This document shows positions 1-64,000 of a DNA stretch of 64,000 bases, piece by piece (positions within the stretch are counted from its first letter, which is position 1; each line of letters opens with the position of its first letter). Both the position numbers and the translations under genes were made by a program. The notes under the pieces were generated by a model, which did not search any database, was not told the DNA's origin, and worked only from the letters and a program-made list of their open reading frames with translations. Origin of the DNA: Candidatus Saccharimonadota bacterium. GTDB lineage: Bacteria; Patescibacteriota; Saccharimonadia; Saccharimonadales; Saccharimonadaceae. The stretch covers positions 1-64,000 of the forward strand of contig JAFWGN010000011.1 in NCBI GenBank assembly GCA_017515285.1, given 5' to 3'.

Positions 1-1
1 C

Positions 2-1378
2 ACCACTACCGCCAACGGCGAATACGATTTCTGGGTCCAAGTCAATAAATATGGCCAAACCATGAACTACATTAGCAAATACACCGCGAGTGGTTCAAAC
101 GTCGCCACCGTCGTCTATGCCGGTTTACAGTCCAAAAACACCTCGGGTAAATTCTATATTACCGAAATGCAGGAGATGACGAGAGGCGTATGCCAGAATA
201 CGAATATGTGGGGAACTGGCGTTGGCGATAATGCCAGAATCTATGACTACACGGGTTCCGGCGCGGCTCTTGCTTCAACCGCCGCTACTTCCGCCACCGT
301 CAATACTGGCACCTTCCTTCTCGAAGATAATCGAGACCAAAAAACCTATCTCGTCCGTAGGTTGGCCGATGGTAACTGTTGGATGGTTCAAAACCTAGAC
401 TTAAACCTAAAAAACTTCGCCGGGACTAGAAAACTCACTTCCGCAAATACTGACCTAAATGATAAAGAATATTGGGACCCCAGCGAGACTTTAAAGAATA
501 GTCAATGGGTATTTAATTCGACGAACATCACTGGTGGTTATGCAAATCATCTTGGCATAGCCAATATCCTCGAACCTGGCCCTGGGTATAGCACGGTCGG
601 TGCGCTTTCTATCTCTCAATATCAATTTCAATCTCGTCTCAATTTTGGCCCAAACCTCTTTTGGGGGTCAAGATACCAAGCTGGAACAATCGTCGACAAC
701 ACTTCCGGCGATAATAATAATGGTCTATATATAAATGGAAACGCCAACGTTCTTTACCCGAGGTCTTACGATAACGGTTTTGCATATTATGACAGCAATC
801 TTTTCATCGACTCGGATTCGGGTTATAAAATGATTCCCGTAATTCCAGATGCAGCCGGCGAGGTCGGGAAGATATTGCAAAGCAGCGACTATTTAACAAT
901 CGACAGCGAATGGCAACCAGAGCTGATTATGAATCAGACCGGAGAAAAGTATACAATGCGCGGGAACGTGTACTTGGGCGATTATTACAATAACTACGCC
1001 GCATATGCCGGAAATGTGTCGGACGGTTATACACTAGAGCAAAATTCAATATGCCCGAAGGGTTGGAGGTTGCCGTCCGAAAATATCGATGAGGAAAAAT
1101 CTTGGCGCAAATTACTTATGGATATTTATGACATCATAGAAGACGACGGTGACATTATTCAGTTCGAGTCAATCGCTAAACAATTCCTATTGCCGATTTC
1201 GCTCGGCTATACCGGTCAATACAATGGAATAAAAGGTTTGCTATGGGATCGCTCGACATACGGATATATGTATACCTCTCATAACACACTGTATATGTAC
1301 CGCATGAACGGCAAAGTCAGTTCTTCCTTTCCCCGACCATACATGGGTAATACTCTTCGTTGCGTCGCCCGCGACTAG
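2..1378 (+). CDS. FISUMP-domain surface protein, 5' end cut by window
   Basis: The reading frame is open from the window edge, so the N-terminus and any signal peptide are missing; the first in-window ATG (62) is internal, because the residues before it (GEYDFWVQVNKYG) align with the interior of the complete paralogue at 9681. Visible motifs are a VRRLADGNCWMVQNLDLNL block, a YLGDYYN block, ICPKGWRLP and a terminal LRCVARD, all typical of the Fibrobacter succinogenes major paralogous (FISUMP) domain. Such proteins are secreted surface proteins of unknown binding function. The last 70 residues diverge most from the paralogue: the YWSSTP motif present there is replaced here. Family assignment is good; the function is unknown. 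Confidence 0.8.
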   Translation, partial: TTTANGEYDFWVQVNKYGQTMNYISKYTASGSNVATVVYAGLQSKNTSGKFYITEMQEMTRGVCQNTNMWGTGVGDNARIYDYTGSGAALASTAATSATVNTGTFLLEDNRDQKTYLVRRLADGNCWMVQNLDLNLKNFAGTRKLTSANTDLNDKEYWDPSETLKNSQWVFNSTNITGGYANHLGIANILEPGPGYSTVGALSISQYQFQSRLNFGPNLFWGSRYQAGTIVDNTSGDNNNGLYINGNANVLYPRSYDNGFAYYDSNLFIDSDSGYKMIPVIPDAAGEVGKILQSSDYLTIDSEWQPELIMNQTGEKYTMRGNVYLGDYYNNYAAYAGNVSDGYTLEQNSICPKGWRLPSENIDEEKSWRKLLMDIYDIIEDDGDIIQFESIAKQFLLPISLGYTGQYNGIKGLLWDRSTYGYMYTSHNTLYMYRMNGKVSSSFPRPYMGNTLRCVARD

Positions 1379-1480
1379 CAATTTAACAATTCATTTCAAG
1401 AAAATCTTGAATAAGCCTTTTCGAGACGATAAGGATGATTTTGGTGGCGACTTCAAAGTTCGGTTTTAGTCGAATGTTAG

Positions 1481-1668
1481 TGGCGAACTTCTGTTCTGTT
1501 TCTTGTCCAATTGCGCACAAGACCCGATAATTTTGACGACATTTTCCTCATCCGAGCAAATCGACGGCCGGTGTTACCCGAGGCGCATTTGCGAGGATTG
1601 AGCGAAATATGTGTCAAAATTATAGGGTTCGCGGAGCACCCGGACAAAAACAGAACTGAAGCTCGCCC
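1481..1668. repeat. large imperfect inverted repeat
   Basis: The arms read inwards from both ends. GGCGAACTTCTGTTCTG (1482-1498) matches the reverse complement of 1650-1666 (GGCGAGCTTCAGTTCTG). TTCTTGTCC matches TTTTTGTCC of the other arm. ACCCGATAATTTTGAC (1522-1537) matches ACCCTATAATTTTGAC of the other arm (around 1612-1628). GAGCAAAT near the centre matches TCGCAAAT. The centre is close to 1575. The arms are interrupted by unpaired stretches, so this is an old or RNA-level structure, not a fresh duplication. Confidence 0.65.
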
Positions 1669-1676
1669 CGCATTTA

Positions 1677-1775
1677 GGCTTCCTTCCGCTCTAGGTCTTC
1701 AATAATCTATTGCCAAGATATAAATCTAGTTCTTTAGTCCTCTATGTTCAAAGAAGACCTAGGGCCGAGGGAAGC
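1677..1775. repeat. hairpin element, FISUMP-associated copy 1
   Basis: The left arm 1678-1700 and the right arm 1753-1775 are complementary at 20 of 23 positions, with a 52-base loop. The right arm (GACCTAGGGCCGAGGGAAGC) is nearly the same sequence as the right arm of the hairpin after the second FISUMP gene (GACCCAGAACCGAGGGAAGC), and both are preceded by TAGTCCTC in the loop. No T-run follows, so it is not an ordinary intrinsic terminator. Confidence 0.7.
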
Positions 1776-1810
1776 TTCCGTTAGATATAGATATATGGTA
1801 TATTAACGGT

Positions 1811-2212
1811 ATGCGGAAAGAAGAAAACTACGGCGTAATAATCCCAGCCTACACAAAGAACATGCCGGACAGAGATGAACTCATCTGCGCTTTTATCGTC
1901 GCAACGTACTTCCGTAGCAAAATAGAATGCATTTCGTTCGACAACGCTAACTCGAAAAGACCAGATTTTTTAGTAAAACGACTCAACCAAAGATGGGAGC
2001 TTAAAACCATTCGCGGTAACTCAGCCAACACAATCCACCATGCCTTCGAGCGAAGCAACGGCCAGTCAGAAAACCTAATTATCTATCTCGGAAAAACTAA
2101 AATGCACGCCAAATCCGCTATCGGACGCGTCAAAAGGGAACTGAAAAACGGCACGAGCAAAAAGCGAATACTTGTCGTCACTAAAGCTGGCACTGTGGTT
2201 GCAATTAAATAG
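1811..2212 (+). CDS. orphan CdiA-CT-like tRNase-type nuclease domain protein
   Basis: This 133-residue single-domain protein resembles the CdiA C-terminal tRNase toxin family, a PD-(D/E)XK-type nuclease fold. Visible signature: RPDFLV then WELKTIRG (the PD...ExK pattern, about residues 56-72), followed by NTIHHAFERSNGQSENLII, the TI..A..Q..N helix-strand typical of that family. There is no signal peptide and no long adhesin upstream; it stands alone between two structured spacers. The ATG lies 6 bases after TATATT (1799-1804) with no ribosome binding site, so the mRNA should be leaderless. No immunity gene is recognisable next to it. It could be a toxin cassette, an orphan CDI remnant or a housekeeping nuclease; the family call is from motif recognition only. 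Confidence 0.6.
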   Translation: MRKEENYGVIIPAYTKNMPDRDELICAFIVATYFRSKIECISFDNANSKRPDFLVKRLNQRWELKTIRGNSANTIHHAFERSNGQSENLIIYLGKTKMHAKSAIGRVKRELKNGTSKKRILVVTKAGTVVAIK

Positions 2213-2233
2213 TAACTATGATAAAATAAAAAT

Positions 2234-2400
2234 AACAGCGATCCGCTGTTCGGAATTGAAAAAGTATTCCCAGGACCCGACAGGTTTAGCATAGAACCGG
2301 GCTCGGTGCTCCATAGGAGTGAATAGCTCCTAAAACCCCAAATAAAAGTCTATCTTTTTTCGAAGTGCACGCGGCGTTCGCGCCTAAAGTGCACTTTTTT
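2234..2400 (+). ncRNA. candidate structured small RNA with own promoter and terminator
   Basis: TTGCAA (2199-2204) and TAAAAT (2222-2227) are spaced by 17 bases and predict a start near 2234. No ORF follows. The RNA can form ACAGCG/CGCTGT (2234-2249), a CCCG..GGTT/AACC-CGGG hairpin (about 2277-2302), a GGAG/CTCC hairpin (about 2314-2330) and a closing terminator. I did not recognise 6S, SRP, tmRNA or RNase P signatures. It might instead be the 3' region of the nuclease mRNA. Confidence 0.4.
2363..2400 (+). terminator. intrinsic terminator
   Basis: The outer stem AAGTGCAC (2363-2370) pairs with GTGCACTT (2389-2396), with a nested GGCG-TTCG-CGCC hairpin inside, followed by a T-run to 2400. It isolates the hrcA promoter from upstream transcription. 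Confidence 0.85.
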
Positions 2401-2445
2401 CTAGCACTCTTGACGTCCGATTGCTAAAAGCATATAATATAAACT
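2401..2445 (+). promoter_or_regulatory. CIRCE-like HrcA operator overlapping the hrcA promoter
   Basis: CTAGCACTC (2401-2409), a 9-base spacer and GATTGCTAA (2419-2427) match the CIRCE operator TTAGCACTC-N9-GAGTGCTAA except for one base in each arm. The spacer contains the -35 box TTGACG (2410-2415); TATAAT (2433-2438) follows after 17 bases. HrcA bound here would cover the -35 box, so hrcA-grpE should repress itself and be released by heat stress. Confidence 0.85.
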
Positions 2446-3198
2446 ATGAATTTAACCGAACGCCAAAGAGAAATCTTATTCGCAATCATCGAACAATACG
2501 CCGAGCTTGCGACCCCTGTCGGGAGTGTAACACTGGCGAAGCTTTTTGACGTTTCATCGGCGACGATTCGTGCCGAGATGGCGAAGCTCGAAAGTTACGG
2601 CCTAATCGCCCAGCCACACACCTCCGCCGGTCGTATCCCGACCGACGCCGGCTACCGTTATTATGTTAATTCACTGGTCGAAGAATCGGAAAATGCCGAG
2701 TTTAACGAGGGACCGGCCTATGATGTTCCGCTCCTCGACGCCCCGAAGGAGAACCGCGCGGAACACGTCCTCGAAGTTCGCGTCTCTTCCCACGCCTCCG
2801 CCGAGACAATGATAAAAACCGCAGTTGACGCCTTGGTTGACTTGACTGGGAACTTGGGACTCGGAACTATCGGCAACCAACTCTACCTCTCCGGAATCTC
2901 GAGACTTCTCACTCAACCCGAATTTGTCGATCTCGCTCGCGTCCAGGCCGTCGCCAAACTTCTCGACAACTTGGAACCTTGGCTCCGCGAAGCCGCCCCG
3001 GGCGAACCGCTCAACATTTTCATCGGCCAAGAAAACCCAATTGGAAAATCCTCTGGTGTCTCTTTGATTATTTCTAAATTCCGCTCCCCGTTTTCCGACA
3101 CTAGTTACATCGGCGTCCTCGGTCCCACGCGCCAAAATTACCAAAAAGTCATGAGCCTCGTCCGCAGCGCCGGCGAAATGCTCGAGAAAGGATTTTAA
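2446..3198 (+). CDS. hrcA: heat-inducible transcription repressor HrcA (short form)
   Basis: HrcA binds CIRCE operators and represses chaperone genes. The N-terminal winged helix is clear (LTERQREILFAIIEQYAE; SSATIRAEMAKLESYGLI), followed by the family block SAGRIPTDAGYRYYV around residues 55-75. The C-terminal domain ends in a conserved-looking IGVLGPTRQNYQKVMSLV. At 250 residues it is about 90 shorter than the Bacillus protein, mostly in the middle domain. The start codon is 7 bases after the -10 box, so the transcript should be leaderless. The stop overlaps the grpE start by one base (TAATG), indicating coupled translation. A CIRCE-like operator lies directly upstream. Confidence 0.93.
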   Translation: MNLTERQREILFAIIEQYAELATPVGSVTLAKLFDVSSATIRAEMAKLESYGLIAQPHTSAGRIPTDAGYRYYVNSLVEESENAEFNEGPAYDVPLLDAPKENRAEHVLEVRVSSHASAETMIKTAVDALVDLTGNLGLGTIGNQLYLSGISRLLTQPEFVDLARVQAVAKLLDNLEPWLREAAPGEPLNIFIGQENPIGKSSGVSLIISKFRSPFSDTSYIGVLGPTRQNYQKVMSLVRSAGEMLEKGF

Positions 3199-3683
3199 TG
3201 CTAAAAAAAGAACCAACAACCACTTCCGAAGAATCAAAAACCCCGAATGAAGATGCGACCGAAGCGCCAAAGCCCGACGTCAAAGATTTGAAAATCACGG
3301 AGCTAACGAACGACCTTCAGCGCACCCGTGCCGATTTTGAAAACTATCGTAAGAATGTTGAAAAAGACAAGGAAAACGCGAAGAAACTCGCTGAAAACGC
3401 GACTGTCCTCAAGTTTTTGCCACTTTTAGACGACCTCGACCGCGCAATTAAAACCTACGACGAACTAAAACCGCTCGAGAAAAACTTTGAAAAAACTTTA
3501 AAAACCTTGCGCCTCGAAAAAATCAAAACCGAACGCGGCACCGAGTTCAACCCCGAGTTCCACGAAGCCGTCATGAGCGAAGGCGACGGCGAAAAAGAAG
3601 TCATCTCCGAAACCTTGCGTGACGGATACCTCTATGCCGGCGAAGTTCTTCGCCCGGCCATGGTTAAAATCATGTTTGAATAA
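3198..3683 (+). CDS. grpE: GrpE nucleotide exchange factor
   Basis: GrpE is the co-chaperone that releases ADP from DnaK. The protein has 161 residues: a charged, disordered N-terminus (about 1-30), a long coiled-coil helix (about 30-95, DLQRTRADFENYRKNVEKDK) and the C-terminal beta domain with GTEFNPEFHEAVM and a GYLYAGEVLRPAMVKI ending, all typical. It is translationally coupled to hrcA (one-base overlap) and shares its CIRCE control. dnaK and dnaJ are not in this window, so the heat-shock genes are dispersed or continue elsewhere. Confidence 0.95.
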   Translation: MLKKEPTTTSEESKTPNEDATEAPKPDVKDLKITELTNDLQRTRADFENYRKNVEKDKENAKKLAENATVLKFLPLLDDLDRAIKTYDELKPLEKNFEKTLKTLRLEKIKTERGTEFNPEFHEAVMSEGDGEKEVISETLRDGYLYAGEVLRPAMVKIMFE

Positions 3684-3720
3684 AACATTATTTTAATCTC
3701 CATGTGCTATAATAGAAAAT

Positions 3721-6513
3721 ATGGCAAAAGACGACAAGAAAAAGTCTAACAAATCAAAGAAAACCGAAACCAAAAAGCCGGTCAAAAAGACAAAACAGCC
3801 CGCAAAACTTTCTCGTTCCGAGAAAAAAGCGTTGAAAGCCGAGCGTAAGCGTGTCGCGAAGCGCGACATGAAAAACATGGGCTTTTTCGAAAGGATGCGC
3901 TATAAAAAGAAGCTAAAGCGCGACCGCGAAGCTCGTCGTCGTGCCGAAGACCTCGCGACCCTTCCAAAAGAGCCGATCAAGCGTTTCTTTGCCCACCTTC
4001 ACCCGAGGCGCGTCTTTCATTACTGGTTTTCTTGGCGTGGCCTGAAAAAAATCCTAAAGTTCGGCCTTGCCTGTATGCTCCTCGGCATCATCGCCGTTGG
4101 CGGACTTTTCTTGTACTATAAAAAAGACATCGCCGACATCAAACTCGACGACATCGTCATCTCCGACACCGTGAACACCTACCTCGACCGCAACGGTGTC
4201 GTCCTTTGGGAAGACACCGGCACCGAGAACTATCGCCTCGTCGTCTCTGGCGACGAAATCTCCGACTACGTTCGCTGGGCGACTATCGCGCTCGAGGACA
4301 AGAACTTCTATAATCACCCCGGCGTCGATTTTTCCGGTCTTGTCCGTGCCGTCATCGCCACCGCCTCCGGAAAACAAGTCCAAGGCGGTTCAACCTTAAC
4401 CCAGCAACTTATCAAACAAGTTTACTTCGCCGACGAAGCCCAAAGCGCAAACCGCGGCGGTATCTCCCGCAAAATCAAGGAGCTTATTCTCGCCGTTGAA
4501 CTCGAAAAAATGTACGACAAGGAACAGATTCTAACAATGTATCTGAACGAGTCTCCCTATGGCGGTCGTCGCAACGGCGTCGAATCCGCAGCCCAGACTT
4601 ACTTCGGTAAACCCGCAAAAGATTTGAATATCGCCGAAGCCGCCCTCCTCGCCGCCATCCCGAACAACCCCGCCATCTACAATCCATATAACTCCTATGG
4701 CAACGAAACCCTCCTCCAACGTCAGCGCTACGCTATCGAAATCATGGTCGAAATGGGCTATATCACTCAAGAAGAAGCCGACGCCGCCAAGGAAATCGCC
4801 ATCCTCGACACGGTAAAACCCGAGGCTTCTCAATACGAAAACATTAAAGCTCCGCACTTCGTCCTCGAAGTTAAAAACCAACTCGAAGAAAAATACGGTT
4901 ATTCCACTCTCCGCTCCGGTGGCTTCACGATTAAGACTTCGCTCGATTACCGCGCGCAACAAATCGCGGAATCTGCCGTTGGTGCCGGCGCCGCCCTCTT
5001 CTCCTATAACGGCTCTGACAATATCGCCCTCGCCTCCGTCGATGTCGAAACTTCCCAAGTCATCGCCATGGTCGGCTCCGTCGATTTTAGCAACGCCGAA
5101 TACGGAACCTTCAACGCCGCGACCGCTCTCGTCGAACCCGGCTCCTCAATTAAGCCCGTCCTCGACTACACTCCGCTCTTCATGCAGCGCGAAGGATTGA
5201 ACTACGGCCCCGGAACGGTTCTTCGCGACGAAAATATCGACTCAATTTACTGTAACGGTTACCGCGGCTCCTGTATGCTCCGCAACTACACTGGCCAATT
5301 CTACGGCAACGTCACGATTCGTCAAGCTCTCTCCAACTCTCTGAACATCCCTGCCGTCAAGGCCCTCTACATCAACGGAATCCCAAACTCCCTCGACATT
5401 CTCCATAAACTCGGCGACGTCTCTTACTGCGCCGAAGACCCCTCTGCCGCCGGTCTCTCAATCGCCATCGGCTCCGGCTGTCGCGTCCGCATCGTCGAAC
5501 ACGCAAACACTTACGCTTCTATTGCCCGCGGTGGTAGCTATAAAGATTTGACCTATGTCCTCGAAGTCAAAAACAGCGCCGGCGACGTCCTCGAATCCTG
5601 GCAAGATTCCGCCGGAACTCGCGTCGTTGACGAACAAGTCGCCTACATGATTTGGAGTATCCTCCATGACGCCGTTGCCCGTTCTCAACTCGTCTTCGGC
5701 TCTCAGTCTTACGCCTTCGGGTTTATCGTCCCTGGCGTCGAAACTGCCTCTAAAACCGGAACGACGACCACCACCAACTCCGCCATCGCCAAAGACAACC
5801 TGATGATTTCTTTCTCCTCGAAAATCGCCACCGTCGTTTGGAACGGTCGCCACGACGGGTCCGGCCTCGCAAGCTCCGACAGTAGCGTCGTCCGCCGTGT
5901 CGTCAGCAACTATATGTCCGGCGTTCACCTCGACGTTTACGCCCCCGATGGAAAGTGGGCTTCCGGCGAAGTCATCAACCAACCCGCTGGCATCCATACC
6001 ATGACCGTCAACGGCAAGACCGACATCTGGCCCTCCTGGTATAACGAAAAAACCACCGGCGTCTCGAAAGAAACTCTCCAGTTCAATCGTTATAACGGCA
6101 AACTCGCTGCAACCTGTACCAATTCCGACTATATCGTCGCCGTCGAAGTCACCAAAATCGTTGACCCGATGACGAAAAAGGAAGTATATAGCGTCCCCGA
6201 CGGCTACAACAAGGAAGAGTCCGACGATTGTTCCTACGTCGCTCCGCGCGTTACCGCCTCCTACAACGCAAGTTCCAAACAACTCTCCGTCACCGTCACC
6301 GGTAGCGAAATATTGAACGGAAGCGGCTCCTTCACCCTCACCCCTGCGACCGGCCAAGCCGTCTCTGGAACGATTGCCCGCTCAACCTTCACCCCCGGCT
6401 ACACCGTCAAGGGTACCGAAGGCTCAATCACCGTCACCGTCACCGACAGCGTTGGCGGAACCGACTCCACCAAGGTAACAATCCCGGCCCCTAGTTCGTC
6501 TTCTTCCGACTAG
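3721..6513 (+). CDS. class A penicillin-binding protein (PBP1a type)
   Basis: A bifunctional peptidoglycan synthase of 930 residues. A lysine/arginine-rich cytoplasmic tail (1-105) precedes one membrane helix (about 112-132). The GT51 glycosyltransferase domain follows (ALEDKNFYNHPGVDFSG with the catalytic Glu, then GGSTLTQQLIKQ). The transpeptidase domain has SSIK (475-478, active Ser475), a SNS motif and KTGT (678-681). The C-terminal 150 residues form an Ig-like, Thr/Ser-rich extracellular tail. TATAAT (3708-3713) lies 7 bases before ATG with no ribosome binding site, so a leaderless mRNA is likely. The 3' end overlaps the convergent PIN-TRAM gene by 23 bases. Confidence 0.95.
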   Translation: MAKDDKKKSNKSKKTETKKPVKKTKQPAKLSRSEKKALKAERKRVAKRDMKNMGFFERMRYKKKLKRDREARRRAEDLATLPKEPIKRFFAHLHPRRVFHYWFSWRGLKKILKFGLACMLLGIIAVGGLFLYYKKDIADIKLDDIVISDTVNTYLDRNGVVLWEDTGTENYRLVVSGDEISDYVRWATIALEDKNFYNHPGVDFSGLVRAVIATASGKQVQGGSTLTQQLIKQVYFADEAQSANRGGISRKIKELILAVELEKMYDKEQILTMYLNESPYGGRRNGVESAAQTYFGKPAKDLNIAEAALLAAIPNNPAIYNPYNSYGNETLLQRQRYAIEIMVEMGYITQEEADAAKEIAILDTVKPEASQYENIKAPHFVLEVKNQLEEKYGYSTLRSGGFTIKTSLDYRAQQIAESAVGAGAALFSYNGSDNIALASVDVETSQVIAMVGSVDFSNAEYGTFNAATALVEPGSSIKPVLDYTPLFMQREGLNYGPGTVLRDENIDSIYCNGYRGSCMLRNYTGQFYGNVTIRQALSNSLNIPAVKALYINGIPNSLDILHKLGDVSYCAEDPSAAGLSIAIGSGCRVRIVEHANTYASIARGGSYKDLTYVLEVKNSAGDVLESWQDSAGTRVVDEQVAYMIWSILHDAVARSQLVFGSQSYAFGFIVPGVETASKTGTTTTTNSAIAKDNLMISFSSKIATVVWNGRHDGSGLASSDSSVVRRVVSNYMSGVHLDVYAPDGKWASGEVINQPAGIHTMTVNGKTDIWPSWYNEKTTGVSKETLQFNRYNGKLAATCTNSDYIVAVEVTKIVDPMTKKEVYSVPDGYNKEESDDCSYVAPRVTASYNASSKQLSVTVTGSEILNGSGSFTLTPATGQAVSGTIARSTFTPGYTVKGTEGSITVTVTDSVGGTDSTKVTIPAPSSSSSD

Positions 6514-7219
6514 TCGACCTTTTCTTTCGACCGGCAACTTCCGCGAAGACCATCCGTCCCGCGGAAGTTTGTAGATACCGCAAATACGATACTTCGATTT
6601 CTTGCCCAATTCGATTTCCCGCCCCGTCAACCACAACCATCGTCCCGTCTTCCAAATGCCCAACTCCCTGGCTCTTGTCTTGCCCCCGCTCAATGATATT
6701 TAACCGGAAACGGTCGCCGTATTGGTATTTGCTTTCAAATACCAGCGCCAATTCGTTCACGTTCAAAATCTCCACTCCTTCCGTCTCCGCTACCTTCGCG
6801 AGGTTATAATCGCACGTCAAAATTGCGCCATTATTCTCTTTCGCAAGCACCAAAAGTCGCTCATCGACCAACATCCTCCCAAGATGCGAATCATCAAAAA
6901 TCTCCGTGTTAAAATATACCACCCGCTCCAACTCGCTCACGTGCGCCAGCCCGTCTCTCGCCCGCCCGCGCTTGACAGAATCTTTCCCGTCCGCGAGCAG
7001 TTGTAACTCTCGCGTTACCGACTTCGGGATTAAAAGGTCGTCGCTCATAAATCCGGTTTTTGCAACGTTAAGAACCCGCCCGTCAATCAATGCGCTCGTA
7101 TCGACAAACACCTTTCTCCGCCCCCGCGGTTTCGCGGTTTTTTCTAAGGCTTTTTTAATCGCAAGAAAAGATGTTTCGGCGAGGATGACAAGACTAATAA
7201 GTATAATAAATAATTCCAT
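6491..7219 (-). CDS. membrane-anchored PIN-TRAM domain protein
   Basis: 242 residues: one N-terminal membrane helix (about 2-20), a PIN nuclease domain (VDTSALIDGR with the first acidic residue, TRELQLLAD, then LTCDYNLAKVAE) and a C-terminal TRAM-like RNA-binding domain (about 170-230, GVGHLEDGTMVVVDGA). The same order occurs in the YacL family, which has more membrane helices. A role in RNA cleavage at the membrane is inferred; the substrate is unknown. On the minus strand TATAAT ends 6 bases before the ATG, predicting a leaderless transcript. It ends inside the last codons of the convergent penicillin-binding protein gene. Confidence 0.85.
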   Translation of the reverse strand: MELFIILISLVILAETSFLAIKKALEKTAKPRGRRKVFVDTSALIDGRVLNVAKTGFMSDDLLIPKSVTRELQLLADGKDSVKRGRARDGLAHVSELERVVYFNTEIFDDSHLGRMLVDERLLVLAKENNGAILTCDYNLAKVAETEGVEILNVNELALVFESKYQYGDRFRLNIIERGQDKSQGVGHLEDGTMVVVDGAGNRIGQEIEVSYLRYLQTSAGRMVFAEVAGRKKRSTSRKKTN

Positions 7220-7276
7220 GCCCTAATTATACCAAACCCCCTCCCCGAGATAAACTTTTTATGCTAAAATAAACTC

Positions 7277-8245
7277 ATGAATTCTTCTGTGGGCATTTCT
7301 TTTCAAAACGCCGAAGCGCTCCTCCGCCGCATCCGCGCGACGGACTATCTAACCGTAGCGCAACTTTTCTTAATCGACAATTTTCTTCTCTCTCGCCCGC
7401 TAGAACCCGAAGACATCAAACCCCGTCTCCTCGGTCACTGGGGAACGTGCCACGGCATTAACGTTGCATACGCCCACCTCCGCCGCTTTTACCAAGGCGA
7501 CGATAATTTCCAATTCGTCCTCGGCCCGGGGCACGGTTTTCCAGCGCTCCAAGCCAACTTATTTATAGACGGCGAGCTAGAGACAATCGACCCAAAGGCC
7601 ACCCGCGATTTGAACGGTATAATATATATATGCAAACATTTCTCCTTCCCGGGCGGCTTCCCGAGCCACTCCTCTCCGCTCACCCCCGGCGTCATCACCG
7701 AAGGCGGCGAACTCGGATATGCTCTCGGCGCGGCCTATGGCGCCGTTCTGGGACACCCGGGAAAAACCGTCGCAGTCCTTCTCGGCGACGGCGAATTTGA
7801 GACCGGCTCCGCACTCGCCTCTTTGAACTTCAATTATCTTCTCGGTGGCGATTCAAACGGGCGTGCCCTCCCGATTCTCTCCGTAAACGGCTATAAAATC
7901 TCCGGCCCGACCGTCTTCGCAAGAAAATCCGAGCGCGAGCAAATGGAAATGATTCGCGGTTTCGGCTTCGAACCGTTTGTCATAAAGGGCGACAGCCCGG
8001 AAACCTTCCAACGTGTTTTGGGCGCGGCCCACCTCGCCGAACATCCGTTTATCATTTTCAAGAACGAAAAGGGCTACGGCGGCCCCTTCGAAGTCGGTGG
8101 CAAAAGAGTCTCGGGCAACTTCCTTGCGCACCAAATCCCGCTACCCCTCGCGAAGTCCGACCCGGAGCAGCTAAACCTTTTGGAAAATTGGCTAAAGAGT
8201 TATCACTTTGAAGAACTATTCGACGGAAAGGAGTTTAAGATATGA
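7277..8245 (+). CDS. phosphoketolase, N-terminal (ThDP-binding) subunit
   Basis: 322 residues corresponding to the N-terminal XFP domain of xylulose-5-phosphate/fructose-6-phosphate phosphoketolase. Conserved blocks in order: GHWGTCHGINVAYAHLRRF, LGPGHGFPALQANL, FSFPGGFPSHSSPLTPG, EGGELGYALGAAYG, LLGDGEFETG (ThDP/Mg motif), SVNGYKISGPTVFARKS and the domain-ending HQIPLPLAKSDPEQLNLLE then YHFEELFDGK. The ORF stops with TGA exactly where the family's linker begins; its stop overlaps the start of the next gene (ATGA). The enzyme makes acetyl phosphate from sugar phosphates. TAAAAT (7265-7270) ends 6 bases before ATG, so a leaderless transcript is likely. Confidence 0.9.
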   Translation: MNSSVGISFQNAEALLRRIRATDYLTVAQLFLIDNFLLSRPLEPEDIKPRLLGHWGTCHGINVAYAHLRRFYQGDDNFQFVLGPGHGFPALQANLFIDGELETIDPKATRDLNGIIYICKHFSFPGGFPSHSSPLTPGVITEGGELGYALGAAYGAVLGHPGKTVAVLLGDGEFETGSALASLNFNYLLGGDSNGRALPILSVNGYKISGPTVFARKSEREQMEMIRGFGFEPFVIKGDSPETFQRVLGAAHLAEHPFIIFKNEKGYGGPFEVGGKRVSGNFLAHQIPLPLAKSDPEQLNLLENWLKSYHFEELFDGKEFKI

Positions 8246-9417
8246 TTGACCGTGTAGAAAACCCCGGGCAAATTTTAATCAACAACGCCAAAACCTTCGG
8301 TCGTCTCATTCGTGAGCGTTTCGAAAAGGACCCCCGCTTCTATCTTTTCTCCCCCGACGAAACCACCTCAAACCGCCTCACCGAAGTTTATGACGTCGAG
8401 AAACGCGCCTGGAATCTAGGTATCGAATCCTTCGACCTTCCCGAATCAGAAAGCGGTCGCATCGTCGAGCTACTTTCCGAGAATGCGCTTTTTGCGGCCA
8501 TGGTCGGACATCTCAGCAACGGGGAACAAGCCATGATGACGAGCTATGAGGCCTTTTTCTCTATTGTTCTTCCGCAAATCCTTCAACAGATAAAATTTTA
8601 CAAACAAATGAACGCCGTCTCTTGGCGCCGGCCTTGGCCCGCCACCAATCTACTCTCGACCTCTATGTGCTGGCGCCAGGATCACAATGGCTTTTCCCAC
8701 CAATCTCCCGCCGTCATTTCCGCCCTTCTCGACGTCCCGAGCGGACTCACAAACTGCCTTTTTCCGGTTGACGACTCTGCCATTGAAGCGACCTTCGACT
8801 TTATGCTCAAAAGTGCAAATGTTGTAAATTTTACAACATTTGATAAAAACGACACCCCCCGTTGGATCGACTCTAATCACGCCCGCTTCCTTTTCGATAA
8901 CGGTGGTGCGAGCATTTATCAGTTCGCCTCTGACCCCGACCCGGAAATCATCTTAACCGCCGCCGGCGACGTCGCCACTCGGGAAATGCTCCGCGCAAGG
9001 GAAATAATCAAGCGCGATTTGCCAGAATGTCGCCTCCGTTTCGTCGGGATTAACTCCCTAACCTACGGCGCAATCGGGACGGCCGACCGGAAGCTCTCCC
9101 AAGCTACTTTCTCCGACTACTTTACGGATTCTCTCCCCGTCCTCGCCAGTTTCCACGGTTACCCTGAAACCCTAAAAACCATCCTCGGAAACTACGCGGA
9201 CAGAAACCGTCTCGAGGTTCGCGGCTTCCTCGAGGAGGGAACAACCACCACTCCGCTCGAGATGCTCGCTCTTAACCATAACTCCCGCTTCGATCTCGCC
9301 GCCACCATAGCTAGAAAACTCAACCGCCCCGACCTCGCGGAAAAATACCTCAAAGTCCTCGACGACAACCGTACTCACGCTCATTCTTTCGGCGTCGATA
9401 AAATCGAACTAAATTAA
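8242..9417 (+). CDS. phosphoketolase, C-terminal subunit
   Basis: 391 residues covering the middle and C-terminal XFP domains: FSPDETTSNRL, GRIVELLSEN, SYEAFFSIV, WRQDHNGFSHQSP, AAGDVATREML, FHGYPETLKTIL and VRGFLEEGTTTTPLEML. It has its own ribosome binding site (AAAGGAG, 8227-8233, 8 bases before ATG) and overlaps the N-terminal gene by 4 bases, so the two are made as coupled, separate chains. Together they total 713 residues against roughly 790-800 for the usual single chain; the linker motif containing NPHANGG is absent. Codons for VVNFTT at 8817-8841 hold one copy of a recurring palindrome. Confidence 0.9.
   Translation: MIDRVENPGQILINNAKTFGRLIRERFEKDPRFYLFSPDETTSNRLTEVYDVEKRAWNLGIESFDLPESESGRIVELLSENALFAAMVGHLSNGEQAMMTSYEAFFSIVLPQILQQIKFYKQMNAVSWRRPWPATNLLSTSMCWRQDHNGFSHQSPAVISALLDVPSGLTNCLFPVDDSAIEATFDFMLKSANVVNFTTFDKNDTPRWIDSNHARFLFDNGGASIYQFASDPDPEIILTAAGDVATREMLRAREIIKRDLPECRLRFVGINSLTYGAIGTADRKLSQATFSDYFTDSLPVLASFHGYPETLKTILGNYADRNRLEVRGFLEEGTTTTPLEMLALNHNSRFDLAATIARKLNRPDLAEKYLKVLDDNRTHAHSFGVDKIELN
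8817..8841. repeat. TGTTGTAAA palindrome, copy 1 (inside phosphoketolase)
   Basis: A perfect 25-base palindrome (12-base arms AAATGTTGTAAA, single T centre) lies within the coding sequence, where it encodes VVNFTT. It is the most complete of five copies of one motif in the window. Confidence 0.85.
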
Positions 9418-9460
9418 AAAATAGTCCACAAAAAGTCTAGCACATCGCCTCGATTCGTGA

Positions 9461-9680
9461 TAAAATAAAAATGCATAACCAAAAATAAGAATTCATTTGT
9501 AATCGCACGTAACGGTAAAGGTTTGAGCCTGAATACGCAAGCTCAAGCTTTGAATTGGCACCACGAGTTTCCAGTTCGAGCTTTAGCTGCGTATGCGGTT
9601 GAATTCTTAAATTGGTTATGCACCTCGCGGTGCCAATTTTTGTATAGCGCTTCGAGATTACCGTTAACAAAAGGAGGCCT
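9461..9680 (+). promoter_or_regulatory. structured 5' leader of the FISUMP gene
   Basis: TAAAAT (9461-9466) predicts a transcript starting near 9472; no strong -35 is seen. The 208-base untranslated leader has four interleaved pairings. A: 9472-9495 with 9600-9622. B: 9533-9558 with 9571-9594. C: AATTGGCACCACGAG (9553-9567) with CTCGCGGTGCCAATT (9624-9638). G: GTAACGGTAA (9509-9518) with TTACCGTTAAC (9658-9668). B and C share bases 9553-9558, and A crosses C and G, so the pairings form either alternative folds or a pseudoknot. AAGGAGG sits just downstream. I know no described riboswitch with this pattern. Confidence 0.6.
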
Positions 9681-12323
9681 ATGCAGCCAATCAAAGAAAT
9701 CAACCTAATCAACCGAGCCTTGCGAGCTAGTCTCGCCATGCTCGGTTTATTCGTTCTTGCTTTCTGTCTCATCCCGAACTTGATTAGCGAGGCCTCCGCC
9801 ACCGACATTACTTCCAACATAAACTGGTCTCCAGTTTCCCTTGCCCTCGACCCCGACACCGAAGACACCGAGACACCCATAGGTGGTGTCGGGCACGGCA
9901 ACATCCTCTTTAACTTTATCGCCGCAACCTCAGTCTCGGGTAACAACATCGGGACGATGCAGGTCGTCAAAAAGCGCGTCAGCGTCACCACTTCCGGCAA
10001 GCAGTTCATGGTTTACCTCTCTACCGGAAGCGAAACCGACTCTGGCCTCGCTTTGAACGGTGGCGACATGAGCATCGTCCCGATAAATGGTACTTGGTCT
10101 GAACCTGTCGCCTTTACAGGTAAAAGTTGGGGCTACGCCGTCCCGGGAAACGCCAGTTTCGGCGCCGGCCTCGCCACCGCTCCCTCTATTTCTGATTATG
10201 CGGCTTACGATTCAATTCAAGGCCGAGATTTAACTTACGCTTCCTCCGAACATTATAATAAGGGCAAGTGGGCTGCCGTCCCCGTTCTTGGCGGTGCTCA
10301 ACAAATCTGGAAAGCAACCACCACCAACACCGCTGGCTTCGGCGCTTACGAGCTAAACGGCTCCACCGTAAACGGCGACACAAATAACTTCTTTGATATT
10401 TACTACGCCGCCGTCGTTGATACCGACCTTGTTGGCGGGGAATACAAAAACACTCTCGTTTACACCGCTCTCGCTAGTGCAAACGACATCGACCGAGTTT
10501 CTAACAACCTCGTCCGCGACCAAGAGTTCGGCACGGGCGGAGACAAGGTTACCCTAGCGTTCGACCTCGCCTCCTCAACCGCGCTTGTCGAATATGACGA
10601 CGTCAACGTTTGGCTCGTTCCTCATATCGCCACGGAAGGCGACGGTACCGCCGGCTCCGGTAATAATTACACGACCACCGGCCTCGATATCTATAAAACC
10701 AACGACTATAAATGCACTATCGCCGGAAGCTCCGACTTCACCGTCTATAGCAATCGCGTCGAACTCGCCTGCACCGTCCCTACCAACCCCGGCGCCGCCA
10801 CTAACGCCGACGGCCAAAATAACACCTCTGGTGGCGCCACCATGGCGGGCGAATATGATTTTTGGGTAGAAATCCCAGATTATGGCTATAACTACATCAG
10901 CAAATATCAAACTAGCTCCGGTCTCGAAATCGGCTCCTTCACCTATGCCGGTCTCCAAACTCGCGCCCGCGACGCCTATAAACACACTTCCTCCGCCCAC
11001 CGCATTTCCACCATGCAAGAAGTAACCCCAAGCATCTGCAAAAATACGAATATGTGGGGCACCGGCACGGTTGATTCCGCCAGAGTTTATAACTATACTG
11101 GTACCGGCAACCCTCTTGCCTCTTCCGCTAGCGCTTCCGCCGCCATTGGTGTTGGGACCTTCCTGCTTGGCGATAATCGCGAGACTGTCACTTCTGGCGG
11201 ACAAGCCGGAACAAATTATAAAACCTACCTCGTCCGTCGTCTCGCCGACGGTAACTGTTGGATGGTGCAGAACCTCGACCTTAACCTCGCAGATTTTACG
11301 AGCTGGAAGAGCAAGCGCCTTACTTCCGAGAACACCAATCTTAATACTAAAGATATTTGGATTCCTGATGCCGCTTTGTCCAGCCGCACTTGGTCCACCA
11401 ACCCTAGCAAAATCGGAGGTTATGACAATGTTCTCGGAACTACCGGCATCCTTGAGCCTGGTCCCGGTTACTCTTCAGTTGGCGCTCTTTCTATCGACAC
11501 CTACCAATTCCAATCTCGAAACACCTTTGGCCCGAACCTCTATTGGGGAAGTAGGTATCAAGCAAATACTGCCACCGATAACACCGGAACCGCAAATAAC
11601 AATGGGCTAGTGATTGCCAATAACGCTAACTCCTCCTTTGCTCGCTCTTACAACAATGACCTCGCCTATCTCACCGGAACGCAGAACGTAAAAAATCCAA
11701 CCGCCTGCGCCGCCAATACAACCGAAGGTAATGCCCGGATTGATGAATGTCTGCAAAACGGCAAAATCGATAATGCTTACGGTTCCCTTACTTCCATCAC
11801 TTCGAGTGATGGTACTACCCAAGACACTACTTGGCAACCGAGTACCATTACTAGTAACACTGACACCACCTTCACCATGCGCGGTTCGAACTATCTTGGC
11901 GATTATTATAACTGGTATGCCGCCACAGCAGAAACTGGTCAATACTCAACTAGCTCCGGCAATATGCAAGACGACATCTGCCCGAAAGGTTGGAGATTGC
12001 CGAGAAACTCAGGGACGGGTTCATGGGATGACCTCATTAAGACCACCTACCAATTAACAACAAGCTACGGATACACAGCCAATAACCGCAAGCAACTTAA
12101 TAAAATCATGCAGCTACCGCTCTCTATTCCGTTCGCCGGCTACTATGGATGGTCTAATGGCTCGCTCAACGCTAGGGGCGGCGACGGGGACTATTGGTCT
12201 TCTACGCCTGATAGCCCCGAGCTTGCGCACGACCTGAACGTGGGTTATGTCGGCCTCTTGGGTGCGCAGGACGGGCATAATAAGGCGTACGGCTTTACTG
12301 TTCGTTGTGTCGCCCGTGACTAA
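9681..12323 (+). CDS. secreted FISUMP-domain surface protein
   Basis: 880 residues. A hydrophobic signal segment (about 12-33, SLAMLGLFVLAFCLIPNL) is followed by SEASA, a plausible cleavage site. The N-terminal 400 residues are a Thr/Ser/Asn-rich extracellular region. The C-terminal half is the FISUMP domain: MQEVTPSICKNTNMWGTG, VRRLADGNCWMVQNLDLNL, YLGDYYNWYAATA, ICPKGWRLP, GDYWSSTP and GFTVRCVARD at the end. The start is fixed by AAGGAGG 5 bases before ATG. It is the complete paralogue of the gene at the window's left edge. No anchor motif is visible at the C-terminus, so how it stays on the cell is unclear. Confidence 0.85.
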   Translation: MQPIKEINLINRALRASLAMLGLFVLAFCLIPNLISEASATDITSNINWSPVSLALDPDTEDTETPIGGVGHGNILFNFIAATSVSGNNIGTMQVVKKRVSVTTSGKQFMVYLSTGSETDSGLALNGGDMSIVPINGTWSEPVAFTGKSWGYAVPGNASFGAGLATAPSISDYAAYDSIQGRDLTYASSEHYNKGKWAAVPVLGGAQQIWKATTTNTAGFGAYELNGSTVNGDTNNFFDIYYAAVVDTDLVGGEYKNTLVYTALASANDIDRVSNNLVRDQEFGTGGDKVTLAFDLASSTALVEYDDVNVWLVPHIATEGDGTAGSGNNYTTTGLDIYKTNDYKCTIAGSSDFTVYSNRVELACTVPTNPGAATNADGQNNTSGGATMAGEYDFWVEIPDYGYNYISKYQTSSGLEIGSFTYAGLQTRARDAYKHTSSAHRISTMQEVTPSICKNTNMWGTGTVDSARVYNYTGTGNPLASSASASAAIGVGTFLLGDNRETVTSGGQAGTNYKTYLVRRLADGNCWMVQNLDLNLADFTSWKSKRLTSENTNLNTKDIWIPDAALSSRTWSTNPSKIGGYDNVLGTTGILEPGPGYSSVGALSIDTYQFQSRNTFGPNLYWGSRYQANTATDNTGTANNNGLVIANNANSSFARSYNNDLAYLTGTQNVKNPTACAANTTEGNARIDECLQNGKIDNAYGSLTSITSSDGTTQDTTWQPSTITSNTDTTFTMRGSNYLGDYYNWYAATAETGQYSTSSGNMQDDICPKGWRLPRNSGTGSWDDLIKTTYQLTTSYGYTANNRKQLNKIMQLPLSIPFAGYYGWSNGSLNARGGDGDYWSSTPDSPELAHDLNVGYVGLLGAQDGHNKAYGFTVRCVARD

Positions 12324-12336
12324 CCCAAAAGTTCCA

Positions 12337-12399
12337 GCTTTCCTCGGTTCTGGGTCTCCACACCTAGTCCTCATGTGAGGACCCAGAACCGAGGGAAGC
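12337..12399. repeat. hairpin element, FISUMP-associated copy 2
   Basis: The left arm starts GCTTTCCTCGGTTCTGGGTC (12337-12356) and the right arm GACCCAGAACCGAGGGAAGC ends at 12399; 19 of 20 positions pair, and the pairing continues with 2 mismatches to an 11-base loop containing TAGTCCTC. It begins 14 bases after the FISUMP stop codon and lacks a T-run. The sequence is homologous to the hairpin at 1677-1775. Confidence 0.8.
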
Positions 12400-12430
12400 A
12401 AAACTCTCTAATCTATGGTATAATCTAGTC

Positions 12431-13660
12431 ATGACACTATCCGAAGAACTCATTTGGCGCGGTTTCTCCGCCAAGACCACGATTAAAAACCCCGAAGACC
12501 TCGACAATCGGGAGAACAAGCAGTTCTATTGGGGTGCTGACCCGAGTGCCGACTCTTTAACGATTGGCAACCTTGCCGCCCTTATGATGTGCGCCTGCTT
12601 CGTCCGCCACGGATATAAACCCTATCTTCTCGTCGGCGGTGCGACCGGTCAAATCGGCGACCCGAAAGAGAATGGCGAGAGGGAACTAAAGTCTCTCGAC
12701 GAAGTCGAACATAACAAATCCTGCATCAAAAAACAAGTCGAAAGAATCATCAACTCCGACCAAACTACCATGCTCGACAACCTTGATTGGTTTAAGGACA
12801 TGAACTATCTCGCTTTCCTCCGCGAAGTCGGAAAAACCTTTTCCATGACCCAACTCCTCGACCGCCAATTCGTCCAAAATCGCATTGGCGAGGGTGGTTC
12901 CGGCATCTCTTATGCCGAGTTCTCCTACACCTTAATCCAAGGCTACGATTTTCTCCACCTCTACCGAAAATACGGCGTTAATCTCCAACTCTGTGGCGCC
13001 GACCAATACGGCAACTGTGCCTCTGGCATCCACCTAATTCGCCGCCTCGAAAACGCCGAAGCCGACATCTGGTCCACTCCTCTCGTCATTGACCCGGTCA
13101 CGGGCAGGAAATTCGGGAAATCCGAAGGTAACGCCATCTGGCTCGCAAGCGAATCAAGCGACGGAAAATCGGAGAATTACACGACCATCTTCGACTTTTA
13201 TCAATTCTGGCTCAACCAGCCCGACTCCTCCGTCGAATACTTACTCAAGATTTACACCCTCTACGACAAGCCAGAAATCGACCAAATTTTAAGCGACCAT
13301 AAGAAAGCTCCGGAAAAGCGCCTCGCCCAAAAGGCCCTAGCGAGAGGCGCCACCGAAGTCGTCCACGGTGAAGCGTCCGCCAAAAACGCTGAATGGGCCA
13401 CGGATTTCCTCTTCGCCAAAGAAAAGGAATATACCGAGGACAACATCGAAAAACTCGGCAACATCTTAGGCACATATGAAAGAAAAGAATTACTCGACTT
13501 GCTAGTCGAATCCGAACTCGCCTCTTCCAAAACCGAGGCTAGAAAACTCCTAAAATCCGGTGCCATCTCCTTCAACGGCGAAAAAATAACCGAAGACTAC
13601 CAAATTATCTCCGGCGGAATCTTGAAGAAAGGCAAAAACAAGTTCGCTATCATTAAGTAA
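12431..13660 (+). CDS. tyrS: tyrosyl-tRNA synthetase
   Basis: Charges tRNA-Tyr. 409 residues, class I fold: DPSADSLTIGNLAALM carries the HIGH-equivalent motif (TIGN), VGGATGQIGDP follows, YDFLHLY and GADQYGNCASG line the tyrosine pocket, and KFGKS is the KMSKS-type loop (about residue 225). The C-terminal S4 RNA-binding domain is present (SKTEARKLLKSGAISFNG). Length and order are normal. TATAAT (12419-12424) ends 6 bases before ATG without a ribosome binding site, so translation is probably leaderless. It is a single-gene transcription unit preceded by the hairpin element at 12337-12399. Confidence 0.96.
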   Translation: MTLSEELIWRGFSAKTTIKNPEDLDNRENKQFYWGADPSADSLTIGNLAALMMCACFVRHGYKPYLLVGGATGQIGDPKENGERELKSLDEVEHNKSCIKKQVERIINSDQTTMLDNLDWFKDMNYLAFLREVGKTFSMTQLLDRQFVQNRIGEGGSGISYAEFSYTLIQGYDFLHLYRKYGVNLQLCGADQYGNCASGIHLIRRLENAEADIWSTPLVIDPVTGRKFGKSEGNAIWLASESSDGKSENYTTIFDFYQFWLNQPDSSVEYLLKIYTLYDKPEIDQILSDHKKAPEKRLAQKALARGATEVVHGEASAKNAEWATDFLFAKEKEYTEDNIEKLGNILGTYERKELLDLLVESELASSKTEARKLLKSGAISFNGEKITEDYQIISGGILKKGKNKFAIIK

Positions 13661-13698
13661 ATTGACAATTTTAACTATAAGTGGTATAATATAAAGAT

Positions 13699-14196
13699 AT
13701 GAACGACAAAGGTTTAGAAATCATCGGCTCCACCGAATATGTCGAGGTTGCCGGAATAAAAGATATCCCCGCCAAAATCGACACCGGCGCCGACTCTTCA
13801 AGCATCTGGGCCTCAAACATCGACATGGAAAAAGACGGGACCCTTTCCTTTATGCTTTTCGCCGAAGGTTCACCATTTTTTACCGGCGAACCCCTAAAAA
13901 CCAAGGACTACTTCATTAAAGTCGTCCGCTCGGCCCACGGCGATGAACAAGTCCGCTACCGCGTCAAACTCCCGCTCAAACTCGGCCAACAATCTTTTGA
14001 AACCACTTTCACCTTGGCGAGCCGCGCCAAAAACAACTTCCCAATCCTCATCGGCCGACACACTCTAGAAGATAGATTCCTCGTCAACGTCGCAATCCGC
14101 ACCATCGAAACGACCAAAAACCACCGCACGACCCCGCTAAACGACGAGCTCAAAAAAGACCCCTATGCATTTCACCAAAAATATGTTAAAATGTAA
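13699..14196 (+). CDS. RimB-like retropepsin-type protease (PF05618 family)
   Basis: 165 residues with the aspartic-protease-like signature KIDTGADSSSIWASNI (about 28-44) and a second conserved stretch FPILIGRHTLEDRFLVNV. This matches the family named ATP-dependent zinc protease, which includes RimB, the retropepsin-like partner of RimK in Pseudomonas. It sits 48 bases before the rimK homologue, so a role in trimming glutamate tails added by RimK is likely by context. TATAAT (13685-13690) is 8 bases before ATG, so a leaderless mRNA is likely. The catalytic Asp is in DTGAD. Confidence 0.8.
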   Translation: MNDKGLEIIGSTEYVEVAGIKDIPAKIDTGADSSSIWASNIDMEKDGTLSFMLFAEGSPFFTGEPLKTKDYFIKVVRSAHGDEQVRYRVKLPLKLGQQSFETTFTLASRAKNNFPILIGRHTLEDRFLVNVAIRTIETTKNHRTTPLNDELKKDPYAFHQKYVKM

Positions 14197-14244
14197 GCGT
14201 TCTCGCGCTTGATTTACTGGCGCAGAGTTTAACAGGAGAAAAAT

Positions 14245-15153
14245 ATGAGAATAGCTATTTTATCTAATGGCCCCGCTAACTATTCTACCTCTCGCCTTGT
14301 CGAAGAGGCAAAAAATCGCGGCCACGAAGTCGAGGTAATCAAATACAAAAACTGCTACCTCTCTCTCGACGATAAACACCCTTACGTCTTTTACGAAGGC
14401 AAAAAGCTCGAAGGTTTCGACGCTGTTCTGCCTCGCATCGCTAACTATATGACCCGCTACGGCTGCGCCATCGTCCGCCAGTTCGAAATGCAAGGCGTCT
14501 GGACCGCTTCCAGCTCCATCGCCATCACTCGCGCTCGCGACAAACTGCGCTCCGCCCAAATCCTCGCCAAATACGGCGTTGATATGCCGAAGACCCTCGT
14601 CTCAAGAAACACGGCCGACATCGACGACCTTCTTGAACAAATGGGCCTCCCCGTCATCATCAAACTCGCAACCGGCACTCACGGCAACGGCGTTGTATTG
14701 GCCGACACCAAAAAGGCCGCGAAATCCGCCCTCCAGGCTTTCTATCTTTACAACGAAGACGGCACTAACATCCTCCTCCAAGAATACATTGAGGAATCCG
14801 CCGGCACCGACATCCGTGCCTTCGTCGTCGGCAACCGCGTCGTCGCTTCCATGCAACGTCAATCTCTCGACGACGACTTCCGCTCCAATCTTCACAAGGG
14901 CGGATCTGGTACTCCGGTCAAACTCACCGACGAAGAAAAGAAAGTCGCCCTCAAAGCCGCCAAGGCCATGGGCCTTCACATCTGCGGCGTCGATCTTATG
15001 CGCTCGAGCAAGGGTCCGCTTGTCCTCGAAGTAAACGCTTCCCCTGGCTTCGGTATCGAAAAGGTCACCGGTCGCGACGTCGCTTCCAAAATCATCGAAT
15101 ACATCGAACACAACGCCCCTCGCAAGAACGGCAAAGACCGCGTCGGCGCCTAA
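14245..15153 (+). CDS. rimK: RimK-type ATP-grasp glutamate ligase
   Basis: 302 residues, ATP-grasp fold: N-terminal alpha/beta domain (AILSNGPANYSTSRLVEEA), a central domain with SSSIAITRARDKLRSAQIL, VIIKLATGTHGNGVV (glycine-rich loop), LLQEYIEESAGTDIRAFVVG and the metal-binding end VLEVNASPGFGIEKVTG. The family adds glutamates to ribosomal protein S6 or makes related peptide bonds. The start has an AACAGGAGAA ribosome binding site. It follows the RimB-like gene in the same direction, suggesting one operon or a paired function. The gene ends at a terminator (15177-15204). Confidence 0.88.
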   Translation: MRIAILSNGPANYSTSRLVEEAKNRGHEVEVIKYKNCYLSLDDKHPYVFYEGKKLEGFDAVLPRIANYMTRYGCAIVRQFEMQGVWTASSSIAITRARDKLRSAQILAKYGVDMPKTLVSRNTADIDDLLEQMGLPVIIKLATGTHGNGVVLADTKKAAKSALQAFYLYNEDGTNILLQEYIEESAGTDIRAFVVGNRVVASMQRQSLDDDFRSNLHKGGSGTPVKLTDEEKKVALKAAKAMGLHICGVDLMRSSKGPLVLEVNASPGFGIEKVTGRDVASKIIEYIEHNAPRKNGKDRVGA

Positions 15154-15158
15154 CCAAG

Positions 15159-15177
15159 TGTTGTAAAAATTGCAACA
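15159..15177. repeat. TGTTGTAAA palindrome, copy 2 (intergenic)
   Basis: TGTTGTAAAAATTGCAACA lies between the rimK stop and its terminator. Arms match except for one base. It is the exact reverse complement of the copy inside comEC (59120-59138). Confidence 0.8.
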
Positions 15178-15204
15178 ATAGCCTCCGTCAAACGAGGCTA
15201 TTTT
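15177..15204 (+). terminator. intrinsic terminator after rimK
   Basis: AATAGCCTC (15177-15185) pairs with GAGGCTATT (15194-15202), loop of 8, T-run to 15204. Confidence 0.85.
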
Positions 15205-15208
15205 GGTC

Positions 15209-15237
15209 TTGACTTTTTTAGGGGTGGGTAATATTAT
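15209..15237 (+). promoter_or_regulatory. sigma-70-type promoter
   Basis: TTGACT (15209-15214), 17-base spacer, TATTAT (15232-15237). It reads into the anchored protein at 15260 and shows that the upstream TTG (15203) cannot be its start. Confidence 0.75.
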
Positions 15238-15259
15238 AAGCATAAACAGGATTAAAACC

Positions 15260-16375
15260 ATGGAAGAACCCCCAAAAGTTAATGAAGATTTGTCGCAAAT
15301 TCCACCCGCGCTTGATAGGTCGGAAAAACAGGGGTCAAAGCCCAAAAACGGCTTCAAAATCGCAACCGTAATTTTAGCGTTTTTGACCCTCGCTAGTCTC
15401 GGCTTCGGCGTCTATGGTTTCTTCTTCAAAAAACCGTCCCAAGCTGAAGCGATAAACTCCCTAAACTCCGATAATCTCGACGCCATCTCTGTCGTTTCCG
15501 ACGTCAAGGACCTCCCCACCACCAAGATCTCCGAGCCCCAAGAAATCACGATTACAAACCCCTACATTCTCCGCGACTTGAACCATAAATTCACTCTCCT
15601 CCACGGGCGCTACATCGAAAGCTCAAAAACCGAATCCGGCCAGTTCCTAACGGCTACCTGGGTCTATGACGACACTCGCGAACTCTACGAAACCGGCGAC
15701 TACGCCTTCCTGCGCGACATCGCCGTCTCCGTTTCAGGCGCGAGCGCCTACACTCTCGATTCGCGCTACGGCAACCTAATCAGCTCCCTCGAAGATTACC
15801 TCTCTTCCTTCAAGGGCAAGTACGACATCACTGCCGAAGTCACCTACGATTCCGTCAGCCATGCCGAGTTTGTCCCCTATGAAGACGCTAACCAACTCTA
15901 CCACGACCTCGCCGGTACCGACTCCAACCTCCCAAAAGAAGATTACGCCACCTCCAAATGTAAAATATATCATTACGTCCCCACGGTTGACGGCTTCATT
16001 AACATAACCACTTTCATTACCGGCGGATGTGGCGGGGCGGGCGGCGGCTCAATCCTAGTCAGAAAAGACAGCTTCAAGGCCAAGGGCGACGAAGCCTACA
16101 TCGACGTTCACCTGATTTCTACTAGTTACGTTGATTGGGAAAGCGAACCGGGTGCCCCCATTTGTCGCATCTACGACGGCTTCACAACCGCCATTAGTGG
16201 CGGTTCCGAGGAACGTACCGAAATCGACAGAATCACTGGCGATAGCTGGTGCGACTTCCCCGACGATTACGCCTCGACCCACCCTTCCATCCTCGACCGA
16301 GGCCAACCCTACCGCTTCATCTTCAAGAAAAACAGCGAGGGTATTTATTCCTTCGTCAAAGTCGAAAAACTCTAG
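15260..16375 (+). CDS. membrane-anchored extracytoplasmic protein, unknown
   Basis: Not recognised. 371 residues from ATG 15260, chosen because it follows an ACAGGA site and lies downstream of the promoter. A 30-residue hydrophilic cytoplasmic start is followed by a single membrane helix (about 33-55, IATVILAFLTLASLGFGVYG) and a 315-residue extracytoplasmic domain rich in charged residues and Cys (TGGCGGAGGG; APICRIYDG; DSWCDFPDD), possibly with disulfides. It is followed by a tRNA gene in the same direction. No homologous domain could be named. Confidence 0.75.
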   Translation: MEEPPKVNEDLSQIPPALDRSEKQGSKPKNGFKIATVILAFLTLASLGFGVYGFFFKKPSQAEAINSLNSDNLDAISVVSDVKDLPTTKISEPQEITITNPYILRDLNHKFTLLHGRYIESSKTESGQFLTATWVYDDTRELYETGDYAFLRDIAVSVSGASAYTLDSRYGNLISSLEDYLSSFKGKYDITAEVTYDSVSHAEFVPYEDANQLYHDLAGTDSNLPKEDYATSKCKIYHYVPTVDGFINITTFITGGCGGAGGGSILVRKDSFKAKGDEAYIDVHLISTSYVDWESEPGAPICRIYDGFTTAISGGSEERTEIDRITGDSWCDFPDDYASTHPSILDRGQPYRFIFKKNSEGIYSFVKVEKL

Positions 16376-16428
16376 TCGCCAAGCTATATTCGTGCTACCA
16401 TGGACCAGATATGCTATAATATCTCCAT

Positions 16429-16505
16429 GCACCCGTAGCGCAATTGGATAGAGCGTCAGCTTCCGGAGCTGAAGGCTGGAGGTTCGAACCCTCTCGGGTG
16501 TACCA
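16429..16505 (+). tRNA. tRNA-Arg (anticodon CCG)
   Basis: Cloverleaf: acceptor GCACCCG pairs with CGGGTGT (one G-U pair), anticodon loop TTCCGGA in a CAGC/GCTG stem, TTCGAAC T-loop, A discriminator and an encoded CCA. TATAAT (16415-16420) lies 8 bases upstream and a terminator follows at 16520. Confidence 0.95.
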
Positions 16506-16519
16506 AACCGAACATTTTT

Positions 16520-16545
16520 AATCCCCCGGCCCCCGAGGGATTTTT
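16520..16545 (+). terminator. intrinsic terminator after tRNA-Arg
   Basis: AATCCCCCGG (16520-16529) pairs with CCGAGGGATT (16533-16542) at 9 of 10 positions, with T-run 16541-16545. It touches the 3' end of the convergent gene. Confidence 0.7.
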
Positions 16546-17899
16546 ATTGCTTGAACCCTCTATCGCTAGCAATCGCCACCGCCGTCAAGGTTAGCGCCGT
16601 TTCGATTTCACTAAGATTGCGCCCACTAAAGTTTACTCCCCCGAGCGGTCGCCCAAGCAGGATTTTTCCGACCACCTCACCTTGGTTATCGCGAAGCTCC
16701 GCAATCCCTTCAATTCCGAGCGTCTTCAGTCTCACCTTCTCTTCGTCGGAAAGTTGAACCCAAACCCCCTTCTTTCCTGCCTTCATTTTCTGAATTTTCT
16801 CGACCTCCGTCCCGGAAAGCCGCGGATTTTTCAGCTCCGACGAATAAAGTTTCTCCCCGATTAAAAGCCCCGCATATTGGAAGTGAAGATGCTCCGCGAG
16901 AAACTCGGCCAGCTCCGTGTAATTAATGTATTCTTTGGAAATCGCCGTGAGTTTTTTCACGATATAAACTAGATCCACGTCCTTAACGCTAACCAGGCTC
17001 CGAATATACCCGCTAATCTCCGTCAAAACCGGCATCAAGAGTATGACAATCGTAATCATAATTATATTAAGAATAATCACGCTCGTGCTAGGAGAACTCA
17101 CCCTAAACAGGCTCATGAAAATAATGAAGAAAATCGCAAGATAGACAATCGCCGCAAGCGACATAATGATAATATAACTCAAAGTTTTTAGCCACCCGCC
17201 CCGAAGGTCAAGCAACCGATAACGCAAAATCGCGTAATAATGGAACACCCAAGCAAAACTCATCGCGAGCGGCCCGATCCAAACCGTGTCATATTTTCCA
17301 TACGCCGGGAGTAAGAAGTTAAACGTCAGCGCCAAGACTCCCGTAATCGCAAAACCGATGAGAACCATGATGTGCGCGCGCCGGGTGTTCGCGCTTTTAG
17401 TTCTTCGCGCTGCAATAAGAAGCCCAACCATATAAAGCGCCACCGTCGCAAAGTGATAGATCCCGTAAGCTACGTTAAAAAGGTTCTGATTTATCAAAAC
17501 CCTGTTCCCGGATACGTTGGAAAGTTCAATCCCCGAGTATAATAGCTCCGTCCTTGCCAGAATAAAATATATCAAAACGAGCGCATAAACCCCAAACACC
17601 CCCATACAAATCTTCCCGAACCGATATTTATAACAAGCATAACTCATCAACATCAAACACATCAACGGCGCACAAATATAATAAAACGCCACTATCGTCC
17701 GCGCCGATTCAAGCGAAATGTCCTCCGGAAGCCCAAGAAACGCCCCGACAAACAGCGCCCACCCCAACGCAAACAGCGTCGCCATAAAGAACAGAAACGC
17801 CGGAAACTTCTCCCCCTTCCGCGCCCCCGCCATCACCGAAACTCCAGAAAGCAGCGTCAAGACCGACACCGCGACTAAAAGAATAATAATCAGTTGCAC
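16544..17899 (-). CDS. 7TM sensor-like membrane protein with GAF-like domain, no kinase
   Basis: 451 residues from a GTG start at 17899, chosen because GAAGGAGG lies 7 bases upstream; a further ATG at 17938 would overlap the -10 box. Seven or more hydrophobic helices fill about 1-235, resembling the 7TM N-terminal sensor module of histidine kinases, followed by two more helices. The C-terminal part (about 300-450) looks like a GAF domain (YIVKKLTAISKEYINYTELA; LLIGEKLYSS; EVVGKILLGRPLGG; LSEIETALTLTAVAIA). No histidine kinase, GGDEF or ATPase motif follows, so signalling must pass to another protein. The ligand is unknown. Confidence 0.7.
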   Translation of the reverse strand: MQLIIILLVAVSVLTLLSGVSVMAGARKGEKFPAFLFFMATLFALGWALFVGAFLGLPEDISLESARTIVAFYYICAPLMCLMLMSYACYKYRFGKICMGVFGVYALVLIYFILARTELLYSGIELSNVSGNRVLINQNLFNVAYGIYHFATVALYMVGLLIAARRTKSANTRRAHIMVLIGFAITGVLALTFNFLLPAYGKYDTVWIGPLAMSFAWVFHYYAILRYRLLDLRGGWLKTLSYIIIMSLAAIVYLAIFFIIFMSLFRVSSPSTSVIILNIIMITIVILLMPVLTEISGYIRSLVSVKDVDLVYIVKKLTAISKEYINYTELAEFLAEHLHFQYAGLLIGEKLYSSELKNPRLSGTEVEKIQKMKAGKKGVWVQLSDEEKVRLKTLGIEGIAELRDNQGEVVGKILLGRPLGGVNFSGRNLSEIETALTLTAVAIASDRGFKQ

Positions 17900-17939
17900 T
17901 AGGCTACCTCCTTCATCTAACCTTATTATACCAAACATT

Positions 17940-17969
17940 GAAAAAACCTCAAGCCAAAAGCTCGAGGTT
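17940..17969 (-). terminator. minus-strand terminator after the methyltransferase-like gene
   Basis: AACCTCAAGC (17945-17954) pairs with GCTCGAGGTT (17960-17969); the A-run at 17940-17946 is the U-run of the minus-strand RNA. Confidence 0.8.
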
Positions 17970-17982
17970 AAGTAAAAGAAAG

Positions 17983-19194
17983 TTACGCTCGTTTTACGAG
18001 CTTCACCTTCACGCTCTGTGCCCCCCAGGGAGGAATTACGTTCGTATCGAGAGTTTCAAGCCCGAGCTTCGATTCCTGCCTGGCTGCTTTCGCGATCGAG
18101 ATATACCGCCCAAGAACTCGTTTAATGCGTTCTTCCGCCGCCTTCGCGGTCGGCGCAATCTGCATCTCCGCCGGGCTAATCGCCCAGCCCTGATTCCCGA
18201 CCCGTTTCATCGAATCGGTCATGACGAGAAAATCCATCAGAATCGCCCCGCCCGGCCTCAAAGTCGACTCCGCTACTTCGAGCAGACAGCAGAGGCTACC
18301 GTCGTCAAGATACATGGAAATCCCTTCCATCGTCACGAAATCCTGCGTCCCGCGCAGAAAATACGGACTCCAAGCCGCTCGGAACATACTGTCCGCGTAA
18401 TAATCAAGATGCTTCCGGTTAAAGTCGTCGTTTTCCCTAAACCCAGGGAACAACTCCTCCTTCGAAAGTATCCCCGGCGAAGTGTCGAACGCGGTATAAA
18501 TCGTCGGCGGGAGACCATAGTGCCTCTCCGGAAGATTTCCGCCCGCGAGCGCAAGCACCTGCGGGTAATCATGTTCCTTCTGGAAATACTCCCGGAGTTC
18601 CTTCGCCACCCACGCCGCCGTGTCGCGCTTGTCAACGTTCATCGCCTCAAACTGGCTCATTTGCGTCCAGGGGTCCCTCGCAGACAGTTCATGAATCCAC
18701 TGCCCGGAAAGTCCCCGCGTCCAGTATTCCGGCGCGTCGTCGTGCAGACACTCCATCACGTTCGCCATGGAGTCCTTCCCCCGCAAGATATTCAGATAGA
18801 AAATCAGCATCATCTCCGAATCCGGCACCATAAAATACTCAAAGTTGCGTAAAAGTCCCGGATTTTCGAGCATCTCCTCGAACTTGACCCTGAACTTCCG
18901 GAAATATTCCTCCTGGAGTTCTTCACTGGCGGCGATTTCGAAGGCTTCGTCGAGTCGGAGCATCATCTCCGCCTTCATTTTTGCGCCGGTCGTTCCGTCG
19001 CGGTCCGCCCCGTCTCGAATCAATCCGAGATAAGGGCAACCCTTTTCCATTCGTGAGACTTCCGGGATTTCCCCCGCACGGTAGCCAAAGCCGAGTTTGA
19101 GTTCTTTCAAAACCCAATCATTCATATCTTCCGGTCTCAAAGACGTTTCGCTAAACATATCAACCCGTCCCAAAATATCAAAACACGTTTTCAT
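17983..19194 (-). CDS. SAM-methyltransferase-like protein, copy 1
   Basis: 403 residues, no signal peptide. The central part has the layout of a class I SAM-dependent methyltransferase: VLALAGGNLPERHYGLPP (glycine loop), IYTAFDTSPG (acidic strand end), FVTMEGISMYLDD and LRPGGAILMDFLVM. The N-terminal 180 residues are helical and not recognised. It shares the GG..xPER..GL signature with the gene at 48731, so the two form a divergent family. AAGGAGG precedes the ATG and a leader of about 60 bases separates it from a TATAAT box (minus strand, about 19262-19267). The substrate is unknown. Confidence 0.6.
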   Translation of the reverse strand: MKTCFDILGRVDMFSETSLRPEDMNDWVLKELKLGFGYRAGEIPEVSRMEKGCPYLGLIRDGADRDGTTGAKMKAEMMLRLDEAFEIAASEELQEEYFRKFRVKFEEMLENPGLLRNFEYFMVPDSEMMLIFYLNILRGKDSMANVMECLHDDAPEYWTRGLSGQWIHELSARDPWTQMSQFEAMNVDKRDTAAWVAKELREYFQKEHDYPQVLALAGGNLPERHYGLPPTIYTAFDTSPGILSKEELFPGFRENDDFNRKHLDYYADSMFRAAWSPYFLRGTQDFVTMEGISMYLDDGSLCCLLEVAESTLRPGGAILMDFLVMTDSMKRVGNQGWAISPAEMQIAPTAKAAEERIKRVLGRYISIAKAARQESKLGLETLDTNVIPPWGAQSVKVKLVKRA

Positions 19195-19283
19195 GTCGCA
19201 CCCTCCTTTTCGCAGAATTAAAGAGCCTAGTTTTTACCTCCCCACCTGGGGCCTACACCGGAATTATACCAAAGTCCTCCTCT

Positions 19284-19393
19284 CTTGACAACCAAAACCA
19301 AGTTTGCTATAATAAAAACATATATTGACCGGCCCGGAAGGGTCGGGCATTTTAGTATTTAGACCATATTTATCAACTAATAGAAAGGAATAT
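19284..19393 (+). promoter_or_regulatory. nusA promoter and hairpin-containing leader
   Basis: TTGACA (19284-19289) and TATAAT (19308-19313), 18-base spacing. The 70-base leader contains GCCCG (19332-19336) pairing with CGGGC (19344-19348), followed by ATTTTAG. It resembles a weak terminator upstream of nusA and could allow NusA to control its own synthesis. Confidence 0.6.
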
Positions 19394-20569
19394 ATGGAAG
19401 GTCTCGACCTCAAACAAATGACCGCGATGGTTAAAGTCATCGCCGAAGAGAAAAATCTCCCCGAAGAAACCGTCCTCGACGTGATTCAAATGGCAATTGC
19501 CGCCGCCTGGAGAAAAGACAACGGCGACAAGGACATGAACGTTCGCGCCGTCTTAAACATGAACACCGGTGAAGCCGACGTGTTCGTTACCCGCACGGTA
19601 ATCGAAGCCGGGCTCGCGTTCAACCCCGCAACGGAAATCCCGGCGGACGACCCGAGAGCGGAAGGTAAAGCAGTCGGCGAAGAAGTCGAAGAAAAATGCA
19701 AAGTTGAAGGTTTTGGTCGCGTCGCTTCCCAAACTGCAAAACAAGTCGTCATCCAACGCCTCCGTGAAGCCGAGCGCGAAGCTGTCCTCGCCATGTTCGA
19801 AGACAAAATCGGCACCGTCGTTACCGGCATGGTCCTCCGCGTTGATCGCAACGTCGTTCGCATCGACCTCGGCCGCACCGTCGGCATTATGCCGAGATCG
19901 GAACAAATCGACGGCGAATATTACACCGTTGGCTCCCGCATCAAGGTCTATATTAAAGGTATCGAGCGCGACGAACGTGGCGCCGGGCTTCTTCTTTCCC
20001 GCGGTTGTGCCGAATTTGTAGAATACCTCTTCCGCCAAGAAGTCCCCGAAATCGAAAACGGCACCGTGGAAATCCGCGGCATCGCCCGTGAAGCCGGTCG
20101 CAGAACCAAGATCGCCGTCATGTCCACCGTCCCCGGCATTGACCCTGTCGGCACCTTCGTTGGCGGTCGTGGCGTCCGTGTCCAAGCCGTCATGAACGAA
20201 ATCGGCGAACGCGAAAAAATCGACATCATCACTTGGTCCGACAACGCCTCCGAGTTTATCCGCGAGGCTCTTTCCCCGGCGGAAGTTGTCAAGGTAGAAA
20301 TCAACGGTAAAAAAGCCAAAGTTTTCGTCACCGAAGACCAACAGTCCATCGCCATCGGTCGCCAGGGCCAAAACGTCCGTCTAGCTTCGAAGCTCACCGG
20401 CTACGACCTCGACATCGAACTCTCCGAAGCCCCGAAGAAAAAGAAAAAGCAAAACGTCGAAGACGCGTTGCTTAATGCGATTGCTGAGGAAGGCGAGAAT
20501 CCTTCCGAGGAGACCCCAGAGGACGCCTCTGAAGACACCGCTGAAGACGCCCCTAAAGCCGAGAACTAA
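19394..20569 (+). CDS. nusA: transcription termination/antitermination factor NusA
   Basis: 391 residues from ATG 19394 (AGAAAGGA site upstream; an in-frame ATG at 19325 lies inside the leader hairpin). The N-terminal RNA-polymerase-binding domain (1-125), S1 domain (about 135-200, GTVVTGMVLRVDRNVVRIDLG) and two KH domains (GIAREAGRRTKIAV; GRGVRVQAVMNEIGEREKIDI; EDQQSIAIGRQGQNVRLASKL) are in the usual order. The end is an acidic tail (EEGENPSEETPEDASEDTAED) in place of the acidic repeats of Enterobacteria. Infers normal roles in pausing, termination and antitermination. A bidirectional terminator follows. Confidence 0.95.
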   Translation: MEGLDLKQMTAMVKVIAEEKNLPEETVLDVIQMAIAAAWRKDNGDKDMNVRAVLNMNTGEADVFVTRTVIEAGLAFNPATEIPADDPRAEGKAVGEEVEEKCKVEGFGRVASQTAKQVVIQRLREAEREAVLAMFEDKIGTVVTGMVLRVDRNVVRIDLGRTVGIMPRSEQIDGEYYTVGSRIKVYIKGIERDERGAGLLLSRGCAEFVEYLFRQEVPEIENGTVEIRGIAREAGRRTKIAVMSTVPGIDPVGTFVGGRGVRVQAVMNEIGEREKIDIITWSDNASEFIREALSPAEVVKVEINGKKAKVFVTEDQQSIAIGRQGQNVRLASKLTGYDLDIELSEAPKKKKKQNVEDALLNAIAEEGENPSEETPEDASEDTAEDAPKAEN

Positions 20570-20572
20570 TTT

Positions 20573-20599
20573 AAAAGCCCCCGAACTTCGGGGGCTTTT
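20573..20599. terminator. bidirectional terminator between nusA and MBL gene
   Basis: AAAAGCCCCCGAA and TTCGGGGGCTTTT form a perfect stem with A- and T-runs on both sides, serving nusA (+) and the convergent gene (-). Confidence 0.9.
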
Positions 20600-20603
20600 C
20601 TTG

Positions 20604-21545
20604 TCAGCAGAAACTGGTGGGCTCGGCGAGGGAAATCCTCTTCGCGAACTGTCCGCCGAAGGTCTTATCGACCTCGTATGCGAGCTTTGTATAATGCTCG
20701 TAGTGCATGAGGATAATCCTCATCGTCGGATATTTCGCGAGCAATTTCGCAAGCTCCGCCTTCACTTTGGCGAACTGGAGATGCGAAGTACTTTCGCGGA
20801 CCTCGACATCGAGATATAACTCAATCGGCGTCTCCGCATCGTAGTTGGCCTGTCCGGTCGTCCTCTCAATAAATCGGACAAACGGCGCAATGGTATTCGT
20901 ATCGCCGGAATAGATAATGAGTTTTCCGTCAACCTTAAACGCGAACCCAGTTGCTCCGTTAAGCCTCGGAGTGTGGTCCGTCGGAATCGTTCCGATAAAC
21001 CAGTCCGGTTTCAGAAGTCGCGGATTGCAGTTTCCATACCGGTCATTGAACACCCAAGCCTTCCCATAATGGACATACTCCATCAGGTTATAAATCGGCC
21101 CCTCGTCGGTACTTTTCTCAATCACGCCCTCCCGAGTGAGCTTCCCAATCAAGTCATTTTTGACGGTCGCATCAACCAGGAATGTGAGTTCATGCCCAGG
21201 CTGCAGATGATGCGTGCACCAGGCCAACCTTCCCGCCCCTGACGCATGGTCGTCGTGCGTATGCGTGATACAACAATAGACACTTTTGATGAGCGAGTTC
21301 TTGATTAAGCTCCTCTGTCGATAAACATTGAGCATTGACGAGTCGATAAAAACTATCGTATTCGGGTCAGGGAAGAAGACCGCATTCGTATGCGACTCCG
21401 ACTCCCCATTCATAGTTCCAAAGAACCTAAGCGTCGGTCCATTAGTCCGAGCAGGCTCCGCGGCTTTCGCCAAACGAGTAATTCTTGGCATTGTCTCCAC
21501 CTCTTTCTCAAAAAGTCCTACCATCTTGATATTGGTATTTATCAT
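20604..21545 (-). CDS. metallo-beta-lactamase-fold hydrolase
   Basis: 313 residues from ATG 21545, chosen because GGAGGGG lies just upstream. MBL-fold motifs: THTHDDHASG (HxHxDH metal site), IPTDHTPR, IYSGDTNT and a late LMHYEHY. The organisation is closest to RNase Z/phosphodiesterase-like MBL proteins of the single-domain type, but no exosite or specific substrate motif is evident, so the reaction is not assigned. It is cytoplasmic. The minus-strand promoter has TATAAT at about 21572-21577. It lies next to RNase J, a different MBL protein, transcribed the other way. Confidence 0.8.
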   Translation of the reverse strand: MINTNIKMVGLFEKEVETMPRITRLAKAAEPARTNGPTLRFFGTMNGESESHTNAVFFPDPNTIVFIDSSMLNVYRQRSLIKNSLIKSVYCCITHTHDDHASGAGRLAWCTHHLQPGHELTFLVDATVKNDLIGKLTREGVIEKSTDEGPIYNLMEYVHYGKAWVFNDRYGNCNPRLLKPDWFIGTIPTDHTPRLNGATGFAFKVDGKLIIYSGDTNTIAPFVRFIERTTGQANYDAETPIELYLDVEVRESTSHLQFAKVKAELAKLLAKYPTMRIILMHYEHYTKLAYEVDKTFGGQFAKRISLAEPTSFC

Positions 21546-21610
21546 ACCGTTCCCCTCCTCTGGATAGTATCTCCTAATTATACCATATTTTACAAGGAAT
21601 AGCAAGGTTA

Positions 21611-21639
21611 TTGACATTCTCGTCTCGAAGCGTTATGAT
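21611..21639 (+). promoter_or_regulatory. promoter of RNase J gene
   Basis: TTGACA (21611-21616), 17 bases, TATGAT (21634-21639). The leader to 21686 ends in a CAAAGGAAA ribosome binding site. Confidence 0.8.
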
Positions 21640-21685
21640 ATTAACAATTATTTCACTTGTTTTCAAAACTTAACCAAAGGAAAAT

Positions 21686-23848
21686 ATGAATCAATCCGAA
21701 CAAGAACGCCGTGCGCGCCTCTTAAAACAAGGGGTCGAGCGACTTCCCGACATCAAAAAACGCTTCGAAGAGGCCCAAAAACGCAATTTTAACTCCAATT
21801 TCGCCCCTGGAGGCAAGGATGAAAAATTAGTACAAAGGAACGGCTCTTCAAAGAAAAACGCCGGAAAACCGGCTAAAAATGCGCCCAAATCCAAAAAGCC
21901 CGCCAGAAACGCTCAAAAATCACCAAAGTCGCAAAAATCCGACAAATCTGCCGTCGAGAAACGCAAGGTTAATCTCTCCGTCTCGACCAGAAAAGGAGAG
22001 ATGATTCATCATCAACGCCTCCTTTCTCAAGACGTCAACGCCCAAGCCACCCAACACATCATCGGCATCCCCGTCAACAAATCCCGTTACAACGGCTACG
22101 ATGGCAAGCAAGTCACCAACGCGATGCTAAAGAAGGCCCGCCCGAACCCCGACGCCGTCCGGATTATTCCCATCGGCGGCCTCGGAGAAATTGGCATCGG
22201 CAAGAACATGACCGTCATCGAATATAAAAACGAGATGATTGTCGTCGATATGGGTGTCCTCTTCGCTGACGGCGACTATCCCGGCGTCAACTACCTCATC
22301 CCCGACATTAAATATTTAGAGGACAATAAAAACAACGTCAAGGCGATTCTCTTCACTCACGCCCACCTCGACCATATCGGCGCTTGCCGCCACCTCTTGC
22401 CGAAGTTTAACCCGACGACCCCGATTTACGCCACCGAATTTACCATCGGCATGATTAAGAAACAGATGTCCGAACTCCCCGACGAACCGGATTTGAACTA
22501 CATCTCGGTTGACCCCTTCCGCCACGAAAAAATTCAAGTCAGCGAACATCTCTCCGTCGAGTTTATTCACACGCTACACTCCATCCCCGGCAACGCCGCC
22601 ATTGTCGTCCGCACTCCAAACGGAACGATTTACCTCTCCGGCGACTGGCGCCACGAAGCGAACCCCGTCGGTACCCAAACCGACTACGCCCGTATTGACG
22701 AGATTGTCAAAAAAGAGGGAATTGACCTCCTCGTCAACGAATCGACCAACATTGACTCCCCCGGGAAGCACCCTCACTCCGAATTTGACGTCGGAGAGAA
22801 CCTCGGTCGCGTCATGGATCACTACGCCAACGGCCGTGTCATCGTCTCCTGCTTCTCGTCCCAAATCGGTCGTATCGAGCTCGTCTTGAAAGAAGCGCAC
22901 GCCCGTGGCCGCAAGGTCGCCTTCTCTGGTTTTTCGATGATTAACAACGTCGAAGTCGCATTACGCGCGCACGCCATCAAGGTCCCGAAAGACACCATCA
23001 TGAAGATGGAAGACATCATCAAACTCCCCGACGAAAAAGTCTGTATCGTCTGTACCGGCTCCCAGGGCGAACTTAACGCCGTCTTGAACCGGATGATTAC
23101 CGGCCAACATAAATACATTAAAATTAAGCCTACCGACACCATCGTCTTCTCTTCGAACCCAATCCCCGGAAACGAGCCGCACGTTGTCTCGACCGTCGGC
23201 GGGCTTCTCCGCGAAGGCGCTACCGTCATCCAAAACGGCAAGTCTCACATCACCAACCTCGGCCCGCTTCACCTTTCCGGCCATGCTTACTACGAGGATC
23301 ACGTCGAATTTGTTACTCGCCTCCACCCCAAGAACTATATGCCCTACCACGGCGAGTTCTACATGCTCGAGCATAACGCCGAGATGGCAGAAAACGTCAT
23401 CGGCATCCCGCACGACCGCATTATTTTAAGTGACAACGGCGACATCGTCGAACTTCTCCCCAACAAAACCATCAAAAAGAACGGCCGGATTTATGTCGGC
23501 AACAAACTCTTCGACGACGCCGACCAACCCGTCCACGAAGCCGTCGTCAAAGACCGCATCCACATCTCCCGCGAAGGCATCTTTATCATCATCTTAACGC
23601 TTTCAAAGAAAACCGGTCGCCTCATCAAAACCCCGGACATCGTCTCCCGCGCCTTCATCTACCTTGACAATTCCGAAGAACTAATCGGCAAAATCCGCCA
23701 CTATCTCCGTGCCAAGACCGACAAGTCCATCTCCACCGACCCAGAGCTAAAGGTCTTAAAGGAAGAAATCAAGGAAGACATCACCCACATTCTCTACGAC
23801 GCCACCGGCCACACTCCCATCGTCATCCCTGTCATCAACAAGGTCTAA
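21686..23848 (+). CDS. rnj: ribonuclease J
   Basis: 720 residues. A lysine-rich, low-complexity N-terminal extension (1-150, KKNAGKPAKNAPKSKKPARN) precedes the MBL/beta-CASP core: IPIGGLGEIGIGKNMTVIEY, HAHLDHIGACRHLLPK (from His225), TLHSIPGNAAIVV, LSGDWRHEANP and the beta-CASP motifs CTGSQGELNA and LHLSGHAYYEDH, then HPKNYMPYHGEF. The C-terminal domain ends in TGHTPIVIPVINKV. RNase J does 5'-3' exonucleolytic and endonucleolytic RNA decay and 16S maturation, often replacing RNase E. The N-terminal extension is about 150 residues longer than in Bacillus and may bind RNA; that is inferred from charge. Confidence 0.95.
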   Translation: MNQSEQERRARLLKQGVERLPDIKKRFEEAQKRNFNSNFAPGGKDEKLVQRNGSSKKNAGKPAKNAPKSKKPARNAQKSPKSQKSDKSAVEKRKVNLSVSTRKGEMIHHQRLLSQDVNAQATQHIIGIPVNKSRYNGYDGKQVTNAMLKKARPNPDAVRIIPIGGLGEIGIGKNMTVIEYKNEMIVVDMGVLFADGDYPGVNYLIPDIKYLEDNKNNVKAILFTHAHLDHIGACRHLLPKFNPTTPIYATEFTIGMIKKQMSELPDEPDLNYISVDPFRHEKIQVSEHLSVEFIHTLHSIPGNAAIVVRTPNGTIYLSGDWRHEANPVGTQTDYARIDEIVKKEGIDLLVNESTNIDSPGKHPHSEFDVGENLGRVMDHYANGRVIVSCFSSQIGRIELVLKEAHARGRKVAFSGFSMINNVEVALRAHAIKVPKDTIMKMEDIIKLPDEKVCIVCTGSQGELNAVLNRMITGQHKYIKIKPTDTIVFSSNPIPGNEPHVVSTVGGLLREGATVIQNGKSHITNLGPLHLSGHAYYEDHVEFVTRLHPKNYMPYHGEFYMLEHNAEMAENVIGIPHDRIILSDNGDIVELLPNKTIKKNGRIYVGNKLFDDADQPVHEAVVKDRIHISREGIFIIILTLSKKTGRLIKTPDIVSRAFIYLDNSEELIGKIRHYLRAKTDKSISTDPELKVLKEEIKEDITHILYDATGHTPIVIPVINKV

Positions 23849-23854
23849 AAATAT

Positions 23855-23878
23855 GCTCCTTCGGGAGCTTATTTTTTT
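23855..23878 (+). terminator. intrinsic terminator after RNase J
   Basis: GCTCC-TTCG-GGAGC (23855-23868) followed by TTATTTTTTT. Confidence 0.9.
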
Positions 23879-23898
23879 CATTTTTAAGCATAATCGTG

Positions 23899-23933
23899 TA
23901 TAATATATATAATTAAACAAGGAAATAACTGCG
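23899..23933 (+). promoter_or_regulatory. -10 box and short leader of beta-helix protein
   Basis: TATAAT (23899-23904) with a predicted start near 23911 and AAGGA (23919-23923) before ATG 23934; unlike many genes here this one has a leader. Confidence 0.6.
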
Positions 23934-25616
23934 ATGCAAAACAACCAACCCGACACTCCCCCTAGCGGCAACGGCGCTCCTGGCGAGCAACCCTCCGGTG
24001 CCGACGTCGTTCATACCGGCGCCACAGTTTTCTCCGACTCGACGACTGAGACCGGGCAATCCTACTCCTCTACCACCGGCGGAGAGAACGCCCTTCTCGC
24101 CGTGAACGGGGAATCGACTGTTACTAACCCCACCGTCACTAAATCCGGCGACGAGTCCTCGGAAAACTCCGACTTCTATGGAACCAACGCGGCGGTTCTC
24201 GCAACCGACGGTGTTTTGACTCTCGACGGGGGATCCGTGAAGACAGACGGCGCTCATGCTAACGCAGTCTTTGCCTATACCCTCGGTAAGATTGTTGTAA
24301 AAAATACAACAATCAGCACATCGGGCAATAACTCCGGCGCCCTTATGGTTACCATGGGTGGAACTCTGGAAGCGACGAACGTTACCGCCGAAACCTTCGG
24401 CAACTCTTCCGCCCCCATTCGCTCCGACCGCGGCGGCGGAACGCTCACCGTCTCCGGCGGCTCCTTCACTTCTCACGGGACCGGCTCCCCGGCGATTTAT
24501 TCGACCGCCGACGTCCGCGTCGAGAACAACGCCGTCCTGACCTCGACCGCCTCCGAAGGTATCGTCATCGAGGGCAATAATTCCGTCACCCTCGACACCG
24601 TCACCTTAACCGACACGAACACAACCCTAAACGGCAACTCTGAGACTTACAAAAACATCTTCATTTACCAAAGTATGTCCGGCGACGCCAGCGAAGGAAC
24701 CGGCACCTTCTCCGCCAAGAACTCCACCATCACGACCAACCAAGGCGACACCTTCTTCGTCACGAACACGACCGCGACAATCAACCTCGACAACAACAAA
24801 ATCATCAACAATGACATCAACTCCGCCCTTCTCCGCGCCGGAGCGGGAAAGTGGGGCAATGCTGGTAGCAACGGCGGACACGTCGATTTTATTCTCGCAA
24901 ACCAAGTCGCCGAAGGCGATTTGATTGCCGACTCCGTCTCAAGTATCTATCTCGCCTTGAGCAACTCGAGCTTCTACATGGGCGTCATTAACGGCGCCAA
25001 CACTGCGCAAAACGTCGAAGTTGTCCTCGACGACACTTCCCAACTCATTCTCGCCGGCGACTCTTACATCTCAAGTCTCACCAACGCCGATAAAGAAAAC
25101 AAGAACATCTACGGCAACGGTTACAAACTCTACGTCAACGGTAGCGAAGTCGCAATCAACGGCAGTGAGGCCCCGACCGCGCCCGAGGTTACATTCTACG
25201 CCGAAACCGAAACCGAAGAAGTCGTCGCGGAAACCGCGGCCACGGTCTGTAAAGAAACCTTCTTCACCGATTGCTCCGGCAACGTCAAACTCCCGATTCT
25301 CGTCGGTGGCGCAGCCATTATTGTTATCATTATCGCGATTATCGCCTTCGCTCTTCACGGCAAAAAGAAGAAAGGCCCCGCCACCCCGGGAAGCGGTGCC
25401 AATAACATGACTCCGCCCGCTCCAGGAAACGCCCGTCCCGACTTCTCGGCCCTTGATAGCACTCCTGCCCCCGCTCCTACTCCTACTCCCGCCACTCAGC
25501 CTAAGCCACCCGTCCAACCCCAACAACCCCCAGTCCAACCCGCCCAACCCGCGCAACCTGCGCAACCTGCGCAACCCACCCAACCTCCTCGCCCGCCACT
25601 AGTCGGTCAAATGTAA
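23934..25616 (+). CDS. beta-helix surface protein with C-terminal membrane helix and Pro-rich tail
   Basis: 560 residues. Residues 1-30 are hydrophilic and Pro-rich with no signal peptide. Residues 35-415 are Thr/Ser/Asn/Gly-rich short repeats (VLATDGVLTLDGGSVKTDG, ITTSGNNSGALMV and similar) typical of right-handed beta-helix, pectate-lyase-like adhesin regions. One membrane helix follows (about 460-482, LPILVGGAAIIVIIIAIIAF), then KKKK and a Pro/Gln-rich tail with PAQ repeats. By the positive-inside rule the tail is cytoplasmic and the beta-helix outside, which needs insertion without a classical signal. Copy 3 of the recurring palindrome lies in its codons for VVKNTT. The function is unknown; surface attachment is inferred. 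Confidence 0.7.
   Translation: MQNNQPDTPPSGNGAPGEQPSGADVVHTGATVFSDSTTETGQSYSSTTGGENALLAVNGESTVTNPTVTKSGDESSENSDFYGTNAAVLATDGVLTLDGGSVKTDGAHANAVFAYTLGKIVVKNTTISTSGNNSGALMVTMGGTLEATNVTAETFGNSSAPIRSDRGGGTLTVSGGSFTSHGTGSPAIYSTADVRVENNAVLTSTASEGIVIEGNNSVTLDTVTLTDTNTTLNGNSETYKNIFIYQSMSGDASEGTGTFSAKNSTITTNQGDTFFVTNTTATINLDNNKIINNDINSALLRAGAGKWGNAGSNGGHVDFILANQVAEGDLIADSVSSIYLALSNSSFYMGVINGANTAQNVEVVLDDTSQLILAGDSYISSLTNADKENKNIYGNGYKLYVNGSEVAINGSEAPTAPEVTFYAETETEEVVAETAATVCKETFFTDCSGNVKLPILVGGAAIIVIIIAIIAFALHGKKKKGPATPGSGANNMTPPAPGNARPDFSALDSTPAPAPTPTPATQPKPPVQPQQPPVQPAQPAQPAQPAQPTQPPRPPLVGQM
24291..24313. repeat. TGTTGTAAA palindrome, copy 3 (inside beta-helix gene)
   Basis: ATTGTTGTA and TACAACAAT flank an A5 centre. 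Encodes IVVKNTT in the reading frame. Confidence 0.75.
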
Positions 25617-25622
25617 GAAAAC

Positions 25623-25641
25623 GCCCCGAAAGGGGCATTTT
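25623..25641 (+). terminator. intrinsic terminator after beta-helix gene
   Basis: GCCCC-GAAA-GGGGC followed by ATTTTC. The tRNA-Leu -10 box TATAAT (25647-25652) starts six bases later. Confidence 0.85.
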
Positions 25642-25661
25642 CGTGATATAATACGAAGAAC

Positions 25662-25748
25662 CCCCGGATGGCGGAATTGGCAGACGCGCTAGCTTCAGGT
25701 GCTAGTCCGAGCAATCGGGTGCAGGTTCAACCCCTGTTCCGGGGACCA
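25662..25748 (+). tRNA. tRNA-Leu (anticodon CAG)
   Basis: 87-base class II tRNA: acceptor CCCCGGA pairs with TCCGGGG, loop TTCAGGT gives anticodon CAG, a long variable arm (TCCGAGCAATCGGGT region), GGTTCAAC T-loop, A discriminator and encoded CCA. Confidence 0.95.
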
Positions 25749-25784
25749 CGAGTTTTTGATTCATGAAACAAAAGATTTAGAATG

Positions 25785-25812
25785 ACCCCGCCCGCTCCGC
25801 GGGGTATTTTTT
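25785..25812 (+). terminator. intrinsic terminator after tRNA-Leu
   Basis: ACCCCGC pairs with GCGGGGT around a CCGCTCC loop; a T-run follows (25807-25812). Confidence 0.9.
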
Positions 25813-25837
25813 ATATAAAAATAACCATAAAAAGTTC

Positions 25838-25866
25838 TTGACATTAAACTCGAAAAGGCTTATACT
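25838..25866 (+). promoter_or_regulatory. strong promoter of WxL-like surface operon
   Basis: TTGACA (25838-25843), 17-base spacer, TATACT (25861-25866). The 48-base leader carries AAGGA (25899-25903). Confidence 0.85.
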
Positions 25867-25913
25867 AAAAACACAAAGGTCAATATTAACATATAAACAA
25901 GGACTATTAAACT

Positions 25914-26678
25914 ATGTCTAAAAAACTTATTGCCGGTGCCGGCGTTGTCGCTTCTCTCGCAGTCGCTCTCGCCCCGCTCGCAACCTTCGCTACTGTTCGT
26001 GATACTGCTAGCGATAAGCACACTGATACCCTTAAAATCGACGTTCCGGCGTCTTGCGCGTTTGGCTCCGTTTCAGCTGACCTTGTCGGCGTCGCTCACC
26101 CGACCGATTCGACGGGGACAAATGGTGGCAAAGCCGCTTGGAATGCCACTACTGACGACAAGCAAGGTTTGACTCCAGATCGCGAACTCGGGGATAATGA
26201 AAATCCCGATCCTCGCACTCGCCACGATTCTACTGACGCGATGACTGCCGCTTATACTATCTATGCTGGCACCAAAGAAGACAACATGGCTCAAACCACG
26301 TTGACCGTCTATTGCAACGACACCACTCAAGCCTATACGCTTAAAGCGCAGTTAAACAACTTGACTCATACTGATACTACTACGACAATTACCCCGAACG
26401 CTAACTACAGCGAAACCGCTTCTGGCTACGCAATCTACTCCGTCACTAAGGGTACCAATAACGTTGGCGATATCACCTCCGCCGTTTCCGCCGATGGCTC
26501 TACTAAGTTTGCAGGGACCTCTGCGGCCGCTATCGCTCAATCTCCTTCGACTGGCGATGCTAAGATTGCTGCTAATGGTGATTCCTACACCATCCAATAC
26601 GGTGCTGGTGTCGGCACGAGCCAAAAAGCTGGCGTTTACACCGGTACGGTTGAATACAACCTCTACCAAGGCATCTAA
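25914..26678 (+). CDS. secreted WxL-like surface protein
   Basis: 254 residues. Signal peptide (LIAGAGVVASLAVALAPLATFA, about 5-26). The mature region starts with VTRDTASDKHTDTLKID-type Thr/Asp-rich sequence and ends in a beta-strand block GVYTGTVEYNLYQGI resembling the C-terminus of WxL surface proteins, although the classic WxL residues are not evident. Strong promoter and ribosome binding site suggest high expression. It is followed, in the same direction, by an anchored protein and a DUF916-like protein, the partner that normally accompanies WxL proteins. The family call depends mainly on that context. Confidence 0.65.
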   Translation: MSKKLIAGAGVVASLAVALAPLATFATVRDTASDKHTDTLKIDVPASCAFGSVSADLVGVAHPTDSTGTNGGKAAWNATTDDKQGLTPDRELGDNENPDPRTRHDSTDAMTAAYTIYAGTKEDNMAQTTLTVYCNDTTQAYTLKAQLNNLTHTDTTTTITPNANYSETASGYAIYSVTKGTNNVGDITSAVSADGSTKFAGTSAAAIAQSPSTGDAKIAANGDSYTIQYGAGVGTSQKAGVYTGTVEYNLYQGI

Positions 26679-26701
26679 TCTGGCTTAACCAGACTAGCGG
26701 T

Positions 26702-26726
26702 GGGCTCCTCCTTTACGGGGGAGCCC
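26702..26726 (+). other. hairpin between first and second genes of the WxL-like operon
   Basis: GGGCTCC pairs with GGAGCCC; no T-run. Together with the next hairpin it may stabilise the upstream message or reduce read-through, giving more of the first protein. Confidence 0.6.
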
Positions 26727-26748
26727 TATCTGGAAGAATAAACCTCTC

Positions 26749-26777
26749 CTTAGTGTTCTAGTTTTTAGAACCCTAAG
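26749..26777 (+). other. second hairpin in the WxL-like operon
   Basis: CTTAGTGTTCTA pairs with TAGAACCCTAAG at 11 of 12 positions with a GTTTT loop. No T-run follows. Confidence 0.6.
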
Positions 26778-26820
26778 CAGAAGTTTATTAAACTAAAAGG
26801 TGGAGAAACAGGAGATATTA

Positions 26821-27465
26821 TTGGAAGAAAAATTATACTTCAAGCCCGCTAGCTATGGTAAGGGCAATAAGAAAAAAGACGAGCCAGAAAAAACGATTAA
26901 AAGCAAGAAGAACGATTATCGCGCGCGTAGTCTTGTCATTTTCTTAATACTCGTTGTCATCATCGTCTTGGTCGTCCTTTGGTTTCTTCGCGGAAAAACC
27001 ACTATCACCGGCCAATACCCCGCAAACGTTAGAAATGAATACCTTGACTGCGCCGCAAATAATATAGTTTATGCTAAAGTCGGGAGCGTCGACAGTAAGC
27101 AAAAAGAATTAAGAGCTACTATGGTTTTCCTCGGGAAGGAAGAACTCAGTTCAATCAGTATTAAATACACTCTTGAATTTGCCGACAAGGCAGCCGCATC
27201 CTATGCAGAACCGATAGTTAGTACGCGTTTTCACGAAAATATAGCGAAGGTCATAGATCAATACGGTGCTTTCAATAACAAGGTTACGCTTCTAGATGAC
27301 ACTATTGTTGTCACTCTCCATGCCTCAAAAACCGACCTAGAAAATGAACTAGCAAAAGAGTTTTTCCTCATTCCTAAAGCTGAATCTCCAACCACTTTAT
27401 CGGATTACCGCGAAGCTTTTGAGTCTCAAGGACTAACTTGTACATCTTCGTTAGATAATAATTAA
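26821..27465 (+). CDS. membrane-anchored protein of WxL-like operon, unknown
   Basis: Not recognised. The TTG start at 26821 is preferred because CAGGAG lies 5 bases upstream; the alternative GTG at 26800 has none. A Lys-rich cytoplasmic region (1-38) is followed by a membrane helix (about 39-58, SLVIFLILVVIIVLVVLWF) and an extracytoplasmic domain of about 150 residues with two Cys (LDCAANN; LTCTSS). It lies between the WxL-like gene and the DUF916-like gene, 9 bases before the latter, so it belongs to the operon. It may assist display of the surface protein; that is inference. Confidence 0.75.
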   Translation: MEEKLYFKPASYGKGNKKKDEPEKTIKSKKNDYRARSLVIFLILVVIIVLVVLWFLRGKTTITGQYPANVRNEYLDCAANNIVYAKVGSVDSKQKELRATMVFLGKEELSSISIKYTLEFADKAAASYAEPIVSTRFHENIAKVIDQYGAFNNKVTLLDDTIVVTLHASKTDLENELAKEFFLIPKAESPTTLSDYREAFESQGLTCTSSLDNN

Positions 27466-27474
27466 GGAGCAAAA

Positions 27475-28410
27475 ATGTTTACCAGAAATCACACAATTAA
27501 AAGAATCCTTTCTTTGGCGTTTAGTTTTGCCGCGGGGCTACTTGCTCTCCTTGGCACAAATAACGCCTATGCAGACGAGCTAGAAACGGGCGGCGTCTTC
27601 TCGCTCTCGCCAATGAACCAGATGATTACTCTGACCCCTGGAGAGACCTACAACGGAAACTTCCAAATCATTAACCCGGCTAACAATCAGCACGAGTTTT
27701 ACTACACTCTAGAAATCGAACCGTTTACGACCGATAATGACAACAATATCGAGTTTGTCGCCAAAGATAATTACAGCTTGATTACGGAATGGACGACGTT
27801 AGAAAAGACAGGAGGGGTCGTTTATCCAAACGAAAATCAGGAAGTCAGATTTTCTATCAGCGTTCCCGAAGACGCACCAGCAGGCGGACAATATTTCACC
27901 ATCGTTGTCAAGTCCGGCGAATACGCAGTTGCAAACTCCAGCGTTGACCTTAAGGAAGTCTACAAGGCCTCTCATCTCATCTACGCCGACATCGCCGGCG
28001 AAACCGTCCGCAAGGGCTCCATGACCAACGTTGACGTCCCGGGCTTCCTCTTCTCTGGCAAGATTACCGGCTCCGCCGCCATTACGAACGAGGGCAATGT
28101 CCACTCCCAAGCGACGCATACCCTCCAAGTCTTCCCGCTCTTCTCGAGCGAAGAACTCTTCACGAACGAAGAAGACCCGAAGAAATCCTGGATTATGCCA
28201 GGAAACACTACAGTCTCTTCCGTGACTTGGGAAGAAACCCCAAACGTCGGCATCTTCCATGTCATCTACGACGTCGAATATGAAGGCGTGAATAGCAACG
28301 TCGACAAAATCGTCATCATCTGTCCCCTTTGGCTCCTCCTTCTCATCTTCCTTGCTATCTTCCTCATCATCTTCAAAATCCTCTGGGGAAAGAAAAGGGA
28401 AAAGAAATAG
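27475..28410 (+). CDS. DUF916/WxLIP-like surface protein partner
   Basis: 311 residues: signal peptide (about 8-32), an N-terminal beta domain FSLSPMNQMITLTPGETYNG, SVPEDAPAGGQYFTIVV, a second Ig-like domain (SGKITGSAAITNEGNVHSQATHTLQ) and a C-terminal membrane helix (about 282-305, PLWLLLLIFLAIFLIIF) with a KKREKK stop-transfer. This is the layout of WxL-interacting (DUF916) proteins, which bind WxL proteins and peptidoglycan in Firmicutes. AAGGAG precedes the ATG. The family match is by layout and the LSP/TPG blocks and should be confirmed by profile search. Confidence 0.75.
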   Translation: MFTRNHTIKRILSLAFSFAAGLLALLGTNNAYADELETGGVFSLSPMNQMITLTPGETYNGNFQIINPANNQHEFYYTLEIEPFTTDNDNNIEFVAKDNYSLITEWTTLEKTGGVVYPNENQEVRFSISVPEDAPAGGQYFTIVVKSGEYAVANSSVDLKEVYKASHLIYADIAGETVRKGSMTNVDVPGFLFSGKITGSAAITNEGNVHSQATHTLQVFPLFSSEELFTNEEDPKKSWIMPGNTTVSSVTWEETPNVGIFHVIYDVEYEGVNSNVDKIVIICPLWLLLLIFLAIFLIIFKILWGKKREKK

Positions 28411-28456
28411 CCCCATCTATCTTGCAAAATCTAGAGCCTCTTGATATAATAAAACC

Positions 28457-28527
28457 ATAAAAGAGACGCTCTAGGAACGCCTCTATGAAGTGTTGTTTCT
28501 AGCTAGTTATAACTAGCTAGATTTTTT
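28457..28527 (+). ncRNA. candidate small RNA
   Basis: TTGCAA (28422-28427), 17 bases and TATAAT (28445-28450) predict a start near 28457; the transcript would end at a terminator at 28527, about 71 bases. The RNA contains a GAG.CG/CG.CTC hairpin (about 28462-28483). The only ATG gives MKCCF then a stop, so a protein is unlikely. Confidence 0.5.
28498..28527 (+). terminator. palindromic terminator
   Basis: A perfect 24-base palindrome (28498-28521; each half TCTAGCTAGTTA) followed by T6. Confidence 0.85.
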
Positions 28528-28582
28528 CTTTGGTCTTTCTTGCAATCAACCGTAAACGGTTTTGTGGTATAATAACTATCAA

Positions 28583-29236
28583 ATGTCCCAAGTTATCGAC
28601 TACCTACTTTACTTCTTCATCTACTCCGCAATCGGATTTATTCTCGAAGTCGTCCTCTGCTCGATCCGCGATAAAAAACTCGTCAATCGCGGCTTTCTCT
28701 TCGGCCCTATCCTCCCCGTCTATGGCTTCGGCGTGCTCGTCGTCCTTCTCTCAACCCAAAACGTCAAAGACAGTGCCACGCTCACGTTCCTCGTTGCTAT
28801 GTTCGCCTGTTCCGCCCTCGAATACTTTACCAGTTGGCTCATGGAAAAATTCTACGGCATCAAACTTTGGGATTACTCCAAATCCGATCGCTACAATCTA
28901 AACGGTCGCATCTGTCTTCGCAACGGCCTCGCTTTCGGTATTGTCGGTTGTTTTGCCGTTCGTAATGTCCAACCGCGTATCGCTGCCTTCGTTTCCAGAC
29001 TAGGTTCGCTCAAACCCCCAATCGTCATCGCGCTTATAGCGCTTTTTCTTCTCGACCTTGTCGCCTCGACTTACGCCGTCCAAAAAGTCAAACATAGTAT
29101 TCGGCTTAAACTCATCTCTGGTGACCAAACTAGCGAAGTTAAAAAACTCGCCTCTGGCGCCATTGCTCAGCTTCTAACCGGCAAAAACTATCTTGAGCGT
29201 CGCATTGAAAAACTAAAGCGCGATTATTTCCATTAA
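28583..29236 (+). CDS. CmpB-like putative ABC-transporter-type membrane protein
   Basis: 217 residues, four or more hydrophobic helices. The opening VIDYLLYFFIYSAIGFILEV, GFLFGPILPVYGFG and ALEYFTSWLMEKFYGIKLWDYS match the family PF06541 (putative ABC transporter type IV, CmpB). The last 60 residues are basic and cytoplasmic. The ATG at 28583 is 9 bases after TATAAT (28568-28573), so translation is probably leaderless; the in-frame TTG at 28562 lies before the -10 box. The substrate is unknown. Confidence 0.8.
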   Translation: MSQVIDYLLYFFIYSAIGFILEVVLCSIRDKKLVNRGFLFGPILPVYGFGVLVVLLSTQNVKDSATLTFLVAMFACSALEYFTSWLMEKFYGIKLWDYSKSDRYNLNGRICLRNGLAFGIVGCFAVRNVQPRIAAFVSRLGSLKPPIVIALIALFLLDLVASTYAVQKVKHSIRLKLISGDQTSEVKKLASGAIAQLLTGKNYLERRIEKLKRDYFH

Positions 29237-29256
29237 ACTTATGGTATTATATATTT

Positions 29257-30504
29257 ATGAAAGACGTCATAGACCTAGATTATGATTTGGCCGCCGAGCT
29301 AATCGAAGATATAAAAGATGATCCGATGGGCGATTGGTTCGACCTTCCGGACGGAACCAGCCCGGAGGAGCTCGAAAACATTAAACGCGTTGCAAAAAGG
29401 GTCCAAGAAACCTCCGACTTCCTCGTCGTCATCGGCATTGGCGGTTCCTACCTCGGCACCCGTGCTATCTACGAAGCTCTCGACCTTGGCTCAAGCGAAA
29501 CAAAATGCAAGCTCCTTTTTGCCGGCAACTCGATGAACTCAAGAGAGCTAAAAAAGGTCTTAAAAACTCTAGAAAACCGCGATTTTTCTTTGAACGTCGT
29601 CTCGAAATCCGGAACCACTCTCGAACCCGCTATTGCTTTTCGGATTCTAAAAAAAGCCCTAATCGACAAATACGGCGAAGCGGAAGCGAAAAAACGAATC
29701 ATCACAACGACCGACCCGGAATACGGCGCTCTGCACGACGAGGCAAAAGCGAACGACTACGAAACCTTTGAAATCCCGCTCGGCGTCGGCGGTCGCTATT
29801 CCGTCTTGAGTCCCGTCGGTCTCTTCCCGTTAGCCTGCGCTGGCGCGAATATCGACAAGTTGCTTGAAGGCGCTAAACACTGCAAGGATAACCAACTCGG
29901 GGAAAACCTCGAAGAGTCGATGCTCGTTTCCTACGCTTTCTCGCGTTTCTATCTTTACGACGAATGTGGCTGCGACACGGAAGTCTTAGCGAGCTTCGAA
30001 CCGAGCTTACTTTATTTCAACGAATGGTGGAAGCAATTGTTCGGCGAGTCCGAAGGGAAGAACGGTCAAGGGATTTTTCCCGCTAGTGTAATCTATTCGA
30101 CCGACCTTCACTCTATGGGGCAATATATGCAAGACGGAAGAAGAAACATTTTTGAGACCTTTCTCAAGTTCTCCCCCGAAAAGAACCCGCTCACGGTCCC
30201 GAAAGAAAAAGAGGCTAAAGATGGTCTCGGCTACCTCGAAGGAAAGACCTTGGCCGAAATCTCCGAAAAGGCTCTCGAGGCAACCTTAAAGGCGCACGAT
30301 TCCGGTGGAATTTCCACTTTCGTCATCGAAGTTAACGACCCCGAAGCGGAAAACGGAATTAGCGAACTAACGCTCGGCTTCCTCATTTTCTTCTTCGAAG
30401 CCGCCTGCGCTATCTCGAGTTTGCTTCACGGCGTCGATCCGTTCGACCAACCCGGCGTCGAAAAATATAAAAAAGAAATGTCGAGGCTCCTCGGTAAGGA
30501 ATAG
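29257..30504 (+). CDS. pgi: glucose-6-phosphate isomerase
   Basis: Converts glucose-6-phosphate and fructose-6-phosphate. 415 residues: VIGIGGSYLGTRAIYEAL, VVSKSGTTLEPAIAFRIL (substrate phosphate loop) and FPLACAGANIDKL, with the family's Glu-containing GIFPASVIYSTDLHSMGQY and a conserved QPGVEKYK end. Length is normal for the short bacterial type. TATTAT (29245-29250) ends 6 bases before ATG (leaderless). The carbamate kinase gene follows after 14 bases, probably in the same transcript. It links hexose to glycolysis and to the phosphoketolase route at 7277. Confidence 0.95.
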   Translation: MKDVIDLDYDLAAELIEDIKDDPMGDWFDLPDGTSPEELENIKRVAKRVQETSDFLVVIGIGGSYLGTRAIYEALDLGSSETKCKLLFAGNSMNSRELKKVLKTLENRDFSLNVVSKSGTTLEPAIAFRILKKALIDKYGEAEAKKRIITTTDPEYGALHDEAKANDYETFEIPLGVGGRYSVLSPVGLFPLACAGANIDKLLEGAKHCKDNQLGENLEESMLVSYAFSRFYLYDECGCDTEVLASFEPSLLYFNEWWKQLFGESEGKNGQGIFPASVIYSTDLHSMGQYMQDGRRNIFETFLKFSPEKNPLTVPKEKEAKDGLGYLEGKTLAEISEKALEATLKAHDSGGISTFVIEVNDPEAENGISELTLGFLIFFFEAACAISSLLHGVDPFDQPGVEKYKKEMSRLLGKE

Positions 30505-30518
30505 AAAGGTATAATAAT

Positions 30519-31460
30519 ATGGCAAAAAAACGCGTCGTCATCGCCCTCGGTGGCAATGCTCTCCAAAAAAACGGCGAAGTTACGGCTGAAGCGCAAAAAA
30601 AGGTCGCCGAGAAGGTTGGAGAAATAATCGCTAAACTCTCTAATAAATACGAAATCGTCCTCGCTCACGGTAACGGTCCCCAGGTCGGTAACATTTTGAT
30701 TCACGAAGAACAAGCTGCTAGCGAGAAAGCTCCGGCGATGCCTCTCGAAACCGCCGTCGCCATGAGCCAAGGCCAAATCGGCTATTGGCTCGCCCAAGCA
30801 ATTCAAAATGCTTTTTTGAAGGAAGAGAAGAATAAAAAAGTCGCAACCGTCGTCACCCAAGTCGAAGTGGATAAGAACGACCCCGCTTTCAAAAACCCAA
30901 CCAAGCCCGTCGGCCAATTCTACTCGGAAAAAGAAGCTAAAGTTCTCTCCAAAGAAAAAGGTTGGGCCGTCAAGGAAGATTCCGGTCGCGGTTGGCGTCG
31001 CGTCGTCCCCTCGCCGAAACCTAAAAGCATTATCGAAAAACGAGAGATTTTAGACCTCGTTAAATCCGGTACCATCGTCATCGCCGCGGGTGGTGGTGGT
31101 GTCCCCGTTTATCGAACCAAAATCCTACGCCAAGTAAAAGGTATCGACGCCGTCATCGACAAGGACTTCGCCGCGGAAAAACTCGCCGAGCTTATCAAGG
31201 CCGACCTTTTCCTCTCCGTCACCGCCGTCGATTTCGCCTACTTAAATTTCGGGAAACCGGAGCAGACCGCTCTAAAAAACCTAACGAGCAAAGAAGCCGA
31301 ATATTACAGCCGTCAGGGTTTCTTCAAGGCCGGCTCTATGCTTCCGAAAATCCAAGCCGCCACCGAGTTCGCAAAGAAGGGCAAAGTCGGCATTATCTGC
31401 TCTCTCGACAATCTCGAAGACGCCCTAGACCTCAAATCCGGCACTATTATTACTCGATAA
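30519..31460 (+). CDS. arcC: carbamate kinase
   Basis: Makes ATP from carbamoyl phosphate. 313 residues: ALGGNALQKNGE, LAHGNGPQVGNIL, MSQGQIGYWLAQAIQN, GWAVKEDSGRGWRRVVPSP, AAGGGGVPVY and KGIDAVIDKDFAAEKLA are the standard conserved blocks. It follows pgi by 14 bases with AGAAAGG as the binding site. It is the step missing from the agmatine cluster 8 kb downstream (39241-42800), which makes its substrate, so the gene could equally be named aguC. Confidence 0.95.
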   Translation: MAKKRVVIALGGNALQKNGEVTAEAQKKVAEKVGEIIAKLSNKYEIVLAHGNGPQVGNILIHEEQAASEKAPAMPLETAVAMSQGQIGYWLAQAIQNAFLKEEKNKKVATVVTQVEVDKNDPAFKNPTKPVGQFYSEKEAKVLSKEKGWAVKEDSGRGWRRVVPSPKPKSIIEKREILDLVKSGTIVIAAGGGGVPVYRTKILRQVKGIDAVIDKDFAAEKLAELIKADLFLSVTAVDFAYLNFGKPEQTALKNLTSKEAEYYSRQGFFKAGSMLPKIQAATEFAKKGKVGIICSLDNLEDALDLKSGTIITR

Positions 31461-31535
31461 AATACATGAGACTAGGCGTCCGCATCTCTCTTTTTTGCTC
31501 TTGAAATCGCTTACGTTTGTATATATAATATATGT

Positions 31536-34511
31536 ATGCGTTCGAGATTTTTTGAAAAGAAAATCAAGCCCCTGGCAGCGGTCTTCTTTTCCGCCCTTCT
31601 AATTCTCCCCTCCGTCTTGAATGTTGTAAAATTTACAACACCCGTCGCCGCCGCCCCAAAAACCTACACTGTTGTCGCCACTGACGGTTCCGGTAAGGCA
31701 ATTGATTTTGGCCAGAGCCTAACTGTAACTGCGGATGTCGGTGACACAATGGTTGCTCAACTCGACGTCCTCTTTTGTCGCCTTGGTAGCGATTGCGACA
31801 ATAAAAACTACCACGCCGCCTCCGTTTATAGCGCCGCCGAAATGAATAACTCCGATTATCGCTTTCGACTCCAGACCATCATAAACGGCGAGACGCGGGT
31901 CGTTGTCGATGATCTTACCTTCTCGCAAATCAGCGGAGTTACCCTCCGCATTGTTGATGAAAATGGTAACACCGTCAATGGCTTTCAATCGAAAACAGAC
32001 GTTACGGGTATCGCTTCCGCCGAGCCCGTTTTCCAAACTAGCATGGACGGAGTTATGTTAGTTACTACGATAACCGATACCGGCTACAAAAACACTTCCG
32101 GTTCCAGCCAAGACACGAACGATAGCTCCGTTACGCAAGAGGAAGTCGATAGCGGCAAAGTCGAAGCTAGTGTTGGCTTCACCACCGAGGTCAAGCAGAC
32201 ACCGCCCGAAAGGACCAAAGCTTGCTCTATCTGGGCTGGACTCATCTCTTGGATTGTCTGCAGTCTCGTTAGCGGGGCTTCGGGCGCCATGAATTTAATT
32301 TATGAAAAGTTTATTGAGCCAATGCTTCAAGTCGATCCGGATATTCTCAACACCGATAGCGGCACCTATTCCGCTTGGGGTTATTTCCGCGACATCGCGA
32401 ACGTCGCCCTCGTGATTTATCTTCTAGTGATTATCCTCTCCCAGGTGACTGGTCTCGGCATTGACAACTACGGAATCAAAAAGAGCCTCCCCCGCCTCAT
32501 CGCCGCCGCCATTATGATAAATCTGTCCTTCCTTATTTGCCAGCTCGCCGTTGACCTCTCGAACATTATCGGCCAAAGCATCGGCACTATTTTTGAGAGT
32601 GCTGTCTCCGGCGCGCCTTCTGTCGCAAGCTACTTTGAAGACGTCGAAATCGGCCAAAAAGTCGGCATAGCCGCCGCCTTCGCGACTGCCGCCGCCGCAG
32701 GAGTTGTGTGGGTCGTTATGAACCCGCTTATCACTCTGACCGCCATTATCGGTGGGCTAATCAGTTATCTTTTCATTTTCCTCATTCTCGCCGTCCGTTG
32801 GGTTCTTGTCATTCTTCTCGTCGTTATCGCTCCGGTCGCCTTTATTTGTTATAGCATCCCGAACCTAAAAAACGGTTTCGACCGGTGGTGGCGACTTTTT
32901 CGAACCATGCTCTTCCTTTACCCCAACTGTGCTATATGCATTTCCGGCGGTCGCCTCGCTTCTCGCATTATTCTCGCCACCGCGCTCGGCAACTCGAGAT
33001 TTGACATTAGCTTCTCCAAGGGTGCTCTGACCGGTGGAAGCATCTTGAGCTACTTTGGCGCCGTGAACGACATTCAAGGTGTTTTGCTCTTTGTTGTCGC
33101 TATTGTTGCCGAAGTTGGACCTTATTTCATGATTCCGTCACTAACTAGAAGCTCCATGCAACTCGCCGGCAACATCGGCGCCCGCATTAGCCAATACGGC
33201 AATCGACTCGGCGGCAACGCCGCAAGCGGCATCCGCAATTCCAGAGCCGGCAAACGCTTCGAGCGCAACCGCACACTAGGTCGGATGCGTCGTCGTGCGA
33301 CCAGGTTTGAGCGTAGCGCCGCTCGTTCTCGTAACGGAACTAGCTTTAGAGGAATCCGTGGTAATATTGTCGACCGATGGCGTATGCGTGCCGGTAGCAG
33401 AGAAAACAATGCCGAAGCTAACAAAACTCTCCTAGCCGACGAGCAGCGCCAGCGTGACGTGGAAAACTACACTAATCAAGACTTTATTCAAGGTGAGCGC
33501 GCCAAATCTCGCCTTGTCGAAAGACAGCGTCGGGCTGACGCCGAAAGTTACACTGACCAAAACTACGTCGAAGGCAAACTCAACGAGTCGATTCTTAACG
33601 TCCGTGGTGACCGCGCTCGAGTTGGCCTTTATGCCAACAGCGACTATGTTACTAGCCGCAGAAATGCGCAGGACGCCGCAATTTCTAATGAAAACGTCAA
33701 AATCTTCGCCGACCAATTCTCTCGCATGGGTATCAACGAAGTCATAGAAAAGCTCGACGAGATTATTAAATTGCCCGCCGGCACCCAAAACCACGCCGAG
33801 CAACTCCAAGCCGCCATTCAAACGCTCGTTTCCGTGGGGCAAGCCGACAAGGTTCGCGACGTCCTCTCGGACAGCAGGCCGGAATACGCTGGGAATGCCG
33901 CTCGCTTCGCTGCTCTTACTGCTAGCGATGTTAATTTCCGAAACCGCGCCGCCTCTACCCTCGGGGCTAGCGGCGACATTATCCTCCAAGAATACTCGAA
34001 ACATCTCGGTAAGGAAGGCGAGCATGCCCTCTCCTTCCAAGCCTGGTCCAACAGTACCGACCTTAGAAGCGGCAAAAGCCTCGCGGCTTCTGTTTACGAA
34101 AAAGGTCTCGACCGCTTCGACAAAGATGGTATCAAGTACCTCGGTTCGCACCTTAACGCGCTTACGGCATCGCTTGCGAGCGCCGATTCCAACGTCTCTA
34201 CGACCGCTGCGCGAAATTACGCGAGGTTCGCTTCTGGCGCTACTGATCCGGCCGTTATCTCCGCCCTTGCCTCTGTCTCGAATAATCTACGAACCATAAA
34301 CCCGACCACGACGAACAATATTAGACTCGCAACAAGCGGCGCTCAGTTGGCCAACATGAACAATTCCATCCGCATTTCTATCGCTAACCCGGCCGACTGG
34401 AAAGCCCAACTTGGCGACGCTATCGCCGCCAACCCGCAACTTCAAGCCAGGTTTACTGCGTCCGAATTACCACAGTATGCCAATATTAATCCCAACCCGC
34501 CCCGCCCTTAA
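31536..34511 (+). CDS. VirB6/TrbL-like type IV secretion membrane protein
   Basis: 991 residues. An N-terminal signal/anchor (about 10-38) is followed by a periplasm-like beta domain (40-220), then about six hydrophobic segments from 228 to 545 (VALVIYLLVIILSQVTGLGID; AAAIMINLSFLICQLAVDLSNII; LITLTAIIGGLISYLFIFLI; WVLVILLVVIAPVAFICY; VLLFVVAIVAEVGPYFMI). The long hydrophilic C-terminus (550-991, Arg-rich then Ala/Asn-rich) resembles the tails of CPR VirB6/TrbL-like proteins. The ATG at 31536 is 6 bases after TATAAT (31524-31529). Palindrome copy 4 lies in the signal-region codons for VVKFTT. No VirB4 or VirD4 ATPase is in the window. Confidence 0.7.
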   Translation: MRSRFFEKKIKPLAAVFFSALLILPSVLNVVKFTTPVAAAPKTYTVVATDGSGKAIDFGQSLTVTADVGDTMVAQLDVLFCRLGSDCDNKNYHAASVYSAAEMNNSDYRFRLQTIINGETRVVVDDLTFSQISGVTLRIVDENGNTVNGFQSKTDVTGIASAEPVFQTSMDGVMLVTTITDTGYKNTSGSSQDTNDSSVTQEEVDSGKVEASVGFTTEVKQTPPERTKACSIWAGLISWIVCSLVSGASGAMNLIYEKFIEPMLQVDPDILNTDSGTYSAWGYFRDIANVALVIYLLVIILSQVTGLGIDNYGIKKSLPRLIAAAIMINLSFLICQLAVDLSNIIGQSIGTIFESAVSGAPSVASYFEDVEIGQKVGIAAAFATAAAAGVVWVVMNPLITLTAIIGGLISYLFIFLILAVRWVLVILLVVIAPVAFICYSIPNLKNGFDRWWRLFRTMLFLYPNCAICISGGRLASRIILATALGNSRFDISFSKGALTGGSILSYFGAVNDIQGVLLFVVAIVAEVGPYFMIPSLTRSSMQLAGNIGARISQYGNRLGGNAASGIRNSRAGKRFERNRTLGRMRRRATRFERSAARSRNGTSFRGIRGNIVDRWRMRAGSRENNAEANKTLLADEQRQRDVENYTNQDFIQGERAKSRLVERQRRADAESYTDQNYVEGKLNESILNVRGDRARVGLYANSDYVTSRRNAQDAAISNENVKIFADQFSRMGINEVIEKLDEIIKLPAGTQNHAEQLQAAIQTLVSVGQADKVRDVLSDSRPEYAGNAARFAALTASDVNFRNRAASTLGASGDIILQEYSKHLGKEGEHALSFQAWSNSTDLRSGKSLAASVYEKGLDRFDKDGIKYLGSHLNALTASLASADSNVSTTAARNYARFASGATDPAVISALASVSNNLRTINPTTTNNIRLATSGAQLANMNNSIRISIANPADWKAQLGDAIAANPQLQARFTASELPQYANINPNPPRP
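31622..31640. repeat. TGTTGTAAA palindrome, copy 4 (inside VirB6-like gene)
   Basis: TGTTGTAAAATTTACAACA, perfect 9-base arms around one base; encodes VVKFTT. Confidence 0.85.
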
Positions 34512-34535
34512 ATAACCCCTAAGGAATTATTCTAA

Positions 34536-37088
34536 ATGTCCCCCCTCTCTGCTCTAAAAACTCTCCGCAATTTCGAGTCTGGCTCCGCGCCGAATATTGG
34601 TATTCTTGGCGGAAAAAACGGCAAGTCGAACCTAAAGTCGAGCAAATCTCTAGCCAAAAAAGGCGCCACCATCGTCGTCGTCCTTTTTACGGTTGGCTTC
34701 ATGCTCCTAATCTACATCGCAAACGTCCTCTCTCCGATTAATCTCGTTCACCAAATCGGCCAGGGAGTCGTTAGTGTCGCGACCACGATTTTCGAAAAAG
34801 CAAAGAACGTAGTTCGCGAACTCATGGACAAGGGCGAAGTCCCCGACGAAATAACAAAAGATTTAGAGAAGCAAGGTATCGAACTTGGGACCGAAACCAC
34901 GACCGGCGGTTTTATCGTCACGAACCGCGTCATCGCTTCGGGCAAGGATTACCTCGTTGCCGCCGCGGACGGCTCGACTTACATGGCGGCAACCGGCTCA
35001 CTCTCAATCCGCTACAAAGGCAAAATCGTCACCGCTGACAACCTCGAAACCGAACTCGAGACGAACGACGAATTTTTCCGTGCCTTCTATAACGCTATCG
35101 AAGAGCGTCGCGACGCCTACGACGACGCCTCCGCCAACTCTGCCGAAACGGTAGTTTACGAAGACCTCGGAATCTCAAAAGACGTTTACGACGGCCTAGA
35201 ATACACCGGCGACGGCAAAGCCGACCAAGCCGCCTTCGAAGCCATCTACGCCGAAATCTTAAATAACGGCGGAAGCTCGACCAACATCGGCACTCGCAGC
35301 TCCTCCGACTCTTCCGAATCAAGCGACCAAGATTCCTCGCAAAGCCAAAACACCGGCGGCGACGCCTCGAGCGAAAATATGCAAGTCGAAGAATACATCC
35401 GTAAAATCGCAGACAACACTTCCGGAAACTCCGTCGAAGAGGCAACCGAAAAAGCCGGCGCCTTAATCAACGCCGCCGTCTCTGCGAATGAACCCTACTA
35501 CGCCGCCCGCGCTTACGCCGGCATCGTCGAGGCTATCGAAATCAAAACCGGTGACACTACCGCCGCCCCCGTTAACCAAGCCATGAATCTCCTCGTCCGC
35601 GAAGAAACGAGCACCGCCTTCGACCCTGCAACCGGTAGCGCCGTCGAAGTTAAGGGCTCCGCGATTTACTCCCCGAACATCCGGTCCTTAACGACCGGCG
35701 ACGTCGGGTTCGACAAAGACACCGCCTCCGGCTATTCCCGTGACCGCGTCATGAACCTCGTTGACGACCGCGTCTATAAAGATTGCGGCACCGACGCCGG
35801 CGCCTACGAAGCGACGAACGAGACTATTGTCAGTGTGAGCAACATTTTCCAAGCTTTCTGGCGTTGGTTCGTCGCCCTCTTTACTGGCGAAACGAAGGCC
35901 GACCCCGAGCTCCTCGTCAATATTTCCAAGGACAGCGTCGAGGACGCTATCTTCACTTCTCCCTCGGAATCCTTAAAGGGCCAAACTCTCGGCGAGCGCA
36001 TCGTCCAAGGTGCGGCATATCTGAATGCGTCCGAAGCTCGCGGGATTGGCGGTTCCGTCGCCTCCGACCAGAGCGCCGTTATCGCCTATAATGACATGGT
36101 CCAGTCTGTCATCGCGCGCAAAGCCGAAGCCGAGCGAAACACCATGAGCCCCTTCGACGTCTCCTCCCCGAACACTTTTCTCGGCAGCCTTGTCCGAAGC
36201 TTGAGCTCCGTCGCCGTTTCCGGCGGTTCCTTCATGTCGAAAATCTCCGCCGCAAACACCTTAACCTCCAAATCCCTCGCTACCATTTCCACCGGCGCTT
36301 ACGCCGACGCCGCTGAAAAAAACTTCGCAACTGTCGAGACCGACTATTGTACCTCCGTACCTTCCGTCGGTGGCGTTGGCGACATGTTCTGTAACGAAAA
36401 CCCGACTTTCGACAAGAGCACCATGACCATGACGCTCGAAGAGCTCGAGGAAAAACTCGCGGGCGACCTCGACGCGAGCGGCGCGATTAAGGACGGTTCT
36501 CTCGCCGCCCAGTACGCCATTCTCCACACCGACCGCGCCGCCACCCCCGGCCCTCAAGACGCCTCCGTCTGCGAGGCCGCCCAAAACTTAAACCATTCCG
36601 CCGGTACCGACGCCGTTGCGAACGCCTGTCAAAGTTTCGGGAACCGCGACATCGCGACCGGCAAGGAATATGCTAACACTGCCGCAAACACAAAATGGAA
36701 CTCGACCTACCGTTATTATCAAGGTTATTTCCTCGAAACCTACGTTCTCGACCTTCTCGGTTATTACCGCGACATTTGCGCCGATAACCCCGTCGTCGCC
36801 TACAAAGAAAAATACTACACCGAGTTCCCGAAAGATAACTCCCCCGAGGGTATTCTCGCTCGTCGCACTGGCCTCTCGAAAGCCGAAGTTATCGAAGGCA
36901 TAGAAGCAATCAACTTCCTCGCATGGTATAACAGTTACGACCCCTCGACTCGCCTCGCTTTCATGGCGATTCCGACCGAAAAACCTCTTGACCTCGGCCC
37001 AGAAAACTCTAAAGAGTCCGAACTCGCCGAAGACAACAAAAAATATTTCCACTCCAAGGTCTCTCCCGTCACCTCTCGCGTTGCCTAA
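34536..37088 (+). CDS. large membrane-anchored protein of the secretion-like cluster, unknown
   Basis: Not recognised. 850 residues: a cytoplasmic basic region (1-43), one membrane helix (about 44-64, GATIVVVLFTVGFMLLIYIA), and a long extracytoplasmic region with a Ser/Asp/Gln-rich linker near 255-280 (SSDSSESSDQDSSQSQN) and a Cys-containing C-terminal domain (CTSVPSVGGVGDMFCNENP; VCEAAQNL; CQSFGNRD; DICADNP). It starts 24 bases after the VirB6-like gene with AAGGAA, and is followed by the wall hydrolase gene, so the three probably form one surface machine. Confidence 0.75.
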   Translation: MSPLSALKTLRNFESGSAPNIGILGGKNGKSNLKSSKSLAKKGATIVVVLFTVGFMLLIYIANVLSPINLVHQIGQGVVSVATTIFEKAKNVVRELMDKGEVPDEITKDLEKQGIELGTETTTGGFIVTNRVIASGKDYLVAAADGSTYMAATGSLSIRYKGKIVTADNLETELETNDEFFRAFYNAIEERRDAYDDASANSAETVVYEDLGISKDVYDGLEYTGDGKADQAAFEAIYAEILNNGGSSTNIGTRSSSDSSESSDQDSSQSQNTGGDASSENMQVEEYIRKIADNTSGNSVEEATEKAGALINAAVSANEPYYAARAYAGIVEAIEIKTGDTTAAPVNQAMNLLVREETSTAFDPATGSAVEVKGSAIYSPNIRSLTTGDVGFDKDTASGYSRDRVMNLVDDRVYKDCGTDAGAYEATNETIVSVSNIFQAFWRWFVALFTGETKADPELLVNISKDSVEDAIFTSPSESLKGQTLGERIVQGAAYLNASEARGIGGSVASDQSAVIAYNDMVQSVIARKAEAERNTMSPFDVSSPNTFLGSLVRSLSSVAVSGGSFMSKISAANTLTSKSLATISTGAYADAAEKNFATVETDYCTSVPSVGGVGDMFCNENPTFDKSTMTMTLEELEEKLAGDLDASGAIKDGSLAAQYAILHTDRAATPGPQDASVCEAAQNLNHSAGTDAVANACQSFGNRDIATGKEYANTAANTKWNSTYRYYQGYFLETYVLDLLGYYRDICADNPVVAYKEKYYTEFPKDNSPEGILARRTGLSKAEVIEGIEAINFLAWYNSYDPSTRLAFMAIPTEKPLDLGPENSKESELAEDNKKYFHSKVSPVTSRVA

Positions 37089-37131
37089 GTTTCCGCTTGT
37101 GGCAAAACCGATTATCATATATAATTATGTC

Positions 37132-38616
37132 GTGAGAACCCTCCTGAAAAATGTTTTCGGAATAACTATCATTACTTTATTTTTGGGAATCATAATAAAC
37201 GTTTCTCCCGCCTCTGCTTTAGTTTGCCCCGCCTCCAAGTCTATCGACCTGGACCAATTTGACGCTACCCGCATCGTCGATGGCAGTTGTGGCTCCGTCC
37301 CGAACTCGCTCAAGAAATATCTTCTCGACGCCGGCTATAACGAAACCGCCGCCTCCGGCATCATGGGTAACATCGACGTCGAATCTTGCGGCTACAATCT
37401 TCGCGTCTATAACAACAGCTGCAACGCGTTCGCACCAGACGACTTTACCGCTTCCTCTGGCGGTAGAAACACTTTCTCTGGCGGCTATGGTCTCGCCCAA
37501 TGGACCTCCCCCGGCCGCGTGAAAAACCTCCAAGACTACGCCGACAGCCTCGGTAAATCCGTCAACACCCTCGACGTCCAAGCCGCCTTCCTCGTCAAGG
37601 AACTAAAATCTAGTTCATATCGTTTGAATCCTTCGACTCTGAATCCTCTCTCCCTCGAACAAGTTACTTGGCTCATCATGCGCGACTACGAAACCCCCGC
37701 CACCGTCATCTGCACCGTTCCGGAAGCAAAATGTAACAACCAACTCTCCCCAAGGAGAGTGTCCTTAAGAGAGCTTCTTAATAATAAAAGCAACTATGCC
37801 TCCGCCTATGTCGCCTACGTAAACCGCCTCGCCGCCGCCAAGGCTGCCTTAACCGTTTCGACCGCCGAATGTTCCAAGGAGGAAGAATCAACCGACCCCT
37901 TTATCGTCCCCTCTACCGACGTCATTAGTTTTAACGACGTCTCCGATTCAAATAACAATGACGATTCCAGCTCAAGCTCCAGCGACGACGATAGTTCCGC
38001 CTCTTCCGCTCCCGTCTCCGTCTCCACTTCCGGCGCTCTCGGCGCCAGCTCTGCCGGTTGTTCAAAATACTATTGCCAAGACCGTTTTAAGAGCACTGTC
38101 TGGCGAACCGATGGTAGCACCATTTTTAGCTCCGGCTGTTCACTCGTCTCCGTCGCTAACGCCGCAAAATACCTTGGTGTTTCAAACGCCGACCCGGACT
38201 CTCTCGCAAGTTGGTCGAAATCCAGAATCAGCCAGTCCCAAACCAGTTGGAGCGGTAGCGTCACGAAACTCATCTCTCACGCCGGCCTCACTAAAACCGG
38301 CTACCTCTGGTCCAACTATAATACCTCGACAAGCGCCAAAGTCCAAGAAATCCGCGAAGTTCTCGCGAAGGGTGGCGTCGTTATCGCCGCCGGCGACCGC
38401 ACCAAAGGCCCCGTCACTATGCCCGGAACCTGCACCTCGAAAAACGGCGAATGCGTCTTCTCTCCAAACGGACACTTCGTTACGATTATCGGCATCACTA
38501 GTTCCGGCAAACTCGTCATCACCAACCCCGCAAAGGCGAACGGGAACACCTCCGGAGTTTTTGACGCCGACGCCGTCCTAAAATTCTCGAACAAAGCTAT
38601 CGGAGTTTACCAATAA
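37132..38616 (+). CDS. secreted peptidoglycan hydrolase: phage-tail-lysozyme-like plus C39-like peptidase
   Basis: 494 residues from GTG 37132, which lies 6 bases after TATAAT (37120-37125); upstream in-frame ATGs lie inside the previous gene. A signal peptide (about 5-28, NVFGITIITLFLGIIINVSPASA) leads to a lysozyme-like domain (YLLDAGYNETAASGIMGNID, YGLAQWTSPGR, about 50-190), a Ser/Asp linker (about 260-300) and a C39-like cysteine peptidase domain (SSGCSLVSVANAAKYLG with the Cys, NGHFVTIIGI with the His, LVITNPAK with the Asn). Secreted enzymes of this kind cut peptidoglycan and cross bridges, useful for passing a secretion channel through a wall, its own or a host's. Confidence 0.85.
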   Translation: MRTLLKNVFGITIITLFLGIIINVSPASALVCPASKSIDLDQFDATRIVDGSCGSVPNSLKKYLLDAGYNETAASGIMGNIDVESCGYNLRVYNNSCNAFAPDDFTASSGGRNTFSGGYGLAQWTSPGRVKNLQDYADSLGKSVNTLDVQAAFLVKELKSSSYRLNPSTLNPLSLEQVTWLIMRDYETPATVICTVPEAKCNNQLSPRRVSLRELLNNKSNYASAYVAYVNRLAAAKAALTVSTAECSKEEESTDPFIVPSTDVISFNDVSDSNNNDDSSSSSSDDDSSASSAPVSVSTSGALGASSAGCSKYYCQDRFKSTVWRTDGSTIFSSGCSLVSVANAAKYLGVSNADPDSLASWSKSRISQSQTSWSGSVTKLISHAGLTKTGYLWSNYNTSTSAKVQEIREVLAKGGVVIAAGDRTKGPVTMPGTCTSKNGECVFSPNGHFVTIIGITSSGKLVITNPAKANGNTSGVFDADAVLKFSNKAIGVYQ

Positions 38617-38617
38617 T

Positions 38618-39187
38618 ATGCAAGACGAATCTTCCATCAACCGCAAGCCCCTCTCCATAAAAACCCTCCTCATCGCCGGCGGCGTTGGTTTTGTCGCCAT
38701 CTTTATCGGCGTCGCGATTTTTCTTATCGCCACCGCCGAACCGGAACAAAACCTCGAAAACGAAGAACCCTCTCTCGAATACGCCGGTGAAAACTCTCGC
38801 CTTGCCGGAATTCAAGAACTATTAACCCTCGGCCTCACCACAGAACAATACACCACCCTCTACTCCGAACTCAATAAATACTTCGACCGCACCGACCCCA
38901 CCGCCACCTATTTTGAATACTTGCCAGAAAGCCTAACTTTCCAAAAATCCTCAATCGAAGTTTCCGGCCTCTCCGACGAAGAACTCGCCGCAATTCTAGC
39001 TTCTCTTGGCGAAAACGACGCCACCGCCGAACTTTTTGGCCCCGAAGGCACTCAAGCCAATTCTTCGAGCCACGACGAAAAGCTCCAACTTCCCGTTGTC
39101 TCCTTCCGCCTCGCCTCAAACACAGGTAAGGAATATACAGTCAAATTTGACCGTTCTGCCACTCCTTTCAAAATCGAAGTCTTCTAA
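38618..39187 (+). CDS. small membrane-anchored protein, unknown
   Basis: Not recognised. 189 residues: cytoplasmic N-terminus, one membrane helix (about 14-38, TLLIAGGVGFVAIFIGVAIFLIA), and an acidic extracytoplasmic region (EPEQNLENEEPSLEY onward) with a LTLGLTTEQYTTLYSELNKYF helix. It starts one base after the hydrolase stop codon with no clear binding site, so it is translated by coupling and belongs to the secretion-like cluster. Confidence 0.75.
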   Translation: MQDESSINRKPLSIKTLLIAGGVGFVAIFIGVAIFLIATAEPEQNLENEEPSLEYAGENSRLAGIQELLTLGLTTEQYTTLYSELNKYFDRTDPTATYFEYLPESLTFQKSSIEVSGLSDEELAAILASLGENDATAELFGPEGTQANSSSHDEKLQLPVVSFRLASNTGKEYTVKFDRSATPFKIEVF

Positions 39188-39240
39188 AAAATATTTCATT
39201 CCGCTTGTGGTTAAACTAAACTTAATATATAATATATATT

Positions 39241-40263
39241 ATGGAAAACTTATATAAGCTAAGCCACGCTACTTCGTCGAGAAAAGATTTTATCGACACT
39301 ACGGATTTTGAGCAAGACGAAATCCTCGATATAATCAAAACCGCGGTTGTCGTGCGCGACTATATTAAGTCGGGTGGGACTCTCGACACTTTATATCATA
39401 AAAACCTTGCCATGCTCTTCGAGCAAAAGTCCACGCGCACGCGCGTTAGCTTCGAAGTTGCCATGAGCCAACTCGGCGGACACGCTCTAAACCTTGCTCC
39501 GGGCGCAATTCAACTCGGTGCGCACGAAACCATCGAAGACACCGCGCAAGTCCTCGGTCGGATGTGCGATATGATTATGTCCCGCGTCGATCGCCACGAG
39601 TCAATTGAAGCCCTCGCGAAATTCGCCGAGGTTCCCGTCATCAACGGTATGTCCGACTATAACCACCCGACCCAAGAAATCGGCGACATTATTACCATTC
39701 TCGACAATCTCCCCCCGGAGAAGAAATGGAACGACGTCAAGGTTGTCTTCGTCGGCGACTGCACCCAAGTTTGCGCGAGTTTAATGATGATTACGACAAA
39801 ACTCGGCATGAACTTCGTCCACTACGGCCCGGACCATAAACTCCTCGAAGAAAAGTTCCGCACCATCGGCGGTAAGAACGTCGAAAAATACGGCGGCTCC
39901 GTCGAGTTTACGAGTAATCGCGACTGCCTAAAGGGCGCCGATTTCGTCTATACCGACGTTTGGTATGGTCTCTACGACAAGGAGACCCCGAAGGAAGTCT
40001 ACATGCAAGATTTCTACCCGACCTTCCAGGTCAACGACGATTTAATGAATGCTACGGAAAATCCAAACTGTAAATTCATGCACTGTCTCCCGGCGAATCG
40101 TAACGAAGAAGTGACCGATTCCGTCATGGACGGGGAAAACTCAATTTGCTTCGACCAAGCGGAAAACCGCTTGACCGCTCAGCGTGGCCTCGTGCTCTAT
40201 TTTGGCAAAAAGGCGCAGGAAACGCTCGACTACATCAAACAACAAAAGGAGGGCAATAACTAA
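39241..40263 (+). CDS. ptcA: putrescine carbamoyltransferase
   Basis: Transfers the carbamoyl group of N-carbamoylputrescine to phosphate, giving putrescine and carbamoyl phosphate. 340 residues with STRTRVSFEVAMSQLGGHAL (carbamoyl phosphate site), IPVINGMSDYNHPTQEIGD-type block, FVYTDVWYGLYDKE and FMHCLPANRNEEVTDSVMDG followed by NSICFDQAENRLTAQRG. The DVWYGLY and RxEEVTD stretches are those of the putrescine enzyme, not ornithine carbamoyltransferase, as is the gene order: permease and agmatine deiminase follow directly. TATAAT (39228-39233) is 7 bases before ATG (leaderless). The C-terminal extension is shorter than in Enterococcus. Confidence 0.88.
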   Translation: MENLYKLSHATSSRKDFIDTTDFEQDEILDIIKTAVVVRDYIKSGGTLDTLYHKNLAMLFEQKSTRTRVSFEVAMSQLGGHALNLAPGAIQLGAHETIEDTAQVLGRMCDMIMSRVDRHESIEALAKFAEVPVINGMSDYNHPTQEIGDIITILDNLPPEKKWNDVKVVFVGDCTQVCASLMMITTKLGMNFVHYGPDHKLLEEKFRTIGGKNVEKYGGSVEFTSNRDCLKGADFVYTDVWYGLYDKETPKEVYMQDFYPTFQVNDDLMNATENPNCKFMHCLPANRNEEVTDSVMDGENSICFDQAENRLTAQRGLVLYFGKKAQETLDYIKQQKEGNN

Positions 40264-40264
40264 A

Positions 40265-41719
40265 ATGCCAACTAAAAAACCAAAGTTCAGGCTGTTTTCC
40301 GCCGTACTCGCGACAGTCTGTATCGTTCTCGTGATCGACGCCGTCGCGCCGACCGCTGCCATCGGGAACTCTCAGTACGCGTGGTGGGTGATTATGATTC
40401 TCGGCTTCTTCATCCCTTACGCTTTAATATCCGCCGAGCTAGGTACCCAATATCCGTCCGAGGGCGGTATGTACACCTGGGTTAAAAAAGCCCTCGGAAA
40501 AAAATGGGCCGGCCGCGTCGCGTGGTTCTATTGGGTGAACTTCCCGCTTTGGATTGCTTCGCTCGCCGACCTCGCGACGACGCTTTTAATGACGATTCTC
40601 GGCATGGAACCGACCATCGTCACAGCGCTCGTGATTGAACTCGGCTATATCGCCCTCGTGACGATTTTGGGTCAACTTCGCATTTCTCAATCCGCCTGGG
40701 TCGCTAACCTCGGGGCCATCGTCAAGTTTATCACTCTCGCCGGTATTGGCGCGCTCGGGATTTACGTCTTCGCGACGCAAGGCTCCGCCAACCCCATCGA
40801 AAGTTGGCACGATTTCGTTCCGCTTCTCGCCGAAGGTGGCGGGATTGACTGGGCCGGGATTAGCTTTGTCTCGCTAATCATCTTCAATATGCTCGGCTTT
40901 GAAGTTGTCGGCACTTTCATTGACGACATGGACAACCCAAAGAAACAAATCCCTCAAGCGATTATTCTTGGCGCGGTCTTAATCGCCTTATTCTATATTT
41001 TGCCGAGTTTCGGTATCGGCGTCGCTGTTCCGTTCGAAGAACTTGCGACCAACTCCGGCCTGCTCGACTCATACCAAATCCTGCTCGAAGCCGTCGGTCT
41101 CTCTGCGGGCGCTATTTCCGCAATTATCACCGTCGTTGCTTGCTTCTTCCTCTACACCTTAATCGCCAACATCTCCTCTTGGCAATTCGGTGTTTATTCC
41201 GTCACGGCTTATGCCGCCAAAGATGGTATCTTCCCGAAATCTTGGGCTAAGACCAACAAAAACGGCGTCGCGACCCGCGTCTCTCTCTGGACGAGCATTG
41301 TCGCTGCGGTTCTCTCCGTCGCCGGGATCATTCTCGCCTACGTCTTCCCCGAAGCCGAAGAACTTTCCAACATGTTCTGGGCGTTCTTCGACCTCTCCCT
41401 CTTCTGTCTCTTGATTGGCTATGTCCCGATGTTCTTCGCCTTTATGAAACTCCACAAGAAGGGAATCCAAGAAAAGAAAGGCTACTGGATCAAAGGTGGC
41501 GCTGGAAAAATTGCGCTCTTCGGCATCGTTCCCGTCATCATGCTTGCGATTTCTCTCTTCTTCACGCTCATTCCGGAGTTTAACCTCGAGGCGATTCTCG
41601 ACAACAAAATTCTCATTGTCAGCTCTCTCGTCTGCGTCGTGATTGGCGAAGTCCTCGTCTTCCGCGCGGGAAAGAAAGATGAACAAAGAAAGGCTCTCCG
41701 CCGTGCGAATCGCAAATAG
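40265..41719 (+). CDS. aguD: APC-family permease, probable agmatine/putrescine antiporter
   Basis: 484 residues, about 12 membrane helices, amino acid-polyamine-organocation superfamily (IPYALISAELGTQYPSEGGMYTWVKKALG; GFEVVGTFIDDMDNPKKQIPQAI). Start 40265 follows AAGGAGG; the longer frame start would lie inside ptcA. In Firmicutes agmatine operons this position is held by the AguD antiporter, which exchanges external agmatine for putrescine; that assignment comes from context. The 3' end overlaps the next gene by about 17 bases, indicating coupled translation. Confidence 0.82.
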   Translation: MPTKKPKFRLFSAVLATVCIVLVIDAVAPTAAIGNSQYAWWVIMILGFFIPYALISAELGTQYPSEGGMYTWVKKALGKKWAGRVAWFYWVNFPLWIASLADLATTLLMTILGMEPTIVTALVIELGYIALVTILGQLRISQSAWVANLGAIVKFITLAGIGALGIYVFATQGSANPIESWHDFVPLLAEGGGIDWAGISFVSLIIFNMLGFEVVGTFIDDMDNPKKQIPQAIILGAVLIALFYILPSFGIGVAVPFEELATNSGLLDSYQILLEAVGLSAGAISAIITVVACFFLYTLIANISSWQFGVYSVTAYAAKDGIFPKSWAKTNKNGVATRVSLWTSIVAAVLSVAGIILAYVFPEAEELSNMFWAFFDLSLFCLLIGYVPMFFAFMKLHKKGIQEKKGYWIKGGAGKIALFGIVPVIMLAISLFFTLIPEFNLEAILDNKILIVSSLVCVVIGEVLVFRAGKKDEQRKALRRANRK

Positions 41720-42800
41720 TACCCCGAAACAAGACGGCTTCTTTATGCCGTCCGAGCTTCGCGAACACGTCGCGACTTACTTACTTTGGCCTGAACGCCC
41801 CGACAACTGGCGGGGCGGGGCCAAGCCCGCGCAAAAAGCGTTCGTCGAAGTTATAAAAGCCATCGCGAAGCACGAACCCGTCGTTCTCGGCGTCAACGAG
41901 TCCCAATACCCGCACGTTCTTGGACTTAATCTTGAAAACGTCCACGTCGTCGAGATTTCCAATAACGACTCTTGGATTCGTGATACCGGCCCGACTTTCG
42001 TCATCAACGGCGAAGGCGAACTCCGCGCGGTTGATTGGAAGTTTAACGGCTACGGCGGTCTTTACAACGGGATTTACTTCCCGTGGGACTTCGACGACCA
42101 AATCGCCGCCAAAGTCTGCGCCATCGAAGGCGTCGACCGCTACCGCACGGACGATTTTGTCCTCGAAGGCGGCTCGGTCCATTCTGACGGCGAAGGCACT
42201 CTCCTCGTCACGGAAGAAACCTGTCTCGACAAGGGAAGAAACCCCGATTTGAGCAAGGAAGAAATCGAAAAATACCTGCTCGATTATTGCGGCGCGGAAA
42301 AAGTCCTCTGGATTCCTTACGGGATTTATAAAGACGAAGACACGAACGGACATGTAGACAACGTCTGCCAATTCGTCGCCCCCGGCAAGGTCGTCCTCGC
42401 TTGGGAAGACAACGAGCGCGACCCGCAACACGAGCGCTCCAAAAAAGACCTCGAATACCTCGAATCCGTCACCGACGCGAAGGGTCGGAAACTTGAGATT
42501 ATTAAAATCCACGTCCCGAACCCCATCACAATTACGAAGGAAGAATCCGAAGGCGTCGATGTCGTCGAAGGTACTTTCCCGCGCAATGAAGGCGACCGTC
42601 TCCCGGCCAGTTACATCAACTATTACAACTGTAACGGCGCCGTGATTCTGCCCGTCTTCAACGACGAGCACGACCAAGCCGCCATCAACATCCTTCAAGA
42701 TTGTTTCCCGGACAAAAAGATTGAAACGGTCTATGCCCGCGAAATCTTGCTTGGCGGCGGTAACATTCACTGCATCACGCAACAAGTCCCCAAAGCGTAA
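41703..42800 (+). CDS. aguA: agmatine deiminase
   Basis: Converts agmatine to N-carbamoylputrescine and ammonia. 365 residues from GTG 41703 (GAAAGG 9 bases upstream), giving the family's usual N-terminus with NSTPKQDGFFMP; an ATG at 41679 is possible. Guanidino-modifying fold with LLWPERPDNWRGG, SNNDSWIRDTGPTFV, RTDDFVLEGGSVH, EDTNGHVDNVCQF (His) and LLGGGNIHCITQQVP (catalytic Cys). It is very close to the Enterococcus enzyme in motif order. Overlaps the permease gene; it completes ptcA-aguD-aguA. Confidence 0.93.
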   Translation: MRIANSTPKQDGFFMPSELREHVATYLLWPERPDNWRGGAKPAQKAFVEVIKAIAKHEPVVLGVNESQYPHVLGLNLENVHVVEISNNDSWIRDTGPTFVINGEGELRAVDWKFNGYGGLYNGIYFPWDFDDQIAAKVCAIEGVDRYRTDDFVLEGGSVHSDGEGTLLVTEETCLDKGRNPDLSKEEIEKYLLDYCGAEKVLWIPYGIYKDEDTNGHVDNVCQFVAPGKVVLAWEDNERDPQHERSKKDLEYLESVTDAKGRKLEIIKIHVPNPITITKEESEGVDVVEGTFPRNEGDRLPASYINYYNCNGAVILPVFNDEHDQAAINILQDCFPDKKIETVYAREILLGGGNIHCITQQVPKA

Positions 42801-42851
42801 CGAGGATTTTGCGAGCTATCGACCGCAAGCGAGCTATGCTATAATATGTTT

Positions 42852-43664
42852 ATGTATAAAAAAGGCGATACGTTAATCGAAGTTATGTTCGCGGTGGGGA
42901 TTTTTGGCCTTGCCTCCGTCGGAACGATTTCTCTCATGAACCGTGGTCTCGCCACGTCCCAAACCAACCTTGAAGTCACCATGGCCCGCCAAGAAATCGA
43001 CGCCCAAGCCGAGTCTCTTCGCTTTATCCACAACGCCTACCTCTCCGAATCCTCAAACAAGCCCGACGAAGATGGCGCCGTAATCGACACTTACCGCGAA
43101 CTCTGGCAAGAAATCGTAAGCCACGCTTACTCTCCGGACAATACCACCGGCGGCATCTTGAGCGAAGACGCGAACTTCTACACTCGCCAGGTTTCTCTTG
43201 GCAAAAGTTGCAACTCTATCTTCACAACCGTGGTCTCTAACGGCTCTTTCGGCGTCCCGAGTCGGTCGTTTATTATCAACCCGCGAAAACTAAACGAATC
43301 TAACCTAAAAGACGTCGTCGCCATGGCAATTAACGTCAACGGCAACGTCGTCAATCTCGCCACGACTTATCCGCGCCTGCTTTACGGCACCGACGGTCTT
43401 CTTTCCGACGCCTACTCCGAAGATAACCACCTCAAATTCGCCGACGCCGAAACCAACCTCACCTCCGCCGAAGGAATCTGGATCACCGCCGTAAAATCTT
43501 CCCAAGGCGTCAGATGTTCCAGCGAAGGAACCTGCCCGGACTACTACGATTTCCACATTCAAACCTGTTGGGACTCCGTCTCCGGCTCCGCCACGACCAT
43601 TTCTTCCACGATTCGCCTCTTCAATCCGGACCAAATCAACCTCCAAAGAGGGGCAGCCCTCTAA
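42852..43664 (+). CDS. type IV prepilin-like protein
   Basis: 270 residues from ATG 42852, 6 bases after TATAAT (42840-42845); the ATG at 42846 directly abuts the -10 box. It begins MYKKGDTLIEVMFAVGIFG: a short basic leader, G at the cleavage point, then DTLIEVM and a hydrophobic helix, the prepilin/pseudopilin signature (D replaces the usual F). The rest is extracytoplasmic with Cys pairs (SLGKSCNSIF; GVRCSSEGTCPD; QTCWDSV). Type IV pilins serve adhesion, twitching and DNA uptake; ComEC is at 58901. No prepilin peptidase or assembly ATPase is in the window. Confidence 0.82.
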   Translation: MYKKGDTLIEVMFAVGIFGLASVGTISLMNRGLATSQTNLEVTMARQEIDAQAESLRFIHNAYLSESSNKPDEDGAVIDTYRELWQEIVSHAYSPDNTTGGILSEDANFYTRQVSLGKSCNSIFTTVVSNGSFGVPSRSFIINPRKLNESNLKDVVAMAINVNGNVVNLATTYPRLLYGTDGLLSDAYSEDNHLKFADAETNLTSAEGIWITAVKSSQGVRCSSEGTCPDYYDFHIQTCWDSVSGSATTISSTIRLFNPDQINLQRGAAL

Positions 43665-43723
43665 TCTTGCCCCCGGGGCTTAATTCGTTTTCATAGTAAC
43701 CTTTTTTATGCTATAATAAACTT

Positions 43724-45304
43724 ATGCTTAAATATGATGGACCAATTGTTTTAGTCGTGATGGACGGCGTCGGCATCGCCCCCGAAGGCAAGGGTAACGC
43801 CGTCAAACTTGCGCATACCGAGTTTTTAGATCGCGCTTCAAAAGAATATCTTAACATCCCCCTCTGCGCCTCCGGCGAAGCCGTTGGGATTTTGAAAGGC
43901 GACATGGGAAACAGTGAAGTCGGACACAACGCCCTCGGCTCTGGCCAGATCATCAAACAGGGAATCGCCGAAATCGAAGATTCTTTTTCCTCCGGGAAAA
44001 TCTGGGACTCCGTAGCGTGGAATAAAATTATCGACAATGTCTTAAAAAACCGCTCCACTCTCCACTTCTCCGGCATCTTCTCCGACGGCAACGTCCACTC
44101 GAGCATCGTTCACCTCGAAAAAATGATTATCATGGCCAATGCCCGCGGGGTCGAGAAAATCCGGGTCCATCTCGTCTTCGACGGTCGCGACGTCCCGCCC
44201 CAGTCCGAGCCAAAATACATCAACCGCCTCGAGGCTTTTTTCGCACGCTTCCCGGGTCGCGATTATAAAATCGCCTCTGGCGCCGGCCGCATGGTCGCCG
44301 TCGCCGACCGCTACGAGTCCGACTGGTCCATGGTCGAAAAAGGTTGGCAAATGTTCCGTGGCTCGGCCGAAAACCAGTTCCGCTCCGCCGCCGAAGCCGT
44401 CAAATCTTTCCGTGAAACCGACCCTAAGGTCCAAGACCAATATCTCCCCTCCTTCGTCGTTGTTGACGAAAAGAACGAACCCGTCGGCCCCGTCAAAAAG
44501 GGCGACAGTTTCATTTACTACGATTTTCGCGCCGACCGCGCCATCGAAATCGCCCAAGCCTTCACCTACATCGACTTCCCCTACTTTAACCGCGGCGACT
44601 ACTCCCCCGAAGACGTCGTTTTCGCCGGCATGACCGAATATAACTCCGACACGCACGTCCCCGCGCTCCAACTCGTCCCGCCCGTCGCAATCAAAAACCC
44701 GCTTAACGTTTTCCTCGGCCAAAACAATGTCTCTCAGCTCGCCGTCAGTGAGACCGTCAAATTCGGCCACATCACCTATTACTTCAACGGCAACTCTTAC
44801 GAAAAAGCCCCCGGCGAAGCACACCTCAAAATCGACTCCGACACTCTCCCCTTCAACACCCGCCCCTGGATGAAGTCCGCCGAAATCACCGACGCAGTGT
44901 TAGAAAACCTCGACAAGTATCGGTTCGTGAGATTAAACTTCCCCGGCGGCGACATGGTCGGCCACTTCGCCGAAATCGAACCAACCATCGCCGCGATGGA
45001 GGCTATCGACATCCAGCTTCAGCGTCTAGCAAAAAAGGTCGATGAGCTTCAGGGCATGATGCTCATCACCGCCGACCACGGCAACGCCGAAGAGCTCCTC
45101 GACCGCGATGGGAAACCAAAAACATCTCATACGACGAATTTAGTCCCCTGTATTTTCTACGACAACACCAACAATCGTGAAAAATATATCAAATATGATA
45201 TGAAAGACGCCGGTCTTTCCAATGTCGCCGCGACGATAGCGACCCTTCTCGGCCTCGAAAACTTGCCGAAGTCTTGGCGAAACCCGCTGATTGTTGTAAA
45301 ATAG
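43724..45304 (+). CDS. gpmI: 2,3-bisphosphoglycerate-independent phosphoglycerate mutase
   Basis: Glycolytic enzyme interconverting 3- and 2-phosphoglycerate. 526 residues, alkaline-phosphatase fold: VLVVMDGVGIAPEG-type metal motif (MDGVG), MGNSEVGHNALGSGQII with the catalytic Ser, HLVFDGRDVPPQS, ASGAGRMVAVADRY, YYDFRADRAIEIAQAF, LNFPGGDMVGHFAE and TADHGNAEELLD. Length is normal. TATAAT (43712-43717) ends 6 bases before ATG, so leaderless. The gene is monocistronic or leads into galU 28 bases on. Confidence 0.96.
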   Translation: MLKYDGPIVLVVMDGVGIAPEGKGNAVKLAHTEFLDRASKEYLNIPLCASGEAVGILKGDMGNSEVGHNALGSGQIIKQGIAEIEDSFSSGKIWDSVAWNKIIDNVLKNRSTLHFSGIFSDGNVHSSIVHLEKMIIMANARGVEKIRVHLVFDGRDVPPQSEPKYINRLEAFFARFPGRDYKIASGAGRMVAVADRYESDWSMVEKGWQMFRGSAENQFRSAAEAVKSFRETDPKVQDQYLPSFVVVDEKNEPVGPVKKGDSFIYYDFRADRAIEIAQAFTYIDFPYFNRGDYSPEDVVFAGMTEYNSDTHVPALQLVPPVAIKNPLNVFLGQNNVSQLAVSETVKFGHITYYFNGNSYEKAPGEAHLKIDSDTLPFNTRPWMKSAEITDAVLENLDKYRFVRLNFPGGDMVGHFAEIEPTIAAMEAIDIQLQRLAKKVDELQGMMLITADHGNAEELLDRDGKPKTSHTTNLVPCIFYDNTNNREKYIKYDMKDAGLSNVAATIATLLGLENLPKSWRNPLIVVK

Positions 45305-45332
45305 TCGCATAAATTAAACGGAGACTATTCCT

Positions 45333-46169
45333 ATGCCAATCACTAAAGCTATTATTCCTGTCGCGGGATGGGGCACCCGTCGTCTCCCGATTACCAAGAT
45401 TATCGAAAAAAGTATGCTCCCCGTCGGCAACCGCCCGCTCGTCGACTATTCCGTTCAAGAGCTGATTAAAGCCGGCGTCAAAGACATTTATATGGTCATT
45501 TCCAACGTCGAGCCGTGCCAAGTCCGCGAATTCTATAAAGATAACCTTGCGCTTAACCTATACCTTGAAGCTCGCGGCAAAACCGACCGTCTTGAGCTCG
45601 CTAAAACTCTCCCCGATGACGTCAGAATCCACTACCTTTCCCAAGACCCCTCCGATAAATACGGCACCGCTGTCCCCGTCGCCATGGTCGCCGAAGAATA
45701 TAATATTAACGAACCGGTTTTTGTCTTCTTTGGTGACGACTTTATCTGGAATCCGAACGGCGAGTCCGCCGCCGAGTCGCTCCTTAAATCCGTCCAAAAC
45801 CCCGACGAATCCGCCATCCTCGGCGTCGAAGTCGCGAAGGAGGACGTCGTTAAATACGGCATGATTGATGTAAAAGACGGCAAGCTCACCAAAATTGTCG
45901 AAAAACCCGCCCTCGAAGAGGTCACGTCTAACATCGTCCATGTCAGTAAATATATCATGTCCCCGAAACTGATTCAGGAAATGGTTGAATACGTTAATTC
46001 ACACGATTTCGGTCCGAAAGACCAAGAATACATGGCAACCGACCCGCTCGCAACCTTCGTCGAAAAAGGCGGCATTGTTCGTGTCGCTCCGACGACCGGC
46101 GAATATCTTGACGGCGGCTCTATCGAAGGCTGGGTCCACGCGAACAACGTTGTTTGTGGTGCAAAATAG
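45333..46169 (+). CDS. galU: UTP-glucose-1-phosphate uridylyltransferase
   Basis: Makes UDP-glucose for surface glycan. 278 residues with IPVAGWGTRRLPITKIIEKSM (nucleotide-binding loop), PVGNRPLVDYSVQELIKAG, VFVFFGDDFIWN and VEKPALEEVTSN, EYLDGGSIEGWVHANN at the end. The ATG follows ACGGAG. It starts 28 bases after gpmI in the same direction. Family length and order are normal. Confidence 0.95.
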   Translation: MPITKAIIPVAGWGTRRLPITKIIEKSMLPVGNRPLVDYSVQELIKAGVKDIYMVISNVEPCQVREFYKDNLALNLYLEARGKTDRLELAKTLPDDVRIHYLSQDPSDKYGTAVPVAMVAEEYNINEPVFVFFGDDFIWNPNGESAAESLLKSVQNPDESAILGVEVAKEDVVKYGMIDVKDGKLTKIVEKPALEEVTSNIVHVSKYIMSPKLIQEMVEYVNSHDFGPKDQEYMATDPLATFVEKGGIVRVAPTTGEYLDGGSIEGWVHANNVVCGAK

Positions 46170-46245
46170 CAAAATAACAGGGGCGAGTCAGTTAATTTGA
46201 GCGCGTGTGAAAAATGCGACAATTTAGCGAGAAAATGGAGGTAAA

Positions 46246-47598
46246 ATGGTTAAAACAAAATCCGAATATACCTGTACTGAATGTGGCATGACCTTCGCCA
46301 AATGGGCGGGTCGTTGCACGAACTGCGGAAACTGGAACACCCTCGTCGAGACCATCGCCTCGGAGTCCCAAGAAGGGAAGAATGCCCTCTCGAAAGGCGC
46401 CGTCTCTGGCAAAAAACTCGACTATGTCAATATTAAGAGCATCGTCCCCTCCGACGCCAAAGAGCGCCTCAAGACTCCGTTCAAGGACCTTGACACCGTC
46501 CTTGGTGGCGGCATCCTCAAGGGTTCCGTGACGCTTTTAACTGGGCAACCAGGCATCGGCAAATCCACTCTCCTCATGCAAATCTGCGCCCATATCGCAA
46601 AAACTAACAACGTTCTCTATATCTCCGGCGAGGAATCCGCCGGTCAGGTCAAGCTCCGCGCCGTCCGCCTCGGCGCCGAGTCCGACAAATTAAACTTCGC
46701 TTCATCGACTTCCGGCAACGACATCGCCAAAACGATCGAAAGCGCCGAGTTCGACTTCGTCGTCGTCGATTCAATTCAAACCCTCTCCCTCGCGGAAATC
46801 TCCTCTGCTCCCGGCTCCGTCTCCCAAGTCACCAACTGTGGCAACCTCATCATCCGCGCCGCCAAGGCGACCGACACTGCCGTCGTCATCGTCGGCCACG
46901 TTACCAAAGAGGGAACTCTCGCCGGCCCGAAAGTTCTCGAACATCTTGTCGATGTTGTCGTCAACTTCGAGGGCGACCGCTACGGCGGGTTCAAGACCGT
47001 CCGCGCCATCAAAAACCGCTTCGGTTCGACGTCAGAAGCCGCGATTTTTGAGATGGCAAACGCCGGTCTTAAAGAGGTCGAAAACCCCTCTGCCGCTCTC
47101 CTCGCCGAACGTCAAAACACCGACGGCTCGATTATCCTCGCGACCCTTGAGGGGACGCGCCCGATTCTCGTCGAGATTCAGGCGCTCGCCAGCAAAACCA
47201 CCTTTGGCTACCCCAACCGCACCGCTTCCGGCTTTGATTTGAACCGGTTAAAACTCCTCATCGCCGTCCTCGAACGTCGGACAAAACTGAAACTAGGAGA
47301 ATACGACATTTTTGTCAACGTCGTTGGCGGCATGAAACTCAATGACTCCGGCGCCGACCTCGCCGTCTGTCTCGCCATCGCCTCCGCCGTCGCCGGAAGA
47401 AAACTCGACGAAAATTATGTCGTCTTCGGCGAAGTCGGCCTTGGCGGAGAAATCCGCTCTGCTTTCCGCCCCGACCAACGTATCGCCGAGGCGAAGAAAC
47501 TCGGCTTCACCCGCGCCATCGCCCCTGCGACGATAAAAGACAAATTCGTCATTCCTGTCAAGGACCTCCGCCAAACCTTAATCGCCCACGTCAAATGA
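46246..47598 (+). CDS. radA: DNA repair protein RadA
   Basis: Branch-migration ATPase acting on recombination intermediates, also needed in transformation. 450 residues: an N-terminal zinc finger (CTECGMTFAKWAGRCTNC), RecA-like core with GQPGIGKSTLLMQ (Walker A), VVDSIQTL (Walker B), the KNRFGSTSEAAIFEM motif unique to RadA, and a Lon-like C-terminal domain (VVGGMKLNDSGADLAVCLAI). The start is fixed by GGAGG. TGA stop overlaps the ruvC ATG (ATGA), so radA-ruvC-ruvA are one unit. Confidence 0.96.
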   Translation: MVKTKSEYTCTECGMTFAKWAGRCTNCGNWNTLVETIASESQEGKNALSKGAVSGKKLDYVNIKSIVPSDAKERLKTPFKDLDTVLGGGILKGSVTLLTGQPGIGKSTLLMQICAHIAKTNNVLYISGEESAGQVKLRAVRLGAESDKLNFASSTSGNDIAKTIESAEFDFVVVDSIQTLSLAEISSAPGSVSQVTNCGNLIIRAAKATDTAVVIVGHVTKEGTLAGPKVLEHLVDVVVNFEGDRYGGFKTVRAIKNRFGSTSEAAIFEMANAGLKEVENPSAALLAERQNTDGSIILATLEGTRPILVEIQALASKTTFGYPNRTASGFDLNRLKLLIAVLERRTKLKLGEYDIFVNVVGGMKLNDSGADLAVCLAIASAVAGRKLDENYVVFGEVGLGGEIRSAFRPDQRIAEAKKLGFTRAIAPATIKDKFVIPVKDLRQTLIAHVK

Positions 47599-48077
47599 GA
47601 ATTTTAGGCGTTGACCCAGGCACAGGCATTTGCGGCTTCGGCGTGCTCGAAGTTAGAAAAAAAGGCGCTCCAATTTTGATTGATTCTGGCGCCATCACCA
47701 CTCCTCCGCACACTCCCTTGAAAGACCGCCTCCTCGACATCTACGATTCGCTTCATGAGATAATTAAAGAAGATAAACCCGATTGTATCTCGATTGAAAA
47801 ACTCTTTTTCATGCAAAACATCACCACCGGCATCTCCGTTGCCGAGGCCCGCGGTGTCGTTATGCTCGTCGCGGCGCAAAGTAACCTCCCCATTTACGAA
47901 TATTCGCCTAATGAGATAAAAAAGGCCATGACCGGCTATGGCCACGCCGACAAAAAACAAATGCAGGAAATGGTCCGCGTTTTTCTCAAGATGGACGAAG
48001 TGATAAAACCTGACGACGCCGCCGACGCCGTCGCCGCCGCCATCGTCCACTCGATGTTTCATAAAAATGAGATATAA
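47595..48077 (+). CDS. ruvC: Holliday junction resolvase RuvC
   Basis: 160 residues, RNase H fold: ILGVDPGTGICGFGVLE (first Asp), CISIEKLFFMQNITTGISVAEARG (Glu and the conserved N..TG.s.aeArG block), SPNEIKKAMTGYGHADKKQMQ and the C-terminal DDAADAVAAAIVH with the last acidic pair. Coupled to radA by a 4-base overlap; ruvA follows after 8 bases with its own -10 box inside the end of ruvC. Confidence 0.96.
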   Translation: MRILGVDPGTGICGFGVLEVRKKGAPILIDSGAITTPPHTPLKDRLLDIYDSLHEIIKEDKPDCISIEKLFFMQNITTGISVAEARGVVMLVAAQSNLPIYEYSPNEIKKAMTGYGHADKKQMQEMVRVFLKMDEVIKPDDAADAVAAAIVHSMFHKNEI

Positions 48078-48085
48078 TATATATT

Positions 48086-48661
48086 ATGATTTCTCATATT
48101 AAAGGTATTATTGAAGAAAAGTTCGCGAGTAGCCTCACCATTGACGTCCACGGCATCGGCTACGAGGTTATCGTAAGCGCCCAAGATTTCGAGAGCTTAA
48201 ACCTAAACGACGAAATAAAAATCTATACATACCACAAAGTCTCCGAAACCGACGAAAGCCTATTTGGCTTCACCTCCCTTGCCGCCAAAAAACTCTTCGA
48301 ACTCCTAATCTCCGTCAACGGCATTGGCCCGAAAGCCGCCATGTCTATTCTCTCCCTTGCCTCTCCCGAAGAAGTAAGAAACGCCATCGCAAACGCCGAC
48401 GTGGCCTTCGTTTCAAAAGCCGCCGGCGTCGGGAAAAAGTCCGCCGAACGCGTCATTGTCGACCTTTCCGACAAGGTCGGTCTCCCGACTCATTACGGCG
48501 CCACCCTTGTTAAAACTAAAGAACAAAAACCGGAAACCGACGAGGCATTGGACGCCCTCATCGCCCTCGGCTTCCCGCTCAAAGAGGCCACCGCCGCACT
48601 AGAGAGTATAGACGTCAACCTCCCCGTCGAAGACCGTATCCGTCTTGCGCTAAAGAAATAA
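48086..48661 (+). CDS. ruvA: Holliday junction DNA helicase subunit RuvA
   Basis: 191 residues: OB domain (MISHIKGIIEEKF...GIGYEVIVS), two helix-hairpin-helix motifs (LISVNGIGPKAAMSILSL; SKAAGVGKKSAERVIVDLSDK) and a C-terminal helical domain (DEALDALIALGFPLKEATAALESI) that contacts RuvB. TATAAT (48073-48078) lies 7 bases before ATG, giving a leaderless start in addition to read-through from radA-ruvC. ruvB is not in the window. Confidence 0.96.
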   Translation: MISHIKGIIEEKFASSLTIDVHGIGYEVIVSAQDFESLNLNDEIKIYTYHKVSETDESLFGFTSLAAKKLFELLISVNGIGPKAAMSILSLASPEEVRNAIANADVAFVSKAAGVGKKSAERVIVDLSDKVGLPTHYGATLVKTKEQKPETDEALDALIALGFPLKEATAALESIDVNLPVEDRIRLALKK

Positions 48662-48730
48662 TTATGTTATAATATATACACCCTACTCTAAAGTTGGGAA
48701 AAATTTTGCACCTTTACAAGGAGGAAAACC

Positions 48731-49723
48731 ATGAACAACGACTTTATTATTGGCGCCGCCACTGGTTACTGTGAAAAAGCCAGCCTCGACAACAACGACA
48801 TAACCGATTTTGTTGGCTTCCTCGCAAAAGTTCTTGAGGAATTCCCGAAACTCTATGCTGCCGTCGACGAAAACTGCCTCGAAGACTTTATTAGTTTCGC
48901 TTGGTGGGCTTACGCCGGTCGGACTTCCGTTCTCGAGGACTTTTTCCTCGGAACCTGTTGGCCGATTGACGGAGAGCCGCGTCCACTAGTTGAAGACTCG
49001 AACTTCGCCCGGGCGCTCGAAACCGACCCGCTCGCCGTCCATACGCGTATCAAGATCAAGGACTACGTTAAACATACCAATTGGATTTTTCACAAAACCG
49101 AGAATTTACCGAACATTTTTCTCTATGGCGGCGAAACCGTCCCCGAACGTCTGGTTGGTTTGCGCCAGTGCAAAATTACTCGCGTAAATCCCCAGTACAG
49201 ACTTGCCACGAACTACATTTTTCCGAGTCGTATTCAACAAAAGAATATCGACGACATCCCGGACTCCAATCTCCCCGGTTACGAAGGGGCGCAGATTGCA
49301 AAACACATGAAGAATACTATCAATCTCGACCAGTTCGAAGCGACTCAAAACGTATTTATCATTGATAATCATACGCTAACGTTCCAGGAAGAGGCCATGA
49401 AAAGTCTTCTAAAACGCGCGGAGTTTTATCTTACTCCTCACGGCCGCGTCCTTTTCGACATTCCGTTCATCAGTCTCGACGCCCTCACTGCGCACAGCCC
49501 AATCTGGCGCCTCGCCTCTTACAGAGCGAGCAACTCTCTGGACCGCCCCGAGACTATCAACGAAAACGTCTTCCACGTTATCAAAATAGTCAACGATTTC
49601 AACGCCGCTCAAGAACGCCGTGACCGCGCCCTCTTCGAGGTCGAAGACATCAAGGTAACGGTTAATAATCACTATTTTACCGACCCTTGCGGTCTCCGTG
49701 TCTATTTGAAGAAAAGCGAATAA
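48731..49723 (+). CDS. SAM-methyltransferase-like protein, copy 2
   Basis: 330 residues, no signal or membrane segment. FLYGGETVPERLVGLRQC corresponds to the GGNLPER..GL block of the 17983 gene, and LTPHGRVLFDIPF to the late strand of a methyltransferase fold (LRPGGAILMDFLV there). The acidic ribose-binding residue seen in the other copy (FDTSPG) is not evident (RVNPQYR), so activity is doubtful. AAGGAGG precedes the ATG and a 60-base leader follows TATAAT (about 48668-48673). The role is unknown. Confidence 0.6.
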   Translation: MNNDFIIGAATGYCEKASLDNNDITDFVGFLAKVLEEFPKLYAAVDENCLEDFISFAWWAYAGRTSVLEDFFLGTCWPIDGEPRPLVEDSNFARALETDPLAVHTRIKIKDYVKHTNWIFHKTENLPNIFLYGGETVPERLVGLRQCKITRVNPQYRLATNYIFPSRIQQKNIDDIPDSNLPGYEGAQIAKHMKNTINLDQFEATQNVFIIDNHTLTFQEEAMKSLLKRAEFYLTPHGRVLFDIPFISLDALTAHSPIWRLASYRASNSLDRPETINENVFHVIKIVNDFNAAQERRDRALFEVEDIKVTVNNHYFTDPCGLRVYLKKSE

Positions 49724-49775
49724 CCCGCCCTAAGTGTCGTCTTCCTCCTCCCGCCCGTCCACGTCAGGACAAGAA

Positions 49776-49806
49776 AATCTCCCTAGGTTTAGGGAGATTC
49801 TTTTTT
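49776..49806 (+). terminator. intrinsic terminator before rplS
   Basis: AATCTCCCTA (49776-49785) pairs with TAGGGAGATT (49790-49799), loop GGTT, then CTTTTTT. Confidence 0.9.
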
Positions 49807-49879
49807 CTCCTAAACCCCTCTTCCAAAATCCGCAAAAATATGATAAAATACATGTAATTGTCTAATAAAAGGTTAAAAA

Positions 49880-50260
49880 ATGAGTTTTTCTATCTTACAA
49901 AAAATCGGTGACGCTCAAAAGAAAGCTGCGGTTGTTGATGTCCGCTCTGGCGACACCGTCAAAGTTACCCAAAAAATTAAAGAAGGCGAAAAGTTCCGCT
50001 CCCAGGTTTTCGAAGGCGTCGTCGTCCGCGTCGATCGCAAAGAGTCGCACACCGCTCGTATCGTCGTCAGAAAAATCGCCTCCGGCGTTGGTGTCGAAAA
50101 GTCCTTCCTTCTTCATTCTCCGCTCGTCGAGAAAATCGAAGTTGTCCGCCGTTCCAAGGTCCGCCGCAATAATTTGAGCTACCTCCGCGAACGTAGCGGC
50201 AAATCCGCCCGCCTCGAAGGTAAAGATTTCGACCGTAACGCGGTAAACACCATTGAATAA
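49880..50260 (+). CDS. rplS: 50S ribosomal protein L19
   Basis: 126 residues: VDVRSGDTVKVTQKIKEGEK, VFEGVVVRVDRKESHTARIVVRKIASGVGVEKSF-type core, HSPLVEKIEVVRRSKVRRNNLSYLRERSGKSARL. It binds 23S RNA near the subunit interface. A GATAAAAT box (about 49852-49858) precedes a short leader with AAAAGG. The following rnhB-yraN gene starts inside its last codons. Confidence 0.96.
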   Translation: MSFSILQKIGDAQKKAAVVDVRSGDTVKVTQKIKEGEKFRSQVFEGVVVRVDRKESHTARIVVRKIASGVGVEKSFLLHSPLVEKIEVVRRSKVRRNNLSYLRERSGKSARLEGKDFDRNAVNTIE

Positions 50261-51203
50261 GACAATCTTGGGGGTTGACGAAGTTGGTCGCGGCCCTTGG
50301 GCAGGGCCGCTTGTCATTGGCGCCGTAATTTTACCAAAAGACGCGGAAGGGAACTATCCCGATTGGGTCGCGCCTCTAACTGACTCTAAAAAACTCTCCG
50401 AGAAAAAGCGCGAGGAATACTCGAAGATTATTCTAAAAAACGCCCTTGCCGCCGGTCTCGGTTGGGTTTCGTCCGAAGAAATCGACTCGCTCGGCCTTTC
50501 CGAGAGTCTGCGTCTCGCCACTCGCCGCGCCGTGAAAGAAGTCCAAACCAAAAAAGTCCCGTTCGGAGAAATCATTATTGACGGAACGCAAAACTTCCTC
50601 GCCGGCACCGCTTTAGAAAAATATGTCACGGTCCTCAAAAAGGCCGATCTTTTAATTAAGGAAGTCTCCGCCGCCTCCATCATCGCTAAGGTCGCCCGCG
50701 ACAACTACATGAAAGACCTCGCCAAAAAGTTTCCCGAATACGGTTTTGAAAAGCACGTCGGCTACGGTACTAAACTCCATAAACAAATGCTCGAACAATT
50801 CGGCCCCTGCCCCGAACATAGAAATAGTTTTAAACCATTAAAAAAGTCGGACAAAATAACAACTAAAGAACTTGGTGACCGGGCGGAAAATCTTGTCGCA
50901 AATTACCTCGTCCGAAGCGGGCATAGGATTGTTGCCCGCAACCATAAAACCAGATTTTATGAAATCGATATTGTTTCGACGAAGGACGACAAAATCTATT
51001 TTACTGAAGTGAAGTATCGCAAGAGTCAATATCGCGGCACCTCGCTCGACATGGTAACGCCAAAAAAGCTAAGCCAAATGACTTTCGCGGCGCAAAGTTT
51101 TTTAAAATACTTCAAAGACTTCGAAAACTATTCGCCCCTTCTCGCCGTCGGTCTCATCAAAGGCGAAGATTTTGAATTTGACGATTGGCTCGTCCTCGAC
51201 TAA
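50253..51203 (+). CDS. rnhB: ribonuclease HII fused to YraN-like (UPF0102) nuclease domain
   Basis: 316 residues. Residues 1-190 are RNase HII: ILGVDEVGRGPWAGPLVIGAV, TDSKKLSEKKRE, DGTQNF, SAASIIAKVARD and GYGTKLHKQ, with the catalytic Asp/Glu pair in DEVGRG and the HRNSFKP end. Residues 200-316 form a YraN/UPF0102 domain: LGDRAENLVANYLVRSGHRIVARNHKT then EIDIVSTKDDKIYFTEVKYRK, the GE..A..YL and ExK nuclease signature. rnhB and yraN are separate neighbours in many bacteria; here they are one frame. TTG start overlaps the rplS stop, coupled translation. Confidence 0.93.
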   Translation: MNKTILGVDEVGRGPWAGPLVIGAVILPKDAEGNYPDWVAPLTDSKKLSEKKREEYSKIILKNALAAGLGWVSSEEIDSLGLSESLRLATRRAVKEVQTKKVPFGEIIIDGTQNFLAGTALEKYVTVLKKADLLIKEVSAASIIAKVARDNYMKDLAKKFPEYGFEKHVGYGTKLHKQMLEQFGPCPEHRNSFKPLKKSDKITTKELGDRAENLVANYLVRSGHRIVARNHKTRFYEIDIVSTKDDKIYFTEVKYRKSQYRGTSLDMVTPKKLSQMTFAAQSFLKYFKDFENYSPLLAVGLIKGEDFEFDDWLVLD

Positions 51204-51210
51204 AGCTCTG

Positions 51211-51246
51211 AAAAATCCCCCTGATTCAGGGGGATACTTTTTTCTC
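51211..51246. terminator. bidirectional terminator
   Basis: ATCCCCCTGA (51215-51224) pairs with TCAGGGGGAT (51226-51235), A-run before and T-run after; separates rnhB-yraN from the convergent PhoH-like gene. Confidence 0.9.
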
Positions 51247-51284
51247 CGAAAAAAGTATCGAAGAACTTTATTCGGAAAACTCGG

Positions 51285-52811
51285 TTAGAAAAGTTGAGCA
51301 TGATGGTGTTCGCGCATCTCGCGCTGACGTTTGGCGATGAGTTTAACCAGGGCGTGCCGAACAACCTCTTCTTCCGTAAACGTTACCTGCGCAACCATCG
51401 GGTCGTCTTTAATAATTTCTCGAGCATAAACAATACCATTATTGTCGCGATCGAGATATATAGAGTGAATTTGCTCGATGTCCCCCGTGATAATCATCTT
51501 GCCATGGTCGCCAATGCGTTTAAGAAGCATGTCGGCCTGTTTGCGATTCTGGTCTTGGAATTCGTCATAGACGGCGATTTCTTTCGTGAAATCACGACCC
51601 CGGGCATAATAAACCGGAATATTCTCAAACCAACCCCAGAGCTGCTCCACATCTTCCATAATACGCTTTTTAAGCGGTGTCTTTTCGCCGCCATGCGGAT
51701 AATTCTTGGTCTTAAGTAGGTAGTTCTTGAGTGCGTTCTTAATCGGCTGGACGCTCGGGTTCATTTTCTCATTAAGGTCGCCCGGCAGTGCGCCAAGTTT
51801 GTCTTCGTCCGTGTCGCAAGGAACGACCGTAGCGCCGATGTAGGTATGACGGTCACGGCAGGAAAACAGGCTAAACACGGTTGACATAAACGTCTTTCCC
51901 GAACCGGCCGGTCCAGTGCAGATTACGCAGGGAATCGTATAGTCCATCAGCGCTTCTGCATAAATCGCCTGGCCTTCGTTCATGGGAGGAATCGGGAATA
52001 GTCGCCAGTGATCCATCTGAATAATGGCGTCATTCTCCTTGTCGTAACGCCCAACGTGATAAAACTGGGTCCTATCGTAAGACTTCGGAAGCTCTCCGGA
52101 CTCTGGACTCATGATTAAAAACTCATTCGCAATCAGCGGAGGCTCCTTTGGACAAGCGTCTCGCCACTCTGCGCCGGTAATTTTATCGCCGTCGTAGAAT
52201 TTCATGAACAGCTCATCGGGCAGTTTTACGTTTCTTCGTCCACTGTATGGCGCCGGCGGAGTGTATCCGAACCGTGAAGTTTTTAGACCGAGTGTGTTTG
52301 CTCGAATCGCCATGCCGTTATCGTTCGTAAGAAGGATTGTCGATTCGGGATTGAGTATACTAAAATCAGTCGCGGTTCCGTCAATCGCGATTCCGCTTGC
52401 CGAAAACTGTGCCGCTTTTGCCGCCAAGATAATCTGGCCGTCCATATCGCGTTCTGTCGGCCGGAACGGTAAACAGCGAGAAAAATCATGGTGTATCGGC
52501 AGAATCGAAACGTCGTAGTCGCAAGTCTTAACGGAAATTGGCGCGTTGAGTCTATAAACGTCTTCCATCCGAAGATTTGCGCGTTCCGAGATGCTCCGAA
52601 TTCTGTGCAGCGCTTCGCGGGCGGAATAGCCACGGTCGGTTTGCTCGCTCTTGAATTTCTCAAGTTCCATAACCACCGGAACCGGGATAATCAAATTCGA
52701 ACCAGAAATATCAATTTTTGGGTTCTCGAGCGTGATATGAGTGCCGTTCGGAATAATGTCCACGTAGTCAATCGCAATATTGGTGTCAATTACATAGTTC
52801 ATCGTGCCCAT
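51285..52811 (-). CDS. PIN-PhoH family ATPase (YlaK-like)
   Basis: 508 residues from ATG 52811, chosen because AAGGAGGGGG lies upstream; an in-frame ATG at 52943 lies beyond it in the divergent promoter. An N-terminal PIN domain (MNYVIDTNIAIDYVDII; PVPVVMELEKFK; LLTNDNGMAIRAN) is fused to a C-terminal PhoH ATPase (CVICTGPAGSGKTF Walker A near residue 300; AVYDEFQDQNRKQADMLLKRIG; MIITGDIEQIHS). PIN-PhoH proteins are RNA helicase/nucleases. The gene is divergent from the giant adhesin with about 125 bases between. Confidence 0.9.
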   Translation of the reverse strand: MGTMNYVIDTNIAIDYVDIIPNGTHITLENPKIDISGSNLIIPVPVVMELEKFKSEQTDRGYSAREALHRIRSISERANLRMEDVYRLNAPISVKTCDYDVSILPIHHDFSRCLPFRPTERDMDGQIILAAKAAQFSASGIAIDGTATDFSILNPESTILLTNDNGMAIRANTLGLKTSRFGYTPPAPYSGRRNVKLPDELFMKFYDGDKITGAEWRDACPKEPPLIANEFLIMSPESGELPKSYDRTQFYHVGRYDKENDAIIQMDHWRLFPIPPMNEGQAIYAEALMDYTIPCVICTGPAGSGKTFMSTVFSLFSCRDRHTYIGATVVPCDTDEDKLGALPGDLNEKMNPSVQPIKNALKNYLLKTKNYPHGGEKTPLKKRIMEDVEQLWGWFENIPVYYARGRDFTKEIAVYDEFQDQNRKQADMLLKRIGDHGKMIITGDIEQIHSIYLDRDNNGIVYAREIIKDDPMVAQVTFTEEEVVRHALVKLIAKRQREMREHHHAQLF

Positions 52812-52937
52812 AATTTCCCCCTCCTTTTCTTCTCTAACTGTGAAGGTCCAAAGACATTGGTGGGCACCAAGAGGTCCTAAAAATATGTTACCAAAAAGTC
52901 TGGATTTTTTGAAGCGTGAGCGGTATAATAAAAACAT

Positions 52938-55900
52938 ATGCAAGAAGAGTTGAGGTTAGAAAACAAACACACTTTAAATAAACTCGGAAAAAAGTTTTGG
53001 ATTCCGGTTTTTGCTCTCCTTGCTGCCGCGCTTATTATTGGGACTTTTTCAATCGTCCGCGCGATTACTAGCTCCGGCGATGCGACCTGGATCGACTCCG
53101 CCGCCTCCGTCGGTGGCTATGAACACGACGGCGCCTACCCAATTTATTACGGCACCGACACCAACACTTCCGGTTGGAAGCCCTGGTCAACTCGTTGGTA
53201 TAAAGTAACGACCTCGAGCGGAACTAGCGACGCAATGTGTCTCGAAGCCTCGCTCACCACCCCCTCCGGGTCCGGCACGACTAGCATTAACCACATGGAT
53301 GTTGAGCGAATTATGCTTGCAACCGTCCCGAGTTACAGTGAGGCGTCCGTAGCCGCCGGCGGCCCCGATTATTATACGCTCTTCGCGAACTCTTTCGACT
53401 GGTCATCTTACACCTCGCAAATCACCAACCTCATGACCCGCGACACGAACATCGTTTACGCCTCAAACGACTCTCGCGCCAACATCAACTCAAGCGGCGA
53501 AGAAATCGTCAAATACACCGATTATTACTATGGTTGCTCCAATTACTACAACAGCTCATGCAACAAATCTCTCTCCAACTCCGAAGTCAACCTCACCGAC
53601 GCCATCTTTGCCATGGGGCACATGATGGCGAGCGGTGTCTATTCTTCCGATTATTTTGGCCTTACCTCCGCCGACATCTCCGTTCTCTCGACCGTCCAAT
53701 ACGCCATCGACACTTGGTTCGACAACAATTACCCCAACGCCACCGACGAATACCAATCCTACACCACCTTCGTCTCCAGCGAAAGCAACACTCAAAGCGT
53801 CGGTTGGCTCGAATATTCCGGCCCCACCTCAACCGAATTCCGCATTCACAAAACTGATACTAACGGCAACGACCTCTCTGGCGCCACTTTCGCCGTTTAC
53901 TATTGCGACGATGTTAATTGCCGAACCGCTTCTACTCTTATCGGCACTTATGCCACCACTAACGGCTACACCGACTGTATCTCTCTTGATTCCTCTAAGG
54001 TCATGGACGGGTATGTACGGATTAGGTTTTACGAAACCGTCGCGCCACCAGGTTACAAACTCGACAGCACCAATAACAACGAGGCCTACGCTGTCGGGAC
54101 GACTTGTAGCGACGGCACCACTAGGGCCCAAAATAACGAAAAAGCCACTTCCGTCTATGTCAAAATCAACAAGTTTGACGCCGAAACTTTAAGTTCCGCC
54201 TCCCGCGGCTCTGTTTCGGTCGTCGGCTCCACCTACGGCGTCTATAACAGCGCCGGCACCGAAGTCGCTTCCATCACCATCGGCAGTGATGGCACCGGCA
54301 CCTCAAACACGGTCATCTCCGAGGGGACAAATTATTATATCCAAGAAAAATCCGCCGCCACCGGCTACACTGCCAACTCTTCCCAACGCATTACTTTTAG
54401 CGTCTCCTCCTCCGACGCCGACGGAAGCACGAAAAACTTCACCTCAAGCTCCACTGCTTGTTCTTCAAGCTCAACTAGCGCTTGCTATTTCACTGATTCA
54501 GTTATCAAAGGCAGATTTAGTTTGTCCAAAACCGGTTACGAACTCGGGACAAACGGTTCCTCCTCGTCAAGAAACCTGAGCGGAATTTACTTCACCGCCG
54601 TCAACAAAGCCGACTCATCAATTTCCTATACCGTCGGCCCGACCGCTTCCGACGGCTCCATAACGAGCCCCGAAATGGTTTATGGAAACTACACCGTAAC
54701 CGAAACTAGAAGCTCCGCCAATTCCGCCTACAATCTTCTTTCCTTTGATGTCTCAATTACGAACTCTTCGACTTCCGCTCTCGGAACAAAACTAAACGAA
54801 ATCCCCGACACTCCGAGCCTCTCGACCGTCGCTAGAAACTCCAACTCAACTCACGAAAATCCCGAAAAGGAGCTTGAAATCTCCGGCTCCGCTAGTGTTA
54901 CCGACCGCATTACCTGCTCCGGCCTTCAATCCGGCTCGTCCTACAAAATCTCCGGAGAAATCTGGAATAAAACCACCGGCGCAAAAACCTCCTCCACCGG
55001 CACTTCAACCTTCACCGCCGACTCTTCCGGAACGTGCGGAAACCTCGATATGCTTTTCTCGTCTCTCGACACTTCCGCCTTAATGGGTAACACTCTCGGA
55101 ATTAAGCAATACCTTTACAAACAAAACGGCAGCGACTGGATTTTGATCGCGATGCACAACACCGACCTCTCCGATACTAACGAACAGCTCACCGTTAGGG
55201 CTGTCGAAATCAAAACCACCGCAACGACTTCCCGTTCCAATAATAAACAACTCGCCGTCGGCAAAGTCACCATAACCGACCGTATCGAACTCACCGGCCT
55301 CACTAACGGCGTCACTTATCAACTTCGCGGAACCCTGAAGGATGCGTCCGGAAATACGATTACCTTATCAAACGGCGACGCCTCCAAGACCGAATCCTAC
55401 ACCATGGCCTCTGCAACCGGCGCCACCGTTTACGTCAACATGGACCTCGAATTCGATTCGTCAAATTATATCGGCGGCAACATCGTTGTCTTCGAAACCG
55501 TTCTGACCAGTTCCGGCACCGAACTCGCAAAGCACGAAAGCCTTTCCGACACAGACCAAACCGTTTCCGTCCTTACCCCGTCCATCTCCACCGTCGCCGT
55601 CAACGGCCGTGACGGCTCCAGCAAGGAAATTGAAGTCGGGAACACCACCATCGTTGACACCGTTACCTTTAGTGGACTTTCCGTAGGTAGTGTCTATCGC
55701 CTCGAAGGTGAATTGTGGGATGTTGCCACTAACACCAAGATCGGCTCGACCGCTTCAACCAATTTTACGGCCAGCTCCGAGAACGGCAACACCAACATGA
55801 CGTTCAATATCGACACCTCAACTCTCGTTGGTAAGCAAATTGTTGTTTATGAATATCTTTATTATGGCAACAATAAAATCGCCGAACACGTCTCCTCCTC

Positions 55901-58900
55901 CGATGCCGACCAAACCGTCACGGTAAGAACTCCGACCGTCGACACTACTGCTGTTGACAATTCCGATAATGACAAACTCCTCGAAGTCGGCTCTGGTATC
56001 CGGATTAAAGATACTGTCGCCTATGATGGACTCATACCGAACGATTCCTACACTCTCGTCATGAAAGTCGTCAAGCGTAGCGATCCGTCCGTCGAAGTCG
56101 CGACCGGTTCTAAAGACTTCCAAGCCTCCGACGTCAGCGGCACAGTTGACGTCGTAAGTGCCGTCTTCAATTCCTCGACCCTCCACGACGAAAACCTCCG
56201 CGGCCTCGACCTCGTTGTCTTTGAATATCTCTACCACGGCAGCACTCAAATCGCCAAACACGAAGACAAGGACGACGACAACCAAATCGTCACGGTAAGA
56301 ACTCCGACTGTCGAAACCACCGCCGTCGATAACGCTGATGGCGACAAGCTCCTCGAAGTTGACGAAGGTGTCGTCATTAAAGATACCGTAACTTATGACG
56401 GTCTCGTCAACGACGACAAATACACTCTAAAGCTCACCCTTCGCCGAAAAGACAACCCCGACACTATCATCTCTTCCGGAGTAACGAGAGATTTTTCCGC
56501 CCAGTCCAGTCCCAACAACAAAGTTAACGTTTTAAGCTCCGCCTTCGATACCACCCAGCTCCACGACGCGAATTTCCAGGGTCTAAATCTCGTAGTTTAC
56601 GAAGAACTGTATTATGGCGACGTCCTCATCGCCACACACGAAGACTCTGACGACGAAGCCCAAACCGTCACGGTAAAAACCCCAACCATCGCCACTACCG
56701 CTTACGACGCCCAAAATCACACCCGCGAACTCCCACTTGGCACGACCACCATTATTGACGAAGTACGTTACACTAATCTCGTCGCCGGAAAAGAATATAA
56801 ACTCAAAGGCACACTTATGAACAAGACCACCGGCGAGCCAGTCAAAAACGCGAGCGGCAACGCCATTGTCGGCGAAGGAACATTTACCGCCTCGGACGCA
56901 TCCGGTTCCACCGACCTCACTTTCTCTGTCAATTTTGACGCGGTTCTATTCTTTGATTATAGCGCCGCCTCTCAGCCCGTCTTTGTCGCCTATGAAGAAC
57001 TTTATAAGAACGATGTCCAAATCGCCGAGCATAAAGACATTAACGACGATGACCAATCTATCTCTATCAACCGCCCGACAATTAAAACCAAGGCGACTTG
57101 GAAAGTCAACGACGACATGACTCAAGATTCCAATATGCTTGGTGTCGGTGATGTTATCATGAAAGACTACATCGAATACGAAGGTCTCGTCGAGGGCGAA
57201 TGGTACACCGTCATCGCCTCCATTTACAACCCAGAAACCGGCGCCACCCTAGAAATCGACGACGAATCCGTCGAGAACTCCAAAACCTTCAAAGCCGACA
57301 GCAAAGGCAAAGGTACTGTCGCCATAGAAATCAACCTCAACACCATCTCCCTCCAAGGTAAGAGCTTCGTTGTCTATGAACGTCTTTATCGAGCCGAGAG
57401 CAAGCACGGCGATGGCCGTCTTCTTGACATCCACGAAGAAGCCCTAAATGCCGGCACCCAAACCTTCACGGTTAAGGTCGCGAGTATCGGCACCACGGCG
57501 TCCGATAAAACCGACGGTGACAATGTCCTCACTCATGAAGAAGGCCAGACCATTAACGACGTCGTCCATTACGACGGTCTCCTTATGGACGAAGAATATA
57601 CACTTTACGGTTATCTCTGGGACAAAACCAACAATAAACCTCTCCTCGACACTAACGGCAAGCGCATTGAGTCTTTCTCGACCTTTACCACACCAAGAAA
57701 GTCCGACAATGGCGACGTCACGGTGGAGTTTGCCGTCGATGCAACCGACCTTCCTGGCGCAGAGATTGTCGTCCTCGAATATCTCTTCTCTGGCGGCAAG
57801 AGCTCCATTCCGACCGACAGCGACGGTTACCCGGACACCTCCAAAGTCGTCACCAAACATGAGGACCTAAACGATGCCAACCAAACCGTAAAAGTTTCTA
57901 TGCGCGTCGGAACGACCGCGGCGGACTTCCTCGACGGCGATCAAGAAATTGGCGTCGGCGATGTTAAGGTCGTCGATAAAATGAAGTACGAAGGCGCCAA
58001 GCAAGGCGAAACCTACAAAGCCAAGGGTTGGCTCGTCAACAAAGAAGACGGCTTGAAAGCAAAAAGCGTCGTCATCACTTGCTCGACCGTCAATGAAGAC
58101 GAATCCGAAGAAAACACCGAGGAAGAAGAAGCTTCCTGCACTCGTAGCTATGTTGACATCGAAGGTGAACAAACTTTCGTCGTCGGCTCGGCCGGCTTTG
58201 AAGAAACTACTGGCATTGTCTCGATTGAATTTGAGTTTGATGACCGCGAGTTGATCGGTAAAGAGCTCGTCGTCTTCGAGGAACTTTACCTCGTAAACGG
58301 CAACGAAGAAACTCTCGTCGCCGAACATAAAGACCTCTCTGACGCCGGTCAAACCATCACCGTCGCCACCCCAGAAATCCGCACCATCGCAACCGACGCC
58401 CTCGACGGTGACAAGGAACTCTTAAACGACGCCGACGTCATGATTCGCGACCAAGTCGAGTATAAAGGCCTTGTCCCCGGAACGCTCTATACTCTCAACG
58501 GCGTCCTGGTTGACCGCAAGACCGGCGAACGCCTTTCCGGCGACGCCGCGGAAGCTACCTACACTTTCGAGGCCACGCGCGAATCTGGCACCGAGTCAAT
58601 CGAATTCACCATTAACACTTCCGGAATGAACGGGCGCGAGATCGTCGTCTTCGAAACCCTTTACCTCGAAGACGAAGCAAACGAAGAAAACAAACTCGCC
58701 GAACACAAAGACCTTGAAGACGGCAACCAAACCGTCTGGGTCAAAACCCCCACCCCGTCCGTCCCAAACACCGGTCTCCTCACTCGCTTCTTCGATCGCG
58801 TTACCGAACCTAGCGTCCTCGCCATTCTCGGCGGGCTCGCCGTCGTCTCCACCGGAATCTATGTTTACATGCGCCTGAACTCTCGCCGCAAGATGCGCTT

Positions 58901-58904
58901 CTAG
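52938..58904 (+). CDS. giant cell-surface adhesin: thioester domain, CnaB-like domains, ten VaFE repeats
   Basis: 1988 residues. A membrane/signal helix (about 19-41) is followed by a thioester-type domain with AMCLEASL (Cys101) and STVQYAIDTWF (Gln254), the residue pair that forms an internal thioester for covalent binding to host amines. Three CnaB/SpaA-like domains follow (about 293-380, 400-490, 520-610), then ten repeats of about 130 residues starting with blocks like TVDTTAVDN, each ending in VVFEyLY, HEDL and QTVTV, the VaFE (Thr-Gln ester bond) family. The end has PSVPNTG, a membrane helix (about 1955-1978) and RRKMRF, like a sortase signal with PNTG. The ATG is 8 bases after TATAAT (52924-52929). 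GCTC-GCCCC hairpin follows the stop. Confidence 0.88.
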   Translation: MQEELRLENKHTLNKLGKKFWIPVFALLAAALIIGTFSIVRAITSSGDATWIDSAASVGGYEHDGAYPIYYGTDTNTSGWKPWSTRWYKVTTSSGTSDAMCLEASLTTPSGSGTTSINHMDVERIMLATVPSYSEASVAAGGPDYYTLFANSFDWSSYTSQITNLMTRDTNIVYASNDSRANINSSGEEIVKYTDYYYGCSNYYNSSCNKSLSNSEVNLTDAIFAMGHMMASGVYSSDYFGLTSADISVLSTVQYAIDTWFDNNYPNATDEYQSYTTFVSSESNTQSVGWLEYSGPTSTEFRIHKTDTNGNDLSGATFAVYYCDDVNCRTASTLIGTYATTNGYTDCISLDSSKVMDGYVRIRFYETVAPPGYKLDSTNNNEAYAVGTTCSDGTTRAQNNEKATSVYVKINKFDAETLSSASRGSVSVVGSTYGVYNSAGTEVASITIGSDGTGTSNTVISEGTNYYIQEKSAATGYTANSSQRITFSVSSSDADGSTKNFTSSSTACSSSSTSACYFTDSVIKGRFSLSKTGYELGTNGSSSSRNLSGIYFTAVNKADSSISYTVGPTASDGSITSPEMVYGNYTVTETRSSANSAYNLLSFDVSITNSSTSALGTKLNEIPDTPSLSTVARNSNSTHENPEKELEISGSASVTDRITCSGLQSGSSYKISGEIWNKTTGAKTSSTGTSTFTADSSGTCGNLDMLFSSLDTSALMGNTLGIKQYLYKQNGSDWILIAMHNTDLSDTNEQLTVRAVEIKTTATTSRSNNKQLAVGKVTITDRIELTGLTNGVTYQLRGTLKDASGNTITLSNGDASKTESYTMASATGATVYVNMDLEFDSSNYIGGNIVVFETVLTSSGTELAKHESLSDTDQTVSVLTPSISTVAVNGRDGSSKEIEVGNTTIVDTVTFSGLSVGSVYRLEGELWDVATNTKIGSTASTNFTASSENGNTNMTFNIDTSTLVGKQIVVYEYLYYGNNKIAEHVSSSDADQTVTVRTPTVDTTAVDNSDNDKLLEVGSGIRIKDTVAYDGLIPNDSYTLVMKVVKRSDPSVEVATGSKDFQASDVSGTVDVVSAVFNSSTLHDENLRGLDLVVFEYLYHGSTQIAKHEDKDDDNQIVTVRTPTVETTAVDNADGDKLLEVDEGVVIKDTVTYDGLVNDDKYTLKLTLRRKDNPDTIISSGVTRDFSAQSSPNNKVNVLSSAFDTTQLHDANFQGLNLVVYEELYYGDVLIATHEDSDDEAQTVTVKTPTIATTAYDAQNHTRELPLGTTTIIDEVRYTNLVAGKEYKLKGTLMNKTTGEPVKNASGNAIVGEGTFTASDASGSTDLTFSVNFDAVLFFDYSAASQPVFVAYEELYKNDVQIAEHKDINDDDQSISINRPTIKTKATWKVNDDMTQDSNMLGVGDVIMKDYIEYEGLVEGEWYTVIASIYNPETGATLEIDDESVENSKTFKADSKGKGTVAIEINLNTISLQGKSFVVYERLYRAESKHGDGRLLDIHEEALNAGTQTFTVKVASIGTTASDKTDGDNVLTHEEGQTINDVVHYDGLLMDEEYTLYGYLWDKTNNKPLLDTNGKRIESFSTFTTPRKSDNGDVTVEFAVDATDLPGAEIVVLEYLFSGGKSSIPTDSDGYPDTSKVVTKHEDLNDANQTVKVSMRVGTTAADFLDGDQEIGVGDVKVVDKMKYEGAKQGETYKAKGWLVNKEDGLKAKSVVITCSTVNEDESEENTEEEEASCTRSYVDIEGEQTFVVGSAGFEETTGIVSIEFEFDDRELIGKELVVFEELYLVNGNEETLVAEHKDLSDAGQTITVATPEIRTIATDALDGDKELLNDADVMIRDQVEYKGLVPGTLYTLNGVLVDRKTGERLSGDAAEATYTFEATRESGTESIEFTINTSGMNGREIVVFETLYLEDEANEENKLAEHKDLEDGNQTVWVKTPTPSVPNTGLLTRFFDRVTEPSVLAILGGLAVVSTGIYVYMRLNSRRKMRF

Positions 58905-60007
58905 CTCGCCCCGAAGGGGAGCAACTCTTGCGGGTTCTCCCGAATCCTTCTCGTTGTCTCCCGCTTTCGTCGATAATTCTTAAATCCGAGAATAATAAAC
59001 GGAAGTAAAATCGGAATATAAAGAAGAAAGATTTTCGCATCATTTTTCGGAAGGTTAATAATAAAACTCGTTTGTTTCGAGAAAAACTCGATCACAAACA
59101 GGTGGTAGCCCAATGATATTGTTGCAATTTTTACAACAATCGCCTTCAGCCCGTCGAAAATAAAGAACGCCGGCAGGAATCCAGAAAGTCCGGTCAAAAA
59201 CGTCATCCCCATCGCAAACGGAATCGTTGGAAGGATTAAAATGTTTGCCACGAGCGAGATTAGAGAAATCGTCCCAAAATAATAAATCAAAATCGGCGCG
59301 CACATCAGCGTCGCGGAAACGCTCGCAAGTAGCGTCTCGGTAATCAGCCCGGGCTTCTCCCTACCTTTTCGTCCGAAGAAAAATTGTGTAAAAAGCGGGT
59401 TCAGAATCAAGATTCCCGCAAACGACGCGAACGAAAGTTGCCACCCGAGATTAACGAGATAAAGCGGGTTAATAAGAAGCGTTACGCTCATCGCAAAAAG
59501 AATAATTCTCCACGCGTCCATCTTCCGGCCGTAATACCACCCCAAAAGCCCAAGCAAGGAAACAATCGCCGCCCGCGTAATCGACGCGGTCCAACCAATA
59601 ATCTGTGCAAAGATAATAATAAAGACGGCCGCAAACAGAAGCCCTGCAAAACGCGATATTTTTCCGAACCGTTTTTTGAAGAACTCAACAATAATCGAAA
59701 GGTGCGTTCCGCTCGCAACTACAATATGCGTCAGCCCGACCAATTTCAACATCTCTTGTGTCTTGTCATCAAGCCCGCTTTTCATTCCGGCAAGATACGC
59801 CAGCCCGAGTTTCGCCTCCGTCCCGCTGAGCGTGCCCTCAACCTTTTCCGCAAACTTATCGCGGACCTCGAGCGCAAGGCCCTTCGGCTCCGCTTTTCTC
59901 GAGTTTTCGCGCTCCTCTTCCGGAAGCCCCGCGACAAAAAGGACGGCAAAAACAATGACGCCGACCATAGCGAGAACGAAGCCGATTCTCAAAATTTTCT
60001 TACCCAT
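58901..60007 (-). CDS. comEC: ComEC/Rec2 competence channel, core domain only
   Basis: 368 residues from ATG 60007 (TATAAT-like box just upstream on the minus strand; the ATG at 60049 lies outside it). Ten or so membrane helices with GLTHIVVASGTHLSIIVEF, IIGWTASITRAAIVSLLG and NPLYLVNLGWQLSFASFAGIL, the Competence domain of ComEC. Full-length ComEC is about 700-800 residues; here the N-terminal OB domain is reduced to about 70 residues and the C-terminal metallo-beta-lactamase domain is absent. Its 3' end overlaps the adhesin stop codon by four bases. Contains palindrome copy 5. DNA uptake is likely but not certain. Confidence 0.9.
   Translation of the reverse strand: MGKKILRIGFVLAMVGVIVFAVLFVAGLPEEERENSRKAEPKGLALEVRDKFAEKVEGTLSGTEAKLGLAYLAGMKSGLDDKTQEMLKLVGLTHIVVASGTHLSIIVEFFKKRFGKISRFAGLLFAAVFIIIFAQIIGWTASITRAAIVSLLGLLGWYYGRKMDAWRIILFAMSVTLLINPLYLVNLGWQLSFASFAGILILNPLFTQFFFGRKGREKPGLITETLLASVSATLMCAPILIYYFGTISLISLVANILILPTIPFAMGMTFLTGLSGFLPAFFIFDGLKAIVVKIATISLGYHLFVIEFFSKQTSFIINLPKNDAKIFLLYIPILLPFIILGFKNYRRKRETTRRIRENPQELLPFGAS
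59118..59140. repeat. TGTTGTAAA palindrome, copy 5 (inside comEC)
   Basis: Core TGTTGCAATTTTTACAACA (59120-59138) with ATT/AAT flanks; one base of the arms differs. Encodes VVKIAT on the minus strand, in the same codon phase as the other three genic copies. Confidence 0.8.
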
Positions 60008-60036
60008 ATATATTATATGTATGATACAATAGAGAC

Positions 60037-61968
60037 ATGCCGAAATCAAATGTTTCCCCCAAACCAGTCAAGAAATCTAGCGCAAAAAGCGCTTCCAACT
60101 TCATTCGCTCGATTATCTTCTTTTGTATCGTTATTCTCTTATGTTCCGCACTATTTAACTCCATAAGTGGCAACCGTGTTGCTCTGGAGACCGTCCCACT
60201 CTCTAGCGTCATTTCCCGCGCGAACGACCCAAACGGGAACATCTCAAAGATTTCCGTCGATGGGAACACCTTAAAAATCACCTTAAAGGACAAAGATTAT
60301 CCGACCGAAATCTCCAGAAAAGACCCTTCCGGAACGCTTTACGACCAAGGTTTAGTAAACTATTGCGCCGAAATTGAAAACGCCGAGGAAAAAGCGGCCT
60401 GCGCGTCAAACTACCCCACCATCGAATACGCCGAGACCTCGGACATCTGGGGAACTGTCCTTGACGTCGGCTTAATTGTTTTTCCGATTCTTGCCCTCGT
60501 CCTCTTCTTCTCTTACATGATGCGCCAAGCGCAGTCGATGAACAACCAAAACTTGGGGTTCGGAAAGGCCAAAGCTCGCCTCTATGGCCCCGACAAAAAG
60601 AAGGTCACCTTCAAAGACGTCGCTGGAAACGAATCCGCGAAACAAGATTTGGAAGAAATTGTTGACTTCCTCAAACACCCGAAAAAATACGAAACCTTGG
60701 GCGCGAAAATCCCGCGTGGTGTCCTTCTTGCCGGCGACCCTGGGACGGGGAAAACCCTCATGGCGCGCGCCGTTGCGGGCGAAGCCGGCGTTCCGTTCTT
60801 CTCGATTTCCGGCTCCGAGTTTGCAGAAATGTTCGTCGGTGTCGGCGCCTCTCGCGTTCGCGACCTCTTCCAAAAGGCCAAGAAAAACGCCCCCTCAATT
60901 ATCTTCATCGACGAAATCGACGCCGTCGCCCATAAGCGCGACGCTCGCGGTGGTGCTGGTCGCGAAGACGAACAGACCTTGAACCAAATCCTCGTTGAAA
61001 TGGACGGTTTCGACAACGAATCCGGCGTCATCGTCATCGCCGCTACCAACCGCGTCGATATGCTTGACAAGGCTCTTCTTCGCCCCGGCCGTTTCGATCG
61101 CCATGTTAACGTTGCCCTTCCGGAAAGAAAAGACCGCCTCGAGATTTTGAAGGTTCATTTTAAGGGTAAGCCCGTCGCTTCAAATCTCGACCTCAACTCT
61201 CTCGCCGCTAAAACCGCCGGTTCTGCCGGCGCCGACCTCGCCAACATCGCAAACGAAGCCGCAATCACCGCCGCCCGCCTCGGACACAAGGAAATCACCA
61301 ACGCCGATTTGACCGAAGCCTTCGAACGCGTCGCCATCGGTCCCGAACGAAAGAGCAAGGTTATGAACGACAAGGAAAAACAAATCACCGCCTACCACGA
61401 AGCTGGCCACGCCATCGTCGGCCACGTCCTCCCGGATTCCGACCCGGTTCATAAGGTAACGATTATTCCTCGCGGACGCACCGGCGGCGTTACCTGGTTC
61501 CTTCCGCCTGAGGACAAGAGCTACAAGAGTGTCTATGAACTAAAAGACATCCTCGCTCGTGCCATGGGCGGCCGTATCGCCGAAAAACTCGTCTTCGGCC
61601 CCGAAGCCATCACGACCGGTGCTTCCTCCGACCTTGAAAACGTTGCCTCTCTCGCTAAAGAAATGATTACCGAAGAAGGTATGGGCTCGAAAACCCGCAA
61701 CCTCGTCTTCCCCGAAGGAGAAACTGGCTACTATACAATCCAAACCGGGAAGCCATACAGCGAAAAAACCGCCGAACTCATCGACGAAGAAATCAAGCAA
61801 CTCTCCGAAGAGGCCGCCACTCGCGCCGAAGCCGTCCTGAAAGCCAACCGCAAGGTCCTAGACGACCTCGCAAAGGCCCTCCTCGAACGCGAAACTCTGG
61901 AAGAAAAGGACCTCGAGCCGCTCCTGAAACCCGCCTCCCTCCCTGTTGCCGCCAAACTTCACGAATAA
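60037..61968 (+). CDS. ftsH: ATP-dependent zinc metalloprotease FtsH
   Basis: Membrane AAA protease for quality control. 643 residues: first membrane helix (about 27-45), an extracytoplasmic loop, second helix (about 140-165), AAA domain with GDPGTGKT (Walker A, about 233-240), [10 protein letters not shown] (Walker B), [19 protein letters not shown] (SRH), and the protease domain with HEAGH (454-458) and the third zinc ligand Asp in [14 protein letters not shown]. Length and order are normal. TACAAT (60025-60030) ends 6 bases before ATG, so translation is probably leaderless; comEC diverges from the same region. Confidence 0.96.
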
Positions 61969-62004
61969 CTTGATTAAAATCCGAATCTAATCTATAATAA
62001 AACT

Positions 62005-62253
62005 ATGACAATCGCCGCAGAAAAAGCTATCGCTACATTTGGAAAACTCTCGAAAGCTGACCAGAAGATAGCTTTTCCCGCGATTGAAAAACTTTTCAAA
62101 AGAAAAAGGGTGAGCGAAAAAGAATACTTCAAACCTGTTTCCGAGGAAGAATTCTTTAAGCAGGCGAAAAACTCTCTAGTTGAGGTCAAGGGTGGCAAAG
62201 CAATGACGGAAGAGGAATTCTTCAAAGAAATGCGTAGCCAATATGCCATATAA
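62005..62253 (+). CDS. probable antitoxin, unrecognised family
   Basis: 82 residues, Lys/Glu-rich. It contains three related units SEKEYFK, SEEEFFK and TEEEFFK (pattern [ST]E.E[FY]FK). No DNA-binding motif is evident. TATAAT (61993-61998) ends 6 bases before ATG, so the mRNA should be leaderless. The stop overlaps the following ParE/RelE-like toxin by 11 bases, the usual arrangement of a type II antitoxin before its toxin; the antitoxin call rests on this context. Confidence 0.7.
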   Translation: MTIAAEKAIATFGKLSKADQKIAFPAIEKLFKRKRVSEKEYFKPVSEEEFFKQAKNSLVEVKGGKAMTEEEFFKEMRSQYAI

Positions 62254-62560
62254 GATTACGCCCTCTTCGAGATTTAGAAATAGTTTCGCTAATATACTCA
62301 AGTATTATGTTGACATATTAGAAAACCCCAGAATCGCCAAAAGAGTTCTAAACGAGCTAGAAAAAGAGTTGGACGTGCTCCGCAAGTATCCGGAATCTGG
62401 CGCAATTGTGGAGTCGCCGCGCAATTTCACGGAGTTCCCAATCCGAAAGACACGACTCCATCACTACAAATACAAGGTTTTTTACTCCTTTGACGGCGAA
62501 GATATAACGCTATTAGATATTCTTCACGACCTCCAAGATTTCGAGCGCCACCTAAAATAA
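62243..62560 (+). CDS. ParE/RelE-superfamily toxin
   Basis: 105 residues: PYKITPSSRFRNSFANILKYYVD, NELEKELDVLRKYPESGAIV, FPIRKTRLHHYKYKVFYSFDGEDITLLDILHDLQDFERHL. The order helix-helix-strand-strand and the LxKxP..G, KYKVFYSxD, LxILHxxxD pattern fit the ParE/RelE superfamily: gyrase poison or ribosome-dependent RNase. Overlaps the antitoxin gene by 11 bases. Adjacent to essential genes (ftsH, der) and not obviously mobile. Which subfamily cannot be told from the sequence. Confidence 0.8.
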   Translation: MPYKITPSSRFRNSFANILKYYVDILENPRIAKRVLNELEKELDVLRKYPESGAIVESPRNFTEFPIRKTRLHHYKYKVFYSFDGEDITLLDILHDLQDFERHLK

Positions 62561-62602
62561 CAAAAATTTATATAATATTTTCTAAAAAAGTCAACTGTCT
62601 TT

Positions 62603-63907
62603 TTACTCCTCCCCCTTCACCGCCTTATCATCTCTAAACGAGAACATAATAGGTGTCCCGACAAAGGGGTATGCTTCCCGGAGTTTATTCTCCAAAAACC
62701 GTTTCCACGACCAATGTAGCGTCGAGAGCCCGTGTCCATGAACGACGAACCAAGGCGGACAAGTATCGGTTTGGACGATGTATTTTGGTTTTGGGCGTGT
62801 ATTTTTAAGCCCCGCCGGCGCATGCTCTAAAATCGCTTGGTTCAAAATCTTGTTCAAATCCGAAGTTTTAAGCTCCAAATGTCGCGCGGCGTCAATTTCG
62901 AGCGCAAGATCAAACAATTTCGTTACGTTCGCCCCAGTTTCCGAAGACGTTAAAACCACCGGCGCAAAGGGAAGGAAGTTAAAATCATATTCAAGCTCGT
63001 CAAGTATTTTATCGGTGTCGGAAACTAGGTCGGTCTTCGTGACGACGACGACAACTCCTTTCCCGGCCTCGACAATCTGCCCCGCGAGCGACTGGTCGAG
63101 TTTTGAATGTGGTTCGATCGCATCGACAAGCAGAGCGCAGATGTCGGCTTCTTCAATCGCCGCCAGCGTCCGAATCGCGGAGAACTTTTCAATCCCCACC
63201 TCGCGTTTCCCGGGTCTCCGAAGCCCCGCCGTATCAAGAATCTCAAGCGCCCTACCCTTGAATTTTATCTCTACTCGGTTGACGTCCCGCGTTGTTCCTT
63301 GCCGGCTCGAAACAATCGCCTGTTGCTTCTTCGCAAGCGAATTAAAGAGGCTCGACTTCCCGACATTCGGCCGCCCAATTAGTGCGAGCTTCAAAGATTG
63401 CTCCGGGGTCTCTTTCGCCTTGGGAATTACACTAAAAATCCCATTCTTCAAATCATTAACCCCAAACCCCGTCGTCGCGGAAACTCTAAACGTCTCCGAC
63501 GGCTTAATTCCGAGTTGTCTAAACTCGAAAGTCTCAAGCGACCCCCCGAGGTCGGTTTTATTAAGTACTAAAAACACCGGCTTTCGCGACTTTAAGGCCA
63601 TTTTCGCAATTCGCTTGTCCTTTTCGGACGGATAAAGTGACGAGTCGAGCGTCAAGAGAATCAAATCCGCCGACTCAATAGCGTCTTGAATTTGGTCCTG
63701 AATCGACGCCTCGAACGCATCCTCTGCGTCCTTTAGCCCCGCCGTGTCAACCAACAAAAACCGGTCCTCAATCCGCGCCGTCACCGAATCCCGCGTCGTC
63801 CCCTCTTCGCGCGCGACGATGGCGATATTTTTTCGCGCCAAACGGTTAAGCAGGCTCGATTTGCCCGCATTGGTTTGACCGATTAAAGCGACGACTGGTA
63901 GTTTCAT
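62603..63907 (-). CDS. der: ribosome biogenesis GTPase Der (EngA)
   Basis: 434 residues with two tandem GTPase domains and a KH-like C-terminal domain. First domain: VALIGQTNAGKSSLLNRL, ARKNIAIVAREEGTTRDS, VDTAGL, NKTD. Second: LALIGRPNVGKSSLFN (about 178), GTTRDVNRVEI, LDTAGL, TKTDL. The C-terminus has KYIVQTDTCPPWFVVHG. Acts in 50S subunit assembly. On the minus strand TATAAT ends about 9 bases before ATG (63918-63923 on the plus strand). Confidence 0.96.
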   Translation of the reverse strand: MKLPVVALIGQTNAGKSSLLNRLARKNIAIVAREEGTTRDSVTARIEDRFLLVDTAGLKDAEDAFEASIQDQIQDAIESADLILLTLDSSLYPSEKDKRIAKMALKSRKPVFLVLNKTDLGGSLETFEFRQLGIKPSETFRVSATTGFGVNDLKNGIFSVIPKAKETPEQSLKLALIGRPNVGKSSLFNSLAKKQQAIVSSRQGTTRDVNRVEIKFKGRALEILDTAGLRRPGKREVGIEKFSAIRTLAAIEEADICALLVDAIEPHSKLDQSLAGQIVEAGKGVVVVVTKTDLVSDTDKILDELEYDFNFLPFAPVVLTSSETGANVTKLFDLALEIDAARHLELKTSDLNKILNQAILEHAPAGLKNTRPKPKYIVQTDTCPPWFVVHGHGLSTLHWSWKRFLENKLREAYPFVGTPIMFSFRDDKAVKGEE

Positions 63908-63946
63908 AATATCTATATTATATCATATTTTCGTTAAAAAGAAAAA

Positions 63947-63966
63947 GGCACGCGGTTAAGCGTGCC
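63947..63966 (-). terminator. minus-strand terminator of a gene beyond the right edge
   Basis: GGCACGC (63947-63953) pairs with GCGTGCC (63960-63966); the A-run at 63942-63946 is the U-run of the minus-strand RNA. Confidence 0.7.
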
Positions 63967-63978
63967 AGAAGAAAAGAA

Positions 63979-64000
63979 CTAGGCAGAAAGGCCGGCAACA
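63979..64000 (-). CDS. possible 3' end of a minus-strand gene
   Basis: Reading leftwards from the edge, one minus-strand frame gives VAGLSA followed by a TAG stop (63979-63981), directly before the terminator at 63947-63966. The protein cannot be identified from six codons. Confidence 0.35.

Follow-up and report, generated by a model that had tools for sequence, protein, structure and literature searches.

A predicted thioester-tipped, sortase-anchored fibrillar adhesin with an invariant histidine in a gut-type Saccharibacterium

Introduction

The mechanisms by which Patescibacteria bind their hosts have been described as largely unknown (PMC12206443). A long gene in an 850-kb Saccharibacteria genome (20 contigs) raises the question of whether a covalent, wall-anchored adhesin could be one of them and which residues would make the bond. 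TIE proteins, thioester domains (TEDs), and VaFE repeats are already known, and the TED_2 family is already in Pfam. TEDs were described as occurring exclusively in Gram-positive bacteria (Walden et al.), and searches of the open-licence literature found no thioester-tipped protein of such a kind described from Saccharibacteria or Patescibacteria. Our analysis indicates, with a probability of about 0.84, that the gene encodes a fibrillar, sortase-anchored, TIE-type covalent adhesin with a Cys101–Gln286 tip. The bearer is an ultra-small, gut-type Saccharibacterium, here known solely from a metagenome-like assembly; the records of its relatives are labeled Candidatus Saccharibacteria, and two of them originate from the jejunum of sheep and the rumen of water buffalo.

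Results

An intact gene for a predicted adhesin in a conserved neighborhood

The window, that is, the whole 64,000-nucleotide stretch of DNA analyzed, contains the following open reading frame, which was intact on re-reading and has the length given in the preliminary description:

52938–58904, + strand: complete gene for a TIE-type adhesin of 1,988 amino acids (open reading frame translation; syntenic orthologues)

The gene is flanked by PhoH-like, comEC-like, ftsH, and der genes. Syntenic orthologues adjoin comEC-like and ftsH genes at three loci (L020, L021, and L022) and PhoH-like and comEC-like genes at a fourth (L025). The orthologues, found in independent metagenome-assembled genomes (MAGs), are 41% to 46% identical, and the neighboring ftsH products are 86% to 89% identical. 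Contamination, misassembly, or a binning error can be excluded, because independent MAGs keep the gene beside the same comEC-like and ftsH genes. The ComEC-like gene itself (window 58901–60049, − strand) encodes a short protein of 382 amino acids with the Competence domain alone; it is convergent with and abuts the adhesin gene, a position kept in the orthologous loci.

A stalk of CnaB and ester domains with a sorting signal

Downstream of the N-terminal tip, and preceded by a signal region at the extreme N terminus, the protein is built as follows (all on the + strand):

52938–53063, + strand: signal peptide region, residues 1–42, with basic n-region, hydrophobic core, and VRA (sequence reading)
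53835–54071, + strand: SpaA/CnaB domain 1 (profile match)
54210–54419, + strand: SpaA/CnaB domain 2 (profile match)
54558–54770, + strand: SpaA/CnaB domain 3 (profile match)
54813–55199, + strand: T-Q ester domain 1, a degenerate copy with Gln replacing Glu and the ester Gln at His+10; the profile itself matches as far as 55103
55206–55571, + strand: T-Q ester domain 2
55578–55925, + strand: T-Q ester domain 3
55932–56297, + strand: T-Q ester domain 4
56304–56675, + strand: T-Q ester domain 5
56682–57065, + strand: T-Q ester domain 6
57075–57473, + strand: T-Q ester domain 7, lacking the acid Asp
57483–57896, + strand: T-Q ester domain 8
57903–58364, + strand: T-Q ester domain 9
58371–58742, + strand: T-Q ester domain 10
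58761–58775, + strand: VPNTG sorting motif (all 43 homologues have P[NDE]TG)
58812–58901, + strand: hydrophobic helix and basic tail (RLNSRRKMRF)

The ten VaFE repeats counted in the preliminary description were recovered as ten T-Q ester domains (PF18202, E 6.1e-210; NF033903, E 9.4e-216), and the CnaB domains that it placed in the stalk as three SpaA/CnaB matches with putative isopeptide bonds. The ester bond of Cpe0147 involves Thr450, Asp480, Glu547, His572, Asp577, and Gln580 (PMC12679949). The same Thr, Asp, Glu, His, Asp, and Gln set, spaced as in Cpe0147 (Asp, His+5; Gln, His+8), is present in 8 of the 10 repeats (2 to 6 and 8 to 10), whereas the other two, unlike Cpe0147-like adhesins, each lack one catalytic residue: in repeat 1, Gln replaces the oxyanion-site Glu and the ester Gln is shifted, and in repeat 7, Asn replaces the acid Asp.

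The C terminus carries VPNTG, a hydrophobic helix, and an RRKMRF tail, the anchor proposed earlier, and all 43 homologues likewise end in P[NDE]TG, helix, and basic tail. A sortase had been expected on these grounds, and a genome search recovered two sortase genes, on another contig, above the Pfam cut-off. Sortases are near-universal in the genus (172 of 174 genomes), so finding them here lends support to anchoring without being a discriminating test. With an N-terminal TED behind a signal region read from sequence, a CnaB/ester stalk, and a PxTG-like anchor accompanied by sortase, the protein has the composition of a TIE protein.

Sortases also assemble pili, and the protein could instead be a pilus or stalk component serving mainly in cell–cell spacing or biofilm structure, not host attachment. 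For one sortase, the best class-specific match is to the pilus-polymerizing class C, far below the model cut-off, and SpaA domains are frequent in pilins; against this, the adhesin is a single large gene whose neighbors (PhoH-like, comEC-like, ftsH, and der) include no pilin or sortase gene, the sortases lie on another contig, and the reactive-tip residues are strictly conserved. We regard a primarily structural role as very improbable.

Five invariant residues in the tip

Homologues were gathered by their stalk (PF18202, in 53 of 174 genus genomes), to which a handful of close orthologues retrieved with the tip itself were added; except for these few, the choice was therefore independent of the tip residues. 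The parts of the tip are:

53067–53819, + strand: N-terminal thioester domain of TED_2 type, residues 44–294 (held-out profile, PF20610 matches of relatives, model, Foldseek)
53148–53150, + strand: Tyr71 codon, invariant, 43/43 (alignment)
53238–53240, + strand: Cys101 codon, predicted thioester Cys, invariant, 43/43, at a strand end (model 52–58)
53415–53591, + strand: clade-specific insertion, residues 160–218, containing Cys200 and Cys208 and modeled with low confidence
53619–53621, + strand: His228 codon, invariant, 43/43, in model helix 176–193 (candidate alpha2)
53697–53699, + strand: Gln254 codon, partner proposed earlier and rejected here (1/43, mid-helix)
53793–53795, + strand: Gln286 codon, predicted thioester Gln, invariant, 43/43, directly before the last strand (model 245–250)
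53805–53807, + strand: Trp290 codon, invariant, 43/43 (alignment)

Among 43 N-terminal domains of the genus, with a mean column identity of 19%, just five positions never vary, namely Tyr71, Cys101, His228, Gln286, and Trp290. The histidine had been overlooked in the preliminary description. A search with the TED_2 profile, the match of which ends before the Gln, added seven proteins, and these keep the Gln and Trp too. The 59-residue insertion (window 53415–53591) is confined to the closest orthologues and contains a conserved GCSNYYNSSC-like Cys pair; it may lie close to the reactive site and serve in specificity.

Gln286 as the predicted partner of Cys101

The preliminary description had paired Cys101 with Gln254. 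The cysteine stands, being invariant in 43 of 43 domains, but the glutamine does not: in the Gln254 column, the window protein alone has Gln (1/43), and the invariant Gln is Gln286. The modeled fold, in which Gln254 is residue 211, in the middle of helix 201–221, does not favor the earlier partner either, and Gln286 precedes the terminal strand. The earlier choice leaned on a "QxAI.xW" string resembling TQxA(I/V)W. In known TEDs, TQxxPhiW is a separate helix motif, and the bond does not depend on its Gln or Trp (PMC4450167, PMC6194298). The QYAIDTW string around Gln254 does not fit the motif, having Trp at +6, versus +4 in TQxxPhiW. A string resembling the helix motif was thus mistaken for the bond-forming one, and we give next to no weight to the same adhesin with a Cys101–Gln254 thioester.

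Gln286 is preferred because it sits before the terminal strand, where known TEDs place the bond-forming Gln. Specifically, in model numbering, Cys101 lies in strand 52–58 and Gln286 two residues before strand 245–250, with both residues present in all 43 domains. The Cys-to-Gln spacing in the set is 119 to 192 residues (median 143), and the solved class I pairs (Cys109–Gln261, Cys94–Gln247, and Cys138–Gln267) are 129 to 153 apart. Gln286 also begins a QDIVW string with Trp at +4 and was considered as the TQxxPhiW Gln; this was excluded, since it precedes the terminal strand and lies 119 to 192 residues past the Cys. Conserved Cys and Gln alone do not prove a bond, and the Cys101–Gln286 internal thioester is accordingly a prediction from alignment and model.

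Family membership and fold

In Pfam scans, PF20610 (TED_2, "Thioester domain") was matched by 32 of the 43 domains (best E 1e-15), and weak PF08341 matches were found in 4 of 43 relatives (best 0.011). At E ≤ 1, the window domain had no match to PF08341 or PF20610, and PF08341 had no match anywhere in the window genome. As the window copy lacks a TED_2 match while its relatives have one, its membership is by transitivity. A profile built from the 36 other members, leaving out the window protein and the six relatives closest to it, recovered the window domain with a score of 63 bits (E 1.7e-16 for a nominal 100,000 sequences; 0 of 200 shuffles matched) and aligned its C101, H228, Q286, and W290.

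AlphaFold with the 43-row alignment gave a model (pLDDT 81.6, pTM 0.82) of strands, a helical center, and two strands; single-sequence AlphaFold of the tip was of no use (pLDDT 34). The best PDB matches of the model in Foldseek were class I TEDs, 5a0d (E 5.1e-3, probability 0.96) and 5a0n (E 5e-2, probability 0.51); all matches above 0.5 probability were class I TEDs and the remainder was noise. TM-scores were low (0.31 to 0.46), partly due to the 59-residue low-confidence insertion, and the modeled similarity to class I TEDs is moderate and not conclusive. A profile search of PDB sequences found no TED. On the combined sequence and model evidence, we assign the tip domain to the thioester-domain superfamily. 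A class II TED is excluded, because the His-to-Gln spacing of 53 to 81 residues is too short for the beta-sandwich of approximately 75 residues that is inserted, in that class, between alpha3 and strand P.

The class I TEDs of SfbI, PnTIE, and CpTIE (5A0L, 5A0N, and 5A0G/5A0D) share with the window tip the N-terminal position, the [YFM]C motif on a strand, the Gln directly before the terminal strand, a central helix motif some 60 residues beyond the Cys, the lack of the 75-residue class II insert, and the isopeptide/ester stalk with PxTG anchor. They differ in that the window tip has an xHxxxG-like motif with invariant His in place of the TQxxPhiW helix motif, that it falls below the PF08341 threshold, and that its bearer is a Patescibacterium. 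The TED_2 model demands the same Cys and His as found here, although the window copy has diverged below detection and has the 59-residue insertion; a literature search found no publication on TED_2. Among other TIE proteins, the class II proteins SaTIE and BaTIE, as well as TIE-pLS20, likewise combine a thioester-type tip with a Cna-type stalk. SaTIE has ester domains too, whereas the window protein has many more (10) and lacks the class II slipknot beta-sandwich of SaTIE and BaTIE, and TIE-pLS20 is not sortase-anchored, in contrast to the PxTG-type anchor here.

The invariant histidine

The TQxxPhiW motif, found in most but not all TEDs, is absent from the window tip, where the helix motif is xHxxxG-like with an invariant His instead. 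In the shortest members, this His is 58 residues past the Cys, and the classical TQxxPhiW of a Saccharibacterium of another genus (L072) is 59 residues past its Cys. An hhalign comparison with the canonical L072 TED aligned the Cys motif and left the helix motif unaligned, so that the proposed equivalence of the His228 and TQxxPhiW Gln positions rests on spacing (at least 58 versus 59) and the order of secondary-structure elements. His228 belongs to the predicted central helix and is probably situated at the thioester.

Substitution probes of the TED_2 model in one relative, in which the match stops before the Gln and Trp, showed a cost of 7.2 bits for loss of the Cys and of 6.8 (to Gln) or 7.2 (to Ala) bits for loss of the His, and the model scored neither Gln nor Trp. 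The invariant His is new with respect to published TED motifs, yet implicit in Pfam TED_2.

An invariant Cys–His pair with a Gln would also suit a cysteine-protease-like or transglutaminase-like site, and the thioester is a prediction from sequence and model. The tip could be a TED fold that has lost the thioester and binds non-covalently, with Cys101, His228, and Gln286 kept for some other purpose, for instance as a Cys–His–Gln hydrolase-like site or a structural hydrogen-bond network. Yet the credible fold matches are TEDs and none are peptidases, spacing and secondary structure follow TEDs, and TED_2 is catalogued as a thioester domain, which makes a thioester-free tip quite unlikely.

Distribution and other thioester proteins

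Across the phylum, the tip domain was found in 2 of 380 sampled genomes, both of this genus, and tblastn gave no match for a TED_2 copy in plasmids or phages, or for a canonical TED in plasmids. A single classical TED was found among 383 sampled genomes of the class, in a Saccharibacterium of another genus (L072:1412–4414, + strand; PF08341, E 6e-11), with TQLAIW and seven SpaA domains, so that both TED types occur in this family.

The source genome (G000) encodes a second thioester-type protein of 1,638 amino acids (L071:1307–6220, − strand; contig C20, approximately 8306–13219), with the same C/H/Q/W pattern (C69, H143, Q206, and W210) followed by Listeria-Bacteroides (Flg_new) repeats; it has no PxTG sorting signal and ends in PVRY. 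A protein of 1,037 amino acids from another genome (L077) shares this layout, with SPRY at its C terminus, which hints at a second way of display that does not involve sortase. Two proteins from a third genus, g11 (L073:405–6113, − strand, and L074:649–4086, − strand), combine 10 to 11 Cna_B domains with a weakly TED_2-like N terminus and are perhaps a further thioester variant. Two loci (L054, on G294 C48, and L053, on G062 C10) each hold a tandem pair of differing thioester/ester-domain adhesin genes, suggesting duplication and diversification of tips.

Discussion

Domain matches, conservation, the sorting signal, and the sortases together give good support to the thioester-tipped, ester- and isopeptide-stalked, sortase-anchored adhesin first proposed. 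In the mechanism that we envisage, the protein, once exported by Sec, would be cleaved at VPNTG by a sortase and attached to the cell wall; its stalk of ten ester-crosslinked and three CnaB domains would keep the tip at a distance from the cell. In the tip, Cys101 and Gln286 would form the internal thioester, which a nucleophile on the target surface would open, leaving a permanent bond to Gln286, and His228 may hold the thioester or tune its reactivity. Covalent host binding by an epibiont, as first proposed, would be the outcome. As to the target, our leading guess is a bacterial host, because the small number of Saccharibacteria in culture live as epibionts on Actinobacteria (PMC10633639), and TIE-pLS20 places a TED at work between bacterial cells, in conjugation (PMC8092201). 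Animal mucus, protozoa, and gut plant fibre are alternative guesses.

The invariant His has a counterpart, by analogy, in complement C3 and C4B and in A2ML1, which likewise combine a conserved His with a Cys–Gln thioester and in which the His confers thioester reactivity toward hydroxyls; A2ML1 without it no longer reacts with glycerol (PMC7864068). The parallel is not evidence, and no kinship is claimed, but the hydroxyl reactivity that His gives in C3, C4B, and A2ML1 makes bonding to glycans a testable idea. Taken furthest, TED_2 would be a chemically distinct class of bacterial thioester adhesins, in which the invariant His steers the bond to hydroxyls and a Patescibacterium becomes permanently esterified to glycans of a bacterial or other host; we hold this extension to be rather doubtful. 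If the His does act as in C3 and C4B, the chemistry of thioester adhesins would reach beyond lysine targets. For the Patescibacteria, a conserved, wall-anchored, and probably covalent adhesin would provide a concrete, one-protein entry to the question of how they hold their hosts.
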